A program made the translations under genes and the position numbers. From NCBI RefSeq assembly GCF_021233415.1, contig NZ_CP089466.1, forward strand, positions 1,798,001 to 1,862,000: a DNA stretch of 64,000 nt, read 5' to 3'. Below the pieces are notes generated by a model, which saw nothing but the letters and a program-made list of their open reading frames with translations, was not told the DNA's origin and did not search any database. The DNA is from Halobacterium litoreum. Its GTDB lineage: Archaea; Halobacteriota; Halobacteria; Halobacteriales; Halobacteriaceae. Of the stretch, positions 1 to 64,000 are shown in pieces (within the stretch, counting starts at the first letter, position 1; each line of letters starts with the position of its first letter).

Positions 1-106
1 CGCGGACGCCGCGGCACAGGGTATTCCGCCGGGCCTCGTGTTCTTCGCGGGGGGCCTGCTCGTGTTGACGCTCGCGCTCACGTACGTCTGGTACCGGGAC
101 CGCTAA
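1..106 (+). CDS. C-terminal end of a small membrane protein (partial)
   Basis: An open frame entering from the left edge ends at TAA 104-106. The 34 visible residues are one hydrophobic segment (GLVFFAGGLLVLTLALTYVW) followed by YRDR, the usual positively charged cytoplasmic end of a membrane helix. Its stop codon is interlocked with the stop of the convergent gene on the other strand (shared CTAA at 103-106). The family cannot be identified from this fragment. Its place beside the bc-complex locus suggests a membrane or respiratory protein, but that is inference. Confidence 0.6.
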   Translation, partial: ADAAAQGIPPGLVFFAGGLLVLTLALTYVWYRDR

Positions 107-591
107 ACCGGGAGCGAGGGGTACTTCAGGACGAATCGAATCACGCCGAGCACCCACGCGGCGAGCCAGCAGACGACGTAGCCGATGACGCCTGCGCGGA
201 GGCGGAGGCGCCACGCGCCCATGTTCTCGTGTATCTCGTCGAGGTCCACGTCTCGGTCCGGTTCGTGGTAGAGGTTGTACTCGCGTTTCGCGCGCAGGAT
301 GGGGACGATACCGGTGAGCGCGAACGCGAGGAAGGCGTACGCCTGCACCCCGAAGAAGGCGTGCATGACGGCGAACCCGCCGAGTTGGTCGAACAGCCGC
401 GGGAGCATCCAGAAGAGGACGGGGACGGTCGTGAGCGCGAGGCCCGCGAAGATGTACGAGAGGTGGTGGCGCAGGTCGCCCCACGTCACCGGCTCCGCCT
501 CGATGATAATCCACGCTCCGTAGAGGTAGAGCGGGAAACTCGCGGTGACCATCGCCGCGGCGACGCTCGCGACGACCACGTCCTCGACCAT
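103..591 (-). CDS. Haloarchaeal membrane protein, four hydrophobic segments (DUF7321-like)
   Basis: A 162-residue protein starting at the ATG read from 591. Hydrophobic segments lie at about residues 5-29, 45-62, 76-97 and 132-156, joined by a charged loop rich in Asp/Glu/Arg, so it is a small integral membrane protein. I do not recognise an enzymatic motif. From memory it resembles one of the haloarchaea-only families (DUF7321) found near cytochrome bc genes; the number should be confirmed. The frame stays open far upstream, but only the part from 591 looks like a membrane protein. It is transcribed away from the Nudix gene and its stop is interlocked with the gene entering from the left edge. 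Confidence 0.75.
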   Translation of the reverse strand: MVEDVVVASVAAAMVTASFPLYLYGAWIIIEAEPVTWGDLRHHLSYIFAGLALTTVPVLFWMLPRLFDQLGGFAVMHAFFGVQAYAFLAFALTGIVPILRAKREYNLYHEPDRDVDLDEIHENMGAWRLRLRAGVIGYVVCWLAAWVLGVIRFVLKYPSLPV

Positions 592-720
592 GTCGGAGTG
601 TTCGAGCGAGGCGACAAAACGGGTTCGACTCGGGCGCGCCCGACCGAATCGGGCGGACGGCGTCACGTGTACAACCGTTACGTAGCAACGTTTTTCGACC
701 GTGTCTAGGTACTCTACGAC

Positions 721-1260
721 ATGGCCTCGTTCGACGCCATCGACTCCGTCGCGGTCGAACCCGACTACTGTCACCGCTGTGGCGCCGCCGTCGACGCTCG
801 GGAGTACGAGGGCCGAACCCACCCGTGGTGTCCGGACTGCGACGTCCTGTTCTCCCAGTGCCCGATTCCCGGTGGCCACGTCGTCGTCCGCGACGACGAC
901 TCGGTGCTCGTGCTGGACGAACCCATCCCGCAACACGAGGGCGTCCTGAGCCTCCCCGGCGGGCACGCCAAGCCCGCAGAGCGACCCCGCGAGTCGGTCG
1001 TCCGAGAACTCGAGGAGGAGACCGGCCTCACAGCCGACCCCGAAGACCTCGAGTTCCTCACCGTGGTACACTCCGAACACCCGGACGTCGCGTTCTACCT
1101 GCTGACGTACGCGGTGGAGCGCTCGCGCGTCGACGGCGACCTCGAACCGGAGTTCGAGGACGGCGACGCGTACTTCGCGCCGGTCGCCGAACTGCGCGCG
1201 AACCCCGACCGCATCCGAGACTCCGACCTCGACCGCATCGAACTCGCGTTCGGCGAGTGA
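721..1260 (+). CDS. Nudix hydrolase with N-terminal zinc ribbon
   Basis: A 179-residue protein. Residues 17-40 form a zinc ribbon (CxxC at 17/20 and 37/40), as in NADH pyrophosphatase NudC-type Nudix proteins. A complete Nudix box follows at 81-103: G81, E87, then REL-EEE-TGL ending at 103, so the Mg-binding Glu residues are present. The family hydrolyses nucleoside diphosphates linked to another moiety (ADP-ribose, NAD(H), dNTPs); the exact substrate cannot be read from the sequence. The ATG at 721 sits about 50 bases after a tttttcg stretch. It is a soluble, single-gene unit ending just before a lipoprotein gene. Confidence 0.9.
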   Translation: MASFDAIDSVAVEPDYCHRCGAAVDAREYEGRTHPWCPDCDVLFSQCPIPGGHVVVRDDDSVLVLDEPIPQHEGVLSLPGGHAKPAERPRESVVRELEEETGLTADPEDLEFLTVVHSEHPDVAFYLLTYAVERSRVDGDLEPEFEDGDAYFAPVAELRANPDRIRDSDLDRIELAFGE

Positions 1261-1318
1261 CGACCGGCGCGTCGGACCGCACACAAGAGGTTTACCGAGG
1301 GCGCGTGCAGTTCCGTTC

Positions 1319-1750
1319 ATGTCCCCGAAACGAGTGGTCGCGGTCGCCCTCCTCGTCGCCGTCGCGGGCTGTACGGGCCTCGGCGGGAGCGACACCACGA
1401 CTACCGTCGACGAGACGACGGTCGAGACGACCGGCACGACCGACGCCACGACCGAACCGCACACCGCGGTCGGCACCTCGCACATCGACCGCCACCTCTC
1501 CGTTCGCGCGTCCTACGGCGCGGGTAACGTCACGGTCACGCTCGCACCGGACGGCGACACCGAGACGTACGTCGTCGAGGAGGGCGACCGGCTCTCGCTC
1601 ACGCGCGAGATTCACGACCGCGGACACGGCGTCCCGGTCGTCGTGGAACGCGGCGGCGAAGTCGTGTTCAACGCGACCGTCGAAGATTACGAGTACTACG
1701 AGGTCGTCGTGGACGAGAACGACACCCGCGTCTCGTCGGCGATGGTGTAG
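1319..1750 (+). CDS. Small secreted lipoprotein
   Basis: A 143-residue protein. Residues 1-20 are a short signal peptide ending in a lipobox (AVAGC, Cys about residue 18), so the mature protein is predicted to be lipid-anchored on the outside of the membrane. A Thr-rich linker (about 25-50), typical of haloarchaeal surface proteins and a possible O-glycosylation region, leads to an acidic beta-rich C-terminal domain of about 90 residues that I cannot assign. It probably binds a ligand or a partner at the cell surface, but nothing in the sequence names it. It lies between the Nudix gene and the bc-complex cluster, each with its own spacing. Confidence 0.75.
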   Translation: MSPKRVVAVALLVAVAGCTGLGGSDTTTTVDETTVETTGTTDATTEPHTAVGTSHIDRHLSVRASYGAGNVTVTLAPDGDTETYVVEEGDRLSLTREIHDRGHGVPVVVERGGEVVFNATVEDYEYYEVVVDENDTRVSSAMV

Positions 1751-1790
1751 GTCGGAAGCGTTTACCCGCTCCGCGCGCAACTTCGAGGTG

Positions 1791-2630
1791 ATGACTGACT
1801 CCAGCGCCGGCGAGGGCGAGTCGCCCGCGCCGGACGAGGGGGCGGCGCCCGACGACCTCGCGGAGCGCGTCGACGAGGAGTACGACTTCGAGGAGTTCGG
1901 GCCGCGGGAGATGTCGGAGATGTCCGTCGAGGAGTGGGAGGCCGCGTTCGACCCGGACACGTGGATTACGGGCGACGAACTGCTCGACCGCGTGGAAAAC
2001 GACCTCCGCCATCGCGTCGCCACCCGTGACGTGTTCGCCGTCGTCGAGCGCGACAGCATCGAGGGCGAACCGGTCGTCCTCGCGTACTCCGACGAGGGGT
2101 ACGCCGTCGTCTACGGCGACGGCACCGTCGAAGGCCGCGGCACCGTCCTGCGGGACGTGAAGCCGACGGTCGCGCTCTGTTCGATGGACGACTACGACGT
2201 GCCGAACGCGCCCGAACACGCGGGGCTCCCCGACCCGCAGGAGGTCCCCGACGGGAGCAGCGGCATCGGCGCGACGCTCCTCCAGTACGTCGGCCTCGCG
2301 CAGATTGTCGCCGGCGTCCTGCTGTTCCTGTCGCCGTTCACGTACGACCCGCTCGTGCGGACGTGCCCGCAGGTCGCCGGGTCGACCGCGCGCAGTTGCA
2401 CGGTGGCCGGGACGACGCTGCAACTCCACCCGCTCGGCAACTCCGCGGTCATCGCGGCCGTCGCCGGGCTCGGGTTCGCGCTGTTCGGCGTTTTCATGCT
2501 GTTGATCGTCGCGAACGCCCGTCTCTCGGACCGTTTCCGGTCCGAGGAGTTCCGGGAGCGACTGCGAGCAGCGGGCCTCGGCGACGGCGAACGACCCGAG
2601 TTCGTCCCCGAGACCGACGGCGAAGAGTAA
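1791..2630 (+). CDS. Haloarchaeal membrane protein of the bc-complex locus (DUF7319-like)
   Basis: A 279-residue protein from the ATG at 1791. The first 175 residues are very acidic and soluble. Two transmembrane segments follow at about 179-199 and 222-247, separated by a loop with a Cys pair (TCPQ and SCTV) that could form an extracytoplasmic disulfide. The tail is again charged. From memory it fits a haloarchaea-specific family (DUF7319) usually encoded next to petABD; no catalytic motif is visible. It is the first plus-strand gene of the respiratory cluster and is followed after 105 bases by the halocyanin gene. An accessory or assembly role in the bc complex is an inference from position only. 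Confidence 0.7.
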   Translation: MTDSSAGEGESPAPDEGAAPDDLAERVDEEYDFEEFGPREMSEMSVEEWEAAFDPDTWITGDELLDRVENDLRHRVATRDVFAVVERDSIEGEPVVLAYSDEGYAVVYGDGTVEGRGTVLRDVKPTVALCSMDDYDVPNAPEHAGLPDPQEVPDGSSGIGATLLQYVGLAQIVAGVLLFLSPFTYDPLVRTCPQVAGSTARSCTVAGTTLQLHPLGNSAVIAAVAGLGFALFGVFMLLIVANARLSDRFRSEEFRERLRAAGLGDGERPEFVPETDGEE

Positions 2631-2735
2631 CCCCGCGAAACGCCGCACAACGGCACGTAGAACCCGAATACGTGAGGTATCTCGCCGCGCTCCCATCGGT
2701 GGGTTTATGCGGGAGCCATCCTGATTCCTGAATGT

Positions 2736-3404
2736 ATGAAGAGGCGGGACTTTCTGAAGATTGCGACCGGTTCGGCCGGCGGTGCCGCGGCCATCGGAGC
2801 GGCCGGTGCGCAGTCGTCGACGTCCGCGTCCGCCGCCCTGCAGGAGGAAGGTAACAACACGACCACCACCTCCGGCAACGGCACGACGGGCAACGAGACG
2901 ACTACCTCCGGTGGCGGCGGTGGCGGCACAGCCCAGACGAAGACCGTCGAAGTCGGTCCGAACGGTCAGAACGTGTTCGCCCCGGAGACGGTGTACGTGA
3001 AGCCGGGCGACACCGTCAAGTGGGTCTGGAAGGGCTCGGTCGGGCACAACGTCCACGCGCAAAGCGTTCCCGAGGGCGCCGACTGGGACGTCCAGACGGA
3101 AATCACGTCTGCACCCTTCGAGTACGAGTACACGTTCGACGGGCCGACCGGCGAGTACAACTACGTCTGTGACCCGCACGCCAGCGTCGGCATGGAGGGC
3201 ACCGTCGTCGTCAACGAGACCGGGCAGGCGCCCGGTGGCGAGGGCGGCGAAGCGGAACTCCACCCCCACGAGATGGGCGTGCCGTTCCAGGCGCACTTCG
3301 TGGGCATCGCGACCATCCTCATGATGATCGTGACGCTCGTGTACTCGTTCTTCGTCCTGAAGTACGGCGAATCACAGCACGCTAGCGCCCCCAACAAGGA
3401 ATAA
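2736..3404 (+). CDS. Membrane-anchored halocyanin (type I blue copper protein)
   Basis: A 222-residue protein. It begins with a Tat signal (KRRDFLKIA, residues 2-10), then a Thr/Gly/Asn linker (about 38-66), then a plastocyanin-type domain. The copper ligands are all present: H104, C145, H148 and M153 (CDPHASVGM). A single transmembrane segment at about 187-209 anchors the C terminus, so the copper domain faces outside. Halocyanins carry electrons in haloarchaea in place of cytochrome c. The gene ends immediately before the next one (3405) and heads the Rieske/cytochrome b genes, so it is probably the fixed acceptor or a subunit of the bc complex. It closely resembles the second halocyanin at 11394, including a 93-base nearly identical tract. 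Confidence 0.9.
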   Translation: MKRRDFLKIATGSAGGAAAIGAAGAQSSTSASAALQEEGNNTTTTSGNGTTGNETTTSGGGGGGTAQTKTVEVGPNGQNVFAPETVYVKPGDTVKWVWKGSVGHNVHAQSVPEGADWDVQTEITSAPFEYEYTFDGPTGEYNYVCDPHASVGMEGTVVVNETGQAPGGEGGEAELHPHEMGVPFQAHFVGIATILMMIVTLVYSFFVLKYGESQHASAPNKE

Positions 3405-3791
3405 ATGTCCTCGAAAGGTTCCAACTACGGCGACATCCACCGGTACGAGCCAGCGCGCGAGAGCACGGCAGCGACGATTGCAATCGTCCTGCTGACGCTC
3501 ATCGAAGTCGTGTTGGTCGCACTGTTCGCGTGGGGGCTCATCTCGGGCCTCGGCACGGACCCAGTCGGGAACATGTACCTCGGGTTCCTGCTGGCGGCCA
3601 TCTTCATCGACCTCTCGTTCATCCTGTTGCTGTACCGGAAGGAGTTCCTGCCGGACGTGATGATCGTCAAGAAGCGCCGCCGGAAGTGGGAGGACCTCTA
3701 CGTCCGCGAGGACGAGGTTGACGGCGTCGACACGTTCGGTGACACGGTCGAACAGTTCAAGAAAGCAGTCTACCCCTACTACAAGAAGTAA
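3405..3791 (+). CDS. Small two-helix membrane subunit of the bc-complex operon (DUF7318-like)
   Basis: A 128-residue protein whose ATG directly follows the halocyanin stop codon, so translation is likely coupled. Two hydrophobic segments (about 22-46 and 56-76) are followed by a basic then acidic cytoplasmic tail ending in VYPYYKK. It is followed three bases later by the Rieske gene. From memory this matches a haloarchaea-only family (DUF7318) conserved at this position. The tight operon structure argues that it is a genuine small subunit or assembly factor of the quinol oxidising complex; no cofactor motif is visible. Confidence 0.75.
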   Translation: MSSKGSNYGDIHRYEPARESTAATIAIVLLTLIEVVLVALFAWGLISGLGTDPVGNMYLGFLLAAIFIDLSFILLLYRKEFLPDVMIVKKRRRKWEDLYVREDEVDGVDTFGDTVEQFKKAVYPYYKK

Positions 3792-3794
3792 CCA

Positions 3795-4637
3795 ATGAGT
3801 GACAAGTACCCAGAAGATTCGGGGCGCCGTCGCTTCGTGAAAGGCGTCGTCGGCAGTGCCGCTATGGCCGGCGTCGGTGCCGGCGGCGTCGCCGCCGTCG
3901 ACACGATCACGAACCGGACGGGGCAGGGCGGTGGGCAGACCACCTACTTCGGCGTGGAGAACACCGCCGGTCCCGCTCCGCGCGCGATGCCGATGGTCCC
4001 CATCGAGATCGACGACGAGGGCTTCATCCGCGGCGTCTACCCCGATATTCAGGAAGTCGAACGGCAGGGCGAGACGGTCGAAGTCGCCCGCATGGAACTC
4101 GGCGGCGCCACGTACGAAGTCGACTGGTTCCAGTACTGCGGCGTCCAGGAGTACGCGGGCCTCAGTCCGAGTTACGAGGGCGACAACTACTTCCGGTACA
4201 CGGGCGGTCCGAGTTCCTACGACTGGCAGCCGACCTCCGGTCGCGTCAACATCGCGGACTTCGAGGACTACCAGAGCTGGGAACCCGGCAACGGCGTCGG
4301 CGACGCAGACGTCGGGAAAGGCGGGATGGCGTCGTGGCGCTCCCAGGACGTCGAGAACGCGATTCCCATCCAGCTCATCCGGAGTCAGCGACTCGAAGAG
4401 AAGATTCAGAGCGGCGACGGCGACGACGCGGCACTCCAGTGGCTCGAAGCCGCGACGCAGGACGGCATGATGGCCGTTCTGAACAAGTGTACGCACTTCT
4501 GTTGCGTGCCGGGCTTCCGGTCGTCTGGCTACCAGACCGCGGACAACAAGATCTACTGTCCGTGCCACCAGTCCATCTACGACCCGTTCAGCATCGTGAA
4601 CCGGAGTTTCGTCGCGTTCCCGCGGCCGGAGCAGTGA
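3795..4637 (+). CDS. petA: Rieske iron-sulfur protein of cytochrome bc complex
   Basis: A 280-residue protein. A Tat signal (GRRRFVKG, about residue 10) is followed by a hydrophobic Ala/Gly/Val segment that probably stays as the membrane anchor. The [2Fe-2S] ligand motifs are CTH at 232-234 and CPCH at 255-258. The additional cysteines in CTHFCC and CPC are those expected to make the stabilising disulfide of bc-type Rieske proteins. The cluster takes the first electron from menaquinol and passes it to the outside acceptor. It is longer than most bacterial Rieske proteins because of an insertion of about 150 residues between the anchor and the cluster-binding fold. It lies between the two-helix protein and cytochrome b, with only four bases to petB. 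Confidence 0.93.
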   Translation: MSDKYPEDSGRRRFVKGVVGSAAMAGVGAGGVAAVDTITNRTGQGGGQTTYFGVENTAGPAPRAMPMVPIEIDDEGFIRGVYPDIQEVERQGETVEVARMELGGATYEVDWFQYCGVQEYAGLSPSYEGDNYFRYTGGPSSYDWQPTSGRVNIADFEDYQSWEPGNGVGDADVGKGGMASWRSQDVENAIPIQLIRSQRLEEKIQSGDGDDAALQWLEAATQDGMMAVLNKCTHFCCVPGFRSSGYQTADNKIYCPCHQSIYDPFSIVNRSFVAFPRPEQ

Positions 4638-4641
4638 TAGC

Positions 4642-5457
<816 letters not shown>

Positions 5458-5459
5458 CA

Positions 5460-6224
5460 ATGTCAGACAACGAATCCACCGAGGACGAGGCCCGCACCGA
5501 CGGTACGGGCATCGTCCCGCCAGACGACGAGACCCCGACGTGGCGCGAGCGCAAGGAGCGCACGACGGGGCTCTCCCGGCTGACGTACGAGTACTTCGAG
5601 CGCTCCCGCCGCGAGGACCAGGACCTCCGCGAGCAGTCCGACTACGTCGAACGCGACGTCCTCGCGTTCCCGGTGTGGCCCCACGAGCTCATCCGGAACC
5701 TCGCGCTCACAAGCTTCTTCGTCGGGATGATTTTCTTCCTGGCGTCGACGCTCCCGCCGCACCTCGGCGCGCCGGCGAACCCGAGTCAGACGCCGAGTAT
5801 CATCCTGCCCGACTGGTATCTCTACTGGTCGTTCGGCCTGCTGAAGCTCGGCCCGCTGAACCCCGAGCTCGCCATCATCGGCGGCGAGAAGTTGCTCGCC
5901 GACCGGACGTACGGCGTGCTCGCCAACGTCGTCATCGTCGGCATCATCGCCATCGTGCCGTTCTTGAACAAGGGAAGCGCGCGCCGCCCCGTCGAACAGC
6001 CGTTCTGGGGCGCCGTGGGCGTGATGGGCATCGTGTTCGCGATGTTCATCAGCGCGCTGTCCATCAAGAACCTCACGCCGATTGACCCGCACCTGCTGTT
6101 CGACCTGACGTTCCTCGTCCCGCCGATTGCGGGCGCGATGGCGTACGCGATGCTCAAGACGATGCGGGAGGGGTACATGTACGACCTCAACCGCCGGTAC
6201 TACAAGCTCCGGCCGCCGAAGTAA
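5460..6224 (+). CDS. petD: Cytochrome b C-terminal subunit (subunit IV-like)
   Basis: A 254-residue protein. An acidic 65-residue N-terminal extension precedes three to five hydrophobic segments (about 78-99, 150-170, 183-203, 212-232). The Qo-site motif reads PDWY (117-120) instead of PEWY. PDWY is known from complexes that oxidise low-potential menaquinol, which fits the menaquinone of haloarchaea. The start is two bases after petB, so the genes are co-translated. This closes the core complex; there is no cytochrome c1 gene next to it. A pyrimidine-rich stretch (6237-6260) after the stop may serve as a terminator. Confidence 0.93.
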   Translation: MSDNESTEDEARTDGTGIVPPDDETPTWRERKERTTGLSRLTYEYFERSRREDQDLREQSDYVERDVLAFPVWPHELIRNLALTSFFVGMIFFLASTLPPHLGAPANPSQTPSIILPDWYLYWSFGLLKLGPLNPELAIIGGEKLLADRTYGVLANVVIVGIIAIVPFLNKGSARRPVEQPFWGAVGVMGIVFAMFISALSIKNLTPIDPHLLFDLTFLVPPIAGAMAYAMLKTMREGYMYDLNRRYYKLRPPK

Positions 6225-6322
6225 GCCGGTTCCGCTCCGTTTCGTCTCGTTTCTTCCTGTCTCGCTCGTTCTCGGCCGTGTTTCCGCCGCAGTAAAGTAC
6301 CGTCCAGCCGTCGTCTTAGGCG

Positions 6323-6616
6323 ATGGGAGACGACACGCGCGGTCGCGACGTCGTCGTGCCCGACCGCCTCTACAAGTCCGTGACGGTGTTCTCGACGCTG
6401 TTCGCGGTCGTGACCGTCGTGCTGGGGTTCGTGTCGCTGGACGTGGCGACGAACTCCGGGCGGGCGGCCGCGAGCGAGGTGAGCGTGCCACTCGTCGTGG
6501 TCGGCGTCGCGCTCATCGCCGCCGGGGGGGTCGTGTACGCGTTCGCGTCGCGGTTCCGGGCTGACGGAATGGCAAAGGATAAAGACAGCGACGACGAAAC
6601 CTCAGATAATGGCTGA
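6323..6616 (+). CDS. Small two-helix membrane protein (DUF7315-like)
   Basis: A 97-residue protein with two transmembrane segments (about 19-41 and 57-77) and a highly charged C-terminal tail (KDKDSDDETSD). It follows petD after about 100 bases. Its stop overlaps the next start: the ATG at 6609 lies inside its last codons. I recall a haloarchaea-specific family (DUF7315) at this place near bc-complex genes; there is no motif that tells its function. It is likely part of the same respiratory gene set. Confidence 0.7.
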   Translation: MGDDTRGRDVVVPDRLYKSVTVFSTLFAVVTVVLGFVSLDVATNSGRAAASEVSVPLVVVGVALIAAGGVVYAFASRFRADGMAKDKDSDDETSDNG

Positions 6617-6869
6617 CGAGTTCGCAAAGGGCCTCGGCTTGCTCACGGGCGCGGGCCTCATCTGGATGGTACTCGCGGGCTGGTATCGCACGCCGAGTTT
6701 CAGCGGCGCACAGCTCTACGGCGCGATTCCCGACAACCTCACGATGTACGACCAGATCGCCGTGTTGCTGCTGGAGTCGATGTTCTGGCTCGCCATCTTC
6801 GGCGCGATTCTGTTCTGGGTCGGCGTGCCGCTCGGCCGCGAAGTGTACGCGCAGTTCAGCGGCGAATAA
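6609..6869 (+). CDS. Small two-helix membrane protein (DUF7314-like)
   Basis: An 86-residue protein overlapping the previous gene by eight bases. Hydrophobic segments are at about 10-24 and 51-74. The loop between them contains several Tyr residues and an Asp. From memory it is one of the haloarchaeal families (DUF7314) that travels with petABD. The overlap with 6323-6616 implies translational coupling and a joint role, perhaps as small peripheral subunits; that is inference. Confidence 0.7.
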   Translation: MADEFAKGLGLLTGAGLIWMVLAGWYRTPSFSGAQLYGAIPDNLTMYDQIAVLLLESMFWLAIFGAILFWVGVPLGREVYAQFSGE

Positions 6870-7233
6870 CGGCCGTCTTTCTCTCCCGGTTTCGCTCGTC
6901 GAGCAGCGTCGCAGCCGTCCGGGCGCCGCGAGAACTAATCGATGTTCGTTTGGGAGTGAACCGGCTCACGGACTCGGTGCGTCGCTGGCCGTGGAGCGAG
7001 TCCCGTGGTCGTTTCTCGTGGCTCGCACGCGACCAGTGGTCGCGTCGCGGTCGGCGGCGGCTTCGACTGAGCGACGGTCTGGTCGGCACAGCGGACTCGA
7101 ATCGGTCCACGCGCCGCGTGGCCACACTCGACGCTTTGGGGAAGCGCGCGATACTCGCGAGTCGGGATTCGTCACTCGCCGGCGGAAAACGAGCTGCCGA
7201 GAAAGGGGGGTCGCGACCGCGGGCGTCGACGCC
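6870..7233 (+). other. 364-base gap between convergent genes
   Basis: No convincing gene is seen on either strand. The open frames here are Arg/Ser-rich and typical of antisense high-GC DNA. The gap begins with a pyrimidine-rich stretch (cgtctttctctccc) that may end transcription from the left. It holds a perfect palindrome at 7027-7045 (listed separately). It is much longer than the other convergent gaps in this window. Confidence 0.6.
7027..7045. repeat. 19-base perfect palindrome
   Basis: Arms acgcgacca and tggtcgcgt (nine bases each) flank a single central g. It lies in the gap between two convergent genes and could act as a two-way terminator hairpin or as a binding site for a dimeric protein. 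No other copy was noticed by eye. Confidence 0.5.
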
Positions 7234-7674
7234 TCAGATGACCTGCGTCCAGTACGGCTGAATGACGAAGAACAGGCTGAGGAAGGCGACGTAGAGGAAC
7301 GTGACGGTCGTCGCGAGCAGCGCGCCCTTGGGGCGCTCGATGCCGTGTCCTTCCCGCGCTTCGACTTTCCGGGCTTCGAACTCGAAGATGTCCGTGATGA
7401 ACGTCCCGAGAACGAGTGTGGACAACACCATGCCGGCGTGGTGGTGGAGCGTGAGGTAGTAGAAACTCAACAACACCATCCCCCAGAGCGTGAACACGTG
7501 GAAGGGGTGCCGGGAGAGCGCGTCGGCGCCGTCTTCGGCCTGCCGCTTGTGGGCGCCGTGTGCGACACGCCGGCTGACGAAGTTCAGCAGGACGATTGCC
7601 AGGAGCGCCCACTCGATGTACGGCGCGAGCAGCGTGTCGAGGGGCCCGAAGAGCGTGACCGATGGGTCTGCCAT
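7234..7674 (-). CDS. Four-helix membrane protein (DUF7313-like)
   Basis: A 146-residue protein, ATG read from 7674. Hydrophobic segments occur at about 14-33, 62-75, 80-94 and 118-138. Histidines cluster in SRHPFHVF (54-61) and TLHHHAG (75-81), at the ends of helices where heme or metal ligands could sit, but the spacing does not match a family I know. From memory it is close to the haloarchaeal DUF7313 family, seen around petABD. Here it is on the opposite strand to the bc genes. Confidence 0.7.
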   Translation of the reverse strand: MADPSVTLFGPLDTLLAPYIEWALLAIVLLNFVSRRVAHGAHKRQAEDGADALSRHPFHVFTLWGMVLLSFYYLTLHHHAGMVLSTLVLGTFITDIFEFEARKVEAREGHGIERPKGALLATTVTFLYVAFLSLFFVIQPYWTQVI

Positions 7675-7718
7675 GTGCGTTGGTCGGTGTGTCGCGGTAT
7701 TATGTCTTTTCCAATCGC

Positions 7719-8426
7719 TCAGTCGGCGCGGTGGCCGGACCGGGAGACGGTGGCGACCGACACGGGGTCGCCCCAGTCGAGGGTGACGGGGTCGTGGGGG
7801 GCGAGTGCGCCTCGGCGGCGGCCGTCGACGTAGAGGTCGACCGCGGCCTCGTCGCGGACGACCGTGAGCGACGCGGGCGGCGAGACGACCCAGTTGGTGC
7901 GTTCGATACGGAATGGCGCTATCGGGACGACGGCGACGGCGTCGACGTCGGAGTTGACGACGGGGCCGTCCGCGTCCGCGGCGTACCCGCGACTGCCGAC
8001 GGGGGTGGCGGCGACGACGCCGTCGGCGCGCACGTCGTCGAGTTCGCGGCCGTCGCTTCGCACGCCGAACTCCGAGATGTCGCCGGTCTCGCTGGCGACG
8101 AGCGTCGCGTCGGCGAGCGCGCGCGCGTCGACGGATTCGGTCGTCACGGACAGCGTCGGGCGCTCGGTCACGTCGTAGTCGCCGGCGGCGAGCGCGGCGA
8201 GCGCGGCGGCGCGGTCGGTGTCGGCGACGCCGCCGTACTCGCGGCCGACGCCGACGGGGAGAATCGGTGCCGTGGCGTCGAACGCGGCGTCCAAGAGCGC
8301 GTCCTCGTCGAGCGCCGCGAGGACGTCGGCGTCCGCTGTGTCGTCGACGAGTGGTGTGCCGCCCGCGTCCCGTACCGCGTCCGCGGCGTCGGCGGCGGCC
8401 GCGCCGAGCAGACCGACGCGCGTCAT
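7719..8426 (-). CDS. NAD kinase-like protein lacking the GGDGT motif
   Basis: A 235-residue protein from the ATG read from 8426. The C-terminal two thirds match the ATP-NAD kinase fold: GVVAATPVGSRGYAADADGP (about 135-154) is the counterpart of the conserved TPTGSTAYxxSAGGP region. However, the N-terminal half has no GGDGT, the motif that binds ATP and holds the catalytic Asp. The equivalent place reads ALDEDALLDAA. It may therefore bind NAD or a related ligand without kinase activity, or have changed chemistry. A canonical NAD kinase would be expected elsewhere in the genome. It lies 44 bases downstream (in transcription sense) of nothing obvious and converges on no gene; the next gene on this strand begins at 7674. 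Confidence 0.75.
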   Translation of the reverse strand: MTRVGLLGAAAADAADAVRDAGGTPLVDDTADADVLAALDEDALLDAAFDATAPILPVGVGREYGGVADTDRAAALAALAAGDYDVTERPTLSVTTESVDARALADATLVASETGDISEFGVRSDGRELDDVRADGVVAATPVGSRGYAADADGPVVNSDVDAVAVVPIAPFRIERTNWVVSPPASLTVVRDEAAVDLYVDGRRRGALAPHDPVTLDWGDPVSVATVSRSGHRAD

Positions 8427-8507
8427 CGACGCGACCACCCGAGAGCCGTCTCGTTCATCGGTCGAAAAGCGGTGGGGCACTCGCAAAAAGCCTGCGGGCC
8501 GCGGCAG

Positions 8508-9809
8508 TCAGTACGGCCAGTCGCCGGTAATCTTCATGCCTTCCGCGAGGTCCTCGGCTTCGAGCGCGCTGGCGACGTCGGCTTCGCTGGCGTGCGCGAC
8601 GGCGAAGTCGTCGCTCGCGAGGCGGACGGCGAGCGCGGTGAGGAGGATTGCTTGCTCGCGGAAGTCCCGCACTTCGAGTTTGTCGAGCGTGTCCGCGTAC
8701 GTGTGCCCCCACCCGCGGCCGGAGCCGCCGGTCTCGCTGGCGACGTGGTAGCCGGGGACGCCGTACTTGACGTACTCCCAGTGGTCGGAGTGGGGACCCA
8801 TCTCGGGCGTGACCGAGACCGGGTGGTCGAAGTCGTCGCCGAGGTCGCGGGCGGCGTCGCCGAGCGCGTCGAAGCCGTGGGCGTAGAACTTCAGGGTGCG
8901 CCCGCGCGTGACGCCGTCGAAGTTCAGCACGGCGCGAATCTGGTCGCGGGCGCGGCGTTCGGCGTCGTAGGCGGACCCGACGAGGCCGACCTCTTCGGCG
9001 CCGAAGCAGACGAAGTGGACCTTGGTGTCGAGTTCGTCGGCGCGGTCGGCGAGCGCGCGAGCGACTTCGACGACCATCGCGGTGCCGGCGCCGTTGTCCA
9101 TCGCGCCCTCCGCGATGTCGTGGGCGTCGACGTGGCTGGTGACGAGCAGTTCCTCGTCGGTGTCCGGGCCGAGCGTGGCGTGGACGTTCTGACTCGTCGC
9201 GTCGTGGACGTCGGCGGTCACGGAGACGGTGAGTTCGTCGCCGTCGTAGCGCCGGGAGAGCCGCGACCCGACCTCGCTGGAGACGCCGACGGCGGGAATC
9301 TCGCCGATGGGGTCGTCGCTCGTGCCGACGCTCCCGGTCGGCGGGAGACAGCCCTCGACGTGGTTCTCGTAGAGGAAGCCGGCCGCGCCCTGCTCGACGG
9401 CGTGGTAGTACTTCTCGCGTCGGTGGAGGTAGCGGTCGTACCAGTCCGGCACGTCCGACGCGACGAGCACGAGTTTCCCCTCGACGTCGGTCTCCTCGAA
9501 GTCCGACGGGAGGCCGTAGCCGAGGTCGACGAGTTCGCCGGTGGCGTCCTCGCTGGGGCTGCGCGGGAGCGCGATGCAGTCCTCGACGCCGTCCGGCGTC
9601 TCGACGCCGCTGTCGCCGCGTTCCCAGCCCTGAATGTCGAACTCGTCGAGCCACGCGTCCCCGGTGTATTCGGCGAGCGCGTCGCGAGTGGCTTCCGCGG
9701 CCTCACGTTCGCCGTCGCTGCCCGCCATGCGGTTGCGCACGTCCACGAGCGTTTCGAGGTGGGTCCAGCCGGTGTCGCTGGTGAACAGGTCGCCGATCCA
9801 GTCGGTCAT
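8508..9809 (-). CDS. M28 family metallo-aminopeptidase
   Basis: A 433-residue protein from the ATG read from 9809. It has the M28 order of parts: an N-terminal region, a PA-like insert (about 85-190), then the zinc peptidase core. Visible core motifs are TSHVDAHD (His and Asp metal ligands), GAMDNGAGTA (bridging Asp), FGAEEVGLVGS (general-base and ligand Glu), and MGPHSDHWEY with a late His. The family removes N-terminal amino acids from peptides using two zinc ions. No signal peptide is seen, so it is probably cytoplasmic. It is followed on the same strand, 80 bases later, by the NAD-kinase-like gene and preceded by the MTH865-like gene. Confidence 0.9.
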   Translation of the reverse strand: MTDWIGDLFTSDTGWTHLETLVDVRNRMAGSDGEREAAEATRDALAEYTGDAWLDEFDIQGWERGDSGVETPDGVEDCIALPRSPSEDATGELVDLGYGLPSDFEETDVEGKLVLVASDVPDWYDRYLHRREKYYHAVEQGAAGFLYENHVEGCLPPTGSVGTSDDPIGEIPAVGVSSEVGSRLSRRYDGDELTVSVTADVHDATSQNVHATLGPDTDEELLVTSHVDAHDIAEGAMDNGAGTAMVVEVARALADRADELDTKVHFVCFGAEEVGLVGSAYDAERRARDQIRAVLNFDGVTRGRTLKFYAHGFDALGDAARDLGDDFDHPVSVTPEMGPHSDHWEYVKYGVPGYHVASETGGSGRGWGHTYADTLDKLEVRDFREQAILLTALAVRLASDDFAVAHASEADVASALEAEDLAEGMKITGDWPY

Positions 9810-9873
9810 GGCTGGACGGACACCGACCAGTACGTAAGTCGTTACGGAAGGAGAAGCCCGCGGTGGGTTCGCG

Positions 9874-10131
9874 TTACAGTTCGCCTTCGTCCTTGAGGCC
9901 CGCGATGACGTCGTCCACGAGGGAGTCGACGTCGTCGTACGGGAAGCTGGCGCGACTGGAGAGTTTCGTCGCGAGTTCCATCGCGGTCCAGGACTGGCCG
10001 CCGGCCTCGAACGTCGTCGACGGGCCGTTCGGGAGCGCGGGGACGAGCCCCATCTGGTTTTTCACGGGGAAGTCGGCGCCGGAGAACGCTTCTTTCAGTT
10101 CGTCTCGGAGTTCGGATTCGACGTCTGCCAT
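9874..10131 (-). CDS. MTH865-like small protein
   Basis: An 85-residue acidic protein, ATG read from 10131. It contains the pattern AFSGADFPVKNQMGLVPALP, then a Gly/Ala/Trp-rich stretch and an amphipathic C-terminal helix. This fits the MTH865 family of small archaeal proteins of unknown function (an EF-hand-like helical fold is known for the Methanothermobacter protein). The longer open frame upstream is antisense to the M42 peptidase gene and is not expected to be translated. It lies between the two peptidase genes. Confidence 0.75.
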   Translation of the reverse strand: MADVESELRDELKEAFSGADFPVKNQMGLVPALPNGPSTTFEAGGQSWTAMELATKLSSRASFPYDDVDSLVDDVIAGLKDEGEL

Positions 10132-10264
10132 GTGGGGAACGTGGACAGGGGGCTTCCAAAAGGGTTCTGGAACCCTCGACACTCGGACGGGAGTTTCTTC
10201 GGGGTCGCGCCGGCGGACGGCCGAGACGCGAGATTTTAAGCCGAGCGCGTCCACCCGTTCGCGT

Positions 10265-11317
10265 ATGGCAGTAGACCTCGAACTACTGGGCGAACTGTCC
10301 GAGACCAGCGGCGCACCCGGCCACGAGGACCGCATCCGCGACATCGTCCGTGACTCCGTCGAGGACGAAGTGGACGAGATTCGAACCGACGCGATGGGCA
10401 ACCTTGCGGCGACCGTCGAGGGGAGCCAGAACCCCGAGTTCGAGGTGTTGGTCGCGGCCCACATGGACGAAATCGGGTTCGTGGTGCGCCACATCCACGA
10501 CGACGGGTTCGTGCAGGTCGACCCGCTGGGCGGCTGGGACCCCCGCATTCTGCGCGCCGAGCGCGCGACCGTCCACACCGACGAGGGCGACCTGCCGGGC
10601 GTCATCGGGTCGCCGCCGCCACACACCGACGACAACCCCTACATGCGGGACAAAGACGACGTTCGGGACGTGTTCATCGACGTCGGCCTGCCAGCCGACG
10701 AGGTCGAGGACGTGGTGAACGTCGGCGACCGCGTGACGCTCTCGCAGTCCCTCGAACCGGTCGGCGACCTCGTGACGGGGAAGGCAATCGACAACCGCGT
10801 GAGCGTCTACGCGCTGTTGAAGGCGGCGAGTCGGACGGTTCCCCGCGTCACCGTCCACTGGGTCGCGACCACCCAGGAGGAGGTCGGCCTGCGCGGCGCG
10901 GAAGCCGTCGGCTTCGACATCGACCCGGACCTCGTCCTCAACTTGGACACCACCGTCGCGAACGACATCCCGCAGTTCGTCTACGAGGAGGACTACGTGA
11001 CGGAACTCGGCGAGGGCGCCGCCATCAAGTTCAAGGACGGCGTCGTCCTCCCGAACCCGAAGGTCACCGACGACCTCGTCGACGTGGCGGAGAATCAGCA
11101 CATCGACTACCAGCGCGAAGTGTTGACCGCCGGCGGCACCGACACCGGCGCGTTCCAGCGCACGCACGGCGCGACCCCGGTGGGCGCCATTTCGACGCCG
11201 ACGCGTTACCTCCACACGCCGACCGAGGCCGCCCACGCCCACGACGTCGACCAGGTCGTCGACCTCACCGCGGCGTTCGTGATGAGTCTCGACGGGACCG
11301 AGGGCTACACGCTCTGA
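10265..11317 (+). CDS. M42 family glutamyl/TET-type aminopeptidase
   Basis: A 350-residue protein from the ATG at 10265, preceded by a TATA-like gattttaag 27-35 bases upstream. All M42 metal and catalytic positions can be seen: AAHMDEIG (His, Asp), KAIDNRVS (bridging Asp), TTQEEVGLRGA (Glu-Glu), NLDTT (Asp) and RYLHTPTE (final His). The family forms large tetrahedral (TET) peptidase complexes that degrade the peptides released by the proteasome. The PA-like insertion with SPPPHTDDN lies at about 115-125. It is divergent from the MTH865-like gene. Confidence 0.92.
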   Translation: MAVDLELLGELSETSGAPGHEDRIRDIVRDSVEDEVDEIRTDAMGNLAATVEGSQNPEFEVLVAAHMDEIGFVVRHIHDDGFVQVDPLGGWDPRILRAERATVHTDEGDLPGVIGSPPPHTDDNPYMRDKDDVRDVFIDVGLPADEVEDVVNVGDRVTLSQSLEPVGDLVTGKAIDNRVSVYALLKAASRTVPRVTVHWVATTQEEVGLRGAEAVGFDIDPDLVLNLDTTVANDIPQFVYEEDYVTELGEGAAIKFKDGVVLPNPKVTDDLVDVAENQHIDYQREVLTAGGTDTGAFQRTHGATPVGAISTPTRYLHTPTEAAHAHDVDQVVDLTAAFVMSLDGTEGYTL

Positions 11318-11393
11318 CGCGGGCGCGACGCCGCGTTCTCGCGGTAGCGCGCAAACCAAAGTATTCAGTAGCCGTCGTTCCTTAGCCTCGGCC

Positions 11394-11951
11394 ATGAACT
11401 CGGATGCTGACGAACCGGTGTCACGCCGCAGGTTCCTCCGGACGGGCGCGACCGCGGCCGCCGCGGGCGCGGCGCTGACCGGAACCGCCGCCGCACAGGA
11501 GGGCGAAGGTGGCGGTTCGAGCGGTCCGAAGGTCGTCGAGGTCGGTGCCAACGGGAACAAGTTCACGCCGGAGACGGTGTACGTCAAGCCCGGTCAGACC
11601 GTCAAGTGGGTCTGGCGGGGCCCCGGTCACAACGTTCACGCGACGGACGTGCCGAGCGACGCGGAGTGGAGCGTGAACACCGAAATCACGGGGCCGCCGA
11701 AGGAGTACGAGTACACGTTCGACGGGCCGACCGGCGAATACAAGTACGTCTGTGACCCGCACGCCAGCCTCGGCATGGAGGGCACCGTCGTCGTCACGAA
11801 CAACCCGCCGTCCAACGAGGGATACCAGTCGATTCTCGGCGACTCGGCGAAGACGGCCGCGGTCGCGGCGGTCGGTTCGATGACCTCGGTGCTCGGCATG
11901 ACGTACTTCTTCATGCGCTACGGCGGCGACTACAGCGAAGGCGACGAGTAG
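11394..11951 (+). CDS. Second membrane-anchored halocyanin
   Basis: A 185-residue protein. A Tat signal (SRRRFLRTG) ends in TAAAQ near residue 35. A short Gly/Ser linker and a blue-copper domain follow, with ligands H79, C120, H123 and M128 (CDPHASLGM). A transmembrane segment at about 153-174 anchors it. It is the same architecture as the halocyanin at 2736 but with a much shorter linker. The two genes share a 93-base tract with only three differences. A TATA-like tattcag lies about 30 bases before the ATG, so it is probably transcribed alone. It may exchange electrons with the bc complex or a terminal oxidase. Confidence 0.9.
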   Translation: MNSDADEPVSRRRFLRTGATAAAAGAALTGTAAAQEGEGGGSSGPKVVEVGANGNKFTPETVYVKPGQTVKWVWRGPGHNVHATDVPSDAEWSVNTEITGPPKEYEYTFDGPTGEYKYVCDPHASLGMEGTVVVTNNPPSNEGYQSILGDSAKTAAVAAVGSMTSVLGMTYFFMRYGGDYSEGDE

Positions 11952-11953
11952 CG

Positions 11954-12445
11954 CTACTTGGTCTCGACGGTCAGTTCGACCGGCCGGCGTTTCCCTTCTA
12001 GGTCCGCGACGACGCGTTCGACGACTCGTCGTCCCTCGTCCACGACCAATCCGACGACGCGCTCTACCACCCAGTCCAGCGAGACGAGCGCTGGCAGGTC
12101 GAGGACGCCGCTCGCGCTGTCTGCGTCGTAGGTGACGACGAGCGTCACGCGCGACCCCTCGTCCGTTTCTTCGACGAGCCACTTCCCGCTCGCGCGCAGG
12201 TCGCCGAGCACGCGCCACGAAATCTCGTTGGGTTCGTCGGTGTCGGTGACCCGGGAGCGGACCGTGTGCTGGAGTTTCCACCACGCGAACGTCAGGTCGT
12301 ACTCGGTGCCGGCGCCGCCGTCGCCGCGCTGGCGGACCGACCGGAGGTACTCGGAGTAGTCCGCGTACCCCGGGAAGTCGAGGAGGAACGCGTACGCTTC
12401 GGCGGGCGGCACGCGAACGTCGGTGCTGACTTCGACGGTGTCCAC
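11954..12445 (-). CDS. SRPBCC/START-like ligand-binding protein
   Basis: A 163-residue protein. I chose the GTG read from 12445, where homology-like sequence begins (VDTVEVSTDVRVPPAEAYAF); the frame further upstream is Arg-rich and antisense. The pattern of an N-terminal strand, VPPAEAYAFLLDFPGYADYSEY helix, a curved beta sheet and a long C-terminal helix is that of the SRPBCC (polyketide cyclase/START-like) fold, which binds hydrophobic ligands. No specific ligand can be named. Its stop lies two bases from the stop of the convergent halocyanin gene. Confidence 0.75.
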   Translation of the reverse strand: MDTVEVSTDVRVPPAEAYAFLLDFPGYADYSEYLRSVRQRGDGGAGTEYDLTFAWWKLQHTVRSRVTDTDEPNEISWRVLGDLRASGKWLVEETDEGSRVTLVVTYDADSASGVLDLPALVSLDWVVERVVGLVVDEGRRVVERVVADLEGKRRPVELTVETK

Positions 12446-12545
12446 GCCCCGAGTTGGGCGCGCTGGAAGAAAGGCATGCCGTCGGCGGCGGCGAGCGCGG
12501 CGATCGACCGCGAGGCTTGTATCCCCTCGATTCCAACTCCGAGCC

Positions 12546-13268
12546 ATGACACAGCGAGTCGCCATCGTGGGCGGCGGGCCGGCGGGCCTGACGGCCGCCA
12601 CGTACACCGCCCGTGCGGGCCTCGAAACGACCGTCTTCGACGCCGACGAACCGATTCTCGCGCGGAACGCGCACCTAGAGAACGTGCCGGGGTTCCCGGC
12701 GGGCGTGAACGCGCGGACGTTCCTCGACGCGACCCGCGAGCAGGCCGAGCGCGCGGGCGCCGACTTCGAGGAAGCGTTCGTCGAGCGCGTCGAATCCGCC
12801 GACGAGGGATTCCGCGTGGAGACCGCCGAGTCGGGCGCGTTCGACGCGGACTTCGTGGTTGCGGCGTCGTGGCCGGACGTCTCCTACCTCGACGGCTTCG
12901 ACGTCGAGCGAATCGACCGCGGGTCGAAGACGATGCTGGACGTCGACGAGTTCGGGCGCACCGGCGTCGAGGGCCTGTACGCCGCGGGGCGCATCGCGAG
13001 GCAGTACCACCAGGCGGTCGTCGCGGCGGGCCACGGCGCGACGACGGGGCTGACCGTCGTGGAGGACAGCGACGAGCCGTACTACCACGACTGGGTGGCG
13101 CCCGACGGCTACTTCTCGGGGCGCGGCCGCGAGGTGCCGCCGGGCTGCGAGGAAATCGAGGAACGCGAGCGCCGGGAGCGCGAGCGCGAGAGCCTCGAAC
13201 GCCTCGAAGCGCTGTCGCCGGCCGACCCGCCGACCCAGCACCCGAGCGTCGACGGCGACGACGACTGA
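12546..13268 (+). CDS. FAD-binding protein, TrxB-like without NADPH domain
   Basis: A 240-residue protein. It opens with the dinucleotide-binding loop VAIVGGGPAGLTAA (5-18) and has a second FAD motif near GVEGLYAAGRI (about 145). Canonical thioredoxin reductases of about 310 residues carry an inserted NADPH-binding domain with a CxxC redox pair between the FAD halves. Here the two FAD halves are joined nearly directly (around residues 105-115), and no CxxC or second GxGxxA is seen. The C-terminal 45 residues are Arg/Glu-rich and unlike the family. It may be a flavin protein that uses a different electron partner. It stands alone, divergent from the SRPBCC gene. Confidence 0.8.
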   Translation: MTQRVAIVGGGPAGLTAATYTARAGLETTVFDADEPILARNAHLENVPGFPAGVNARTFLDATREQAERAGADFEEAFVERVESADEGFRVETAESGAFDADFVVAASWPDVSYLDGFDVERIDRGSKTMLDVDEFGRTGVEGLYAAGRIARQYHQAVVAAGHGATTGLTVVEDSDEPYYHDWVAPDGYFSGRGREVPPGCEEIEERERRERERESLERLEALSPADPPTQHPSVDGDDD

Positions 13269-13332
13269 GCGCGACCCGACCGACGGACTCGCAGCGACTG
13301 CTTTTATACGCCGGGGTGCGAATGCCCGGTGA

Positions 13333-14484
13333 ATGCTCTCCGGAGTGAACGTCGCGCTCGGCGTCTCGGGCAGCATCGCGGCGGTGAAGGTCGTGGAGTT
13401 GGCCCACGAACTCCGCCGGCGCGGCGCGAACGTGCGAGCGGTGATGACCGAGAGCGCACAGAGCATCGTCCACCCGTGGGCGGTGGAGTTCGCGACCGAC
13501 AACCCCGTCGTCACCGAAATCACGGGCGACGTCGAGCACGTCGAACTGTGCGGGACCGAGGGGTGGGCGGACGTGTTCCTCGTCGCGCCGGCGACCGCGA
13601 ACACCGTCGGGAAGGTCGCCGCGGCCATCGACGACACGCCCGTGACGACGTGTGCGACGACGGCGCTCGGCGCTGGCGTGCCCGTGGTGGTCGCGCCCGC
13701 GATGCACGAACCGATGTACGACCACCCCGGCGTCTTGGACGCCATCGAACGCGTGGAGTCGTGGGGCGTCGACTTCGTCGACCCGCGCGTCGAGGAGGGG
13801 AAGGCGAAGATTGCGACCGAGGAGGCCATCGTGCTCGCGGCGGCGCGCGCGGCGGGCGACCGGCCACTCGACGGCGAGCGCGTCGTCGTCACGTCGGGCG
13901 CGACGAGCGAGCCGATCGACCCGGTGCGCGTGCTCACGAACCGGTCGTCCGGTCGGACGGGCCGCGCGGTCGCGGCGGGCGCGTACGTCCGCGGCGCCGA
14001 CGTGACGCTGGTTCACGACGGCGAACCGGTGCCGTACGCCGACACGGTGCGCGTGGAGACGGCGGCGGAGATGCTCGCGGCCACCCTCGACGCCTGCGAG
14101 GGCGCCGACGCGCTCGTGTCCGTCGCCGCAATCAGCGACTACACCGTCGAGCCGAGCGAGGAGAAGATTCGGTCCGGGCAGGACCTCACGCTCGATTTGG
14201 AGACGGCGCCGAAACTCATCGACGAGGTGCGCGCCGAGTTCCCGGACCTCCCGATTGTCGGCTTCAAGGCCGAGACGTCGGGCGACGACGACGCGATGGT
14301 CGCCGCGGCCCGCGAGATTCTAGAGCGCGCCGGCCTCTCGTTCGTGGTGGCGAACGACGCGAGCGTGATGGGCGCAGACGAGACGCGCGCGCTCGTCGTC
14401 ACGGCCGAGGACACCGCGGAGTACGCCGGCGACAAGCAGGGCCTCGGCCTCCGAGTGGCCGACAAACTCGCGGCGACCCTCTAG
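13333..14484 (+). CDS. coaBC: CoaBC, phosphopantothenoylcysteine synthetase/decarboxylase
   Basis: A 383-residue bifunctional protein. The N-terminal flavin-dependent decarboxylase domain (about 1-175) starts with ALGVSGSIAAVK and includes HVELCG and the APATANTVGK and APAMHEPM motifs. The C-terminal ligase domain (about 180-383) has VVVTSGATSEPIDPVR, LTNRSSGRTG and IVGFKAET. It joins cysteine to 4'-phosphopantothenate and decarboxylates the product, a late step of coenzyme A synthesis. The length is normal. The TATA-like ttttatacgc lies about 30 bases before the ATG. Confidence 0.93.
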   Translation: MLSGVNVALGVSGSIAAVKVVELAHELRRRGANVRAVMTESAQSIVHPWAVEFATDNPVVTEITGDVEHVELCGTEGWADVFLVAPATANTVGKVAAAIDDTPVTTCATTALGAGVPVVVAPAMHEPMYDHPGVLDAIERVESWGVDFVDPRVEEGKAKIATEEAIVLAAARAAGDRPLDGERVVVTSGATSEPIDPVRVLTNRSSGRTGRAVAAGAYVRGADVTLVHDGEPVPYADTVRVETAAEMLAATLDACEGADALVSVAAISDYTVEPSEEKIRSGQDLTLDLETAPKLIDEVRAEFPDLPIVGFKAETSGDDDAMVAAAREILERAGLSFVVANDASVMGADETRALVVTAEDTAEYAGDKQGLGLRVADKLAATL

Positions 14485-14621
14485 GGGCAACAAAAACGAC
14501 CGATTCCGCGGGCGCGAACGGCGCTCGGCCGGTTCGCGCACACCGGCGACCTTGCGTGAAACCGAAGGTATCATCATACGCCGCACCCACTCGCCGAACA
14601 CGAAAATGACCATAGCAGCGC

Positions 14622-14643
14622 GGCCGCCGTCGGTTCGGCGGCC
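14622..14643. repeat. GC-rich inverted repeat before the Mrp operon
   Basis: Arms ggccgcc (14622-14628) and ggcggcc (14637-14643) enclose an eight-base loop. It sits just before the Shine-Dalgarno site of the first Mrp gene, so a hairpin in the leader could influence translation. This also implies that the operon has a 5' leader, unlike most genes here. Confidence 0.4.
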
Positions 14644-14652
14644 CGAACGACC

Positions 14653-14660
14653 GGAGGTGA
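14653..14660 (+). promoter_or_regulatory. Strong Shine-Dalgarno site of mrpE
   Basis: The sequence ggaggtga, a perfect match to the archaeal 16S 3' end, lies four bases before the ATG at 14665. Similar sites precede mrpB (16833-16839) and mrpC (17319-17326). Most other genes in the window have none. Confidence 0.75.
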
Positions 14661-14664
14661 CCTG

Positions 14665-15732
14665 ATGGGCGGCGACATCGTCGTGCCGGTCGACGACTCG
14701 GTGACGCTCCGGCAGACGGTCGCGCACGTCGCCGACCGCGTCAGGGACGCGGAAGGCACACCGACGCTGTACTTCGTCTACCCGCTCTCGGAGCGGCGCG
14801 ACGGCAGCGAAGGCGACCGAGCGGCGTCGGACGCCGACGAACTCCTCGACCGAATCACCGTCTGGGTGGAAGAAGACCTCGGCGACGACGCCGACGACGT
14901 GCGCGTCGAGACGGCGGTCGTCGGCGGCGCCGAGTACCTCTTCAACCCCGGCGACTACGCGAGCGTCCTCGCGGACTACGCGGTTCGACAGGGCGCCGAG
15001 ACGGTCGTCCTCGACCCGGAGTACAACCCGCTCGGAATGGCGCCGCTGCTCCCGCCGCTCGAACGCGAACTCGAATCCGCCGGGCTGACGGTGGAGATGG
15101 CGCCCGTCGAGCGCCCGACGCGCCGGAGTCCGCTGACGCGCCCCGCCGGTCTCGGGCAGTTCGTGGTGTTGTTCTGTTCGACGTACGCGTTCTACCTCCT
15201 CGTCGGCGGGACGCTGTCCGCGTTCGACCTCGCGACCGGCGCCATCAGCGCAGGCATCGTCGCCTCGCTGCTGTGGCGCATCACGACCCGCGGCGAAGTC
15301 GACCTCTCGCGGCTCGGCGGCTGGTTCGGTCGCATGGCGCTGTACGTCCCCTACCTCCTCTGGGAAATCGTGGTAGCGAACGTCCAGATTGCGCGCGTCG
15401 TCCTCCATCCCCGTCTCCCCATCGACCCGAAGGTCGTCGAGTTCGACGCCGCGGTGTGGTCGGAACTCCCCGCGACGACGCTCGCGAACAGCATCACGCT
15501 CACGCCGGGGACGCTCACGGTCGACGTGACACAGCGTCACTTCACGGTCCACAGCCTCACGCCGGGGGCCCGCGAGGACCTCCTGGACGGCGCCCTCGAA
15601 CGCGCGGTCCGGTTCGTGTTCTACGGCCGGCGCGGGATGCGCATCGCGACCCCGCGCGAGCGCGGCGCCCAGACCGACGACGAGTCGGTGACGGAGACGC
15701 CAGTCGACGCATCCGAGGGTGAGAACGCGTGA
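14665..15732 (+). CDS. mrpE: Mrp Na+/H+ antiporter subunit E with N-terminal UspA-like domain
   Basis: A 355-residue protein, about twice the usual length of MrpE. Residues 1-150 form a soluble alpha/beta domain beginning GGDIVVPVDDSVTLRQTV, which resembles universal stress proteins. Residues 155-330 are the MrpE/MnhE domain with membrane segments at about 163-185, 188-205 and 226-250, followed by the conserved SITLTPGTLTVDV stretch. Mrp complexes exchange Na+ for H+ using the proton gradient, which matters for a cell in concentrated salt. It is the first gene of a nine-gene operon and overlaps mrpF by four bases. The fused Usp domain could sense nucleotides and tune activity (inference). Confidence 0.88.
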   Translation: MGGDIVVPVDDSVTLRQTVAHVADRVRDAEGTPTLYFVYPLSERRDGSEGDRAASDADELLDRITVWVEEDLGDDADDVRVETAVVGGAEYLFNPGDYASVLADYAVRQGAETVVLDPEYNPLGMAPLLPPLERELESAGLTVEMAPVERPTRRSPLTRPAGLGQFVVLFCSTYAFYLLVGGTLSAFDLATGAISAGIVASLLWRITTRGEVDLSRLGGWFGRMALYVPYLLWEIVVANVQIARVVLHPRLPIDPKVVEFDAAVWSELPATTLANSITLTPGTLTVDVTQRHFTVHSLTPGAREDLLDGALERAVRFVFYGRRGMRIATPRERGAQTDDESVTETPVDASEGENA

Positions 15733-16004
15733 GTCTCGTCACCGACGTGCTGCTCGGCGGCGCGGGCGCGTTCATCGTGCTGTCGGCAGTCGTCCTCTAC
15801 CGGGTCGTCCGCGGCCCGACGATGCAGGACCGCGTCATCGCGGTGAACGCCATCGGGACGAACATCGTCGTCATCATCGCGCTGGTGGCGGCGGCGACCG
15901 GCAACCCCGGCGCGCTCGACATCGCCATCGTGTACGCGCTGTTGAACTTCGTGATGAGCATCGCCATCTCGAAGTTCACCGTCGAACGAGGTGGTGTGCT
16001 GTGA
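15729..16004 (+). CDS. mrpF: Mrp antiporter subunit F
   Basis: A 91-residue protein from a GTG at 15729 overlapping the mrpE stop (GTGA). Three hydrophobic segments (about 6-24, 35-53, 58-78) and the motif RGPTMQDRVIAVNAIGTN are typical of MrpF/PhaF. It is an integral subunit of the antiporter. The stop overlaps the GTG start of mrpG. Confidence 0.92.
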   Translation: MSLVTDVLLGGAGAFIVLSAVVLYRVVRGPTMQDRVIAVNAIGTNIVVIIALVAAATGNPGALDIAIVYALLNFVMSIAISKFTVERGGVL

Positions 16005-16321
16005 CGCCCCGAGAGATTGCGGTCGTCGTGCTGGTGGGCGGCGGCGTGTTCTTCACGTTCGTCGCCGCCGTCGGCATCCTGCGACTGCCGGACGTCTACA
16101 CGCGCGCTCACGGCGCGTCGAAGAGTGACACGCTCGGCGCCGGGCTGACGCTGGCGGCCGTCGGCGTGACGTTCGGCGCCGACATCCCCACCGTGAAGGC
16201 GGTGTTGCTCGTCCTGTTCATGTTCATCACGAACCCGACCGCGGCCCACGCCATCGCGCGCGCCGCGGCAGACCAAGGCATCGAACCGTGGACCGCGGAC
16301 GACGAGGGTGATGCCGAATGA
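16001..16321 (+). CDS. mrpG: Mrp antiporter subunit G
   Basis: A 106-residue protein from the GTG at 16001, overlapping mrpF by four bases. Three transmembrane segments and the conserved GILRLPDVYTRAHGASKSDTLG identify MnhG/MrpG. The C-terminal tail is acidic. The following gene starts at the ATG that overlaps its stop (ATGA at 16318). Confidence 0.92.
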   Translation: MTPREIAVVVLVGGGVFFTFVAAVGILRLPDVYTRAHGASKSDTLGAGLTLAAVGVTFGADIPTVKAVLLVLFMFITNPTAAHAIARAAADQGIEPWTADDEGDAE

Positions 16322-16848
16322 ACATCGAACTCCCGCTGTTGTTGTTCGTCCTCGGCGCGGCGCTCGTGACCGCGGTGTTGCGGGACGTGCTCGCCGCCAT
16401 CATCGCGTTCGCGACGTACAGCCTCGGCATCGCGGTGGTCTGGGTTGTGTTGCAGGCGCCCGACGTCGGCCTCACGGAGGCCGCGGTCGGCGCCGGCGTC
16501 ACCACCGTGTTGTTCCTGTTGACCATCGCGAAGACGGTGCGGCCGTCGGGCGAGCGCGTGTTCGAACGCCTCGACGTCCCGGCGCTCTCGGTGTCCGTCC
16601 TGCTCGTTGCCGTCCTGCTGACGACGCTCGGCTCGCTCCCCGAAATCGGGAGTCCGGACACCGCAGTCATCACGTCCGAGGTGACGAACTACTACCTCGA
16701 GAACGCGTACACCGAGACGGAAGTGAAGAACGCCGTCACCGCCGTCCTCGCCGCGTACCGCGGGTTCGACACCCTCGGCGAGGCCGTCGTCGTCTACTCG
16801 GCGGGCGTCGGACTGCTCGTCGTGCTCAAGAAGGAGGTGTTCGCGTGA
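16318..16848 (+). CDS. MrpA C-terminal-like subunit (MbhD/MbhE-type, DUF4040)
   Basis: A 176-residue protein. Residues 1-75 hold the DUF4040/MbhD domain (AFATYSLGIAVVWVVLQAPDVGLTEAAVG pattern, split here as usual). After a short loop comes a further hydrophobic part with NYYLENAYTETEVKNAVTAVLAAYRGFDTLGE, which corresponds to the C-terminal part of MrpA or MbhE. In many bacteria this region is fused to the large MrpA; here, as in other archaea, it is a separate gene. It overlaps mrpG by four bases. Confidence 0.85.
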   Translation: MNIELPLLLFVLGAALVTAVLRDVLAAIIAFATYSLGIAVVWVVLQAPDVGLTEAAVGAGVTTVLFLLTIAKTVRPSGERVFERLDVPALSVSVLLVAVLLTTLGSLPEIGSPDTAVITSEVTNYYLENAYTETEVKNAVTAVLAAYRGFDTLGEAVVVYSAGVGLLVVLKKEVFA

Positions 16849-17336
16849 GCGAAACGCCCCCCGACGAGACGCCGGACGCCGCCGGCGACCTCCGGGACTA
16901 CGTGGAGAGCCCCATCATCATGGCGACGGTGCGCGTCGTCTCGCCGTTCGTGTTCACGTTCGGCCTGTTCGTGATGTTCCACGGCGCGGACTCCGCCGGC
17001 GGCGGCTTCCAGGGCGGCGTCATCGTCGCCACCGTGATGGTGATGCTCGGCATCGCGTTCGGCATCGACCCGCTCCGGGAGTGGGTCGGTGAGTCGAAAC
17101 TCGTCGCCCTCGTCTCGCTCGGCGTCGCGGCGTTCCTCGCCGTCGGCGTGAGCACCGTCGCGCTCGGCGGCGGTTTCCTCGAGTACCGCGTCATCGAGAC
17201 GGAACTCGGCATCCACCACGCGGTCAAGTACGGCATCGAAGCGGTCGAACTGTTCATCGGCGTCATCGTCGCCAGCACCATCACCGGACTGTTGTTCGCC
17301 ATCGACGCCGGGAAAAACGGAGGTGACAGCGAATGA
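16845..17336 (+). CDS. mrpB: Mrp antiporter subunit B
   Basis: A 163-residue protein from the GTG at 16845, five bases after a clear ggaggtg site (16833-16839). It has an acidic N terminus, then MnhB features: SPFVFTFGLFVMFHGADSAGGGFQGGV, and four hydrophobic segments. It overlaps both neighbours by four bases. It belongs to the membrane sector of the antiporter. Confidence 0.92.
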   Translation: MSETPPDETPDAAGDLRDYVESPIIMATVRVVSPFVFTFGLFVMFHGADSAGGGFQGGVIVATVMVMLGIAFGIDPLREWVGESKLVALVSLGVAAFLAVGVSTVALGGGFLEYRVIETELGIHHAVKYGIEAVELFIGVIVASTITGLLFAIDAGKNGGDSE

Positions 17337-17689
17337 TAGACCTGCTCGCAACACGGGACTACTACGTCGCGACGTTCCTGCTGCTCGGCATCGGGTCGTA
17401 CGTGATGATAGCGTCCCAGAATCTCGTGAAGAAAGTCATCGGTATGAACATCTTCCAGACCGGAATCTTCCTGTTCTTCATCGCGTCGGCGTACGTCGAA
17501 GGCGGGAATCCGCCGATACTGACGATGAGCGAACCGCACGTCAGTCCGCTCCCGCACGTGCTCATCCTCACCGCCATCGTCGTCGGCGTCGCGCTGACGG
17601 CGGTGGCCCTCGGGATGATCGTCCGCATCTACGCGGAGTACGGGACGCTCAGCGAGGACACCCTCCAGGAGGTGCGTGGCAGTGAGTGA
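17333..17689 (+). CDS. mrpC: Mrp antiporter subunit C (NuoK-like)
   Basis: A 118-residue protein with three transmembrane segments and the MrpC/NuoK pattern NLVKKVIGMNIFQTGIFLFF, followed by ALTAVALGMIVRIY. NuoK-type subunits carry a conserved Glu used in proton transfer; the family role is part of the ion channel. A ggaggtga site lies six bases before the ATG. Its 3' end contains the ribosome site of the next gene. Confidence 0.92.
   Translation: MIDLLATRDYYVATFLLLGIGSYVMIASQNLVKKVIGMNIFQTGIFLFFIASAYVEGGNPPILTMSEPHVSPLPHVLILTAIVVGVALTAVALGMIVRIYAEYGTLSEDTLQEVRGSE
17668..17674 (+). promoter_or_regulatory. Shine-Dalgarno site fixing the start of the next gene
   Basis: ggaggtg lies inside the end of mrpC. 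Two GTG codons follow. The first (17676) is only one base away, the second (17682) is seven bases away. The second is therefore the likely start. Confidence 0.65.
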
Positions 17690-19199
17690 CCTCGCCGCGC
17701 TCGTCGTCGCCGTCCCCATCCTCGGGTCGCTCGTCGCGTTCCTCGCGTCCCTCGTGCAGTCGCGCAGCGGGTGGCACGTGGCGGTCGCCGCGACCGTCGC
17801 TTACCTCGCCGCCGCGGCGTCGCTCGCGGAGCGCGCGTTCGCGGACGGCCGCATCGAGTACGTCGTCGGCGGGTTCGAAGTGCCGTACGGCATCGAACTC
17901 GTCGTCGACGGGCTGTCCGCGACGATGCTCGTCCTCATCGGTGCGGTGTCGCTGGGCGTGCTCGCGTACTCGCGTCGCGCCGGCCCGCGCTCGAACCCGT
18001 TCTACGCGGTGTTCCTGCTGTTGGTCGCCGGCCTGACGGGCATGAGCATCACGGGCGACCTGTTCAACATGTACGTGTTCCTCGAAATCACGGGGCTGGC
18101 GGCGTACGCGCTCGTCGCCAGCGGCGACCGCGGCGAGTCCGCCGTCGCCGCGCTCAAGTACCTGCTCGTCGGCACCGTCGGCGCGTCGCTGTTCCTGCTC
18201 GGCATCGGGTACGCGTACATCGGCACCGGCACGCTGAACATGGGCGACCTCGCCGCGAAACTCGCGGCGAACGGCTACGACGCGACGCTGACGCAGGCGG
18301 CGTTCGCGCTCATGGTCGTCGGCCTGTTCATCAAGGTCGCCGTGTTCCCGCTGCACACCTGGCAGCCCGACGCCTACGCGGGCGCGCCGGACTCCGTCAG
18401 CGGCCTCATCTCCGCGCTCGTCTCCACCGTCGCGGCGTACGCGCTGTTGCGCGTCGTCTACACGGTGTTCGGCGCGGGCTTCCTCGACGCGAACCCGCTC
18501 GCGACCTCGCTCCTCGTCGCCGGCGCGACGATAAGCATCGTCGTCGGCAGCCTGCTCGCCGTCTCGCAGACGCGCGTCAAGCGCATGCTGGCGTACTCGT
18601 CGGTCTCGCAGTTCGGCCTCGTCGTCGCCGCCATCTCCATCGGGAACGTCACGGCGCTGACTGGCGCCGCCGTCCACCTCGTCGGCCACGCCGTCATGAA
18701 AGGCGGCCTGTTCCTGACCGCGGGTCTCGTCGACACGGAGACCGGCGCGACGACCGTCGACGACTACGCGGGACTCGTGAAGCGCTCGCCGGTCGGCGCC
18801 GGCGTCTTCGGTGTGCTCGCCGTCGCGATGGTGGGCGTGCCGCCGACCGTCGGCTTCGCCGGCAAGTGGTACGTCGCCGTCGGCGCCGCCGAATCCGGTT
18901 CGTGGGCGCTGCTCGCCGTCATCGTCGCGAGCACGGTGTTGACGCTGGCGTACTTCGCGCGCCTCGTCGAGCGGATGTTCTTCCGCGAACCGTCGACTGA
19001 CCTCGACGCCGAGACCGAACGCGAGACCGCGAGCGCCGTCGCCGACGGCGGCGACGAAGACGCCGCCGAACCCGTCGAGGCGTCGCTGGGCATGTACGCC
19101 GCGGTCGTCGCGGCGGCCGTGCTCGCCGTCACTCTCGGGTTCGCCGTGTTCCAGTACGGAGACCTCATGCAACCGACCATCGAAGCACTCCTATCATGA
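17682..19199 (+). CDS. mrpD: Mrp antiporter subunit D (first NuoN/L-like)
   Basis: A 505-residue polytopic protein with about 14 transmembrane segments. It has the proton-translocating quinone-oxidoreductase domain: TGDLFNMYVFLEITGLAAYAL, KVAVFPLHTWQPDAYAGAPDSVSG (conserved Lys and the HxWxPDAY motif) and QTRVKRMLAYSSVSQFG. This is the classical MrpD pattern. The C-terminal part before the last helix is Glu/Asp-rich (about 455-475). The start was chosen by the Shine-Dalgarno spacing. The next gene starts within its stop (ATGA at 19196). Confidence 0.9.
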   Translation: MSDLAALVVAVPILGSLVAFLASLVQSRSGWHVAVAATVAYLAAAASLAERAFADGRIEYVVGGFEVPYGIELVVDGLSATMLVLIGAVSLGVLAYSRRAGPRSNPFYAVFLLLVAGLTGMSITGDLFNMYVFLEITGLAAYALVASGDRGESAVAALKYLLVGTVGASLFLLGIGYAYIGTGTLNMGDLAAKLAANGYDATLTQAAFALMVVGLFIKVAVFPLHTWQPDAYAGAPDSVSGLISALVSTVAAYALLRVVYTVFGAGFLDANPLATSLLVAGATISIVVGSLLAVSQTRVKRMLAYSSVSQFGLVVAAISIGNVTALTGAAVHLVGHAVMKGGLFLTAGLVDTETGATTVDDYAGLVKRSPVGAGVFGVLAVAMVGVPPTVGFAGKWYVAVGAAESGSWALLAVIVASTVLTLAYFARLVERMFFREPSTDLDAETERETASAVADGGDEDAAEPVEASLGMYAAVVAAAVLAVTLGFAVFQYGDLMQPTIEALLS

Positions 19200-20857
19200 C
19201 CGAAATCACCTCACTCCGGCCACTCGCTGCGGTGCTCGTGTCGGCAGTCGCCGTCGTCCCGATTCTGGCGTCACACCGCCGACCGAACGTCCGCGAGGGC
19301 TGGACCCTGCTCGCCGCCGTCCTCGGACTCGGCGTCGTCGCGAGCATGGTCCCCCGCGTCCTCGCCGGCGACGTCTACGTCACCGACCTCGGCCCGTTCG
19401 TTCCGTACATCGACTTCACGCTGCGGGCGGACGCGCTCGGGCTGCTGTTCGCGCTGCTCGCGAGCACGCTTTGGCTGGTCACGAGTTTCTACAGCATCGG
19501 CTACATGCGCGGCCTCGACGAGCACAGTCAGACGCGGTACTTCGCGGCGTTCGCCGGCAGCGTTTCGTCGGCCGTGGGCGTCGCGTTCGCGTCGAACCTC
19601 GTCGTCCTCTACCTGTTCTACGAACTGCTGACGGTGGCGACCTACCCGCTGGTCGCCCACGACGAAACCGAGGAGGCGCGCGCCGCCGGCCGCAAGTACC
19701 TCGCGTACACGTTCGGCGGCGGCGTCGCCGTGCTCGGCGGGACGCTGCTCGTCGTCCACCTCGCCGGCACGACGGCGTTTACGCCGGGCGGCATCGCCGC
19801 GCTCGCGAACTCCGACCCGACGCTCGCCCGCGCCGCGTTCGCGCTGCTGGCGGCCGGGTTCGGCGTGAAGGCGGCGCTGATGCCGATGCACTCGTGGCTG
19901 CCCGACGCGATGGTCGCGCCGACGCCCGTCTCCGGACTGCTGCACGCCGTCGCCGTCGTCAAGTCCGGCGTGTTCGGCATCGCGCGCGTCCTGCTCGACG
20001 TGTTCGGCGTCGACCTCGTCGCGGACCTCGGCGTCGGCACGCTCCTCGCCGTCGTCGCGGCGGCCACGCTGGTCGTCGCGTCGGTCATCGCGCTCAGACA
20101 GGACAACCTCAAGCGCCGCCTCGCGTTCTCCACGGTGAGCCAGCTGTCCTACATCGTGTTGGGGCTCGCCGTCGGCGCGGCCGCCGCGCCCTCGGAGGCG
20201 ACGAAGTGGGCGCTCATCGGCGGCCTCCTGCATATCCCCGCCCACGCGTTCATGAAACTCACCCTGTTCTTCTGTGCGGGCGCGCTCCACGTCGAGACGC
20301 ACACCGACGACATCTCCGACATGGCCGGCATCGGCAGACGCATGCCGCTGACCATGACGGCGTTCGCCGTCGCCGCCGCCGGCATGGCGGGCATCCCGCT
20401 CGTCGCCGGGTTCGTCTCGAAGTACTTCCTGCTCATCGGCACCGTCTCCGCCGGCAACCTCGCGTTCACCGCCGCACTCCTGCTGTCTGGCGTGTTGAAC
20501 ATCGCGTACTTCTGGCCGGTCGTCTACACCGCGTTCTTCGAGACGAGCGAGGCGTCCGACGAGAAACCCATCGTCGAGGCACCCCTCGGCGGCTACTTCG
20601 GGCGTGAAGCGCGGACCGACGGCGGGCACGCGACTGACGACGGCCACGCCACCGACGGCGGGCACGACCACCACGGCGGCGGCCCGTTCGAGCGCCGCGC
20701 GCCGAACGGCGCCGAGGGCTCGTGGTTCGTCGTCGGTCCGATTCTGTTCGCGGCCGCCGGGTCGCTCGTACTCGGCGTCGTGCCGGACGCCGCGGTGTTC
20801 CTGCGAATCGTGCGCGAAGTCGTCGCGAACGCCGCGATGATGGGGGTGGTGGCGTGA
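19196..20857 (+). CDS. Second NuoN/L-like antiporter subunit
   Basis: A 553-residue polytopic membrane protein of the same superfamily. Key parts are ALMPMHSWLPDAMVAPTPVSG (with a Lys shortly before), RQDNLKRRLAFSTVSQLSYI and ELLTVATYPLVAH. A His-rich cytoplasmic or extracytoplasmic loop (ATDDGHATDGGHDHHGGG, about 481-498) is unusual for the family and might bind metal. It overlaps the first D gene by four bases and the next gene by one to four bases. Confidence 0.88.
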   Translation: MTEITSLRPLAAVLVSAVAVVPILASHRRPNVREGWTLLAAVLGLGVVASMVPRVLAGDVYVTDLGPFVPYIDFTLRADALGLLFALLASTLWLVTSFYSIGYMRGLDEHSQTRYFAAFAGSVSSAVGVAFASNLVVLYLFYELLTVATYPLVAHDETEEARAAGRKYLAYTFGGGVAVLGGTLLVVHLAGTTAFTPGGIAALANSDPTLARAAFALLAAGFGVKAALMPMHSWLPDAMVAPTPVSGLLHAVAVVKSGVFGIARVLLDVFGVDLVADLGVGTLLAVVAAATLVVASVIALRQDNLKRRLAFSTVSQLSYIVLGLAVGAAAAPSEATKWALIGGLLHIPAHAFMKLTLFFCAGALHVETHTDDISDMAGIGRRMPLTMTAFAVAAAGMAGIPLVAGFVSKYFLLIGTVSAGNLAFTAALLLSGVLNIAYFWPVVYTAFFETSEASDEKPIVEAPLGGYFGREARTDGGHATDDGHATDGGHDHHGGGPFERRAPNGAEGSWFVVGPILFAAAGSLVLGVVPDAAVFLRIVREVVANAAMMGVVA

Positions 20858-22629
20858 TGGACGGCGTCGTCCCGCCGTTCGTCCCCGTCCTGCTCGCGGC
20901 CGCCCTGCTGCCGTTCCTCGGCCGGAAGGCCGGGCACGCGCTCGGCGTGCTCGCGACGGCAGCCGTCGTGCCGTACGTCTGGCTCGTCGACGAGGGCGTC
21001 TACCTCCAGACGAAGCTGTTCGGGTTCGACGCCGTGCTGTTCAACGTCGACTCGTTCTCGGTGCTGATGGGGCTCATCTTCGGGTTCATCGGCGCCGTCG
21101 GCGTGCTGTACTCGTACGCCAGCGACGCCGAGAACGTCCAGACGGCGTTCGCGCTCGGCTACGTCGGCACCAGCCTCGGCGCCGTCTTCGCCGGCGACTG
21201 GCTGTCGCTCATCTTCTTCTGGGAGCTGATGGCCGTCACCAGCACGCTGCTCGTCTGGCACTACGGCGGCCGCGCCGTCCGCGCGGGCTTCCGGTACGCG
21301 GTCCTGCACGGCATCGGCGGCACGCTCCTGTTGGGCGCGGTCATCTGGCACTTCGTCGAGACGGGGACGTTCCTGTTCGGCTCGGTGCCCGGCGGCCCCG
21401 AGACCGCGGGCCTCGCGGGCTCCGTCGCGCCGATTCTCGCCGGCATCGGCATCGGCGTCAACGTCGGGTTCATCGGCCTGCACGCGTGGCTCCCCGACAC
21501 CTACCCGCGGCCGCACGTCGCCGCCAGCGTCTTCCTCTGCGTGTTCACCACGAAGACCGGCGTCTACGGCATGTACCGCGCGTTCCCCGACGGCAGCGTC
21601 GCAGTCGCGTACATGGGCGGTCTGATGGCCGTGTTCGGCGCGACGATGGCGCTGTTCCAGAACGACATGCGCCGCCTGCTCTCCTACCACATCCAGTCGC
21701 AGGTCGGCTACATGGTCGCGGGCGTCGGCATCGGCGGCGCGCTCGCGCAAGCCGGCGCGTTCGCCCACGTCTTCAACCACATCCTCTACAAGGGCCTGCT
21801 GTTCATGGCCGCCGGCGTCGTCGTCTACCGGACCGGCGAGGAGAGCCTGAAGAAACTCGGCGGCCTCGCGTCCGAGATGCCGCTGACGGCGGGCGCGTTC
21901 TCCGTCGCGGCGCTCTCGATTGCGGGCTTCCCGGGCTTCAACGGGTTCGTGAGCAAGGGCATCGTCATCTCCGCGAGCCACTACGCCTTCGAGAAGGGGC
22001 CGGTCGTCGTCGGCGACTTCTACACGCTCGAATTGCTGTTGCTCATCGGGGGCGTCGGGACGTTCATGTCCTTCATCAAGTTCGGCTACTACGCGTTCTT
22101 CCACGGCACCTACGACGGCTCCGTGAAGGACGCGAACCGCGGGCAGTCCGTCGCGATGGTCGCCGTCGCCGCGCTCTGCGTGTTCTACGGCGTCTTCGAC
22201 ACCGCGCTGTTCGCGCTCCTGCCGTTCGACGTGACCTCGAAGTCGGTCGTCGCCCACGCCTACCACACGTACACCGTGCCACACGTCGTCGAGGGCGTCG
22301 CGCTGGCGGTCCTCGGCCTCGTCGGCTTCGCGCTCGTGAAGAAGCCGCTTTCGGGGCTCGGTCGCGTGCCGGACGTGGACAACGCGTACAACCCGCTGTC
22401 GTTCTACGCGACCCGCTACCTCGTGGTCGCCGTCACTGAACTGTACGCCGCGGTCGACCGCGTCGTCGTCGCCGCCGCGAAGTCCGCGGCCGGCGTCGTG
22501 CGGTCGCCGGCTGCCACGGCGGGCAGCGTCGTCGGTCGCGACCGCGTGTCGCTTCGCGCCGACACCAGCGCGAGCATCCTGCTCGTCGTCGTGATGCTCA
22601 CCGTCGCGCTCGCCGTCACCGTCCTCTGA
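20857..22629 (+). CDS. Third NuoN/L-like antiporter subunit
   Basis: A 590-residue protein with about 14-15 transmembrane segments. Features are FFWELMAVTSTLLVWHYGG, NVGFIGLHAWLPDTYPRPHVAAS and NDMRRLLSYHIQSQVGYM. The Lys usually preceding the HxWLPD motif is replaced by Gly-Phe-Ile here. The last 90 residues form an Ala/Val-rich extension ending in another helix. The ATG at 20857 overlaps the previous stop; a GTG three bases earlier is also possible. With three such subunits the complex resembles archaeal Mrp/Mbh-type antiporter modules. It ends the operon. Confidence 0.88.
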   Translation: MDGVVPPFVPVLLAAALLPFLGRKAGHALGVLATAAVVPYVWLVDEGVYLQTKLFGFDAVLFNVDSFSVLMGLIFGFIGAVGVLYSYASDAENVQTAFALGYVGTSLGAVFAGDWLSLIFFWELMAVTSTLLVWHYGGRAVRAGFRYAVLHGIGGTLLLGAVIWHFVETGTFLFGSVPGGPETAGLAGSVAPILAGIGIGVNVGFIGLHAWLPDTYPRPHVAASVFLCVFTTKTGVYGMYRAFPDGSVAVAYMGGLMAVFGATMALFQNDMRRLLSYHIQSQVGYMVAGVGIGGALAQAGAFAHVFNHILYKGLLFMAAGVVVYRTGEESLKKLGGLASEMPLTAGAFSVAALSIAGFPGFNGFVSKGIVISASHYAFEKGPVVVGDFYTLELLLLIGGVGTFMSFIKFGYYAFFHGTYDGSVKDANRGQSVAMVAVAALCVFYGVFDTALFALLPFDVTSKSVVAHAYHTYTVPHVVEGVALAVLGLVGFALVKKPLSGLGRVPDVDNAYNPLSFYATRYLVVAVTELYAAVDRVVVAAAKSAAGVVRSPAATAGSVVGRDRVSLRADTSASILLVVVMLTVALAVTVL

Positions 22630-22672
22630 CCGGCGGCGCTCGTGGTTCTCGGCGCGCGTCTCGTTCCGTCAC

Positions 22673-22680
22673 CTTTTATT
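22673..22680 (+). promoter_or_regulatory. TATA-like box of the phosphoribosyltransferase gene
   Basis: cttttatt is centred about 26 bases before the ATG at 22702, which fits a leaderless transcript. Confidence 0.5.
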
Positions 22681-22701
22681 CGCGGCGCAAGTACATCCAG
22701 C

Positions 22702-23268
22702 ATGGATCGGCTCAAGCAGTCGCTGCTCGACGCCCCCATCATCGAGAAGGACGGCTACCACTACTTCGTCCACCCCATCAGCGACGGGGTCCCGATGTTG
22801 GAACCCGAACTCCTCCGCGAAATCGTCATCCGCATCATCCGGAAGGCGGAACTGGAGGACGTAGACAAGATTGTCACGCCCGCAGCCATGGGCATCCACA
22901 TCTCCACCGCGGTCTCCCTGATGACCGACATCCCGCTGGTCGTCATCCGGAAACGCGAGTACGGCCTCCCCGGCGAGGTCGCGCTCAGCCAGCAGACCGG
23001 CTACTCGGAGAACGAGATGTACATCAACGACGTCGACGAGGGCGACCGCGTGCTCGTCCTCGACGACGTGCTCTCGACGGGCGGCACCCTGCGCGCCATC
23101 ACGGACGCGCTCGAACACATCGGCGCCGACGTCGCGGACGTCGTCGCCGTCATCAAGAAGGCCGGGCCGAACGAACTCGACGACTCCGGCACGGACGTCA
23201 AGACGCTCATCAACGTCGACGTCGAGGACGGCGACGTCGTCATCGTCGACGAACACGGCGACGGGTAG
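22702..23268 (+). CDS. hpt: Purine (hypoxanthine/guanine-type) phosphoribosyltransferase
   Basis: A 188-residue cytoplasmic enzyme. The PRPP-binding loop is [16 protein letters not shown] (about 114-129), and [17 protein letters not shown] and [13 protein letters not shown] are further family features. This is the archaeal group annotated as hypoxanthine/guanine phosphoribosyltransferase or HGPRTase-like protein; adenine activity cannot be excluded from sequence. It salvages purine bases using PRPP. It is the single gene of its unit, between the Mrp operon and the DJ-1 gene. Confidence 0.88.
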
Positions 23269-23328
23269 CGGTCGAACTCGCGGACGGTCCGCGACTTTTC
23301 TGTGCGGGGCGCGTACGTCTGAGCAGTC

Positions 23329-24009
23329 ATGTCTTCCGCGTTATTCGTCGTGAGCGAGCACGGCTACTGGGGCGAGGAGTGCGTCGAACCGCTGACGACA
23401 CTCGACAGCGAGGGGTTCGACATCACCGTGGCGACGCCGAGCGGCGACCCGCCGGTCCTCGACGAGCAGTCCGCCGACCCCGAGGAGGTCGGTGAGGACA
23501 CCGCCGAGTGGGTGCGCGACGTCCACGAGAACGACGACCGCCTGAACGACCCGACGGCGACGGCGCGCGTCGAAGCCGCGGACTACGACGCGGTCGTCTT
23601 CCCCGGCGGCCACGGCACCGCGTGGGACGTGAACCAGGACCGGGACGCGCGCCGCCTCCTCCGGAACGCGGTCGCGGGCGACAGCGAGAAGGCGCTGGTC
23701 GTCTGTCACGCCGTCGGGATTCTCGCGTGGACGCGGAACGACGACGGCGGCCACCTCGTCGATGGCCGCGCCGTCACGGGCTTCCCGAACGAGTGGGAGG
23801 ACGGCATCGTCGACGGCGACGGCGTGATGCCGGACGGCCGCAAACTCCCGTACTGGGTCGAGGACGAAGTCGTCGCGGCGGGCGGCGACTGGGACGCGGA
23901 ACTCGACAGCGACACGAGCGTCACCGTCGACGGCGACCTCGTCACGGCTCGCGGCCCGGAGTCGTCCGCAGCGGCCGCGCGCACGCTCCTCGACGAACTC
24001 GACGCGTAG
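23329..24009 (+). CDS. DJ-1/PfpI family protein (Hsp31-like)
   Basis: A 226-residue protein of the class I glutamine amidotransferase-like fold. The nucleophile elbow is VVCHAVG (Cys about residue 125), and FPGGHGTAWD precedes it. The length and the GGHG form are nearer to the Hsp31/glyoxalase III branch than to small PfpI proteins. Members act as deglycases, glyoxalases or chaperones; the activity here is not decided. It lies just before the initiator tRNA. Confidence 0.88.
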   Translation: MSSALFVVSEHGYWGEECVEPLTTLDSEGFDITVATPSGDPPVLDEQSADPEEVGEDTAEWVRDVHENDDRLNDPTATARVEAADYDAVVFPGGHGTAWDVNQDRDARRLLRNAVAGDSEKALVVCHAVGILAWTRNDDGGHLVDGRAVTGFPNEWEDGIVDGDGVMPDGRKLPYWVEDEVVAAGGDWDAELDSDTSVTVDGDLVTARGPESSAAAARTLLDELDA

Positions 24010-24046
24010 TCGGGTGGAGAACTCCCACACGGCGTCCGAATCAGAA

Positions 24047-24054
24047 CCCTTAAC
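24047..24054 (+). promoter_or_regulatory. TATA-like box of the initiator tRNA
   Basis: cccttaac is centred about 28 bases before the first base of the tRNA, the expected distance for an archaeal promoter. Confidence 0.5.
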
Positions 24055-24078
24055 TGACGCAGCGGGTTACGATGGGGT

Positions 24079-24153
24079 AGCGGGATGGGATAGCCAGGAG
24101 ATTCCGCCGGGCTCATAACCCGGAGATCGGTAGTTCAAATCTACCTCCCGCTA
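24079..24153 (+). tRNA. Initiator tRNA-Met (CAU)
   Basis: A 75-base cloverleaf. The acceptor stem agcggga pairs with tcccgct, followed by discriminator a. The anticodon arm is ccggg-ctcataa-cccgg, with anticodon cat; the T arm is ggtag-ttcaaat-ctacc. Two features mark it as the initiator rather than an elongator: A1:U72 (archaeal/eukaryal initiators) and three consecutive G:C pairs next to the anticodon loop. The CCA end is not encoded. A low-GC islet begins directly at its 3' end. Confidence 0.93.
24143..24153 (+). repeat. Left copy of an 11-base direct repeat (tRNA 3' end)
   Basis: acctcccgcta is the last part of the T arm and the acceptor stem of the initiator tRNA. The same 11 bases recur at 25595-25605, at the far side of the TnpB islet. 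The wider comparison is gttcaaatctacctcccgcta here against gttcacctcccgcta there. Confidence 0.6.
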
Positions 24154-24219
24154 TCCTGCTGGTTTCTGAAATTGACGCATTCGGCGTTGCTTCTCACCGC
24201 GTAGCCGTGTCGAAAGGTC

Positions 24220-24239
24220 GTGCTTCCTGAGGCGAGCAC
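24220..24239 (+). repeat. Left-end hairpin of the TnpB element
   Basis: gtgct (24220-24224) and agcac (24235-24239) can pair around a ten-base loop. It lies about 50 bases before tnpB, in the position of a left-end recognition hairpin. Weak on its own. Confidence 0.35.
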
Positions 24240-24291
24240 CGAACATCACAAAACCTGAAGTCAGTTCGTCATTTCGTGGGACTGTGGGCTG

Positions 24292-25569
24292 ATGGGGAGA
24301 AACGTCGATCTCGTGAAGACACTAGACTTTCAGTTGGAGATTCAGAGCGGCGACGAGGCAGATTTGCGCTTCGCAGCCAGAGAATCGCGTCGAGCGTACA
24401 ACGAGACAGTCCGACTGGCGAAGGAAGGGGTTGAGTCGGCGAACATTGCGCCGACCGTCGCTGACGAAGTCGATTTGGTTCGCAACACGACCCAGCGTAT
24501 CGTCAACAAGGCGCTCGATGCGGTCGAAAACGGACGGAGTCAGGCGGATGTATGCCTCCCCAGTCACACCAAGTCAGACCCCTATCCAATCAGAGCGAAC
24601 TACACCGAGGGATACGACCTGACTCTCGACGACGGTGAAGTCGCCTTCCGAATTAGCACCAAACCGTACAATCCAGTCCGTGGCGTACTGCGTGGCAGCG
24701 ATGTTCATCTCGACCTCCTGAAGTCTGCACTGTGCGGTTCGGGGTGGGAAATCGGAACGGCAGAAGCGCTCTTCCGACGCGGAGACCCCGAACTCCACGT
24801 CACCGTGACGAAAACGGACGCAGCTGTTCGACGCCCGGAGCAGTCCGAGACGATAATCGGGGTCGACGTAAACGAGGATAACGTCGCTCTGGCGGCTCTG
24901 TCGGACGACGGGGTGGAGGAGACACTAGTCGTCGAGTACCCGGAGGTCAAATCCGAGCGGCATCGATACCTAACGATCAGAAAACGAATTCAGAAGGCCG
25001 GAAAGACGAGTCAGTTCGAATCGCTGGAACAGAAAGAGAAACGGTTCGTGCGAGACCGTCTCCACAAACTCTCGAATTTCATTTCCGAGTTTGCGAATCA
25101 GTTCGAGTCACCCTGTATCGTCTTTGAAGACCTCAAAGACATCCGCGAAGGGCTCGACCTCGGCGCTCGAATGAACCAACGAATACACCGCATCCCATTC
25201 GGCGCGCTGCAGTCCTACACCACGTACAAAGCGTCGTTCAGTGGCATCCCGACAATGCGAATCGACCCCGAGTACACGAGTCAAATGTGCGCAGTCACTG
25301 ACTGCGAACACACCACGTGCTCGAACAGGCGAAAGAATCGGTTCCGCTGTCGAGCCTGTGGCCACCAGGACCACGCGGACCGTAACGCCGCGCTGAACGT
25401 CGCGAAACGAGGAGTACGAGCTCTCAATTGGAATGTGCCCGCTCTCAACAACCTCCCACAGGTACGGAAGGTGCGACGGCGGGCATCGGGGGCCGTGGAC
25501 GCCCCGTCCGTGACCCACGACGCCGGTAGAGGCGACCAGACCGATGGAGTCGTGGGAGTGTTTGAGTAA
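24292..25569 (+). CDS. tnpB: TnpB, RNA-guided endonuclease of IS200/IS605-type element
   Basis: A 425-residue protein of normal length. The three RuvC catalytic residues are all present: D192 (IIGVDVNED), E279 (IVFEDLKDI) and D363 (DHADRNAALN). A zinc finger lies between the last two, with Cys at 333, 338, 343, 353 and 356 (FRCRACGHQDHAD). So the nuclease looks intact. TnpB proteins use an RNA made from the 3' end of their own gene and element to cut matching DNA. An ATG at 24292 is used here, but the family usually begins near VKTLDF, so a GTG at 24313 is possible. The C-terminal 40 residues are Arg/Gly-rich. No TnpA partner lies nearby. Confidence 0.9.
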   Translation: MGRNVDLVKTLDFQLEIQSGDEADLRFAARESRRAYNETVRLAKEGVESANIAPTVADEVDLVRNTTQRIVNKALDAVENGRSQADVCLPSHTKSDPYPIRANYTEGYDLTLDDGEVAFRISTKPYNPVRGVLRGSDVHLDLLKSALCGSGWEIGTAEALFRRGDPELHVTVTKTDAAVRRPEQSETIIGVDVNEDNVALAALSDDGVEETLVVEYPEVKSERHRYLTIRKRIQKAGKTSQFESLEQKEKRFVRDRLHKLSNFISEFANQFESPCIVFEDLKDIREGLDLGARMNQRIHRIPFGALQSYTTYKASFSGIPTMRIDPEYTSQMCAVTDCEHTTCSNRRKNRFRCRACGHQDHADRNAALNVAKRGVRALNWNVPALNNLPQVRKVRRRASGAVDAPSVTHDAGRGDQTDGVVGVFE

Positions 25570-25592
25570 GCCACGGGAAGGCATAGTCCCGT
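25450..25592 (+). ncRNA. Predicted omegaRNA (sotRNA) overlapping the 3' end of tnpB
   Basis: In Halobacterium salinarum, sense-overlapping RNAs from the 3' part of IS1341-type tnpB genes have been described, and omegaRNAs of TnpB come from the same place. Here the 3' coding end is followed by a stem acggga/tcccgt (25573-25578 with 25587-25592), loop aggcatag, which would be the conserved 3' scaffold hairpin. Bases after it, from about 25593, would be the guide. The 5' end of the RNA is a guess. Confidence 0.4.
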
Positions 25593-25594
25593 TC

Positions 25595-25605
25595 ACCTCC
25601 CGCTA
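25595..25605 (+). repeat. Right copy of the 11-base tRNA-end repeat
   Basis: acctcccgcta, identical to the tRNA 3' end at 24143-24153. It directly follows the predicted right-end hairpin of the TnpB element. It could be an attachment-site remnant or the target flank of the insertion. Confidence 0.55.
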
Positions 25606-25684
25606 CTTCTCCTGCAAACCCGACGACGCAGAATTCGGTCACGAACCCGAAAGCGTTTAGCGACGCGTCCGCACGGTTCTGGCG

Positions 25685-28069
25685 ATGGAGTACGGTGTCG
25701 TCGTTCGGTGGTGGCTGCTCTACCAGGTCCTGCTGGTGGTGGGGTTGCCGTTCGCGTCGCGGGTGTTGCCGGACGCGCCGGACCGCGGGGCGTCGCTGGC
25801 GATGCCGGCGGCGCTGGTGTTGGTGACGGTGCCGACGCTGTGGGTGGGGCAGTACGCGTTCGGGACGTGGGTCGTGGTCGGCGTGGCGCTCGCCGTGTTG
25901 GCGGCGTCGGCGTGGCTCGCGCGCGGCGGTGTGGAGGTCGACAGGCGCGCGTACGGCGAGGTCGTGGCGGTGTTCTCGGTGGCGTTCGCGTTCCTGCTGG
26001 CGCTCCAGGCCGCCGACCAGGGCGTGTATCCGGGCGGCGGCGAGAAGTTCCTCGACTTCGGGATTCTGCAGAGTCTCCTGCGCGCGGACCGCCTGCCGCC
26101 ACAGGACATGTGGTTCGCGGGCGAGCGCCTGATTTACTACTACGGCGGCCACCTGATGGCGGCCGTCGGCGCGCTGTTGACCGGGACCGAGGGCCGGTAC
26201 GCGTACAGTCCGGCGCTCGCAGGCTTCTACGCGATGGCGGTGACGGGCGCGTACGGACTGGCGAGCACGATTGCGAGCGCGCGAAGCGGCGACGACGAGC
26301 CGGTGCGGCAGTCGACGGCGCTGAGCGTCGCGGGCGTCGCGTTCGCGGCGGCGCTGGTGGCACTCGGCGTGTCGTGGTGGGTGGCGATTGTGCCGGCGGC
26401 GTTCGCGTTCGCGGCGGTGACGCAGTCGCGGCGCGTGCGAGCGGGCGTGCTCGGGGCGTTCGCGTTCGGGTTCGCGAGCAACCTCGTGACGCCCGTGCGA
26501 CTGCTCGCGGCGAAGGTTCCGGTCGTCCGGGACGCCGTGGCGGCGGCGGGGATTCAGCCGAACCGCGACCCGACGACGACGCCGGAGACGTTCGACATGT
26601 GGCACGCGAGCCGCGTGGTGGAGAACGGCATCAACGAGTTCCCGCTGTTCGCGTACCTGAACGGCGACCTGCACGGGCACATGATGAGCGTCGCCGTGCT
26701 GTTCCTCGTGGTCGGCGCCGGGCTGGCGTACTACCGGACGCCCGAGGGCGAGCGGTGGCGGCGGCGCGCGCTCGTGTTCGGCGTGTTGCCCGTGCTCGCA
26801 GGGACGATGCTGACCGTGAACACGTGGAGTTTTCCGACGGTTCTCGGCGTGACCGCGCTGTCGGTCGCGCTCGCTGACGCACGGCCCGCGTCGCTGTTCC
26901 CGGTGGTCGACCGGTACGCCGACCGGTCGCTCGCCGTCGCGGACGAAGTGCAGCGCGTCGTGGTGGGCGTCGTCGTCGCGGGACTGGTGGCGGTGCTGGC
27001 GGCCGCGGCGGTGTGGCCGTTCGTGTGGAACGTCCTGCTCGTCGGCGCGTCCAGCCGCCATCCGGCGTTCCTCCCCGACCCCACGCGGCTCGGGTCGTTC
27101 CTGCTCGTCCACGGGCTGTTCCTCGCGGCGTTCGCGGCCTATCTCGTCGCTCGGGTCGCGCGCGACTGGCGGGACTGGGCGATTGCGGGCCTCGCGGCCG
27201 TCGCGGCGGTGGCGTTCGGCGCGTCCTTCGACCTGACGGTCGCGGGCGTCGGACTGGACATGGTCGCGGTGGCGCTCGCCGGCCCGATACTCGGCGCCGC
27301 GTGGCTCCTGCGACGCCGGCGGACGGTCGGCTACGAGGGCGTGCTCGTGGTCGCTGGCGCGGGCCTCGTGATTCTCGTGGAGTTCGCGTACCTCGTGGAC
27401 AACGCGCTCAGCGGGCGGTTCAACACGATTTTCAAGGTGTACGCGCAGGTGTGGGCGCTGTGGTCGATTCCCGGCGGCGTCGCGCTCGCGTCGCTGGCGG
27501 CGCGCCGACCGAGCGCGGACCGCCTCCGGTCGGCCGCGGGCACCGCGTTCGTCGTCGTGCTCGTCGTGTCGGCGTCGGTGTACGGCGGGCTGGCGCTCTC
27601 CAATCACTTCGGGTCGATGGACGACGCGTCGCTGGACGGCTTCGAGGACGCCCACGACAGGTACCCGGCGCAGGCCGACGCCATCGAGTGGCTGAACGAC
27701 AAACCCGGCCAGCCGCACATCACGTCGGCGCCCGGCCTCGAACCGTACACGTGGCAGAACCCGGCGTCGAGTCTCACCGGCATCCCGACGGTCGCGGGCT
27801 GGATTCAGGAGACAATCTACCGGGGCGACGAGGCGTACTGGACGCGCGTCAGCGACCTCGACATCCTCTACGAGACAGAGGACCCCGTCTCCCGGGCGGT
27901 GCTTCTGCGGAAACACGACGTCGAGTACGTCTGGGTCGGCCCGCTCGAACGCGAGCGCTGGGACGTCGCGGAGATGGCCGACGAACCCGGCATCGCGCCG
28001 GCCTACCGGAACGAGGAAGTCACCGTCTACGCCGTGAACGAGACGGAACTGGTGGAGACGAGGAACTAG
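25685..28069 (+). CDS. DUF2298 polytopic membrane protein (GT-C-like)
   Basis: A 794-residue protein with about 17-20 hydrophobic segments. The family signature is seen as NEFPLFAYLNGDLHGHMM (about 317-334), with GERLIYYYGGHLMAA earlier, and PGLEPYTWQNPASSLTGIPT in the C-terminal soluble region. DUF2298 proteins resemble GT-C glycosyltransferases that use lipid-linked sugars; the substrate is unknown. The TATA-like gcgtttagc lies about 28 bases before the ATG. The stop is interlocked (CTAG, 28066-28069) with the stop of the convergent gene. Codon use is strongly GC-rich, in contrast to the adjacent TnpB islet. Confidence 0.85.
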   Translation: MEYGVVVRWWLLYQVLLVVGLPFASRVLPDAPDRGASLAMPAALVLVTVPTLWVGQYAFGTWVVVGVALAVLAASAWLARGGVEVDRRAYGEVVAVFSVAFAFLLALQAADQGVYPGGGEKFLDFGILQSLLRADRLPPQDMWFAGERLIYYYGGHLMAAVGALLTGTEGRYAYSPALAGFYAMAVTGAYGLASTIASARSGDDEPVRQSTALSVAGVAFAAALVALGVSWWVAIVPAAFAFAAVTQSRRVRAGVLGAFAFGFASNLVTPVRLLAAKVPVVRDAVAAAGIQPNRDPTTTPETFDMWHASRVVENGINEFPLFAYLNGDLHGHMMSVAVLFLVVGAGLAYYRTPEGERWRRRALVFGVLPVLAGTMLTVNTWSFPTVLGVTALSVALADARPASLFPVVDRYADRSLAVADEVQRVVVGVVVAGLVAVLAAAAVWPFVWNVLLVGASSRHPAFLPDPTRLGSFLLVHGLFLAAFAAYLVARVARDWRDWAIAGLAAVAAVAFGASFDLTVAGVGLDMVAVALAGPILGAAWLLRRRRTVGYEGVLVVAGAGLVILVEFAYLVDNALSGRFNTIFKVYAQVWALWSIPGGVALASLAARRPSADRLRSAAGTAFVVVLVVSASVYGGLALSNHFGSMDDASLDGFEDAHDRYPAQADAIEWLNDKPGQPHITSAPGLEPYTWQNPASSLTGIPTVAGWIQETIYRGDEAYWTRVSDLDILYETEDPVSRAVLLRKHDVEYVWVGPLERERWDVAEMADEPGIAPAYRNEEVTVYAVNETELVETRN

Positions 28070-28332
28070 ACCGCGAGGTCGCCGGCGCGCTTTTTCACGT
28101 CGAACTCGTCGGCGTCGGCGGTCGTGACGTCGAGGAAGTGCGGGACGAAGTTCCGCCGCTCGTAGTCCTCGCGTTCGTCCGCGTCGCCCATGATACACCA
28201 GAGCTGGACCTCGTCCGGTCCGTGCCAGTCGCCGTTCCGCGTCACCTGAAACAGGACCTTCTCCTCGCCGTCGTACTCGACGACGGCGTCACGGCGGACG
28301 CCGGGGTCGCCGTGGATGATGAGGCGTTCCAT
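28066..28332 (-). CDS. Haloarchaeal small protein, HAH_0734-like
   Basis: An 88-residue protein from the ATG read from 28332. It begins MERLIIHGDPGVRRDAVVEY and has a central NGDWHGPDEVQLWCIMGD. It looks like the haloarchaeal HAH_0734 family of unknown function (recalled from memory). It is small, acidic and soluble. It is divergent from the L44e gene, which starts 120 bases away, and convergent with DUF2298. Confidence 0.7.
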   Translation of the reverse strand: MERLIIHGDPGVRRDAVVEYDGEEKVLFQVTRNGDWHGPDEVQLWCIMGDADEREDYERRNFVPHFLDVTTADADEFDVKKRAGDLAV

Positions 28333-28403
28333 ACTCGCGGGTTCGGAGCATGGCGGATTAAACGCTTCGAAGGCACCCCGACCGCCGCCCCCGAACCAAA
28401 CGG

Positions 28404-28412
28404 ATTTTAAAC
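28404..28412 (+). promoter_or_regulatory. TATA-like box of the L44e operon
   Basis: attttaaac lies about 45 bases before the first gene, so this operon may carry a leader of about 15-20 bases. Confidence 0.45.
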
Positions 28413-28452
28413 AACCGAGTCATAGCGAGGGGTAACAGAGCTGATTCCGCCT

Positions 28453-28734
28453 ATGGAGATGCCACGACGTTTCAACAGCTACTGCCCGCACTGTGAGGAA
28501 CACAACCAGATCGAGGTCGAGAAGGTCCGCTCGGGCCGCTCGTCCGGGATGAAGTGGGACGCTCGCCGCACGAAGCGCGCGAACGGCACCATCGGGAACC
28601 ACGGTCGCTTCTCGAAGGTCCCGGTCGGCAACAAGCCGACGAAGAAGACGGATCTGAAGTACCGCTGTGGCGAGTGTGGGAAGGCCCACCTCCGAGAGGG
28701 ATGGCGTACCGGTCGACTGGTGTTCCAGGAGTAA
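28453..28734 (+). CDS. rpl44e: Ribosomal protein L44e
   Basis: A 93-residue basic protein of normal size. It begins [19 protein letters not shown] and ends [18 protein letters not shown]. The two CxxC pairs bind one zinc ion. L44e is part of the archaeal/eukaryal large subunit near the E site. It is the first gene of a conserved operon, L44e-S27e-aIF2alpha-Nop10-PAC2, and is followed after two bases by S27e. Confidence 0.96.
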
Positions 28735-28736
28735 CA

Positions 28737-28910
28737 ATGGCTGGAGGATTCTACAAAGTCGAGTGTCCGGATTGCGAGAACGAACAGACCGTCTTCGGGA
28801 AGGCCTCTACGGAGGTCGCCTGTGCCGTCTGCGGGACGACGCTCGCGCGTCCGACCGGCGGCGAGGCCGACCTCCTCGGTGAGGTCGTCGAGACCGTCGA
28901 GGCGAGATGA
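28737..28910 (+). CDS. rps27e: Ribosomal protein S27e
   Basis: A 57-residue protein, [20 protein letters not shown], with a zinc ribbon of two CxxC pairs (C10/C13 and C29/C32). It belongs to the small subunit. It overlaps the aIF2-alpha start (ATGA at 28907), so the genes are translationally coupled. Confidence 0.95.
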
Positions 28911-29707
28911 AGTACGTCGGCTGGCCCGAGCAGGGCGAACTCGTCGTCGGGAAGGTCGACGACATCGAGGACTTCGGCGTGTTCGTCGACCTCGAAGAGT
29001 ACGAGGACAAACGCGGCCTCGTACACGTCAGCGAGGTGGCCAGCGGCTGGATCAAGAACGTCCGCGACCACGTCAACGAGGACCAGACGGTCGTGGCGAA
29101 GGTGCTGGACGTCGACGAGTCCGCCCAGCAGATCGACCTCTCGCTGAAGGACGTCAACGACCACCAGCGCTCCGACAAGATTCAGGACTGGAAGAACGAG
29201 CAGAAGGCCGACAAGTGGCTCACGCTCGCGTTCGGCGAGGACATGGACGACGACCAGTTCCGCCGCATCGCGAACGAACTGCTCGGTTCGTTCGGGAGCC
29301 TCTACGAGGGGTTCGAGCAGGCCGCGATTCACGGCTACGAGGCCCTCGAAGGCACCGACCTCGACGACGACGAGCAGGACGCCATCGTCGAGACCGCCCG
29401 CGAGAACGTCTCCGTGCCGTACGTCACGGTCACGGGGTACGTGACGCTCACGTCCCCGGATTCGGACGGCGTGGACGACGTGAAGGAGGCGCTGAAGGCC
29501 GCCGAGGGGAACGGCGAAGTCCCCGACGAGGCCGAACTCGACGTGACGTACGTCGGCGCGCCCGAGTACCGGGTGCGCGTGCAGGCGCCGAACTACAAGA
29601 CGGCGGAGTCCGAACTCGAGGCGGCTGGCGAGCGCGCCGTCGTGAAGATCGGCGACCTCGGCGGGGAGGGTAACTTCCACCGGGAGCGCCAGCACGAAGA
29701 GGAATGA
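28907..29707 (+). CDS. eif2a: Translation initiation factor aIF2, alpha subunit
   Basis: A 266-residue protein. The N-terminal S1 domain (about 8-85) includes [20 protein letters not shown], the site equivalent to the eukaryotic regulatory serine region. A helical domain (about 90-170) and the C-terminal alpha/beta domain (about 175-260) follow. As part of the aIF2 heterotrimer it helps bring the initiator tRNA to the ribosome. The operon position after S27e and before Nop10 is conserved in archaea. Confidence 0.95.
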
Positions 29708-29886
29708 AATCCGACATCCGGGTGTGTTCGGCGTGGCGCGAGCGCCACGACCGCCCGGTGTACACGCTTTCTGATACCTGTCCCGAGTGTGGCGCTGACG
29801 CCGCGAACAGCGCGCCGGCGCCGTTCGACCCCGAGGACCCGAATGGGCGCTACCGACGCTCTCTTAAGGAGCGCACCCGCCCGTAG
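29704..29886 (+). CDS. nop10: H/ACA RNP protein Nop10
   Basis: A 60-residue protein starting within the aIF2-alpha stop (ATGA). It holds a zinc ribbon (C8 and the CPEC at about 25-28) and the tail [16 protein letters not shown] that is the Nop10 signature. It binds the pseudouridine synthase Cbf5 in the H/ACA guide RNP. In many archaea the N-terminal ribbon has four Cys; here only three are visible (C8, C26, C29). Confidence 0.92.
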
Positions 29887-29890
29887 GGAT

Positions 29891-30646
29891 ATGGACGAAA
29901 TCGACATCTCGTGGGTCGCCGAGCCGGACCTCGACGACCCCGTGTTCGTGGAGGGGCTGCCGGGCGTCGGCCACGTGGGGAAGTTGGTGGCCGAACACGT
30001 CGTGGAGGAGACGGACAGCGAACTCGTCTGTCGCATCCACAGCGAGCACTTCCCGCCGCAGGTCACCGTGAGCGACGACAGCGTCGCGGAACTCGCGTCC
30101 GCCGAGGTGTACGCGGTCGAGACCGAGGGCCGCGACCTCGTCGTGTTGACCGGCGACCACCAGGCACAGGACAACGTCGGGCACTACCGCGTCTGCGAGG
30201 CGTTCCTCGACGTCGCCGAGGAGTTCGACGCGAGCGAGGTGTACGCCCTCGGCGGCGTACCGACGGGCGAACTCGTGGAGGAACACGACGTGGTCGGCGC
30301 CGTCTCGGACGCCGACATGAAGGCGGACCTCGAAGACGCGGGCGTGGAGTTCCGGAGCGAGGAGCCGGCTGGCGGCATCGTCGGTTCGAGCGGGCTCCTG
30401 CTCGGGCTCGGCGGGAAGCGCGGGTTCGACGCGGCGTGCCTGATGGGGGAGACGTCGGGCTACCTCGTGGACCCGAAGGCGGCGAAGGTCGTGCTCGCCG
30501 TCCTCGAATCCATGCTCGGCTTCGAGGTGGACGAGGAGGCCTTAGACGACCGCGCGGACGAGATGGAGGAGGTCGTCGGTCGCCTCCGCGAGATGGAGGA
30601 GGGCGCGAGCCCCGGCGGCGACGAGGACCTGCGGTACATCGGGTGA
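29891..30646 (+). CDS. PAC2 family protein (proteasome assembly chaperone-like)
   Basis: A 251-residue protein from the ATG at 29891, four bases after Nop10. Family motifs are FVEGLPGVGHVGKLVAEH, GDHQAQDNVGHYRVCEA and GGIVGSSGLLLGLG. PAC2-type proteins form trimers or dimers and are related to a eukaryotic proteasome assembly factor; the archaeal role is not settled. Its place in this translation operon is widely conserved. The tail is rich in Glu and Gly. Confidence 0.88.
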   Translation: MDEIDISWVAEPDLDDPVFVEGLPGVGHVGKLVAEHVVEETDSELVCRIHSEHFPPQVTVSDDSVAELASAEVYAVETEGRDLVVLTGDHQAQDNVGHYRVCEAFLDVAEEFDASEVYALGGVPTGELVEEHDVVGAVSDADMKADLEDAGVEFRSEEPAGGIVGSSGLLLGLGGKRGFDAACLMGETSGYLVDPKAAKVVLAVLESMLGFEVDEEALDDRADEMEEVVGRLREMEEGASPGGDEDLRYIG

Positions 30647-30708
30647 CGGCGGCCCAGTCGGCGTAGGGCGGCGAACGATTCTTCTATCGACGACACCAAC
30701 TCTAGGGC

Positions 30709-31311
30709 GTGCTACCGGCGTGGCTGGCGTGGGGACTGGCCATCACGGGCGTAGTGACCGTAGTGGTCGCCGCGATGTTCGTGCTCGGCGAGCGACTGTT
30801 CCCGACCGAGCCCGTGACGCCCGCCGAGGAGCGCTCCGGGGAGTGGAAGCGCCGGCGCGAGATTCGCGCGTACCTGCGGGCCATCGAGGAGCCGTTCGCG
30901 GAGGACCACTTCGTCGCGGGGACGCACGTCGCTTTCTACCTGCCCCGGCGGGACGTCGCCATCACGTTCGACGCGCCGGACTACTTCCGCATTCGGAACG
31001 CCGAGACGGACGCCGTGCTCGCGGAACACGAGATGCCGGGCGCGCACCTCGGCGGTCGCCTGCCCTTCGAGACGCCGGACCCGGCGGAACTGTTCGACGA
31101 ACCCGAGGCGGAACGAGACGAAGAGGAACGCGTGAGCGACGCGTTCGAGACGCTGGGCGTATCGCGGTCGGCGAGCGAGTCGGAACTGAAGGCGGCGTAC
31201 CGGGAGCGCGTGAAGGAGGTGCATCCGGACCGCGGCGGCGACCGGGAGACGTTCGAGCGCGTGCGGGAGGCGTACGCGGCGGCGCGGCAGGCGGCTACGT
31301 CAGGTCGGTGA
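30709..31311 (+). CDS. Membrane-anchored J-domain protein
   Basis: A 200-residue protein from the GTG at 30709. A transmembrane segment (about 6-26) is followed by an Arg/Glu-rich linker and a middle domain. A C-terminal J domain (about 144-200) has the HPD triad (KEVHPDRGGD), so it can stimulate an Hsp70 (DnaK) at the membrane. The domain order, with J at the end, differs from DnaJ itself. Its 3' end overlaps the convergent regulator by 17 bases. Confidence 0.82.
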   Translation: MLPAWLAWGLAITGVVTVVVAAMFVLGERLFPTEPVTPAEERSGEWKRRREIRAYLRAIEEPFAEDHFVAGTHVAFYLPRRDVAITFDAPDYFRIRNAETDAVLAEHEMPGAHLGGRLPFETPDPAELFDEPEAERDEEERVSDAFETLGVSRSASESELKAAYRERVKEVHPDRGGDRETFERVREAYAAARQAATSGR

Positions 31312-32077
31312 CGCGGTAGTTCGCGGTGCCGTCCCGGAGCGGGTCGGTGACGCGCCCGATGGCGTCGGCGACGGCGACGACGACGACGCGCTGGCCCCTG
31401 CTCGCGGCTTCGGCGGCGACTTCGCCGGCGGCGAACGCGGTGTCGGGTTCGGTGTCGGCCTGTCGGAGCGCGACGACGGCTTCGACGCCCGCCGCGAGCA
31501 CGAGGTCCGCATCCGCGACCGCGTCCCGGAGACGGTCGGCGTCGACGGCGTCGCTGCCGCCCGAGCGCACGGACGGAATCTGGTAGACCGTGACCTCACC
31601 GGGGTCGAGGTCGATGATGCCCTCGAAGCCCGTGACGCCGACCTCCTCGCCCTCGTCGGCGTCGGTGGTGGCGACGCCCGTCGCGGGGCCGTCGTCGCCG
31701 GGCGCGGCGTGCAGGAGGCCGCCGCGCATCGAGAGCGTGACCGTGTCCCCGGATTCGACGGCGCCGAGCGCGATTGCGGCGTCCTCCTGGACCGCACCGA
31801 GGACGTCCTCGGAGACGCGGTCGGCGTACCGGCGGACGTCAGCCGAAGTTCGCAGGAGCCAGTCCACGCCCTCCTTGGTGACGCGGTACCGGGACCGTCC
31901 CTCTTTCGTGACGAGGCCGTCCTCGACGAGTTCGCGGATGTACTCGGAGACCGCTTGGCTCGTGACGCCGACGGCGTTCGCCACTTCGCCCTGACTCACG
32001 GCGGGCTGTCGGTCGGCTATCTCCACGAGGATGCGGAAGCGCGTCGCCGTGCGCTTGTCCGCGAGGACGTCGACCAT
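31295..32077 (-). CDS. HTH transcriptional regulator with C-terminal sensor-like domain
   Basis: A 260-residue protein from the ATG read from 32077. Residues 10-75 form a winged helix (VSQGEVANAVGVTSQAVSEYIRELVEDGLV). The rest has a beta-rich part (about 105-170) and an alpha/beta part with DADLVLAAGVEAVVALRQA and GQRVVVVAVADAIG, which may bind a small ligand. It is conserved in haloarchaea as a DUF7839-like regulator (from memory). The target is unknown. It is divergent from the phosphoesterase gene (80 bases), so that gene is a candidate target. Confidence 0.75.
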   Translation of the reverse strand: MVDVLADKRTATRFRILVEIADRQPAVSQGEVANAVGVTSQAVSEYIRELVEDGLVTKEGRSRYRVTKEGVDWLLRTSADVRRYADRVSEDVLGAVQEDAAIALGAVESGDTVTLSMRGGLLHAAPGDDGPATGVATTDADEGEEVGVTGFEGIIDLDPGEVTVYQIPSVRSGGSDAVDADRLRDAVADADLVLAAGVEAVVALRQADTEPDTAFAAGEVAAEAASRGQRVVVVAVADAIGRVTDPLRDGTANYRVTDLT

Positions 32078-32156
32078 ACGGGGGCGTCGGGCGCCGCCGC
32101 CAAAACCGCATCGGTGGACCGCCGCACCTAACCACCCGGAAACCACACGGTGGCCC

Positions 32157-32852
32157 GTGAGCGACACGCCGTCGTGGGCCGAGTTCGGCGAGCGCGCCGC
32201 GTACCTGCCGGACGCGGACGCGCTCGTGTTGGCGGACGTACACGCCGGACGGGACGCGGCGTCGGACGTCTCGCTGCCCCTCGGGGAGCGCGCGGACGTC
32301 GTGGAGCGCGTCGACGCCCTCCTCGAGGAGTTCGCTCCCGGAACGGTGGTGGTGGCGGGCGACCTCCTGCACGTCCACGGGAGCGTGCCCGAGGGCACCA
32401 CGGAGACGGTCGAGGCGCTCGCGGCGGCCGCCGAGCGCGCGGGCGCGACGTACCGCGTGGTGCGCGGGAACCACGATACGATGTTGGATGCCGTCGGCGT
32501 GGACGCCGAGACGTACGTCGAACTCGCGGACGGAACCGTGGTGTGTCACGGCCACGAGGAGCCGCCGGTCGAGGCGTCTCGGTACGTCGTCGGCCACCAG
32601 CACCCGGCGGTCGAAATCGAGGGGCAGCGCCACCCGTGTTTCCTCTACGGCCCGAACCAGTGCGGGGGCGGCGACGCGCTCGTGTTGCCGGCGTTCACGC
32701 GCCTCGCTCCGGGGACGCTGGTGAATCGACTGACCGAGGGCGCGGCGGTGTCGCCGCTCCTCTCGGACCCGACCGGCTACCGGCCCATCGTCGTGAGCGG
32801 CGGCGAGGCGCTGGGCTTCCCGGCGCTCGGTGACCTACGCGGTCTGCTCTAG
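32157..32852 (+). CDS. Metallophosphoesterase (ICC-like)
   Basis: A 231-residue protein from the GTG at 32157. The metal-binding motifs are in order: LADVHAG (D-x-H), VVAGDLLHVHG (GD), RGNHDTM (GNHD), CHGHE and VVGHQHP (GHxH). This is the archaeal MJ0037-type group. Related proteins cleave phosphodiesters or nucleotides. In many archaea this gene is next to a DEAD/DEAH helicase; that is not the case here. The stop is interlocked (CTAG at 32849-32852) with the convergent flavoprotein gene. Confidence 0.85.
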   Translation: MSDTPSWAEFGERAAYLPDADALVLADVHAGRDAASDVSLPLGERADVVERVDALLEEFAPGTVVVAGDLLHVHGSVPEGTTETVEALAAAAERAGATYRVVRGNHDTMLDAVGVDAETYVELADGTVVCHGHEEPPVEASRYVVGHQHPAVEIEGQRHPCFLYGPNQCGGGDALVLPAFTRLAPGTLVNRLTEGAAVSPLLSDPTGYRPIVVSGGEALGFPALGDLRGLL

Positions 32853-34111
32853 AGGTCGTCGTCGACCGCCTTCGCCGCGTTCGCGCCGCTCTCCAGCGCG
32901 CCGTTGATCGAAGAGTTCTCGGTGTAGTCGCCGGCGAGATACACCGCGCCGTCGGGATCGCGGACGTCCGGGAGCGTCTCGTGGACGCCCGGCGGTTGCG
33001 CGAACTGCGCGAAGTCGATGCGGTCGGTGCGGAGCAACTGGAAGTCGCCCAGCGACGCCGCCGGGAACCACGACGAGAGCGCGTCCCGCGTCCGGGTTTC
33101 GAGGTCACCGTCGGACTCGTCGCGGCGGCCGACGGTGGTCGCGGCGACGAGCGCGCTGCCGTCGGGCGCGTACTCGTCGGCGACGCCGGACATCGCGGCG
33201 ACGGTGTTCGGCACGTCGCCGCCGGCGTTCAGGTGGATGCGGTCGCTGTCCGCGACTGGGTGGCCCTCGGGCACCGCGAAGTGCTGGGTGACACAGCCCT
33301 TCGCCTCTGTCGGAATCGCGTCCACGCCCGTCAGGTCGCGACTCGACTTCGGGTCGGCGGCGACCACCACGGCGTCCGCGTCGACCGTCTCGCCGGGAAT
33401 CTCGACTGCGGGCTCGTCGGCGCGGACGGCTTCGACCGGCGTCCCCGTCTCGATGGTGACGCCCGCGCGCTCGGCGCGGTCGGCCAACTGTTCGGTGATG
33501 GCGCCCATCCCGTCGGCGGGCACGACGGTCTTCCCCTCGGAGAGCATCTTGAACGTGAACTCGAAGACTCGCTTCGACGTGCCGAGACTGCGGTCGAGCG
33601 TGATGCCGCCGTAGAACGGGCGCACGAACCGGTCGACGTATTTCCGGGAGAAGCCGCGGGCGGCCAGCGACTCCTCGATGGTGGCGTCCTCGGCGGCGAA
33701 GATGTCCTCGACGGACGTTTTGCGGAGTTCGGTGGAGAGGCGGAGCGTCCGGAGTTTGTCCGCGGTGGTCACTTCGCGGTTGAGCACCGACGGGACGAGC
33801 GCGCCGAGGTCGCGGAACGGGTCGCCGAGCGTCGAACGTTGGTCGCCGCGGCAGATGACCGCGCCCGGGGAGAACGCGCGCAGGTCGAGGTCGTCGTAGT
33901 CGAGTTCCCGCTTGGCCGCCGGGTACGCCGTGAACAGCACCTGGAACCCGCGGTCGAACGTGAAGCCGTCGGCGCGCGTCGAGCGCACGCGCCCGCCGAC
34001 CTCGGGTTCGCGCTCGAACAGCGTCACCTCGCGGCCCGCCTCGGCGAGTCGGGACGCCGCCACCAGTCCGGCCAGTCCGCCGCCCGCGACGACGACTTCG
34101 GAGTCGGTCAT
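32849..34111 (-). CDS. NAD(P)/FAD-dependent amine oxidase-like flavoprotein
   Basis: A 420-residue protein from the ATG read from 34111. It opens with VVVAGGGLAGLVAASRLAEAG and the following Glu/Arg (EREPEVGGRVRS), the FAD-binding pattern of the phytoene desaturase / protoporphyrinogen oxidase / amine oxidase group. The C-terminal FAD motif is GAVYLAGDYTENSSINGALESG. A role in isoprenoid or carotenoid chemistry is possible but not shown, and no carotenoid genes lie nearby. An open antisense frame continues upstream across thrC and is rejected as coding. Confidence 0.85.
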   Translation of the reverse strand: MTDSEVVVAGGGLAGLVAASRLAEAGREVTLFEREPEVGGRVRSTRADGFTFDRGFQVLFTAYPAAKRELDYDDLDLRAFSPGAVICRGDQRSTLGDPFRDLGALVPSVLNREVTTADKLRTLRLSTELRKTSVEDIFAAEDATIEESLAARGFSRKYVDRFVRPFYGGITLDRSLGTSKRVFEFTFKMLSEGKTVVPADGMGAITEQLADRAERAGVTIETGTPVEAVRADEPAVEIPGETVDADAVVVAADPKSSRDLTGVDAIPTEAKGCVTQHFAVPEGHPVADSDRIHLNAGGDVPNTVAAMSGVADEYAPDGSALVAATTVGRRDESDGDLETRTRDALSSWFPAASLGDFQLLRTDRIDFAQFAQPPGVHETLPDVRDPDGAVYLAGDYTENSSINGALESGANAAKAVDDDL

Positions 34112-34201
34112 GAGCGTGGTTTCAGGCGGCACCGGCAAGAACCTGCAGGGTTCGAGTCCGGAAGGGACAGGGCTTTTCTCCCCGCCCGCGAAGGCTCGGG
34201 C

Positions 34202-35395
34202 ATGGAGACGACGCCGGCCTTCGAGGGGCTTCGGTGCGTGGACTGCGAGGAGACGTTCGACCCGGACGAGGCGACGCACCGGTGTCCGGACTGCGACGGC
34301 ATCCTCGACCCGACCTACGACTACGACGCACTCGACGTGACCCGTGAGACGTTCGAATCGCGGCGCTTCGACTCGATGTGGCGCTACGAGGAACTGCTCC
34401 CGTTCACCCGCGACTCGGCGGTGTCGATGAACGAGGGCGGGACGCCGCTCGTGGAGTGCCCGAAACTCGCTGACGAGATGGGCGTCGGCGAGGTGTACAT
34501 CAAAGACGAGGGCCGGAACCCGACGGGGACGTTCAAGGACCGCGGGCAGACCGTCGCGGTGACGGCGGCGGTCCAGCACGGCGCCGAGGAGGTGGCGCTG
34601 AACTCCGCCGGGAACGCGGGGCAGGCCGCCGCCGCGTACGCCGGCCGGGCGGACCTCCACTCCCACGTCTTCCTGCCGTCCCGCGCCGGGTTCACGAACA
34701 AGGCGATGGTGAACGTCCACGGCGGCGACATGAACATCGTCGAGGGCCGCATCGGGGACGCCGGCGCGGCGTACGCGGACGCGATGGACGAACACGACGA
34801 CTGGTACTCGGTGAAGACGTTCGTCACGCCGTACCGCCACGAGGGCAAGAAGACGATGCTGTACGAGACCGTCGAACAGTTGGACTGGGAGGTGCCCGAC
34901 GCGGTGGTCTACCCGACCGGCGGCGGCGTCGGCCTCGTCGGGATGCACAAGGCAGCCGAGGAGTTCCGCGACCTCGGTCTGACGGACGAACTGCCCGCGA
35001 TGTACGCCGCGCAGGCCGAGGGCTGTGCGCCGGTCGTGCGCGCCTTCGAGGAGGGCCGGGACGTCCACGAGCCGTGGGACGCGCCGGACACCATCTGTGG
35101 CGGCATCGAGATTCCGGACCCGGGCGCCAGCCCGATGATTCTGGACGCGCTCCGGGAGTCCGACGGCGGCGCCGTCGCCACGAGCGACGACGACATCCTC
35201 GAAGCGGCGGCCGTCGTCGCCAAACGCGAGGGCGTCGAGATGGGCGCGACCTGCGCGGCGGCCGCGTCGGGCGCGTGGGAGCTCTCCGAGCAGGGCGAGT
35301 TCGGCGAGGACGACACCGTCGTCCTCCTGAACACGGGGTCGGCGAACAAGGACGCCGACGTGATTCGCTCCCACCTGATGAGCAAGGGCATCTAG
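34202..35395 (+). CDS. thrC: Threonine synthase
   Basis: A 397-residue PLP enzyme. The N-terminal zinc ribbon has CxxC at 12/15 and 28/31. The PLP lysine is K112 in NPTGTFKDRG, and the phosphate-binding loop is GGGVG (YPTGGGVGLVG, about 240). The enzyme makes threonine from O-phosphohomoserine. The N-terminal ribbon is typical of the archaeal form. It is divergent from the flavoprotein gene and followed two bases after its stop by a tiny membrane gene. Confidence 0.93.
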   Translation: METTPAFEGLRCVDCEETFDPDEATHRCPDCDGILDPTYDYDALDVTRETFESRRFDSMWRYEELLPFTRDSAVSMNEGGTPLVECPKLADEMGVGEVYIKDEGRNPTGTFKDRGQTVAVTAAVQHGAEEVALNSAGNAGQAAAAYAGRADLHSHVFLPSRAGFTNKAMVNVHGGDMNIVEGRIGDAGAAYADAMDEHDDWYSVKTFVTPYRHEGKKTMLYETVEQLDWEVPDAVVYPTGGGVGLVGMHKAAEEFRDLGLTDELPAMYAAQAEGCAPVVRAFEEGRDVHEPWDAPDTICGGIEIPDPGASPMILDALRESDGGAVATSDDDILEAAAVVAKREGVEMGATCAAAASGAWELSEQGEFGEDDTVVLLNTGSANKDADVIRSHLMSKGI

Positions 35396-35396
35396 A

Positions 35397-35582
35397 GTGG
35401 TCGACCTCACGGACCCGCTCCCGTACACCGCGGTCGTCGCCGCGATAGCGCTCGCGGTGGCGACGGCGCTCGGCGTGGCACTCGGGGACGCCGTGACGAC
35501 TGCAGCGGGCCGAGCGGTCCCCATCGCGGTCGGCGTCGCCGTCGGTACGTACGCCGTCTCGCGGCGGAACCGTTCGGAGTAG
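35397..35582 (+). CDS. Tiny two-helix membrane protein
   Basis: A 61-residue protein from the GTG at 35397, one base after the thrC stop. Two hydrophobic segments (about 10-30 and 38-54) are separated by a short loop and followed by a basic tail (SRRNRSE). I do not recognise it. The very close spacing with thrC suggests co-transcription. Confidence 0.65.
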   Translation: MVDLTDPLPYTAVVAAIALAVATALGVALGDAVTTAAGRAVPIAVGVAVGTYAVSRRNRSE

Positions 35583-35596
35583 CGTCCGGCAAACCT

Positions 35597-35615
35597 AAGT
35601 TTTAGACGAGTCAAA
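35597..35615 (+). promoter_or_regulatory. TATA box overlapped by an imperfect inverted repeat (possible DtxR operator)
   Basis: The TATA-like aagtttta (35597-35604) is about 27 bases before the ATG at 35629. It overlaps ttagac-ga-gtcaaa (35602-35615), where five of six pairs match. A site on top of the TATA box suits a repressor such as the DtxR-type protein encoded right after it. Confidence 0.45.
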
Positions 35616-35628
35616 TCACGGCATCCAG

Positions 35629-36306
35629 ATGCTCTCCGACGTGATGGAGGACTACCTGAAGGCCATCTACGCGCTCCAGCGAGAGCACGGCCCGCCGGTC
35701 CGCACCTCCGCCATCGCCGACTACCTCGACGTGACGCCGCCGACGGTCACGAGCATGGTGGAGAAACTCGAGGACCGCGGTCTCGTCGAGCGCGAGAAGT
35801 ACAAGGGCGTGGAACTCACCGCCGAAGGCGAAACCGTCGCCATCGAGGTGCTTCGCCACCACCGCCTGCTCGAGGCCTTTCTCGCCGACCACCTCGACTA
35901 CGAGTGGGACGAAGTCCACGACGAGGCCGACGCCCTCGAACACCACATCTCCGAGGAGTTCGAGGCACGCCTCGCACAGAAACTCGGCGACCCCGCGGTC
36001 GACCCCCACGGCGACCCCATCCCCGGCGAGGACCTCGAACCGCCCGAGGAGACCGACACCGACGTCCTCGCGAACCACGCCGAGGGCGACCGCGTCGTCG
36101 TCGCGCGCGTCAGCGACCGCGACGAGGAGGAACTCCGGTACCTCGCGGACGCCGGCGTCGAACCCGGCACCGAGATGGAACTCGTCGAGCGCGCGCCCAT
36201 CGGCATGTTCGTCGTGCGCATCGACGACGAACTCGTCCATCTCCCCGAGCGCGTCGCCACGTCGCTGCGCGTGAAACCGACCGAGTCCGCCGTCGGAGAA
36301 GCGTGA
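35629..36306 (+). CDS. DtxR-family metal-dependent regulator (MntR/IdeR-like)
   Basis: A 225-residue protein. Residues 4-64 form the winged helix (TSAIADYLDVTPPTVTSMVEKLEDRGLV), followed by the dimerisation/metal domain (about 65-140, with HHRLLEAFLADHL, EVHDEADALEHHIS) that carries His/Glu ligands. A FeoA/SH3-like domain lies at about 150-220. Such regulators use Fe(II) or Mn(II) as corepressor. Its stop overlaps the GTG start of a GDT1-type transporter, so the pair is likely one regulated unit, perhaps for Mn. Confidence 0.88.
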   Translation: MLSDVMEDYLKAIYALQREHGPPVRTSAIADYLDVTPPTVTSMVEKLEDRGLVEREKYKGVELTAEGETVAIEVLRHHRLLEAFLADHLDYEWDEVHDEADALEHHISEEFEARLAQKLGDPAVDPHGDPIPGEDLEPPEETDTDVLANHAEGDRVVVARVSDRDEEELRYLADAGVEPGTEMELVERAPIGMFVVRIDDELVHLPERVATSLRVKPTESAVGEA

Positions 36307-37034
36307 GCACGTTCCTCGAAATCGCCGGCGTCGCGTTCGCCGCCCAACTCGCCGTGCTCCCCGGCGAGAAGGTCCAGTTCATCATCGCCGGCCTCAGCAC
36401 CGAGTACGACCCGAAAGTCGTGGTCGCCGCCGCCGGCAGCGCGTTCGCCATCTGGACCGCCGTCGAAATCGCCGTCGGCTCCGCGCTCAAGCGCGCGATT
36501 CCCGGCGTCTACCTCGACGTCGCCACCGCGGTGTTGTTCGTCGCGTTCGGCGTGCTGTTGTTGCGCTCGATGCCCGCCGCGGACGCCGACGGTCCGATGA
36601 CCAGCGACGGCGGCGTCCTCGCGCTCGACGGACGCTTCGGCGACTCCTCGTGGTTCGGCCGCCTCCCGAACTACCTCGGCGGCTTCGTCCCCATCTTCGC
36701 GATGATGTTCTTCGGTGAGTTCGGCGACAAGACCCAGATAATCACCATCGGGCTCGCCGCCGACTACGGCGCCACGCCCGCCATCTGGGTCGGCGAGATG
36801 GCCGCCATCATCCCCGTCAGCATCCTGAACGCGATGTTCTTCAGTCGGTTCGCCGGCGCGTTCGACGCGCGGCGCGCGCACCTCGGGTCGGCGGCGCTCT
36901 TTTTCTTCTTCGCGTTCGACACCGCGCTCTCGGTGGCGTTCGGTGTCTCCGTCTGGGAGGAACTCGTCGCGGCCGCGGCGTGGGCGCTCGAGGCCGCAAT
37001 CGGAGCGCTCGCGCACGCGACCGTTCTGCCGTGA
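36303..37034 (+). CDS. GDT1/TMEM165 (UPF0016) family cation transporter
   Basis: A 243-residue protein from the GTG at 36303. It has six or seven hydrophobic segments in two repeats. The family motif E-x-G-D-K-S/T is intact in the second repeat (GEFGDKTQII, about 141-150), but the first repeat reads LPGEKVQFII, missing the first Glu and the Thr. The family exports Mn2+ (bacterial MneA) or moves Mn2+/Ca2+ against H+. The overlap with a DtxR-type regulator supports a role in Mn export. Confidence 0.85.
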   Translation: MSTFLEIAGVAFAAQLAVLPGEKVQFIIAGLSTEYDPKVVVAAAGSAFAIWTAVEIAVGSALKRAIPGVYLDVATAVLFVAFGVLLLRSMPAADADGPMTSDGGVLALDGRFGDSSWFGRLPNYLGGFVPIFAMMFFGEFGDKTQIITIGLAADYGATPAIWVGEMAAIIPVSILNAMFFSRFAGAFDARRAHLGSAALFFFFAFDTALSVAFGVSVWEELVAAAAWALEAAIGALAHATVLP

Positions 37035-37071
37035 CCGGCGCGCTTTAGTCGGCGGCCTGCCGAATCCGGGT

Positions 37072-37704
37072 GTGTTCGACGCCGCCGTCTCCGCCGCCGC
37101 GGGCGTGGTTCTCGGCCTCTCGCTGGCCGCGCCGCCCGGGCCGATGAACGCCGTCATCGCCGAGGAGAGCGTCGCCCGCGGCTGGAAGTCCGGGTTCGCC
37201 GCCGGCCTCGGCGCGATGACGGCGGACGCGGTGTTCTTCGTGCTCGCGCTCGCGGGCGTCGTCGCGTTCATCGAGGACGCGCCGACGGTGCGCACCGCGA
37301 TGGTCGGCGTCGGCGGCGTGCTGATGTTGTACTACGCGTACGGCGCGATACAGGACGCCGGCTCGTTCTCCGACGCCGAGGCCGCCGACGGCAGGGGCTT
37401 CCGGAAGGCGTTCGCGCTCGCGCTCGCCAACCCCTATCAGGTGACGTGGTGGCTGACCGCCGGCGTCGGCCTGCTCAATCCGAGCGAGATTTCGGCGTTC
37501 GGCCTCGAACTGTCGGCGGCGAACGGCGGGCTCACGATTGCGGGGTTCTTCGCGGGCATCCTGCTGTGGATTACGAGTTTCCCGGCGGCGCTCCGGGCCG
37601 CCGGCGAGCGCGTGGACGCGCTCGGAAAAGGCGTCGCGTACGCCAGCGCGGTCGTGCTGGCGCTGTTCGGCGTGTCGTTCCTGCGGACGGCCGTCGGCCT
37701 CTAG
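37072..37704 (+). CDS. LysE family exporter
   Basis: A 210-residue protein from the GTG at 37072, 37 bases after the GDT1 gene. It has six hydrophobic segments and the family signature SLAAPPGPMNAVIAEESVARGWKSG (split over helix 1 and its loop), then ALALANPYQVTWW in the middle. The LysE/RhtB superfamily exports amino acids; some relatives export cations. Given the neighbouring metal genes, the substrate is open. The stop is interlocked with the HD gene (CTAG at 37701-37704). Confidence 0.85.
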   Translation: MFDAAVSAAAGVVLGLSLAAPPGPMNAVIAEESVARGWKSGFAAGLGAMTADAVFFVLALAGVVAFIEDAPTVRTAMVGVGGVLMLYYAYGAIQDAGSFSDAEAADGRGFRKAFALALANPYQVTWWLTAGVGLLNPSEISAFGLELSAANGGLTIAGFFAGILLWITSFPAALRAAGERVDALGKGVAYASAVVLALFGVSFLRTAVGL

Positions 37705-38375
37705 TCCCGCATCCCGGGGACTTCGCTCTCCAGCCACTCCTTGAGCCACCGCACGCGCTTGAGGCGTTCGTGGGCGATGGACTCGGCGGTGTGGCTCTCG
37801 ACGCGCGCCGCGGCGTCGGTGCTCCGGTCGAGCACGCGCCCGACCATCTCCGCCGCGTCGACGTGCGTGCGCGCCTCGTACCCCATCCGCAGGAGCATCA
37901 GCGCCGCGCCGTTCGCGCCCGCCTTGTCCAGCAGGTCGGCCTCGATGAGACACCGCGTCTCCAGCGAGAGGTCCGAGAGGTCGCCCTGGTAGGAGTGTTT
38001 CGCGGCGGCGCGAGACACCTGGTCGACGAACGACTCGGGGAAGTCGCCGTGGGTTTCGAGGTACTTCTCGGCGATGCGCGCGCCCTCCTCGGCGTGTTCC
38101 TCCTGGTCGGCTTCGAGTTTCGCGATGTCGTGGAATAGCGCCGCGACCCGGACCACGTCGACGTCGGCGCCCTCCTCGCGAGCGATGCGCTCGCCGAGGT
38201 CGACGACGTTCTGGATGTGGTTGAAGCGGTACTCCGCGGAGTGCCACGGGTACCACCGCATGCGGCCGCCGTCCTCCTCGTTCTCGACGCTGGCTTCGAG
38301 GTAGTCACGGACGAAAGCGGCCATCTCCTCGAACTCCGAGTCGGAGACCGGCGATTCCTTTATCTCGACGCCCAC
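37701..38375 (-). CDS. HD-domain phosphohydrolase
   Basis: A 224-residue protein. The HD motif is seen as ALFHDIAKLE (about 79-88), with an upstream His (RFNHIQNVVDLG) and later His (AAKHSYQG) and Asp (LLDKAG), giving the metal site H...HD...D. This resembles the YedJ/YpgQ-type HD proteins acting on nucleotides or phosphate esters. The GTG read from 38375 was chosen; a start near VSDSEFEEM is also possible. It is divergent from alaX. Confidence 0.8.
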   Translation of the reverse strand: MGVEIKESPVSDSEFEEMAAFVRDYLEASVENEEDGGRMRWYPWHSAEYRFNHIQNVVDLGERIAREEGADVDVVRVAALFHDIAKLEADQEEHAEEGARIAEKYLETHGDFPESFVDQVSRAAAKHSYQGDLSDLSLETRCLIEADLLDKAGANGAALMLLRMGYEARTHVDAAEMVGRVLDRSTDAAARVESHTAESIAHERLKRVRWLKEWLESEVPGMRD

Positions 38376-38462
38376 CGTCTCACCTCCGTTGCGTGGCGTA
38401 GTACGTCTATCATTGCCTAGACGAAGGTTAGTTTCGCTCTTAGGCCTTTTGCAGACCACGTG

Positions 38463-38470
38463 GTTAATAC
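38463..38470 (+). promoter_or_regulatory. TATA-like box of alaX
   Basis: gttaatac is centred 27 bases before the GTG at 38493. It supports that start over an upstream in-frame GTG at 38460, which would lie inside the promoter. Confidence 0.5.
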
Positions 38471-38492
38471 GGCTGGCCGCCACGTCCCGGGT

Positions 38493-39206
38493 GTGACCGA
38501 CGCGCGCTACCTCGACGACAGCGGCGTGACGACCTTCGACGCGACGGTAGAACGCGTCGCGGGCGACCGCGTCGTCCTCGACGGGACTCACTTCTACCCC
38601 GAGGGCGGCGGCCAACCCAGCGACACGGGCGTTCTGCGCGCCGACGGCGACGAGTGGCGCGTCACCGACGTCCAGAAGCGGGACACAATCTACCACGAGG
38701 TCGCGGGCGACCCGCCGGCGGCCGGGACCGAAGTCGTAGGCGAACTGGACGCCGACCGGCGGCGCGCTCACAGCCGCTACCACACCGCCCAACACCTGCT
38801 GTCGGCGGTCCTGCTCGACGAGTTCGACGCGCCGACGACGGGGAACCAGTTGTACGCGGACCGCGCGCGCCTCGACTGCGAGCACGAGCGCTTCGACGAC
38901 GCCGACCTCGACGCGATAGAGCGAGCGGTGAACGGCCTCGTGGACGCCGACCACGCGGTCGAGTGGTACACGCTCGACCGGGAGACGGCGGAGGCCGAAC
39001 TCGACCCGGAACGCACGCGACTCGACCTGCTCCCGGACTCGATTACGGAGGTCCGCATCGTCGATATCGGCGGCGGCGACGTCGACCGCACGGCGTGTGC
39101 CGGCACGCACGTCTCGAACACGGGCGAGGTCGGCTTGTTCTCGATTACGGGACGCGAGACGGCGGGAGCAGGCGAAGAGCGCGTGCGCTTCGAACTCGAC
39201 GAGTGA
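38493..39206 (+). CDS. alaX: Alanyl-tRNA editing protein AlaX
   Basis: A 237-residue protein of the AlaX-M size class. FYPEGGGQPSDTG is the glycine-rich motif of the editing domain, and the zinc ligands are in RYHTAQHLLSA (HxxxH) and CAGTHVSNTGEVG (Cys, His). It removes serine or glycine wrongly attached to tRNA-Ala. The start at 38493 was selected because of the TATA spacing. Confidence 0.9.
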   Translation: MTDARYLDDSGVTTFDATVERVAGDRVVLDGTHFYPEGGGQPSDTGVLRADGDEWRVTDVQKRDTIYHEVAGDPPAAGTEVVGELDADRRRAHSRYHTAQHLLSAVLLDEFDAPTTGNQLYADRARLDCEHERFDDADLDAIERAVNGLVDADHAVEWYTLDRETAEAELDPERTRLDLLPDSITEVRIVDIGGGDVDRTACAGTHVSNTGEVGLFSITGRETAGAGEERVRFELDE

Positions 39207-39233
39207 GCCGCGAGACGGGGAACGAAGTGAGCG

Positions 39234-39893
39234 TTACGCGCCGCCGTGTTCCTCGTAGGGCTGGACGACGACGAAGCCCTCGCCCTCGAAGTTCATCTGG
39301 AAGCGCTCGCCGGACTCCTGACCAACCATGTCCGAGAGGCTGCGGTTCACTTGCACGTCCGGCGACGTACCGCTCCACGCCACGGTCGCGCTCGGGTCGG
39401 TGGCGACCGGCGGTTCGACGACGAGCGGGTCGCCGTGGGTCGTAATCGCGACGTACCCCGGCCCCTCGATGTAGACGTTCGTGAAGCCGCCGGCGAACGA
39501 CCCGGCGAGGCTGTCGATGGTCCGAATCTCGTAGGCGAGGTCGTCCTCGAACGCGAGCACGTCCTCGCCGTTGACGGTGATGGCGTCGCCGGCGCCGAGT
39601 TCGAGGACTTGAATCTTCTTCCCGCGGTCGGCGAGGTAGACGTGGCCCTCCCCTTCGACGGCCATCACGGGCGTCCCCTCGCCGGTGGCGGCCTCCTTCA
39701 GGAACCCGCGGATGCCGCCTTCCGCCGACGACTTCCCCGTGAACGAGAGGTCGCCGGTGTGGGCTATCATCGACCCGGCTTTCGCCATCAGCGAGCCCTC
39801 GACGGCGACGTCGAGGGTGTAACTGTTCTCTAGTTGGAACGGTGCGTCGCTCTCTGTCGGCGCGTTGGCCGTCTTGAACTGCTCGACGTTCAT
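39234..39893 (-). CDS. AIM24 family protein
   Basis: A 219-residue protein from the ATG read from 39893 (a GTG five codons earlier is in frame). The beta-rich sequence with SLMAKAGSMIAHTGDLSF, GGIRGFLKEAATGEGTPVM and EGPGYVAITTHGDPLVV is typical of the AIM24/TRAP-like superfamily (double-stranded beta helix). Its biochemical role is unknown; a mitochondrial homologue affects inner membrane structure. It is a soluble protein. Confidence 0.85.
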   Translation of the reverse strand: MNVEQFKTANAPTESDAPFQLENSYTLDVAVEGSLMAKAGSMIAHTGDLSFTGKSSAEGGIRGFLKEAATGEGTPVMAVEGEGHVYLADRGKKIQVLELGAGDAITVNGEDVLAFEDDLAYEIRTIDSLAGSFAGGFTNVYIEGPGYVAITTHGDPLVVEPPVATDPSATVAWSGTSPDVQVNRSLSDMVGQESGERFQMNFEGEGFVVVQPYEEHGGA

Positions 39894-39951
39894 GGTAGTG
39901 GAGGCCACTCAGGGCGACTCCATCGGGTAATCGGGGCGACGCGAGAAGAAC

Positions 39952-40257
39952 TTACTGCCCGTATTCAGCGACTGCGGATTCGCACTCGCGCATCGCGTCG
40001 AATCGCTCCTCGTCCGGGTCGTCGATGGCGACCGACTCGACGACCTGCCAGCCGTCGTCGTACACCAGTCCCTTCACCCAGCCGTCGGTGCCGAGAATCA
40101 GTTGTTCGGTGACGACGACCGGTTCCTGCGTGTCCGCCTCGACGGCCTCCTCGCGGTTCACGGGCACGACCAGTTCGAAGGCGTCGGCGTGGTTGAGCCC
40201 CGTGACCTCCCGCTCGCGGAGCGGCCGGTCCGGGAGCGAGTCCAGTGTCCCGTCCAT
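39952..40257 (-). CDS. Conserved haloarchaeal hypothetical protein
   Basis: A 101-residue acidic protein from the ATG read from 40257. It has a compact pattern of REREVTGLNHADAFELVVPV, QEPVVVTEQLILGTDGWVKG and VYDDGWQVVESVAI, suggesting a small beta-rich fold. No family is recognised with confidence. It is probably co-directional with AIM24, 58 bases upstream of its start. Confidence 0.65.
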   Translation of the reverse strand: MDGTLDSLPDRPLREREVTGLNHADAFELVVPVNREEAVEADTQEPVVVTEQLILGTDGWVKGLVYDDGWQVVESVAIDDPDEERFDAMRECESAVAEYGQ

Positions 40258-40340
40258 ACCGCCGCGAGGCGGCCGCGACGGTTATGTGGTTCGTTCCCCG
40301 CCGTGTGCGTTTTATTCACTCCGCGATAATCCACACAAAG

Positions 40341-40348
40341 CATATATA
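40341..40348 (+). promoter_or_regulatory. Strong TATA box of the small zinc-finger gene
   Basis: catatata lies centred about 30 bases before the ATG at 40375. It is one of the best TATA boxes in the window and implies a leaderless, possibly abundant transcript. Confidence 0.6.
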
Positions 40349-40374
40349 CAGGTCCGTCGTTGCGTCGAAACGAC

Positions 40375-40530
40375 ATGGTAGAATGCAAGAACTGCGGGTC
40401 GTTCGTGACTCAGGACTACGCACGCGTCTTCACACCTCCGGGCGTCGAGCGCCCGCGCGTCTGCCCCGAGTGCCCCGACATGGTGCGGGACGGCGGCGAC
40501 GTACGCGAGGCTCGCGCCACGCGGTCGTAA
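40375..40530 (+). CDS. Small zinc-finger protein (DUF7563-like)
   Basis: A 51-residue protein. Two CxxC pairs (CKNC at 4-7 and CPEC at about 29-32) form a predicted zinc ribbon, with TQDYARVFTPPG between them and a charged tail. Haloarchaea have many such microproteins, and some act in stress or regulation; its role here is unknown. The strong TATA box just upstream supports that it is expressed. Confidence 0.75.
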   Translation: MVECKNCGSFVTQDYARVFTPPGVERPRVCPECPDMVRDGGDVREARATRS

Positions 40531-40557
40531 CGTCCGACGAACCGCGCGAACGCCACG

Positions 40558-40752
40558 CTACAGGCGCGTGACGTTCGTCGCTCGCGGTCCCTTGTCCGCG
40601 TCCTCGATGTCGAACTCCACCTCCTGACCCTCCTCTAAGTCTGGGCCGCCGACGTCTTCCATGTGGAAGAACACGTCCTCGTCCGCGTCGTCGGTCTCGA
40701 TGAAGCCGTAACCCTTCTGCTCGTTGAAGAAGTCGACCGTACCGGTTGCCAT
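40558..40752 (-). CDS. cspA: Cold-shock domain protein CspA
   Basis: A 64-residue protein. The RNA-binding motifs are GTVDFFNEQKGYGFIET (RNP1-like KGYGFI) and DVFFHMEDV (RNP2-like). It is acidic apart from the RNA-binding face, as usual in halophiles. It binds single-stranded RNA and DNA and relieves secondary structure. It ends 27 bases from the convergent zinc-finger gene. Confidence 0.93.
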   Translation of the reverse strand: MATGTVDFFNEQKGYGFIETDDADEDVFFHMEDVGGPDLEEGQEVEFDIEDADKGPRATNVTRL

Positions 40753-40786
40753 AATCGGGAACTCCGTGTGAACACTCACCACGGAC

Positions 40787-42652
40787 CTACTTAGTCTCTC
40801 TGCCGACCACGCCGACGTCCCGAATCTCGAATCTCGCACCGCCGCCCTCGCTCTCCGCGAGCGACACGTCCCAGCCGTGGGCGTCCACGATTTCCGCCAC
40901 GATGGCGAGCCCGAATCCGGTGCCGTCCTCGCTGGTCGTGTACCCGCGCTCGAACACCTCGCCGCGCTCGGCCTCGGGGACGCCGGGACCGTCGTCGGCG
41001 ACGAAGAACCCCTCACCGCCATCGAGGAGGCCGACGGACACCGCCACGTCGTCGCCGCCGTGTTCCACGGCGTTCCGGAACAAGTTCTCGAACACCTGCT
41101 GGAGTCGGTCGGCGTCCGCTCGAACCGTCGCGTCCTCCACGTCGAGTGTCGCGTCCGCCGTCGGCGCACGCCCCCAGCACCGGCTCGCCACCTCGGCTAT
41201 CGACAGCGTGTCGGGCGCCGTCACCAGTTGTCCCTGCCGGGCGAGTGTCAACGTGTCCGTGATGAGCGTCGACATCCGGTCGAGCGCGCTCGACAACTCG
41301 TCGAGGTGCGGGTCGTCGTACCGCTCCCGAACCAGCTCCAATCGGCCCTCGGCCACGCTCAGCGGCGACCGCAGGTCGTGGGAGACGATGGTCGCGAACT
41401 CCTCCAGTCGGTCGTTCTGTCGCTCCAGGGCCTCCGTTCGCTGCCGGAGTTCGCGCTCGCGCTCCAAGCGCGTCAACGCCTCCCGTGCGTGTCCCACCAG
41501 CAACTCCGTCAACTCGCGGTCCGCCTCGTCGAACGCGCCCGTCGCCCGCGACACCGCCTGAAACGTCCCCAGTTCGTCCATCGGCACGGTCAACACCGAC
41601 CGATACTCGGGATCCGCCGGCGTCACCTCGTGGCCCGAGAGGTCGTCGACCACGATGGTCTCCTGTCGGTGGTACGACCGCGTCGCCAGCGTGTCCTCGT
41701 CCAGGGGCGTCTCCTCGTAGTACCCCTCCGTGTCCAAATCCAGCGTCCACGCCGTCTGCACGAGCGCGTCGTCGGCCACCACGTCGACCGCCACGAGGTC
41801 GAAATCCAGGATTCCCTCGGCCGCCTCCAGCAACACGTCGTACACCTCGTCTTCCGTCTCCGCCGCCTCCAAATCCGTCGCCGCCTCGTGGAGCGCCGCC
41901 AGCGCTCGCCCGCGCTCCTTGCGCTCCGTGACGTCCCGCACCGTACACACCAACTCGCCGCGCTCGGTCGTCGACACCGTGTGGTCCTCCACGAACGTCG
42001 ACCCGTCCGCGCGCACCCCCGTCGACGACCCGTGCCAGCCGCCCTCCTCCTCGGCCGTCGACAGAATCTCCTCGCGCGCGAACGACAGTTCGTCCTCCGG
42101 GTAGAGCGCCGACCAGTGCATCCCCAGCATCTTCTCGCTGTCGTACCCGTAGAGGTCCGCGTACGCCTCGTTCACGTACGTGAACTCCCCGTCCTCGTCG
42201 AGGATGCTGATGCCCTCCTGGGCCGCCTCGATGGCGTCCAGTTGGCGCTCGCGTTGACTCTTCGCCGCCGCCGTGTCCGCGTAGTTCAACACCCGATTCG
42301 CCAGTATCGTGTACTGGTCGGTCCCGCCCTCCTTCTGGAGATAGTCGGTCGCTCCCGCCGAAATCGCGTCGCTCGCGACCTCCTCGCTGCCGCGGCCCGT
42401 GAAGAGGATGAACGGCAACGCCGGATACTCCTCGCGCACCGCCTCCAAGAACTCGATGCCGTCCATCCCCGGCATCTCGAAGTCCGAGACGACACAGTCG
42501 ACGCGCTCCTCGCCCAACCGCTCCAAGCCCTCGCTCGCCCGGGACGCCGTGAGTACCTCGATGCGCTCGTCCGCTTCTTCGAGGAACTCCGCCGTCAACT
42601 CCGCGAACCCCGGTTCGTCGTCGACGTGGAGCACCCGAATCGACTCGTCCAT
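40787..42652 (-). CDS. Hybrid sensor: response regulator-PAS-GAF-histidine kinase
   Basis: A 621-residue soluble protein. An N-terminal receiver domain (about 5-120) carries the phospho-acceptor D57 (VVSDFEMPGMDG). A PAS domain (about 130-245) and a GAF domain (about 250-395, typical of bacterio-opsin activator-like proteins) follow. The kinase core has the H box SHDLRSPL, N box NLFRNAVEHGGDD, and G boxes DDGPGV and GTGFGLAIV. No transmembrane helix is seen, so it senses an internal signal. No separate output regulator is next to it, which is common in haloarchaea. The kinase domain is intact. Confidence 0.92.
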   Translation of the reverse strand: MDESIRVLHVDDEPGFAELTAEFLEEADERIEVLTASRASEGLERLGEERVDCVVSDFEMPGMDGIEFLEAVREEYPALPFILFTGRGSEEVASDAISAGATDYLQKEGGTDQYTILANRVLNYADTAAAKSQRERQLDAIEAAQEGISILDEDGEFTYVNEAYADLYGYDSEKMLGMHWSALYPEDELSFAREEILSTAEEEGGWHGSSTGVRADGSTFVEDHTVSTTERGELVCTVRDVTERKERGRALAALHEAATDLEAAETEDEVYDVLLEAAEGILDFDLVAVDVVADDALVQTAWTLDLDTEGYYEETPLDEDTLATRSYHRQETIVVDDLSGHEVTPADPEYRSVLTVPMDELGTFQAVSRATGAFDEADRELTELLVGHAREALTRLERERELRQRTEALERQNDRLEEFATIVSHDLRSPLSVAEGRLELVRERYDDPHLDELSSALDRMSTLITDTLTLARQGQLVTAPDTLSIAEVASRCWGRAPTADATLDVEDATVRADADRLQQVFENLFRNAVEHGGDDVAVSVGLLDGGEGFFVADDGPGVPEAERGEVFERGYTTSEDGTGFGLAIVAEIVDAHGWDVSLAESEGGGARFEIRDVGVVGRETK

Positions 42653-42769
42653 GCCCCCGGATTATGCTCCTGCCTTAACAGTGTTGACGTTACACACGCG
42701 ACAGGCGACAGCACACCGACCCGGCCCACCCCCACTCACTTGCCAATCGAACGCGAATACTCAGCCACG

Positions 42770-43141
42770 ATGGCATCGACAGACCGACGACTCGCCGCGC
42801 TCGTCGTCCTCGCACTCGCCCTGTTCGTCGCGCTCCCCCTCGTCTTCGTCGGCTTCGGCGCGATGGGAGCAGGCCACATGGACGGCACGTGGGGATACGG
42901 CCCGATGATGGACGGCGCGTGGGGCGCCGGCACCGCGGGCTGGGTCGTCCTCCTCGCGTTCGCGATGCGTCTCCTGTTCTTCGTCGCGCTCCTCGGCGGC
43001 GCCTACCTCCTCTACCGCGCCGTCACCAGCGACGACGACACCGACCCCGCGCTCGAAGAACTGCGCGCCGCCTACGCGCGCGGCGACCTCACCGACGACG
43101 AGTACGAAGAACGCCGCGAACGCCTCGAACGCGACCGGTGA
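42770..43141 (+). CDS. SHOCT-domain membrane protein
   Basis: A 123-residue protein. Two transmembrane segments (about 8-33 and 54-83) are separated by a Gly/Met/Trp-rich loop (GAGHMDGTWGYGPMMDGAWG) that could bind a metal such as copper. A SHOCT domain ends the protein (LEELRAAYARGDLTDDEYEERRERL). SHOCT domains mediate oligomerisation. The role is unknown. It is divergent from the histidine kinase gene. Confidence 0.8.
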   Translation: MASTDRRLAALVVLALALFVALPLVFVGFGAMGAGHMDGTWGYGPMMDGAWGAGTAGWVVLLAFAMRLLFFVALLGGAYLLYRAVTSDDDTDPALEELRAAYARGDLTDDEYEERRERLERDR

Positions 43142-43223
43142 ACGGACAGCGAACAGATTGAGAGGTACTCCGATCCGTCCAAATGCGCTAAAAAGCAGTT
43201 TTCGCGCCTTCTACCGGAAGTAG

Positions 43224-43296
43224 TAGTCCCGGGCGGATTCGAACCGCCGTCATAGGCTCCAAAGGCCCATATGATTGGCCACTACACCACGGGACT
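43224..43296 (-). tRNA. tRNA-Gln (UUG)
   Basis: A 73-base cloverleaf on the minus strand. The acceptor stem agtcccg pairs with cgggact, followed by discriminator A. The T arm is ggcgg-ttcgaat-ccgcc. The anticodon loop reads ctttgga, with anticodon ttg. No intron is seen and CCA is not encoded. Confidence 0.92.
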
Positions 43297-43343
43297 GCAA
43301 CCACTCGTACAGCACTCCCGCACTTGAGTAATGCGGTCCGCAG

Positions 43344-43778
43344 TCAGTCGTCGGCTTCCACGCGCTCCTCGACGAGCAGACCGCAGGCGTCGGCTTCCGC
43401 GTCGAAACAGTCTGGACACTGCGGTTCGCGGTCGATAATCATGTCGAGGCGGTCGGCGACCGTCTCGTCGATGACCGGTTCGAGTTGCCGGGCTTCCTCC
43501 CGGAAGTCCTCGACGTCGAGGACGTTCGCGAGGAAGCGCTCGAGGATGCAGTACGTCTGGAGCGCGTCCCGGGCGCGCGTCTCACCGGCGTCGGTGACGG
43601 TCGCGCCCTTGTACTTCTCGTGGGAGACGAGGCCGCGCTCCTCGAGTTTCCCCACCATCTCGTTGACGCTCGCGGGACTGACGCCGAGGCGGTCCGCGAG
43701 TTCGCCGGTGGCGGCCGGCCCGTCGTTCAGTTGCTCCACGAGGAAGATGGTCTTCAGGTACTGGTCCGCGGTGTTCAC
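43344..43778 (-). CDS. DtxR/SirR-family metal-dependent regulator
   Basis: A 144-residue protein from the GTG read from 43778 (another GTG lies three codons earlier). It has the winged helix (TGELADRLGVSPASVNEMVGKLEERGLV) and the metal/dimer domain. Unlike the other DtxR protein here it lacks the FeoA-like domain. It ends in a Cys-rich tail (PQCPDCFDAEADACG), which could bind metal. It lies downstream of a ferritin-like gene and the suf genes, so it may control iron storage and Fe-S assembly. Confidence 0.88.
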   Translation of the reverse strand: MNTADQYLKTIFLVEQLNDGPAATGELADRLGVSPASVNEMVGKLEERGLVSHEKYKGATVTDAGETRARDALQTYCILERFLANVLDVEDFREEARQLEPVIDETVADRLDMIIDREPQCPDCFDAEADACGLLVEERVEADD

Positions 43779-43854
43779 GCCGAACACCTCCGAGCGCCGG
43801 CGTGGCCGTCGACTACCGTCTCGCCGCCCAATCGAGTCGTGTGTGTGTCTGCGT

Positions 43855-44358
43855 TCATGCGCGGTCCTCCATCAGTTTCGCGACTGCCTCCACGCCGCCC
43901 GCCTCCGCTTCGCGAATCTCGCGGAGCGTCTCGAGGACGGCGTCGCGGTCGACGCCGAACGACGCCTCGCTCGCCTCCACGGCCTCGATGAGGTCGGCGT
44001 AGAATTTGTACGCCGTCTCCTCGCCGTGCAACTGGTCGTAGAGCACGCCGTCGAAGTCCTCCGGTCCGGTCGCGCCGTAGGACTGCTCGACGAGTCCCTT
44101 CACCTCCTCGAAGGCGACGCTCTCGGCGTCGAGTTCGTCGATAAGCGATTCGAGTCGCCGCCGGTGCTCGGCGGACTCGTCGCTCGCGTCCGAGAGCAAC
44201 GCCTCGATGTCGTCGTCGCGCTCGTCCTCCGGGAGCGACTGGTAGTGCCGGTGTGCGCGCGCCTCCACGACCTCCTCTAGAACGACGCCGATCTGGAGGA
44301 GGCGCGCGAGCTGCTCGTCGGAGTCGACGCGCGCCGCGACCGAACTCACGCGAGCCAC
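43855..44358 (-). CDS. Ferritin-like (rubrerythrin-type) di-iron protein
   Basis: A 167-residue helical protein from the GTG read from 44358. Paired Glu/His clusters are spaced as in a four-helix ferritin bundle: LEEVVEARAHRHYQ, DESAEHRRRLESLIDE, HGEETAYKFYADLIEA and LREIREAEAGGVEAV. This suggests a di-iron centre, though not all ligands are certain. It may store iron or remove peroxide. It lies 80 bases after sufD and 76 bases before the DtxR-type gene on the same strand. Confidence 0.75.
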   Translation of the reverse strand: MARVSSVAARVDSDEQLARLLQIGVVLEEVVEARAHRHYQSLPEDERDDDIEALLSDASDESAEHRRRLESLIDELDAESVAFEEVKGLVEQSYGATGPEDFDGVLYDQLHGEETAYKFYADLIEAVEASEASFGVDRDAVLETLREIREAEAGGVEAVAKLMEDRA

Positions 44359-44438
44359 CTCGCCGGCGATACTCCACGCATCTTGTTCCAGTATCGGGGA
44401 GAGGCGGACTTAAACCGTTCCCTCCCGGTCCGAACGCC

Positions 44439-45653
44439 TCAGTGGAGGCGCTCGTGGATGCGCTCTTCGAGGTCCTCGCGGAGTTCGTCGACCTCGATCT
44501 CCTCGAGCACCGGGACGAAGAAGCCCTCGACGAGCATGTTCGTCGCCGTCTGCTCGGGAAGCGCGCGACCGCGCATGTAGAACAGGTCCTCCTGGTCGAT
44601 CTGACCGACGGTCGCGGAGTGGCTCGCTTCGGTGTCGTGGTTGTTGATGATGAGCTTCGGGGAGGCGTCGGCCTCGCTCTCGTCGCTCAGCATCAGCGTG
44701 TTCTCACGCTGGTAGGACGACGTGTCCCACGCGCCACGCCCCACGTCCTGAACGCCCTCGTAGACGCTGCGGGCCTCGTCGTCGATGACGCCCCGCGTCA
44801 CGAGGTCGGCGGTCGTGTGTTCGGCGCGGTGCCAGACCTTCGCGTCGAGGTCGAAGTGCTGGTCGTCGTGGCCGAAGAACGCGCCGACGATTTTCGTCTC
44901 GCTGGAGTCGCCGTTGAGTTCCGTGGAGACGCCGGTCTTCGTCAGTCGGCTGCCGAGGTTCCCCTCGACCCAGTGGACCGTGCTGTACGTGTCGGCGTCG
45001 CCGCGCTTCAGCGTGTAGTTGTACGTCTGCTGGTCGAAGTCCTGCAGGCTCCCGTACTGGACGTACGAGTTCTCGCCCGCGTCGACCTCGACGATGCCGG
45101 AGTAGTAGCGCTCGCCTTCGACGTCGTCACCCGTGTCCTGTCGCTCCAGAATCGTCACGGAGGCGTTCTTCTCGGTGACGACGAGCGTGTAGTTGAACAG
45201 CGACCGGGAGTTCATCGACGTCCGAATCTTCACGTCCTCGGCGTCGACGGCCTCGGGCACGTGAATCACGGTGCCGGTGGTGAACAGCGCGGTCGACAGC
45301 GCCGTCAGGCGGTTCTGCTGCGGGTCGACGATGCTCCCGAACCGGTCCTCGACCAGTTCCGCGAGGTCGTCGTCCTGCAGGGCGTCGTGGAACGCCTCCA
45401 CGCGCACGTCCTCGGGACCGACCTGGTCTTTGTCCTCGGTCTGCTCGAGCGGGTCGACCAGCGCCTCGAAATCGAGGTCCTCGAGGTTCGTCCACTTCCG
45501 GCCCGGCGTCTCGATGACGCTCGGGTAGTCGAGGTCGTCCAGCGCGTCGAGTGCGTCCAGTCGCGTCTCGAGGAGCCACTCGGGTTCGTCTCGCTCCTCG
45601 GCCAACTGTCGCACCGTCTCTTCGGAGATGTCGTTGTGTAACTGCGTACTCAT
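44439..45653 (-). CDS. sufD: Fe-S cluster assembly protein SufD
   Basis: A 404-residue protein. It has the right-handed beta-helix core of the SufB/SufD family, with TLMLSDESEADASPKLIINN, HDTEASHSATVGQIDQEDLFYMRGRAL near the C terminus. SufD partners SufB and SufC in a scaffold that builds Fe-S clusters. It starts one base after the sufB stop, so translation is coupled. Confidence 0.92.
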   Translation of the reverse strand: MSTQLHNDISEETVRQLAEERDEPEWLLETRLDALDALDDLDYPSVIETPGRKWTNLEDLDFEALVDPLEQTEDKDQVGPEDVRVEAFHDALQDDDLAELVEDRFGSIVDPQQNRLTALSTALFTTGTVIHVPEAVDAEDVKIRTSMNSRSLFNYTLVVTEKNASVTILERQDTGDDVEGERYYSGIVEVDAGENSYVQYGSLQDFDQQTYNYTLKRGDADTYSTVHWVEGNLGSRLTKTGVSTELNGDSSETKIVGAFFGHDDQHFDLDAKVWHRAEHTTADLVTRGVIDDEARSVYEGVQDVGRGAWDTSSYQRENTLMLSDESEADASPKLIINNHDTEASHSATVGQIDQEDLFYMRGRALPEQTATNMLVEGFFVPVLEEIEVDELREDLEERIHERLH

Positions 45654-45654
45654 G

Positions 45655-47082
45655 TTATCCGAGGCTCCCCTCCATCTCGAGTTCGATGAGGCGGTTGAGT
45701 TCCACCGCGTACTCGATGGGCAGTTCCTCCGTGATTGGTTCGATGAAGCCGGCGACGATCATCTGCTTGGCGTCGTCGTCGTCCAGCCCGCGGGACTGGA
45801 GGTAGAAGACGTCCTCGTCGCCGATCTTGCCGACGGTCGCCTCGTGGGCGACGTCCACCTTCGACTCGTTGATCTCCATGTACGGCATGGTGTCGCTGGT
45901 GGACTCGTTGTCGAACATCAGCGCGTCACACTCCACCGACGTGGAGGAGTCCTCAGCGCCGTCCGCGATGTGGACGAGGCCGCGGTAGTTCGTGCGGCCG
46001 CCGTCCTTCGCGATGGACTTGGACTCGATGGTGGACTTCGTGTCCGGCGCGTTGTGGTAGACCTTCGCGCCGGTGTCGATGTCCTGGCCCTCGCCCGCGA
46101 ACGCGATGGTGATGTGGTTGTCCGTCGCGCCGCGGCCCTTCAGAATCGAGGACGGGTACAGCATCGTCGCCTTCGACCCCATGGAGCCCGAAACCCACTC
46201 CATCGTGCCGTTCTCCTCGACGATGGCGCGTTTCGTGTTGAGGTTGAACGTGTTCTTCGACCAGTTCTGCACGGTCGAGTACTGCACGTGCGCGTCCTCC
46301 TTCACGAAGACCTCGACGCCGCCGGAGTGGAGGTTGTGCGTGCCGTACTTCGGCGCGGAACAGCCCTCGATGTAGTGGACTTCGCTACCGGGCTCGGCGA
46401 TGATGAGCGTGTGCTCGAACTGGCCCATCCCCTCCGAGTTCATCCGGAAGTACGCCTGCACGGGCATGTTCACCGTCACGTCCTCGGGGACGTAGACGAA
46501 CGAACCGCCCGACCAGACGGCGCCGTGGAGCGCCGCGAACTTGTTGTCGCTGGCGGGGACGCACTTCGTCATGAAGTGTTCCTTGACCAGTTCGGGGTAC
46601 TCCTGAACGGCCTCGTCCATGTTGCAGAAGACGACGCCCTTCTCCTCCCAGCGCTCCTGCATGTTCTGGTAGACGACTTCGGACTCGTACTGGGCGCCGA
46701 CGCCGGAGAGCGCGTTCCGCTCGGCCTCCGGGATGCCCAGTTGTTCGAACGTGTCCTTGATGTCGTCCGGGAGTTCGTCCCAGTCGTCGACGCCTTCCCG
46801 CTTGTCCACGTCGGGGCGGATGTACGGGACGATCTCCTCGACGTCGAGTTCGGACAGGTCGGGTTGGCCCGGCCAGTCCGTCGGCATCGGCATCTTCTGG
46901 TACTGTTTCAGCGCGCGGAGGCGCCGCTCTAGCATCCAGTCGGGCTCGTCCTTGTCCTCGGAGATGAGTCGAATCGTCTCCTCGTTGAGGCCCTTGCCCG
47001 ACTCGAAGGCGGAGTTCTCCTCCTTCTTGAACTCGAAGCGCGCCTCGGTGTCGGTCTCTTGTAGGTGTTCGTCTGAACTCAT
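45655..47082 (-). CDS. sufB: Fe-S cluster assembly protein SufB
   Basis: A 475-residue protein of the usual length. It has the SufB features: FVYVPEDVTVNMPVQAYFR, VHYIEGCSAP (with the conserved Cys), GRTNYRGLVHIADGAEDSS and EATVGKIGDEDVFYLQSRGL. It is the main scaffold on which the cluster is formed with SufC and SufD. It starts nine bases after the sufC stop, as the second gene of the operon. Confidence 0.95.
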   Translation of the reverse strand: MSSDEHLQETDTEARFEFKKEENSAFESGKGLNEETIRLISEDKDEPDWMLERRLRALKQYQKMPMPTDWPGQPDLSELDVEEIVPYIRPDVDKREGVDDWDELPDDIKDTFEQLGIPEAERNALSGVGAQYESEVVYQNMQERWEEKGVVFCNMDEAVQEYPELVKEHFMTKCVPASDNKFAALHGAVWSGGSFVYVPEDVTVNMPVQAYFRMNSEGMGQFEHTLIIAEPGSEVHYIEGCSAPKYGTHNLHSGGVEVFVKEDAHVQYSTVQNWSKNTFNLNTKRAIVEENGTMEWVSGSMGSKATMLYPSSILKGRGATDNHITIAFAGEGQDIDTGAKVYHNAPDTKSTIESKSIAKDGGRTNYRGLVHIADGAEDSSTSVECDALMFDNESTSDTMPYMEINESKVDVAHEATVGKIGDEDVFYLQSRGLDDDDAKQMIVAGFIEPITEELPIEYAVELNRLIELEMEGSLG

Positions 47083-47091
47083 GGTGGTGAT

Positions 47092-48000
47092 TTACGCGGT
47101 CTCGTAGACCTGCTCTCGGACCCAGTCGTACCCCTTGTCTTCGAGCTTCTCTGCGAGCTCGGCGTCGCCCTCCATGACGACTTCCCCGTCCAGCATGACG
47201 TGGATGCGGTCGGGTTCGACGTAGTCGAGGATGCGCTGGTAGTGGGTGATCTGGAGGATGCCGGTGCCCTGCTCGTCGCGGAGGGCGTTGATGCCCTTCG
47301 AGACGTCCTGCAGGCGGTCGATGTCCAGACCGGAGTCGATCTCGTCGAGCACGGCGATGCTCGGCTCGAGGATGGCGGCCTGGAGGACCTCGTTCTGTTT
47401 CTTCTCGCCGCCGGAGAAGCCGGCGTTGAGATAGCGGTTGGCGAACTTCTCGTCCATGTCGAGGAGTTCCATCTTCTCGGAGAGAATCTCCTGGAACTCC
47501 GCGACGCCGATTTCGCCCTCGTCGGCGGGCCCCTCCATCGGGGAGGTGTCGTAGCCCGCGTCCTCTTCTTCCTCGTCCTCGTCGTCCTCGCCGAAGAGGA
47601 GTTCCTCGCGCTCTTCGAGTTTCGCGTTGAGCGCGGTGCGGAGGAAGTTCACGAGGGTGACGCCCTCGATCTCGGCCGGGTACTGGAAGCCGAGGTAGAT
47701 GCCGAGCGCGGCGCGCTCGTTCGGTTCCAGTTCGAGGAGGTTCCACGTGCGTTCGTCTTCCGGAACCGCGTCGACGTCCTCGAAGTCGCCGTCTTCGAGG
47801 TGGAGGAGTACCTCACCCTCGGTGACGTCGTAGGCCGGGTGGCCGGCGACGATCTTGGCGGTCGTGGACTTCCCGGAGCCGTTCGGCCCCATCAGGGCGT
47901 GAATCTCGCCCGAGGGAATCTCGAGGTCGACGCCCTCGAGAATCTTCTCGCCTTCCTCTGCGACTTCCGCGTGTACGTTCTTGAGTTCGAGCGTAGCCAT
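47092..48000 (-). CDS. sufC: Fe-S cluster assembly ATPase SufC
   Basis: A 302-residue ABC-type ATPase. Walker A is GPNGSGKSTTAK (about 38-49), the signature is GFSGGEKKQNEVLQ, and Walker B is SIAVLDEIDSGLD. It has an acidic insertion of about 35 residues (EDDEDEEEEDAGYD, near 137-152) between the Q loop and the signature, making it longer than bacterial SufC (about 250). Such insertions are common in halophiles. The first gene of the minus-strand suf operon. Confidence 0.95.
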   Translation of the reverse strand: MATLELKNVHAEVAEEGEKILEGVDLEIPSGEIHALMGPNGSGKSTTAKIVAGHPAYDVTEGEVLLHLEDGDFEDVDAVPEDERTWNLLELEPNERAALGIYLGFQYPAEIEGVTLVNFLRTALNAKLEEREELLFGEDDEDEEEEDAGYDTSPMEGPADEGEIGVAEFQEILSEKMELLDMDEKFANRYLNAGFSGGEKKQNEVLQAAILEPSIAVLDEIDSGLDIDRLQDVSKGINALRDEQGTGILQITHYQRILDYVEPDRIHVMLDGEVVMEGDAELAEKLEDKGYDWVREQVYETA

Positions 48001-48104
48001 CGATTAGGTCGTCCTAGACAACGCGCGTGCGCCCCATAACGGTTACGCATTCCCCAGCAACTGTTTTCCGAAACCGAAAAACGAGTTAGTTAATCGCGAA
48101 CCGG

Positions 48105-48695
48105 TTAGTCGTCGGCGGCGACCGCGCCGCCGTGTTCTATCTCCGTCCCGAGCACGTCGAGGAACTGCGAAATCCACTCTGGGTGGTCCGGCCACGCCTG
48201 TGCGGTCACGAGATTCCGGTCGGTCGTCACCTCGTCTACCCACGTGCAGCCGGCGGCCTCGACCTCCGGCTGGACGGCCGGATACGAGGTCATCTCGTAG
48301 CCGTCGAGGACGCCCGCCGCCGCCAGAATCTGGGGGCCGTGACAGAGCGTCGCCACCGGCTTCTCCGCCTCGAAGAAGTGCTGGACGGCGTCGATGACCG
48401 CCTCGTGGGTCCGGAGGTACTCCGGCGCCCGGCCGCCCGGCACTACGAGGCCGTCGTACTCGGTCGGGTCCACGTCGCTCATCGCCGCCGTCAGTTCGAA
48501 GTCGTGGCCGCGCTCCTCTAAGTACGTCTGGTCGCCGCGGAAGTCGTGAATCGCGGTCTTCACCGTGTCACCGGCCTCCTTCTCGGGGCACACCGCGTCG
48601 ACCTCGTGGCCGACGGCCTGGAGCGCCTGGAACGGTACCATTATCTCGTAGTCCTCGCCGAAGTCGCCGACTATCATCAGGAGTTTCGCGCCCAT
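48105..48695 (-). CDS. DJ-1/PfpI family protein
   Basis: A 196-residue protein from the ATG read from 48695. The nucleophile elbow is TLCHGPQ, preceded by [12 protein letters not shown], which is the typical PfpI/YhbO pattern, and an early Glu (FGEDYEIM). Members are glyoxalases, deglycases or peptidases. It is shorter than, and belongs to a different branch from, the DJ-1 protein at 23329. It lies between sufC and polB with its own spacing. Confidence 0.88.
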
Positions 48696-48737
48696 ACCGT
48701 GTGGTAGGCGCTCGCACGGCTTAACCGTTGATGCAGG

Positions 48738-51449
48738 TTACATGAAACTGCCGAGGCCGGTCTGGGTCTGCCCGCTCTTGACCTCGTCCCAGGACACGTC
48801 GAGGGCTTCGAGGATGCGCTCGATGGGGCCCTTCAGCGTCTTGTCCAACATCACGTCGTAGTCCACCTCGAACTCCTCGGGAATCTGGTCGGCGTAGTCG
48901 TAACAGATGACGTCGTGGTCGGTCTTGAACTCCACGTACAGGTCGTCCTCCCGGATGTCCGGGTTCTCGCCCTCCACCCGCCGGAAGAAGTCCGGGTGGA
49001 CTTTCTGGAGGTAGACGCGCTTTGGCTTCGACCCGCGGTCGAAGTTCGTCCCCAACAGGAGGTTCGCGTACTTCGCGCCCCGGACCTGCGCCGTGTCCGT
49101 GTCGTAGTTGTCCAAACGCTTCCCGATGCCGCCCGGGATGCCGATGTCGTCGAGGCTCACGTCGCCCTCGCGGAAGTCCTCGATGACGTCGTGGACGTAC
49201 TCCTCGACGGCGTCCACGTCGCCCTCTCGTACCACGAGGTCGATGACCTCCTTCTGAACTTCCTTCGTGATGGGCGCGATGTCCGAGCGCTGGTACTCGA
49301 AGCCCGTGATGTCCACGTCGTCGACGTGCTTGCCCTCCTTCCAGACGATGTGGCCGGCGTAGCGCTTCTTCTTCCCCGCCTGGAAGAATCGCCGGTAGAG
49401 TTTCTCGAACTCGATCTGGAAGCGGTGCTCGTCGGCGTTCAGTCGGTCGCGGGCGAACTCGTCGTAGGCCTCGTTGATGTGGTCCTCGATGTCGAAGGAC
49501 TCCTCGATTGCCGCCTCCTTCGAGAGGTCCGGGCCGAGTTCGAGCATCACGGAGTCGGTGTCGCCGTACGCCACCTCGTAGCCGACGTCGTTGGCGGCCT
49601 GCTCGGTGAAGTCGATGACCTCGCGGTTCGTGGAGGTGACGCCCGCGCTCATCGCGCGGTCGTACAGCCGGAACCGGTCCCAGCCGAACACGCCGTAGAG
49701 GCTGTTCATGATGACCTTCACGGCGGCCTGCTGGCGGTCGTAGCGCTCGTAGTCCTCGGTGCCAGGTTCGTTGTCGTCGCGGAGTTCCTTCTTGTCCTCG
49801 CGCTCGGTGAGGAGTTCGTCGACCATCTCCCGGATGATGCCGTCCGGCTCCTTGCGGAAGTGGACGCCCGTCGGCGTGTGGTAGGTCTCGCCGTCGTACT
49901 CCTCGGGGTCGACTTTCGTCTCCGGCGACGCGTTGATGGTCACCATCGACATCGGGTAGAGGCTCTTCAGGTCGAGCACGGAGACGTTCTCCTTGACGCC
50001 CGTGATGGGGTCGAAGACGGCGCCGCCCTCGAACTCTTCGGCCTCCTGTTGGCCCTTCGACGGCAGCACGAAGTTCCCGAACGCCTTGTGCAGGACGTAC
50101 ATGTCCACCGCGTCGCCGGGCGTGGTGGCGTCCTCCAGTTTACAGCCGACGAGTTTGCGCGCCTCGTCCCAGAACGCCACGATGGACTGCTTCCGGTCGA
50201 TTTCGACGCAGAGTTCCACGTCCCGGAGGTTGTACTCCAGTAAGCGCTCGGGGTCGTCCTCCCAGAGGTCGCCGATGTCGCCCGCGTAGCGCTCCTTCCC
50301 GACGTCGAGTTCCTGCTCGCCGACCGCGTCCAGTCGGTAGGAGTCGAGTTCGGAGTACTTCGTGCGCTGGTAGGCGTACAGCAGGTCGAAGACGACCCGC
50401 CCCTTCACGTTCGGGCCGCCCCAGCCGGAGGTCCACACTTCCTCGACGCGGGAGAGGCGGTCGGAGTCGAGGTCGTAGTCGGTCCGCGGGTCGAGTTCGT
50501 CGAGGCGGTCGATGTAGTACGGCGCGTCGAAGTCGTCGAAGTTCCAGCCCGTCAGCACGTCCGGGTCGGTCTCCTCGATGTACGAGACGAACGCATCGTG
50601 CATCGCTTCCTCGCTGTCGAAGACGCGCACGTCCACGTCGGCGTCCTCGTCCAGGAGGTCGTGGTTCGAGAGGTCCTCGGGGCTGTCGGTGGTCGCGTCG
50701 GGCGCCTCGTACAGCCACGCGACGTACTCGTCGCGATAGGAGTCGTGGCTCGTGAGACAGACCACCGTCTCCTCGCCCTCCTCCGGGAAGCCGTTGCGGT
50801 CGTCGACCTCGATGTCGAACGTGTTCACGCGCAGGTCGGCGGCCACGTCACAGGCCTCGATTTCGTCGTGGTGGACGTACAGCGCGCCGTCGTCGGCGCG
50901 CCGGTCGGGGACGCGCACGCCGCTGGTGACGTCCTTGTCGATGAGCAGGCGGTTCGGGAACAGGATGTCGGCCTCGTAGTGGTCGAACCGGTCGCGGATG
51001 TTCCCGACGTCCCGCGGCGTCCGGCCGTAAATCTTCGTCAGTTCCTCGCCCCGAATCGACTCGTAGCCCTCCTCGGTGCCCGTGATGACGTCGTCGGTGA
51101 GCGCGTCCTCGTTGAGGTTCTCGGTCGGCGCGTAGAAGTACGGGCGGAAGCCGTGGACGCGGACGTGTTCGGCGTCGTTGTCCTCGGTGCGTCCGAACAC
51201 GTGGAGGACGGGGCGTTCGCGGTCGCCGGAGCCCTCGACGGTGTAGTCGACCTGCGTCACCATCAGTTCCACGTCGCCGTCCGCGTCCGGGAGCGCGTCC
51301 GCTTCGGCGTCCACGATTTCGTTCACCACGGGGTCGGCGTCCCCAGCGACGACTTCGGCCTCCGCACGACGGGTGTCCTCGTCGGGCGCGTCGTCACCCG
51401 ACTCCCCGCCACCCTCGTGCATGAACTCGGAGAGGTCCGTGTTTCCCAT
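48738..51449 (-). CDS. polB: Family B DNA polymerase
   Basis: A 903-residue replicative polymerase. The exonuclease motifs are FDIEVD, NFDDFD and EYNLRD. The polymerase motifs are DLKSLYP (A), KVIMNSLYG (B) and YGDTD (C). The last residues, QTGLGSFM, form a PCNA-binding (PIP) motif. There is an acidic N-terminal extension of about 50 residues. There is no intein, although this family often carries inteins at motifs A-C in haloarchaea. The gene stands alone, with a TATA box about 25 bases before the ATG. Confidence 0.95.
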   Translation of the reverse strand: MGNTDLSEFMHEGGGESGDDAPDEDTRRAEAEVVAGDADPVVNEIVDAEADALPDADGDVELMVTQVDYTVEGSGDRERPVLHVFGRTEDNDAEHVRVHGFRPYFYAPTENLNEDALTDDVITGTEEGYESIRGEELTKIYGRTPRDVGNIRDRFDHYEADILFPNRLLIDKDVTSGVRVPDRRADDGALYVHHDEIEACDVAADLRVNTFDIEVDDRNGFPEEGEETVVCLTSHDSYRDEYVAWLYEAPDATTDSPEDLSNHDLLDEDADVDVRVFDSEEAMHDAFVSYIEETDPDVLTGWNFDDFDAPYYIDRLDELDPRTDYDLDSDRLSRVEEVWTSGWGGPNVKGRVVFDLLYAYQRTKYSELDSYRLDAVGEQELDVGKERYAGDIGDLWEDDPERLLEYNLRDVELCVEIDRKQSIVAFWDEARKLVGCKLEDATTPGDAVDMYVLHKAFGNFVLPSKGQQEAEEFEGGAVFDPITGVKENVSVLDLKSLYPMSMVTINASPETKVDPEEYDGETYHTPTGVHFRKEPDGIIREMVDELLTEREDKKELRDDNEPGTEDYERYDRQQAAVKVIMNSLYGVFGWDRFRLYDRAMSAGVTSTNREVIDFTEQAANDVGYEVAYGDTDSVMLELGPDLSKEAAIEESFDIEDHINEAYDEFARDRLNADEHRFQIEFEKLYRRFFQAGKKKRYAGHIVWKEGKHVDDVDITGFEYQRSDIAPITKEVQKEVIDLVVREGDVDAVEEYVHDVIEDFREGDVSLDDIGIPGGIGKRLDNYDTDTAQVRGAKYANLLLGTNFDRGSKPKRVYLQKVHPDFFRRVEGENPDIREDDLYVEFKTDHDVICYDYADQIPEEFEVDYDVMLDKTLKGPIERILEALDVSWDEVKSGQTQTGLGSFM

Positions 51450-51470
51450 TGGGACGTAGTTCGGGCGTCC

Positions 51471-51480
51471 GACCTAAAAA
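51471..51480 (-). promoter_or_regulatory. TATA-like box of polB
   Basis: tttttaggtc on the minus strand lies 22-31 bases before the polB ATG (read from 51449). This fits a leaderless transcript. Confidence 0.5.
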
Positions 51481-51522
51481 GTAGCCCGTCCCGCCCCGGC
51501 GAATTCAGTCACGGGGAGAAGG

Positions 51523-51530
51523 CTTATACC
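51523..51530 (+). promoter_or_regulatory. TATA-like box for the small gene at 51556
   Basis: cttatacc lies about 29 bases before the GTG at 51556, divergent from the polB promoter. Confidence 0.5.
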
Positions 51531-51555
51531 ATGTTACTCCTTACCAAAGTTCGAG

Positions 51556-51750
51556 GTGACAGACGTGAGCGACCACGCAGCGGGCGACCGGCATCGCCAG
51601 AACGACGTCCCACAGCTGCCCGAGGGTGACGAGGCCCGAGAGAGCGTGGAGTCCTACGACACAGAGGACGGGGTCGTATTCTACGACGCCCAGAATCCGC
51701 TCGCGTGGCTCAAAGCGACGAACGCCGTCGCGCTGGGCGACGCCCTCTGA
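51556..51750 (+). CDS. Small acidic haloarchaeal protein (DUF7331-like)
   Basis: A 64-residue protein from the GTG at 51556. The last half, DGVVFYDAQNPLAWLKATNAVALGD, is a pattern I recall from a haloarchaea-only family (DUF7331). The N-terminal half is charged and probably flexible. No function is known. It is divergent from polB and close to two further small genes. Confidence 0.7.
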   Translation: MTDVSDHAAGDRHRQNDVPQLPEGDEARESVESYDTEDGVVFYDAQNPLAWLKATNAVALGDAL

Positions 51751-51789
51751 ACCAGTAACGCTTTCCTCCCACACCACGCAGTTTCGGGT

Positions 51790-52071
51790 GTGCTCGACGA
51801 CGTACCGTTCGCCGACGAGGAGTCCGAGGCCGAGCAGGAGCTCGCGCCGTCCATCGACGTCCCCGACGAGTCGGACGCCAGCCCCGAGCTCCAGCGGAAG
51901 TTCTGGTGGCTCGTCCTCGTGTTCAACTTCGCGCTCGGCGCGGCGAGCATCGGCGCGATGCTCGCCGGCTTCGAAGGCGACCTCCAGACCGGCGGTAGCC
52001 TCTTCGCCGCCGGCGTCGTCCTCTTCGTCTACGGCTACTACAAGTACCGCGTCTACACCCGAGACGACTGA
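51790..52071 (+). CDS. Small two-helix membrane protein (DUF7322-like)
   Basis: A 93-residue protein from the GTG at 51790, 39 bases after the previous gene. An acidic N-terminal 35 residues precede two membrane segments (about 38-60 and 69-86). The tail is basic then acidic. It resembles a haloarchaeal family (DUF7322, from memory). The function is unknown. Confidence 0.7.
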   Translation: MLDDVPFADEESEAEQELAPSIDVPDESDASPELQRKFWWLVLVFNFALGAASIGAMLAGFEGDLQTGGSLFAAGVVLFVYGYYKYRVYTRDD

Positions 52072-52096
52072 CTCCCGCTTCGACCCACAACTACCC

Positions 52097-52519
52097 ATGC
52101 GCACGGTCCGCGACGACGACGGCACGCTGTACGTTCTCCTGAAGGAAAGCAGCGACAGCAGTCTCGTCCGCGACCCCGCGACCGGCGACACCGAACACCG
52201 CCCGAACGACGACCTCGAACCCGCGGGCGGCGAATCACCGCTCGGCGCGCTCGCCACCGCCGTCCCCGAGGCGGTGCGTACCGTCCTGGGAGCGTGCCAC
52301 GACGACTGGCATCTCGGCGTCCTCGTCGACCTCGCGGACCGCGGGCCGCTGGCCGCCCGCGAGATGCTCGGGAGTTACGACGCCTGCGAGAGCGACTTCC
52401 TCGGCGCGCTCACCGAACTGCGGGCGGCGGGCCTCGTCGCGGAGACGACGGTCGGTGGCGAGCGCGGCTACGAACTCACCGAGACCGGCGAGCGGGGAAT
52501 CCACAGACTCCGCGACTGA
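52097..52519 (+). CDS. Haloarchaeal HTH-like protein (DUF7346-like)
   Basis: A 140-residue protein from the ATG at 52097. The N-terminal part is DDGTLYVLLKESSDSSLVRDP, and the C-terminal 80 residues look like a winged helix (LVDLADRGPLAAREMLGSY then LTELRAAGLVAETTVGGERGYELTETG). It is therefore likely to be a DNA-binding regulator. The stop lies one base from the convergent rad50 stop. Confidence 0.7.
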   Translation: MRTVRDDDGTLYVLLKESSDSSLVRDPATGDTEHRPNDDLEPAGGESPLGALATAVPEAVRTVLGACHDDWHLGVLVDLADRGPLAAREMLGSYDACESDFLGALTELRAAGLVAETTVGGERGYELTETGERGIHRLRD

Positions 52520-52520
52520 A

Positions 52521-55184
52521 TCAGTCCGCTAGCAGTTCCGACTCGTCGCGCACCACGCGCGACCGGTTCGACGTGGCGTCTTTCATCACGCGAACCACGT
52601 CGTCGGCGGCGTCCACGAGTTCGTCGTCGTGGCTCACCACGACGATTTGCTCGACGCCCATCCGGCGCATCGACTCCACCAGTTCCACCAACTGGGAGAC
52701 GTGCCCAGAGTCGAGGAACACGGTCGGCTCGTCGAGGATGAGCGGCGGGAGTGGCGCCTCGCCGTCGATGCCCTCTGCGAGCAGGCGGTAGATTGCACAC
52801 CGCAGGCTGAGGTTGAACAGCGCGCGCTCACCGCCCGAGAGTTGCTCGGGTTCCAGCGGTTCGCCGTCCTTCTGGTAGACGGTGAGCTCGTACTCGCCCG
52901 AAAGTTCGATGCGCGCGTAGGAGTCGTTCTGGTAGACCAACTCGAAGGTCTCGTTCAGGAGGCGTTCGAGTTTCGTCACGTTCTGCTGGCGGAGCTCCGC
53001 GCGCAGGTCGCCGTACATCGCCTCCAACTCGGAGACTTCGCCGTGAATCTCGTCCAGTTCCTCGAAGCGCGCGGCGACGCGCTCGCGCTGGTCTCGCAGG
53101 GCCTCCAATTCCTCGATTGCGTTCTCGGCGGCGCCGACCTTCGCCTGCAGTTCGTCGCGCTCCTCGCGCAGCGATTCGAGTTTCGGTTCGACCTGTTCGA
53201 GGTAGTCCGCGGCGCGCTCCTTGTCCGCCTCGGCCTGCTCGATGCGGTCCTCGTCGAAGTCGGCTTCGAGTGACTGCTTGCGCTCCCGCAGGTCCGAGAG
53301 TCGGTCGCGGCGCTCCTCGTTTTGCTCGGCGAGCGACGCGCGCTTCTCGGCGAGTCGCTCGACCTCCTCGCGGTGGTCGGCCACCTCGTCGAGCACGTCC
53401 GCGAGGTCGCCGAGTCGCTCGACGCGCTCCTTCAGGTCCTCGGCCCGCGTGTTCAGGTCCGCGAGTTCCCCGCGTTTCGCCTCGGCCTCCTCGCGTTTCG
53501 CCTCGGCTTCGTTCCGGGCGTCCTCGGCCTCGGCTTCCAGTTCGTGCGCTTCCTCGCGCTTCGCGTCGGCCTGCTCGCGGGCCTCCGCGGCCGCCTCGGC
53601 CTGCTCGTCGCGCTTCTCGACGGCGAGTTCGCGGTCGCGTTCGAGGTCCGCGACCTCGCGTTCGCGCTCCACGAGCGCTTCGGCGCGCTCCACGCGCTCG
53701 GTCGCGTCCGAGCGGTCGTCCTCCGCGTCGGCGAGTTCGCTCTTCAGGTCGTCGACGCGCTCCCGGTACTCCTCGACGCCGTCGACGTGGGGCGACCCGT
53801 CGACCGGCTGCCCGCACTCCGGGCACTTGCCTGCGTCCAGCAGTTCCTCGGCCTCCGCGACGCGGTCCCTCGCCGACTGCAGGTCGGCGGCAATCTCCTC
53901 GCGTTCCTCGCGAAGGTCCTCGCGCGCTTCTTTCGCGTCGGCGAGGAACGATTCGGCGTCGCCGAACTCGACGGGCGCGTCCCCGAAGTCGGCCTTCGCG
54001 GCCTCGATTTCCTCGTCCAGTTCCGCGATGCGCTCGACAGCGGTCTCGCGCTCGCTCTCGGCGTCCTCGGCCTCGCTGGTGAGGGCGTCGGCGTCCTCGC
54101 GGAGCGACTCGGCGCGTTCTTCGAGGTCGGCGGCGCGCTCGTCAGCGTTGTCGGCCTCCGTCTTGAGTTTCGACACCTCGGGCGCCACCTCGGAGATGTC
54201 GGCCTGAACCTGCTCGCGCTCCTCGGCGAGTTCCCCGCGTCGCGCGTCGACCGCCCCCGGGTCGGCGTCGTCGAGGTCGGTCTCCGCGAGCAGGTCGTCG
54301 GCCTCGTCCGCGAGTTCGTCGGCGCGCTCGCGGTGCTCGGTCGCCTCGTCGCCGAGGTCGTCGCGCTCGCTCTCGGTCTCCGCGATCGACTCCCGGACGT
54401 CGGCGATTTTCTCGGTCACGTCGGCGAGTTCCTCGCGTTTCTCCTCGTAGCGCTCCAGCACGTCCTCGGCGTCGTTCAGCGTCTCGCGGGCGCTGTCGCG
54501 TTGCTCCTCGTAGTTCTCGATTTGGTCGGTTCGGTCGGCGAGTTCGGATTCGAGCGCGGCGAGCGCCTCGTGGGGGTCCTCGGCCTCCTTGGCCTCGATT
54601 TGCTCGTCCAGTTGGTCGAGTTTCCCCGCGACGTTGCTTTTCACGTCCTCGACGCCGAGGCGGGCGTCCCCGGCGCGCTGGCGGTAGTCCTCCAGTTTCC
54701 CCAACTGGAGCAGGTCGTCGAGCATGTCCTGGCGCGTGCTCGGAGAGGCGTTGATGAGTTTGTTCACTTCGCCCTGCCGGACGTACGCGCAGTTCACGAA
54801 CGCCTCGGCGTCCATCCGCAGGAGGTCGGCGACGTGGGCTTCCACGTCCTGTACGCCGTCGATGCTCCCCGAGGGAGTCTCCAGCGTGCAGTCGGGCGTG
54901 GACGCGCGCTCGCCGGTGTTCCGGACGCGCCGGTGGACGTGGTACTCGCCGCCCGCGTGCTCGAACCAGAGGTCGATTTCGGCCTCCTCGGCGCCGATGG
55001 TGACGATTTCGTCGAGGTTCTTGTCGAGCGCCGTCGCGCCGTACAGCGCGAAGAAACACGCCTCCAGCAGACTCGACTTTCCGCTCCCGTTGAGGCCGTG
55101 GATGACGGTGACGCCGGGGTCGAGGGGCACGTCAGCGTCCTCGTAGCACTTGAAGTTCCGGAGGGAGACGCGCGTGAACCTCAT
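52521..55184 (-). CDS. rad50: DNA double-strand break repair ATPase Rad50
   Basis: An 887-residue SMC-like protein. Walker A is GLNGSGKSS (about 30-38). A long Glu/Arg/Ala-rich coiled coil is broken at the apex by the zinc hook CPEC (C454 and C457). The C-terminal half has the signature [14 protein letters not shown] and Walker [12 protein letters not shown]. With Mre11 it tethers and processes DNA ends. It overlaps mre11 by four bases. Confidence 0.95.
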
Positions 55185-56359
55185 CGGAACTCCTCCATGG
55201 TGGCGGTTCGGGCGCCGTCGTCCGTCTCGTCGTCCGCCTCGGTTTCGATGTCGTCCTCGCCGTCAGCGTCGCCGTCCTCCAGCACGTCCTCGACGCGCTG
55301 TTTCACGCGCTCCCGGACGTTCGAGTCCGCGAGGTCGAGGTCCCGCACCGTCTCGTCGATGTCGAGACTCGCCTCCCCGAGTCCCATGTCGCGGACGCGC
55401 TCACGGACGGCGTCGTCGGGGTCGGCGAAGGACACCTCCACCTCGGTGTCAGTCTCCACTTCGCGGCGGTCGTTGACCCGGGTGAGGAGCGCGCCCTGCT
55501 CGTCGCCGAAGCGCTCCACGTCGGCGGGCGTGACGTTCTCGCCGTCGCCCTCCACCGTGACGACGACCACGGCGTCCGCCACGTCGCGCTCTCGAACGCG
55601 CTCGCGGACGTACGCGGTGCCGTCTTCCGGCCCGAGTTCGACGTCCACGAACACGAACTCGCGGGTGTCCAGTCCCTTCCGCGAGATGCCGACGTCCTCG
55701 GCGAACTCCACGATGTTGTAGCCGCGGGGGTCGCGCTCGCTGGCGCTCGCGCGTTCGGTCGACCCGCAGTACGTCACCCACGTGTCCTCGATTCGCTTCT
55801 GGCCGGCGGCGTGGTTGTCGCCGAGCAGGACGGCGTCGAAGTCGACGTTCGACTCGCGGAGCACCTCGTCGAGGTCCCAGTTGGCGTGCGCGAACGGCGT
55901 GAACAGGCCGTGGGAGACGAGCGCGGCGTGTTCGGCGTCGCGGGCCTCGAACTGGTAGTCGAGGTCCGGGCGCTTGGACTCGGGGACGTAGTCGAGGCCG
56001 TAGAAGACGGTGTCGCCGACTTCCCGCCCGGAACTGTCGAGGCGTTCGGCGAGCCCGAGCGTCTCGAAGAGGTCGAGCCACTGGGCGTCCCGCGTGCCCT
56101 CGTGGTTCCCGACGATGGCGAGGAAGGGGATGTCGGCGTCCCGTAGCGGTCGCAGGACGGAGATGGTACCGAGGATGTCCCGGAGGCCGGGGCGGCGGTC
56201 GTGGTAGAGGTCGCCGGCGTGGACGACCGCGTCCACGTCCTCGTCGACGGCGTCGTCGACGACGCTGCGGAAGGCGTCGAGGAAGTCCTCGCGCCGCTCG
56301 GGGGAGTGGTACTGGCGGTACCCGAGGTGGGTGTCCCCCGTGTGGATGACGCGTGCCAT
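55181..56359 (-). CDS. mre11: DNA repair nuclease Mre11
   Basis: A 392-residue nuclease. The phosphoesterase motifs are GDTHLG, HAGDLYH, VGNHEG, and LLGDNHAAG. The C-terminal third is acidic and will contain the Rad50-binding region. It cuts DNA ends together with Rad50. It is the first gene of the mre11-rad50 operon. Confidence 0.95.
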
Positions 56360-56473
56360 TTGCTGTGAGAGTGTAGCGCTACGCCGGATAAAGGTTCGGC
56401 GCTTGTCGGGTGGAGGACCAGACGGGCGGCGGGATGGGACAGTCTGGTTGGGGTCGCGGAGGGCGTCGAGCGG

Positions 56474-56716
56474 TCAGGCGAGCGTGTAGAGGCGCTTGCG
56501 GGCGTCCGAGAACGAGAACCGGGACTCGACGACGTTGCGCTCCTCGAGTCGGGTGAGCGCGTACCGGACGGTGCGGGCGGGCAGCAGCGTCTCCTCGGCG
56601 AGTTCGCTCTGCGTGAGGGTGTCGTTGTACTCCAGTACCTTCGCGACGAGTTTCGCGCTGGGCGGCAGGTCCTCCAGCGCTTCGACCGTGTCGGCGTCGA
56701 TTGCGGTGGCGCTCAT
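56474..56716 (-). CDS. Small winged-helix DNA-binding protein
   Basis: An 80-residue protein from the ATG read from 56716. The HTH is KVLEYNDTLTQSELAEETLLPARTVRYALTRLEERNVV, as in MarR-like and haloarchaeal small HTH regulators. It is divergent from PAN with a 123-base shared region containing TATA-like sequences on both strands (minus: ccattatc). A role in regulating PAN or itself is possible. Confidence 0.8.
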   Translation of the reverse strand: MSATAIDADTVEALEDLPPSAKLVAKVLEYNDTLTQSELAEETLLPARTVRYALTRLEERNVVESRFSFSDARKRLYTLA

Positions 56717-56810
56717 ACACACTCGTTCTGGATGCACTTAGATAATGGTTTCGCTATTGAAAATGCACACTAGTAATTCACGGGGTGCCGGGTGCGACCA
56801 CCCGAAGCCT

Positions 56811-56817
56811 CTTATGA
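56811..56817 (+). promoter_or_regulatory. TATA-like box of PAN
   Basis: cttatga lies 23-29 bases before the ATG at 56840. Confidence 0.45.
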
Positions 56818-56839
56818 ACCAGCGCCTTACCGACTCGTG

Positions 56840-58057
56840 ATGACCGAGACCGTTGAGGACGTCGAGCTTCCATACGACGAGAGCGCCTCCCAGCAGGAGA
56901 AAATCGAGGCGCTCGAGGACCGGCTCTCCTCGCTCGAAGACGAGAACGAGGAGATGCGGGACCGCCTGCTCGACGCCAACGCGGAGAACAACAAGTACCA
57001 GCAGAAACTCGAACGCCTCTCCCACGAGAACAAGAAACTCAAGCAGTCGCCGCTGTTCGTCGCCACCGTCCAGGAACTCAACGACGAGGGCGCCGTCATC
57101 AAACAGCACGGCAACAACCAGGAGGCGCTCACCGAGGTCACCGACGAACTCCGCGAGGACCTCGAACCCGGCGCTCGCGTCGCCGTCAACAACTCACTCT
57201 CTATCGTTCGCCGACTCGACGACGAGGCCGACGTCCGCGCTCGCGTGATGGAAGTCGAGGAGTCCCCCGACGTCGGCTACGAGGACGTCGGCGGCCTCGA
57301 CGACCAACTCCGCGAGGTGCGCGAGACGGTCGAGCTCCCGATGAAGGACCCCGAACTGTTCGAGACCGTCGGCATCGACCCGCCGAGCGGCGTGTTGCTC
57401 CACGGGCCGCCGGGCACCGGGAAGACGCTGATGGCGAAGGCGGTCGCGAACCAGACCGACGCCACCTTCATCAAGATGGCCGGCTCCGAACTCGTCCACA
57501 AGTTCATCGGCGAGGGCGCGAAACTCGTCCGGGACCTGTTCCAGGTCGCCCGCGACCACGAGCCCGCCGTCGTCTTCATCGACGAAATCGACGCCATCGC
57601 GTCCAAGCGCACGGACTCGAAGACGTCGGGTGACGCCGAGGTTCAGCGCACGATGATGCAGTTGCTCTCGGAGATGGACGGCTTCGACGAGCGCGGCGAG
57701 ATTCGCATCATCGCGGCCACCAACCGCTTCGACATGCTCGACCGCGCCATCCTCCGGCCGGGCCGCTTCGACCGCCTCATCGAGGTCCCGAACCCGGACG
57801 TCACCGGCCGCGAGAAGATTTTCCGCATCCACACGCGCAGCATGAACGTCGCCGACGACGTGGACTACGCGAAACTGGCCGCGGACACGGACGACCTCTC
57901 CGGCGCGGACGTGAAGGCAATCTGTACGGAAGCCGGGATGTTCGCCATCCGCGACGACCGCGAGCAGATCACGATGCAGGACTTCGAGAACGCCCGCGAG
58001 AAACTCGAACAGGACGCCGACGCGGCGTCTGCGGAGCCGTCCCGGACGTTCGCCTAA
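56840..58057 (+). CDS. pan: Proteasome-activating nucleotidase PAN
   Basis: A 405-residue AAA+ ATPase. It has an N-terminal coiled coil (about 15-75), an OB domain (about 76-140), then the AAA+ core with Walker A GPPGTGKTL, Walker B VVFIDEIDAI, and the arginine finger region RAILRPGRFDR. It unfolds proteins and feeds them to the 20S proteasome. The C terminus reads SRTFA, without the Tyr of the HbYX motif that opens the 20S gate. The stop is interlocked (CTAA at 58054-58057) with the convergent dehydrogenase gene. Confidence 0.95.
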   Translation: MTETVEDVELPYDESASQQEKIEALEDRLSSLEDENEEMRDRLLDANAENNKYQQKLERLSHENKKLKQSPLFVATVQELNDEGAVIKQHGNNQEALTEVTDELREDLEPGARVAVNNSLSIVRRLDDEADVRARVMEVEESPDVGYEDVGGLDDQLREVRETVELPMKDPELFETVGIDPPSGVLLHGPPGTGKTLMAKAVANQTDATFIKMAGSELVHKFIGEGAKLVRDLFQVARDHEPAVVFIDEIDAIASKRTDSKTSGDAEVQRTMMQLLSEMDGFDERGEIRIIAATNRFDMLDRAILRPGRFDRLIEVPNPDVTGREKIFRIHTRSMNVADDVDYAKLAADTDDLSGADVKAICTEAGMFAIRDDREQITMQDFENAREKLEQDADAASAEPSRTFA

Positions 58058-61000
58058 GCGAGCGCCTCGGCCACTTTCTCCACCGGGTGGACCGCCCGGA
58101 ATCCGTCCTCGCGGTCTCGGAGTTGCGTCCGACAGGACGTCCCCGAGGCGACCACGCTGTCGCCGCTTGATGTGCCGATTTTCTCGAACAGTCGGTCACC
58201 GATTGCCTGCGAGAGCGCGTAGTGTTCGCGCTCGTAGCCGAAACTCCCGGCCATCCCGCAGCACGTCGCGTCCACGGGGTCGACGTCGTAGCCGGCGCGG
58301 CGCAACACGCCGACCGCGTGGTGGTCGGTGCCGAGCGCGGTCTGATTGCAGTGGCCGTGGTGGGTCAGCGACTCGTCCACGTCGCCGAAGTCGAGGCGTT
58401 CGTCCGCGCGCTCGCGGTCGAGGTACTCCGTGATTCCCCGGGCGGCCTCCGAGACGAGGGCCACGTCCGGGCCGTCGAGCAGGTCGCGGTACTCGTCGCG
58501 GACGACCGAGGCGTCGGCCGGCTCCACGAACACGGGCGTCCAGCCGTCGCGGACGTGGGGCGCGAGCGCGTCCACGGTCGCGGCGGCGCGGTCGCGGGCG
58601 CGGTCGAGGAACCCCAGCGAGTACGCGGGCCGGCCCGTGGGTCGGGCGTCCGCAATTTCGACGCGCACGCCGGCGGCTTCGAGGACCTCGACTGCCGCCT
58701 TCCCCGGGGCGGGGTCGGTGAACTCCGTGAACGTGTCGGGAACGAGGACGACGCGGTCGGCGGGGTCGTCCGGGACGCTCGGCTCCCGCGCTTCGGCCCA
58801 GTCGGTGAACGTCGTGCGACGGAACGTCGGGAGGTCGCGTTCGGGCGCGACGCCGAGCGTTCGGGCGGCGAGCCAGCGTGCGCCCGGCACCTCGGGGAGC
58901 CAGTTCGAGACCGGTGCGAGCCGGCTCCCCCACGCCGACAGCCGGTGGACGTCCGCGAACAGGCGGTCGCGGAGAGGCGCGCCCTCGCGCTCGTGGTACT
59001 GGTGTTTCACCTCGGACTTGAGTTTCGCCAGGTCGACGCCGGTCGGGCAGTCGCTCGCACAGCCCTTGCACCCCACGCAGAGGTCGAGTACCTCGGACTG
59101 GAAGCGCTCGGTGTACAGTTCGTTCTCGGGGAGGTCGCCGGCGATGGCGGCCCGCAGGAGGTTCGCGCGCCCCCGAGTGGTCTCGATTTCGTCGCGGGTC
59201 GCGCGGTAGGTCGGACACATCACGTCGGAGTCGGTCTGCCGGCAGGTGCCACAGCCGTTGCAGAGTTCGACGAGGTGCGCGAAGCCGCCGTCGTCGGCGA
59301 AGTCGAGTTCGGTCTGGGGTTCGACCGTCTCGTAGGCCGCGCCGTACCGGAGGAACTCGCGCACGTCGGCGGGTTCGCCCTCGCGGAGGTCGCTCGGGTC
59401 GGCCACGTCGCCCTCGTCGCGGTAGACGACCTTCCCCGGATTCAGCCGCCAGTCCGGGTCGAACGCCGACTTGAGGTCTTTGAACGCGGCCCAGAGGTCC
59501 GGGCCGTACATCTTCGGATTGAACGACGTCCGCGCGAGGCCGTCGCCGTGTTCGCCGGAGAACGCGCCGCCGTGTTCCAACACGAGGTCCGTCACGTCGT
59601 CGGCGATGGCGCGCATCGTCTCGACGCCCTGTCCGTCCTTGAGGTTCAGAATCGGGCGGACGTGGAGCGTGCCGACGCCGGCGTGCGCGAAGTACGCCGC
59701 GGAGGTGTCGTGGTCGGCGAGAATCGACTCGAACGACTGGACGTACTCCGCGAGTTCCTCGGGCGGCACCGACGCGTCCTCGATGAACGGGTAGGGTTTG
59801 GCGTCGCCCTCCAGACTCATCAGGAGGGGGATGGCGGCCTTCCGGAGTTTCCAGAGGTCGGCCTGCTCGTCCGGGTCGAACGCCTCTAGCGCGTCGAACG
59901 CAGCGCCCTCCGCGACGAACTCGCGGGTCGCGCCGCCGACTGCCTCCCGCAGGTCGGCGTGGCGTTCGTCGTCGAACTCCAACATCAGCGCGGCTTCGCA
60001 GTCGTCGGGAATCGGTTCTGCGTACGCGGCGTACTCGGGGGCGTCGGCGGCGAGCGCGAACACTTCGTCGTCCATCAGTTCGACGGCGCTCGGGTCCAGT
60101 TCGAGGGCGCGCGGGACGGCGGCGACGGCGTCCACGAGGTCCCGGAAGCAGTAGACGCCGAGTGCCGTCTCGTCGGGCACCGAGACCAAGTCGAGGGTGG
60201 CTTCGACGACGACGCCGAGCGTGCCCTCCGCGCCGACGAGCAGTTTCGCGGGGTTTAGCGCCGTCTCGCCGTCCGCGGTCTCGTAGACGGCCTTGTGGAG
60301 GTTGTACCCCGAAACGCAGCGCTTGAGTTCGGGGTAGCGCGCGTCGATTTCGTCGGCGTTCTCCTCGACGAGTCGGCGAATCTCGCGGTAGATGTGGGCC
60401 TCCCGGTCGTCCTTCGCGACGAGGGCGTCCCACTCCGGGGAGTCGAGGACGACCTCGCGGGCGTGGAACAGCGTGCCGTCCGCGAGCACGACGCGCAGCG
60501 AGTCGGTGTAGGCGTCCGTGATGCCGTACCGGACGGAGTGGGCGCCCGTGGAGTTGTTGCCGATGCCGCCGCCAATCGTGGCGCGGTTCGCGGACGCGGG
60601 GTCGGGTGCGAACTTGAGGCCGTGCTGCGCGAGGTGGGCGTCCAAATCGTCCTGCACGACGCCGGGCCTGACGGTCGCCTGCTTCGCCTCGGGGTCCACG
60701 TCGAGAACGTCGTTCAAGTGCTTGCTCGCGTCCAATACGACGCAGCCGGGGCCGACGGTCTGCCCGGCGAGCGAGGAGCCGGCGCCCCGCGGGAGCACCG
60801 GCGCGTCGTGGTCGGCGGCGACGCGCACCGCCGCCTGCACGTCCTCGACGTCGCGGGGAACGACGACGCCCGCCGGTTTCGCGCCGTAGATGCTGCCGTC
60901 GGTCGCGTAGAGGACGCGGGCGTACTCGTCGAATCGCACGTCGCCGTCCACGGCCTCGCGGAGGTCGGCGGCGAGGTCGGCGTACGCCGCGGCGTCGGCG

Positions 61001-61065
61001 TGGGCGTCCCCGCGTGCGGCGCGGCTCGCGGCACCCGGAACGCGGTCGGTTTGGTCGGTCGCCAC
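58054..61065 (-). CDS. FAD-linked/Fe-S oxidoreductase (Dld/GlcD-GlpC fusion)
   Basis: A 1003-residue protein from the GTG read from 61065, with TATA-like cattaacaatc about 27 bases upstream. The N-terminal FAD-binding type 4 domain (PRGAGSSLAGQTVG) and FAD-oxidase C-terminal domain fill about 1-540. Two ferredoxin-like motifs follow, CNGCGTC and CVGCKGCASDCPTG. The end has a CCG domain (HGHCNQTALG and CCGMAGSFGYE). This is the D-lactate or glycolate/2-hydroxyglutarate dehydrogenase type, passing electrons to quinone. The substrate is not known. No membrane helix is seen. Confidence 0.92.
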   Translation of the reverse strand: MATDQTDRVPGAASRAARGDAHADAAAYADLAADLREAVDGDVRFDEYARVLYATDGSIYGAKPAGVVVPRDVEDVQAAVRVAADHDAPVLPRGAGSSLAGQTVGPGCVVLDASKHLNDVLDVDPEAKQATVRPGVVQDDLDAHLAQHGLKFAPDPASANRATIGGGIGNNSTGAHSVRYGITDAYTDSLRVVLADGTLFHAREVVLDSPEWDALVAKDDREAHIYREIRRLVEENADEIDARYPELKRCVSGYNLHKAVYETADGETALNPAKLLVGAEGTLGVVVEATLDLVSVPDETALGVYCFRDLVDAVAAVPRALELDPSAVELMDDEVFALAADAPEYAAYAEPIPDDCEAALMLEFDDERHADLREAVGGATREFVAEGAAFDALEAFDPDEQADLWKLRKAAIPLLMSLEGDAKPYPFIEDASVPPEELAEYVQSFESILADHDTSAAYFAHAGVGTLHVRPILNLKDGQGVETMRAIADDVTDLVLEHGGAFSGEHGDGLARTSFNPKMYGPDLWAAFKDLKSAFDPDWRLNPGKVVYRDEGDVADPSDLREGEPADVREFLRYGAAYETVEPQTELDFADDGGFAHLVELCNGCGTCRQTDSDVMCPTYRATRDEIETTRGRANLLRAAIAGDLPENELYTERFQSEVLDLCVGCKGCASDCPTGVDLAKLKSEVKHQYHEREGAPLRDRLFADVHRLSAWGSRLAPVSNWLPEVPGARWLAARTLGVAPERDLPTFRRTTFTDWAEAREPSVPDDPADRVVLVPDTFTEFTDPAPGKAAVEVLEAAGVRVEIADARPTGRPAYSLGFLDRARDRAAATVDALAPHVRDGWTPVFVEPADASVVRDEYRDLLDGPDVALVSEAARGITEYLDRERADERLDFGDVDESLTHHGHCNQTALGTDHHAVGVLRRAGYDVDPVDATCCGMAGSFGYEREHYALSQAIGDRLFEKIGTSSGDSVVASGTSCRTQLRDREDGFRAVHPVEKVAEALA

Positions 61066-61166
61066 GGTCGGTGGACGTACGCGCTACTGATTGTTAATGT
61101 CTCGCAAACTACGGGTGAGAACAGACCGCGACAGCGCAAAACGGCGGCCTCGACGCCCGTTCCGGG

Positions 61167-61304
61167 TTACAGGAACCGGAACAGGCCGTAGGGCACGAGG
61201 AACAGGAGAGCGGTCATGACTACGAGCACGAGGCCGTAGCTGACGAACGTCCCGAGCGCCGCGACCCACGAGTCGTGCCGGAACTGGTCGACGGGCGAGG
61301 TCAT
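61167..61304 (-). CDS. 45-residue single-pass or hairpin membrane peptide
   Basis: From the ATG read from 61304 to TAA at 61167. The first 15 residues (MTSPVDQFRHDSWVA) are polar, the rest is a strongly hydrophobic stretch ending PYGLFRFL. Its start overlaps the stop of a 13-codon frame upstream (ATGA at 61301-61304). I recall similarly shaped small membrane proteins in haloarchaea (DUF7550-like), but this is uncertain. Downstream of a DUF5800-like gene on the same strand. Confidence 0.6.
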   Translation of the reverse strand: MTSPVDQFRHDSWVAALGTFVSYGLVLVVMTALLFLVPYGLFRFL

Positions 61305-61342
61305 GGTTCGACCTCGGCGTCGTCGGACGTAAACGTTGCCAT
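61301..61342 (-). CDS. 13-codon minigene overlapping the small membrane gene
   Basis: ATG (read from 61342) to TGA (61301-61303) encodes MATFTSDDAEVEP. It lies five bases after the DUF5800-like stop and shares ATGA with the next start. It could be a translational coupling device, or the two frames could be one gene broken by a frameshift. Evidence is only positional. Confidence 0.35.
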   Translation of the reverse strand: MATFTSDDAEVEP

Positions 61343-61347
61343 GGTGG

Positions 61348-61545
61348 TCAGGAGACGATGTCGCCGATGCGCCGGGGTTCCCCGGAGAGCGTCGGGTTCG
61401 GTTCGACCAACTGGAGGACCTCGTGGTCGGTGACGTCGTGGTAGTCCTTCTGGGTGGCGTCCTCGATGAGCGCCTTCTCCATCCGGAACTCGGTTCCCTC
61501 GTAGACGACGTCCACGCCGTCTTCCTCGAAGGAGAGCGTAGTCAT
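61348..61545 (-). CDS. DUF5800-like small acidic protein
   Basis: A 65-residue protein from the ATG read from 61545. The pattern EEDGVDVVYEGTEFRMEKAL, DYHDVTDHEVLQLVEPNP and LSGEPRRIGDIV fits the haloarchaeal DUF5800 family (from memory). No function is known. It is divergent from the beta-helix gene and heads the little operon with the 13-codon and 45-codon frames. Confidence 0.75.
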   Translation of the reverse strand: MTTLSFEEDGVDVVYEGTEFRMEKALIEDATQKDYHDVTDHEVLQLVEPNPTLSGEPRRIGDIVS

Positions 61546-61620
61546 GGTGCGGCGTAGCCGTCCAGCCGACAAAAGTCCGCCGTCTGACGGTCGTCCGACG
61601 GTCTCGCGGGGTTTATTGCG

Positions 61621-62487
61621 ATGGGAGGAGTGGGACGGGATGTGCTGGGCGCGAACCCAATCGAGGAACTCGTGATACCGGACGGGACGACGGTCCGGGA
61701 ACACGACCTGGTGACGGACGGCGACGTGCTCGTCGGCGGCCAGTCCACCGTGGAACTCGGGGTTCGCGGCCGGAGCGTCGTCGCCGGCGAACGCGTCTCC
61801 TTCGACGGCGACATCGAGGCCGAGGGCGACTGCCGCCTCGACATGTGGTGTGACGTCGACGGCAACGTCCTCGTCGAACAGGACGCCTACCTCGGGGAGC
61901 GCGCCCACATCACGGGCCGCCTCGTGGTCGGCGGCGACCTCGACATCGGCGACGACGTGGACATCGAGGAGGGCTTCGAGGCCTCCGGTTGGATTGTCAT
62001 TCGGAACCCGATGCCCACCATCACGTTCTTCGTGATGTACCTCACCCACCTCCTGCATCTCGGCGAGGAGGACGAAGCCCAAGAGTTGGTGGACGAACTC
62101 GCGACCGACGGGGACGCCCAACCGCTGACGATTCCGCGCTCCGCGAGCGTCTCGGACGACGCGTGGCGCGTCTCCACGCCCGCCCGCATCGGGAGCGACT
62201 GCCGCCTCCACGGCAACATCCGCGCCACCGAAATCGAGGTCGGCGCGAACGACAACGTGTTCGGGAGTCTGCGCGCTCAGGACGACGTGAGCGTCGGGTC
62301 CGGCACGAAGATTCACGGCGACGTGACGACGCGGGACGGCGACGTTCGCGTCGAGGCCGACGCCGTCGTGCTCGGCGACGTCTCGGGCGACGACGTCTAC
62401 GTCCACCCGGACGCCGACGTCGACGGCGTCATCCGGGCGCGCGGCGAGATGCACCTGCAATCGCGGGCGGACCGCGAACAGGAGTGA
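61621..62487 (+). CDS. Beta-helix (bactofilin-like, polymer-forming) protein
   Basis: A 288-residue protein. Short repeating strands such as VLVGGQSTVELGVRGRSVVAGERVSFDG (split) and RVEADAVVLGDVSGDDVYVHPDADVDG predict a beta-helix, as in bactofilins and related proteins. Two halves (about 15-120 and 180-285) are separated by a segment with a hydrophobic helix (PTITFFVMYLTHLLHL, about 137-152). The family includes polymer-forming cytoskeletal proteins. It may polymerise near the membrane; this is inference. A TATA-like tttattg is only a few bases before the ATG. Confidence 0.75.
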   Translation: MGGVGRDVLGANPIEELVIPDGTTVREHDLVTDGDVLVGGQSTVELGVRGRSVVAGERVSFDGDIEAEGDCRLDMWCDVDGNVLVEQDAYLGERAHITGRLVVGGDLDIGDDVDIEEGFEASGWIVIRNPMPTITFFVMYLTHLLHLGEEDEAQELVDELATDGDAQPLTIPRSASVSDDAWRVSTPARIGSDCRLHGNIRATEIEVGANDNVFGSLRAQDDVSVGSGTKIHGDVTTRDGDVRVEADAVVLGDVSGDDVYVHPDADVDGVIRARGEMHLQSRADREQE

Positions 62488-62496
62488 GAAAGCGCG

Positions 62497-63555
62497 TCAG
62501 TTCTCGTCGTCTATCGGGTCTTCGACCTCGCCAGCGATGGCTTCCAGCGCGTCGGTGACGGTGACGAGGCCGAGGACGTCGTCGCCGTCGGTGACGAACG
62601 CGAGTTCCTGTCGTTCGGCCTGGAAGCGGTCGATGGCTTCGCTGACGGACGTGCCGGCCTCGATGGTCATCGGGGAGTGCGCGATGTCGGCGAGCGTGGC
62701 GGTGCCGTCCCGGAGGTCGTCGAGGTCGCGGAACACCTCCGGGAGGTAGACGATGCCTCGGAAGTCGGCCATCGACTCACCGACGAGCGGGTAGCGGACG
62801 TGGGGCGTCGTCGACATCCGTTCGAGGTTCGTCTCGAGGTCGTCGTCGGTGGAGAGCGCGACGACGTCCGCGGGGTCGACGGCGATGTCCTCGACCGGAA
62901 TGCGGCCGATGTCGAGCGCGCCGAGGACTTCCTCGCGGCGCTCCTCGGAGAGTTCCCCCTGCCCGAGGACGCTGTGGAGGCGATTCCGGAGTTCGGCGCG
63001 GGACTCGATGACGTCCTCTTCGGTTTCGAGCCACGCGCCCGTCATCTCGACGCCGAACAGTTTCAGCGTCCACTTGGCGACCGCGTCACCGAGCTTGATG
63101 AGCGGCGAGATGAGGACGTAGAACCAGTACAGCGGAGCGGCGCCCCACTTGCACACCCACCGGGAGCGCTCGACGCCGAGGTACGTCGGCGTCTGTTCGC
63201 CGTGCGTGAGGTGGACGAGGTTGATGATGAAGTACGCGATGAGCGCGCCGGCGCCCACCGTCGCCAGCGTCGTGCCGGCGAACAGCGGCTCGAAGATGGC
63301 CGCGAGCGCGGGCTCGGCGACGATACCGACCGCGATGCTTGACGCCGTAATCCCGACCTGACAGGTGGTCAGGTAGAGTTCGAGGTCGTTCGTCATCTCC
63401 CACGCGCGTTCGAGGCGCGAGTTCCCGTCCACGAACTCGTCTTCGGTGAACTGTCTCGCGCGAGTGAGCGCGAACTCGATGGCCACGAAGAAGCCGTTCG
63501 CCAGTATCAGTCCGACACCAGCGACGAGACGCAGGGCGACTTCCAAATCGTTCAT
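62497..63555 (-). CDS. CNNM/CorC (DUF21-CBS) family transporter
   Basis: A 352-residue protein from the ATG read from 63555. The DUF21 domain (about 1-180) has three or four membrane segments and GFFVAIEFALTRAR. Two CBS domains follow (about 205-335). No CorC-HlyC domain is seen at the end; the protein stops shortly after the CBS pair. The family moves Mg2+ or other divalent cations with Na+, with CBS domains binding nucleotides. It is convergent with the beta-helix gene. Confidence 0.88.
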   Translation of the reverse strand: MNDLEVALRLVAGVGLILANGFFVAIEFALTRARQFTEDEFVDGNSRLERAWEMTNDLELYLTTCQVGITASSIAVGIVAEPALAAIFEPLFAGTTLATVGAGALIAYFIINLVHLTHGEQTPTYLGVERSRWVCKWGAAPLYWFYVLISPLIKLGDAVAKWTLKLFGVEMTGAWLETEEDVIESRAELRNRLHSVLGQGELSEERREEVLGALDIGRIPVEDIAVDPADVVALSTDDDLETNLERMSTTPHVRYPLVGESMADFRGIVYLPEVFRDLDDLRDGTATLADIAHSPMTIEAGTSVSEAIDRFQAERQELAFVTDGDDVLGLVTVTDALEAIAGEVEDPIDDEN

Positions 63556-63655
63556 CACCCGGTGGATTGCCAGAACACCCGGATGATTCTTTTGGCCGGG
63601 GTGCGGGCGTTTCCCAACCGAAAGACGCTTTCCCGCGCTGACGGAATCTGACGGT

Positions 63656-64000
63656 ATGCTCTCTATCGCGCTCGCCGGGAAGCCGAACGCCGGGAAGTCG
63701 ACGTTCTACACGGCGGCGACGCGGTCGGAGGTGGACGTGGCGAACTACCCGTTCACCACCATCGACGCGAACCGCGGCGTGACCCACGTCCGAACCGAGT
63801 GCCCGTGTCTCACGCGCGACGAGCGCTGCGGGCACGAACACTGCCGCGACGGGAAGCGCTACGTCCCCGTGGAACTGCTGGACGTGGCGGGACTCGTTCC
63901 GGGCGCCCACGAGGGACGGGGCCTCGGGAATCAGTTCCTCGACGAACTGTCGAACGCGGACGTCATCGTGAACGTCGTGGACGCCTCCGGCGCGACGAAC
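63656..64000 (+). CDS. Obg/YchF-type GTPase (partial)
   Basis: The first 115 codons of a gene running off the right edge, from the ATG at 63656. The P loop is [12 protein letters not shown], the switch II motif is [21 protein letters not shown], and a Cys/His cluster ([15 protein letters not shown], about 50-64) lies between. This is the archaeal YchF/Ola1-like group of TRAFAC GTPases/ATPases, involved in ribosome-related functions or stress. The rest is missing. Confidence 0.88.

What the first reader, a model, noticed from the sequence alone, without database searches (positions are those of the whole stretch)
24079..25605. Intact TnpB islet at the 3' end of the initiator tRNA, flanked by a direct repeat of the tRNA end
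A 1.4 kb low-GC segment (about 52% in a sample against 80% outside) starts exactly at the 3' end of the initiator tRNA-Met and ends at an 11-base copy of that tRNA's end (acctcccgcta, 24143-24153 and 25595-25605). Its only gene is a tnpB with all three RuvC residues. tRNA 3' ends are classic integration sites for tyrosine recombinases, but IS200/IS605 elements do not make target duplications. The repeat therefore suggests an older integrative element that lost its integrase, or a TnpB element that inserted beside a duplicated tRNA end. An essential, single-copy tRNA as neighbour makes this interesting.
Basis: partly seen in the sequence, partly recalled or inferred. Interest (0 to 1): 0.7.

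Follow-up and report, generated by a model that had tools for sequence, protein, structure and literature searches.

The report
TnpB element lodged at initiator tRNA
Next to the initiator tRNA gene of a Halobacterium genome sits a small transposon-derived gene for an RNA-guided DNA cutter, and related elements have settled at the same spot in at least eight other haloarchaeal genomes, with their guide RNAs predicted to match the end of this essential tRNA gene.

Summary
A 1.44 kb low-GC islet (57.7% against about 69%, not 80%) lies between the initiator tRNA-Met and an 11-base copy of its end, and tnpB is its only gene. The interpretation changes. A covariance model built without the window finds a TnpB omegaRNA scaffold at 25456-25596 ending in GTTCAC. 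The right repeat copy is therefore two element bases (AC) plus CTCCCGCTA, the first nine bases of the predicted guide. The family inserts behind the motif TCTAC, and the tRNA reads TCTAC|CTCCCGCTA. Eight other Halobacteria genomes have the same junction at the same tRNA; in three the element splits a second tail copy. Tandem tail copies without an element are common. So the repeat is most likely a pre-existing tail copy, not a target duplication or integrase att pair. No integrase or TnpA supports other readings. The guide plus TCTAC matches empty loci of four relatives over 19-22 bases. Most likely: an IS1341-type TnpB element resident in an initiator-tRNA tail copy, retained or homing by RNA-guided cutting of the empty site. 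Cutting itself is untested.

The parts
24079..24153 (+). initiator tRNA-Met gene (CAT), intact; left copy of the repeat is its last 11 bases
24140..24144 (+). TCTAC, the family's insertion motif (TAM), here inside the T arm of the tRNA
   Evidence: family motif; position
24154..24291 (+). 138 bp left segment between tRNA and tnpB: left element end not recognisable, probably decayed
   Evidence: no hit of the left-end profile and no second TCTAC
24292..25569 (+). tnpB, 425 aa, RuvC D192/E279/D363 and zinc finger (C333, C338, C353, C356) present
25456..25596 (+). omegaRNA scaffold overlapping the tnpB 3' end, terminal hairpin shortened
   Evidence: covariance model R1 127.4 bits, E 2e-33; Rfam sot2652 37.9 bits, below cut-off
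25591..25596 (+). GTTCAC, conserved right end of the element
   Evidence: same six bases at the right end of the relatives
25597..25616 (+). predicted guide CTCCCGCTACTTCTCCTGCA; first 9 bases equal the tRNA 3' end
25597..25605 (+). CTCCCGCTA, right half of the tRNA-tail copy (genuine part of the direct repeat)

Best explanation
The islet is an IS200/IS605-type (IS1341-like) element without TnpA, encoding an RNA-guided nuclease TnpB and its omegaRNA. It inserted behind a TCTAC motif in a copy of the initiator-tRNA 3' tail (TCTAC|CTCCCGCTA). These tails are often tandemly repeated downstream of this tRNA in Halobacteria, so the tRNA stays intact, and the 'direct repeat' is the first tail (in the tRNA) and the right half of a second one. 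The predicted guide is the DNA right of the element: CTCCCGCTA plus the following host bases. It matches the TCTAC-bearing empty locus of close relatives but nothing behind a TCTAC in its own genome. The likely mechanism is retention or homing: TnpB cuts an empty allele (after loss, or in a mating partner) and recombination with the occupied copy refills it. Shown: anatomy, omegaRNA homology, family motif, recurrence, guide-target match. Inferred: expression, cleavage, homing, and that the window's own left end decayed.
For: OmegaRNA model from 33 relatives, window excluded, hits 25456-25596 at 127.4 bits, E 2e-33, with 11 pairs showing compensatory change in the family. Right end GTTCAC across the family. 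TCTAC directly before the left end in nearly all of 78 left-end hits. Same junction after the same tRNA in G019, G158, G269 (= Haloferax profundi), G237, G379, G064, Haloarcula amylovorans and Halorubrum sp. Atlit-26R; in Haloferax profundi, G237 and Atlit-26R the left end abuts GGTTCAAATCTAC or a near copy. Empty relatives have CTTCT.. directly behind the tRNA tail, as right of the element, and G013 has the same downstream gene start. Guide plus TCTAC matches G013 over 22, G004 20, G011 and G018 19 bases. No TnpA in the genome. tnpB changes are fewest at codon position 2 (0.147, against 0.226 and 0.369 at positions 1 and 3), so the protein was constrained.
Against: In the window itself no second TCTAC or left end is found between tRNA and tnpB, so insertion into a second tail copy is argued from relatives. 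The terminal omegaRNA hairpin is shortened and single-sequence folding is not better than shuffles (z -0.24). Third-position GC is 0.67 against 0.93 in a neighbouring gene and below the family median, which fits relaxed constraint or a foreign origin. No nuclease or RNA data.
Confidence: 0.77

Rival explanations
1. Remnant of a provirus or plasmid integrated by a tyrosine recombinase at the tRNA 3' end; the repeat is attL/attR and TnpB is cargo left over after loss of the integrase.
For: Pleolipovirus SNJ2 integrates at a tRNA-Met gene (PMC5867852) with an att site of about 13 bp at the acceptor end (PMC8371274). Tandem tail copies may themselves be old att sites.
Against: The right boundary is exactly the omegaRNA end GTTCAC, and two bases of the repeat belong to the element. 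No integrase near the tRNA in this genome. The same TnpB anatomy recurs at this tRNA in eight other genomes.
Confidence: 0.08
2. One TnpB lineage specialised on the initiator-tRNA tail spread through the class by RNA-guided homing, rather than repeated independent insertions.
For: A tree with all seven tRNA-site TnpBs held as one clade is not rejected (p-AU 0.934). The guides start with the same nine conserved tRNA bases.
Against: Except for the two Halorubrum-type copies, each is more similar to a TnpB elsewhere (57-88%) than to the others at this site; left ends are of different types; long branches can pull these rows together.
Confidence: 0.2
3. The element is now a host-useful RNA-guided nuclease, for example cutting incoming elements that use this tRNA end as attachment site, or acting on the tail arrays.
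For: Only one TnpB above cut-off and no TnpA in the genome; protein and omegaRNA still constrained despite large divergence.
Against: No haloarchaeal virus carrying this tail was found in the viral or phage collections; other copies at the site are deleted down to about 300 bp (G379, G064).
Confidence: 0.08
4. Inert relic: the insertion is old, nothing is expressed or cut, and the site is merely a safe place where insertions survive.
For: Shortened terminal hairpin, low GC3, elevated changes at conserved codons, degraded copies in other genomes.
Against: Intact ORF and catalytic residues after about 37% divergence from the family consensus.
Confidence: 0.3

Closest known systems
IS200/IS605-family IS1341-type (TnpB-only) elements of haloarchaea with sotRNA/omegaRNA (Rfam RF02657 sot2652; PMC12558985, PMC3119063)
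   Same: TnpB, omegaRNA overlapping its 3' end, TnpA absent, insertion motif at the left in the family, no target duplication, core-deleted derivatives.
   Different: omegaRNA scores below the Rfam cut-off; insertion motif here TCTAC; copies recur at one tRNA gene with the guide beginning in the tRNA end; unusually diverged copies.
CRISPR-associated Tn7-like transposons with guides to tRNA genes (own knowledge; review PMC11406308 seen, not read)
   Same: RNA guide directed at a conserved tRNA gene as a safe harbour.
   Different: No Tn7 transposase or CRISPR array; here the guide is simply the flank of a TnpB element and cutting, not transposition, would be guided.
SNJ2-type pleolipovirus integration at tRNA-Met (PMC5867852, PMC8371274)
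   Same: Same kind of site, tRNA-Met acceptor end, short repeat at both ends.
   Different: No tyrosine integrase, no viral genes.
E. coli tyrT 3'-tail tandem repeats (own knowledge)
   Same: Tandem copies of a tRNA 3' end downstream of the tRNA gene.
   Different: Haloarchaeal units of mostly 110-157 bp often carry an inverted copy of the T arm; no sequence relation was tested.

Membership tests
IS200/IS605 IS1341-type TnpB element | TnpB with RuvC D/E/D and C-terminal zinc finger | tested here: met
IS200/IS605 IS1341-type TnpB element | omegaRNA at the tnpB 3' end running to the right end | tested here: met
   (homology; expression not tested)
IS200/IS605 IS1341-type TnpB element | insertion directly behind a short motif (TAM) | tested here: inconclusive
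   met in the family and, exactly or nearly, in three tRNA-site copies; left end unreadable in the window
IS200/IS605 IS1341-type TnpB element | no target duplication | tested here: inconclusive
   apparent repeat explained by tail copies in relatives
IS200/IS605 (complete, autonomous) | TnpA Y1 transposase | tested here: not met
   none in the genome
tRNA-integrated tyrosine-recombinase element | integrase gene in or near the element | tested here: not met
tRNA-integrated tyrosine-recombinase element | att repeats bounding the element | tested here: not met
   right boundary is the omegaRNA end, two of 11 bases belong to it
TldR-type nuclease-dead TnpB regulator | loss of RuvC catalytic residues | tested here: not met
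   D192, E279, D363 present
RNA-guided homing/retention element | guide plus TAM matches the empty allele | tested here: met
   in silico only, in related species
RNA-guided homing/retention element | cleavage and copying into the empty site | not testable with these tools
   needs experiment

The most novel reading that the evidence does not exclude
TnpB elements in Halobacteria use the initiator-tRNA end as a conserved landing and homing site: the tRNA supplies both motif (TCTAC) and guide seed (CTCCCGCTA), and the tandem tail copies behind the tRNA act as spare targets that protect the essential gene, so one guide can work across species.
Probability: 0.3. Interest if true: 0.78.

Novelty: new variant of a known kind. 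Interest (0 to 1): 0.52.

Why it matters
If the guide is active, a compact nuclease would be aimed at the end of an essential tRNA gene shared by a whole class of archaea, and empty alleles in sister species would be natural targets. That would give a directly testable natural case of RNA-guided homing by TnpB without a transposase, a question left open by the many TnpA-less tnpB genes in archaea (noted in PMC3119063). The widespread tail arrays behind the initiator tRNA also need an explanation of their own.

Tried and rejected
Target duplication: rejected, since tail copies exist without the element. Integrase remnant: no integrase nearby. Viral carriers of the tail or of the element junction: 45 and 22 IMG/VR matches inspected, bacterial-looking tRNAs or unrelated DNA; phage records gave nothing haloarchaeal. 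A second genome match of GTTCACCTCCCGCTA (L051) and one in G351 (L057) have no tRNA nearby and look like chance. Extra copies of the tail in G180, G240 and G272 looked like possible proviral att sites but are tRNA-like copies or tails (one integrase-like ORF near the G180 copy was not pursued). Phylogeny could not decide between one and several origins (the careful tree did not finish). Single-sequence folding of the omegaRNA was uninformative.

Full report
Check of the observation. The initiator tRNA-Met lies at 24079-24153. ACCTCCCGCTA occurs only at 24143 and 25595 in the 64 kb window. The one plausible gene is tnpB, 24292-25569, with RuvC residues D192, E279 and D363; its C-terminal half aligns to TnpB/Cas12f chains of solved structure. 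Neighbours are a DJ-1/PfpI protein and a DUF2298 membrane protein. A contig of a congener, G008, has the length of a Halobacterium hubeiense plasmid in the plasmid collection, so the genus is probably Halobacterium.

The right end is an omegaRNA end. Rfam's sot2652, a haloarchaeal TnpB omegaRNA, matches weakly. A covariance model from 33 relatives, none from the window, with 11 compensated pairs, matches 25456-25596 with 127.4 bits. All 33 relatives in that alignment end in GTTCAC. So the element ends at 25596, and the repeat copy at 25595-25605 is AC of the element plus CTCCCGCTA of the flank, which is where the guide starts.

The left motif. A left-end profile found 78 left ends, nearly all directly behind TCTAC. 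The tRNA's T arm ends in TCTAC followed by CTCCCGCTA, so the motif and the start of the guide are both supplied by the tRNA tail.

Recurrence. A pattern scan of 391 Halobacteria genomes for the junction found it in 8 genomes, in 7 of them (window included) behind the initiator tRNA. Named loci add Haloarcula amylovorans and Halorubrum sp. Atlit-26R; Haloferax profundi is the same locus as G269. Two of the copies (G379, G064) are deletion derivatives of about 300 bp. Among 80 named relatives, 3 lie at this tRNA; with about 4,800 TCTAC sites per genome and two target copies the expectation is 0.03 (P 6e-6), or 0.22 (P 0.0016) if only 15% of sites tolerate insertion, which is my assumption. Apart from elements shared by close relatives (L003, L004, L096, L099; L006, L009) I saw no other guide recur.

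The repeat. Many relatives without TnpB carry two to six tandem copies of the tRNA tail, mostly 110-157 bp apart, often with an inverted T-arm copy between. By my own count of the table, about 158 of 391 genomes have at least two exact matches; some of these are extra tRNA copies, not tails. In Haloferax profundi and G237 the element's left end directly follows a half tail copy with one changed base (GGTTCAACTCTAC, GGTTCAGATCTAC), and Atlit-26R has a slightly eroded version. There the insertion split a second tail copy, with no duplication. In the window the left end is not readable, so this step is inferred from relatives.

Guide and targets. The window's guide behind TCTAC matches G013's initiator-tRNA locus over 22 bases, G004 over 20, G011 and G018 over 19. 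G013 is an empty site with the same downstream gene start and a degenerate second tail copy. In its own genome the only perfect match is the element's own flank, which follows GTTCAC rather than TCTAC; the tRNA itself matches the guide only over its first nine bases. The guide would therefore spare the occupied chromosome and attack empty ones.

Age and constraint. tRNA-site TnpBs are more distant from the family consensus than others (P 2e-4; rows are not independent). In the window tnpB the second codon position changed least, which shows constraint, though GC3 is low, which fits weakening constraint. Each copy except a Halorubrum-type pair is nearer to a TnpB elsewhere than to the others at this site, pointing to several insertions; the tree with all of them in one clade is not rejected, so one lineage remains possible.

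Alternatives. No Y1 transposase was found in the genome and its integrases are hundreds of kb away. SNJ2-like viruses do integrate at tRNA-Met (PMC5867852, PMC8371274), which may bear on the tail arrays but does not explain this islet. Searches of the held literature found no report of TnpB elements at the initiator tRNA; most subscription papers are not held.

Verdict. A known kind of element in an unusual and recurrent place, with a testable predicted guide. Expression, cleavage and homing remain unproven.

Noticed in passing
L024, L026, L029, L030, L036, L041, L217 and many genomes: Tandem arrays of mostly 110-157 bp units behind the initiator tRNA in Halobacteria, each ending in a copy of the tRNA tail and often holding an inverted T-arm copy (GTAGATTTGAAC) and variable hairpins; origin and function unknown.
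   Followed up: partly
L247 (G272 contig C2), L252 and other plasmid hits: Large haloarchaeal plasmids carry initiator-tRNA-like copies, some with tandem tails, unannotated in the plasmid tables.
   Followed up: partly
L059, between tRNA and tnpB: In G158 about 1.1 kb of foreign-looking DNA, apparently another insertion sequence, interrupts the left part of the element, flanked by a repeated CTGTGGTTAGA.
   Followed up: no
L002, L006, L007, L009, L010 upstream of tnpB; L253 1331-1486: Relatives carry a small ORF overlapping the tnpB start (annotated as a DUF2080 transposase-associated protein in H. salinarum L253); the window element lacks it.
   Followed up: no
L006 and L009 guides: Two Halobacterium species have the element at what looks like the same protein-coding site (guide TACAAYTTYTACGTCTTCCAGTAC), perhaps a second conserved target or a shared ancestral insertion.
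   Followed up: no
G000:C1:2044899-2045042 (L249): A second, sub-threshold Cas12f1-like TNB match in the same genome, in a 345-codon open frame.
   Followed up: no
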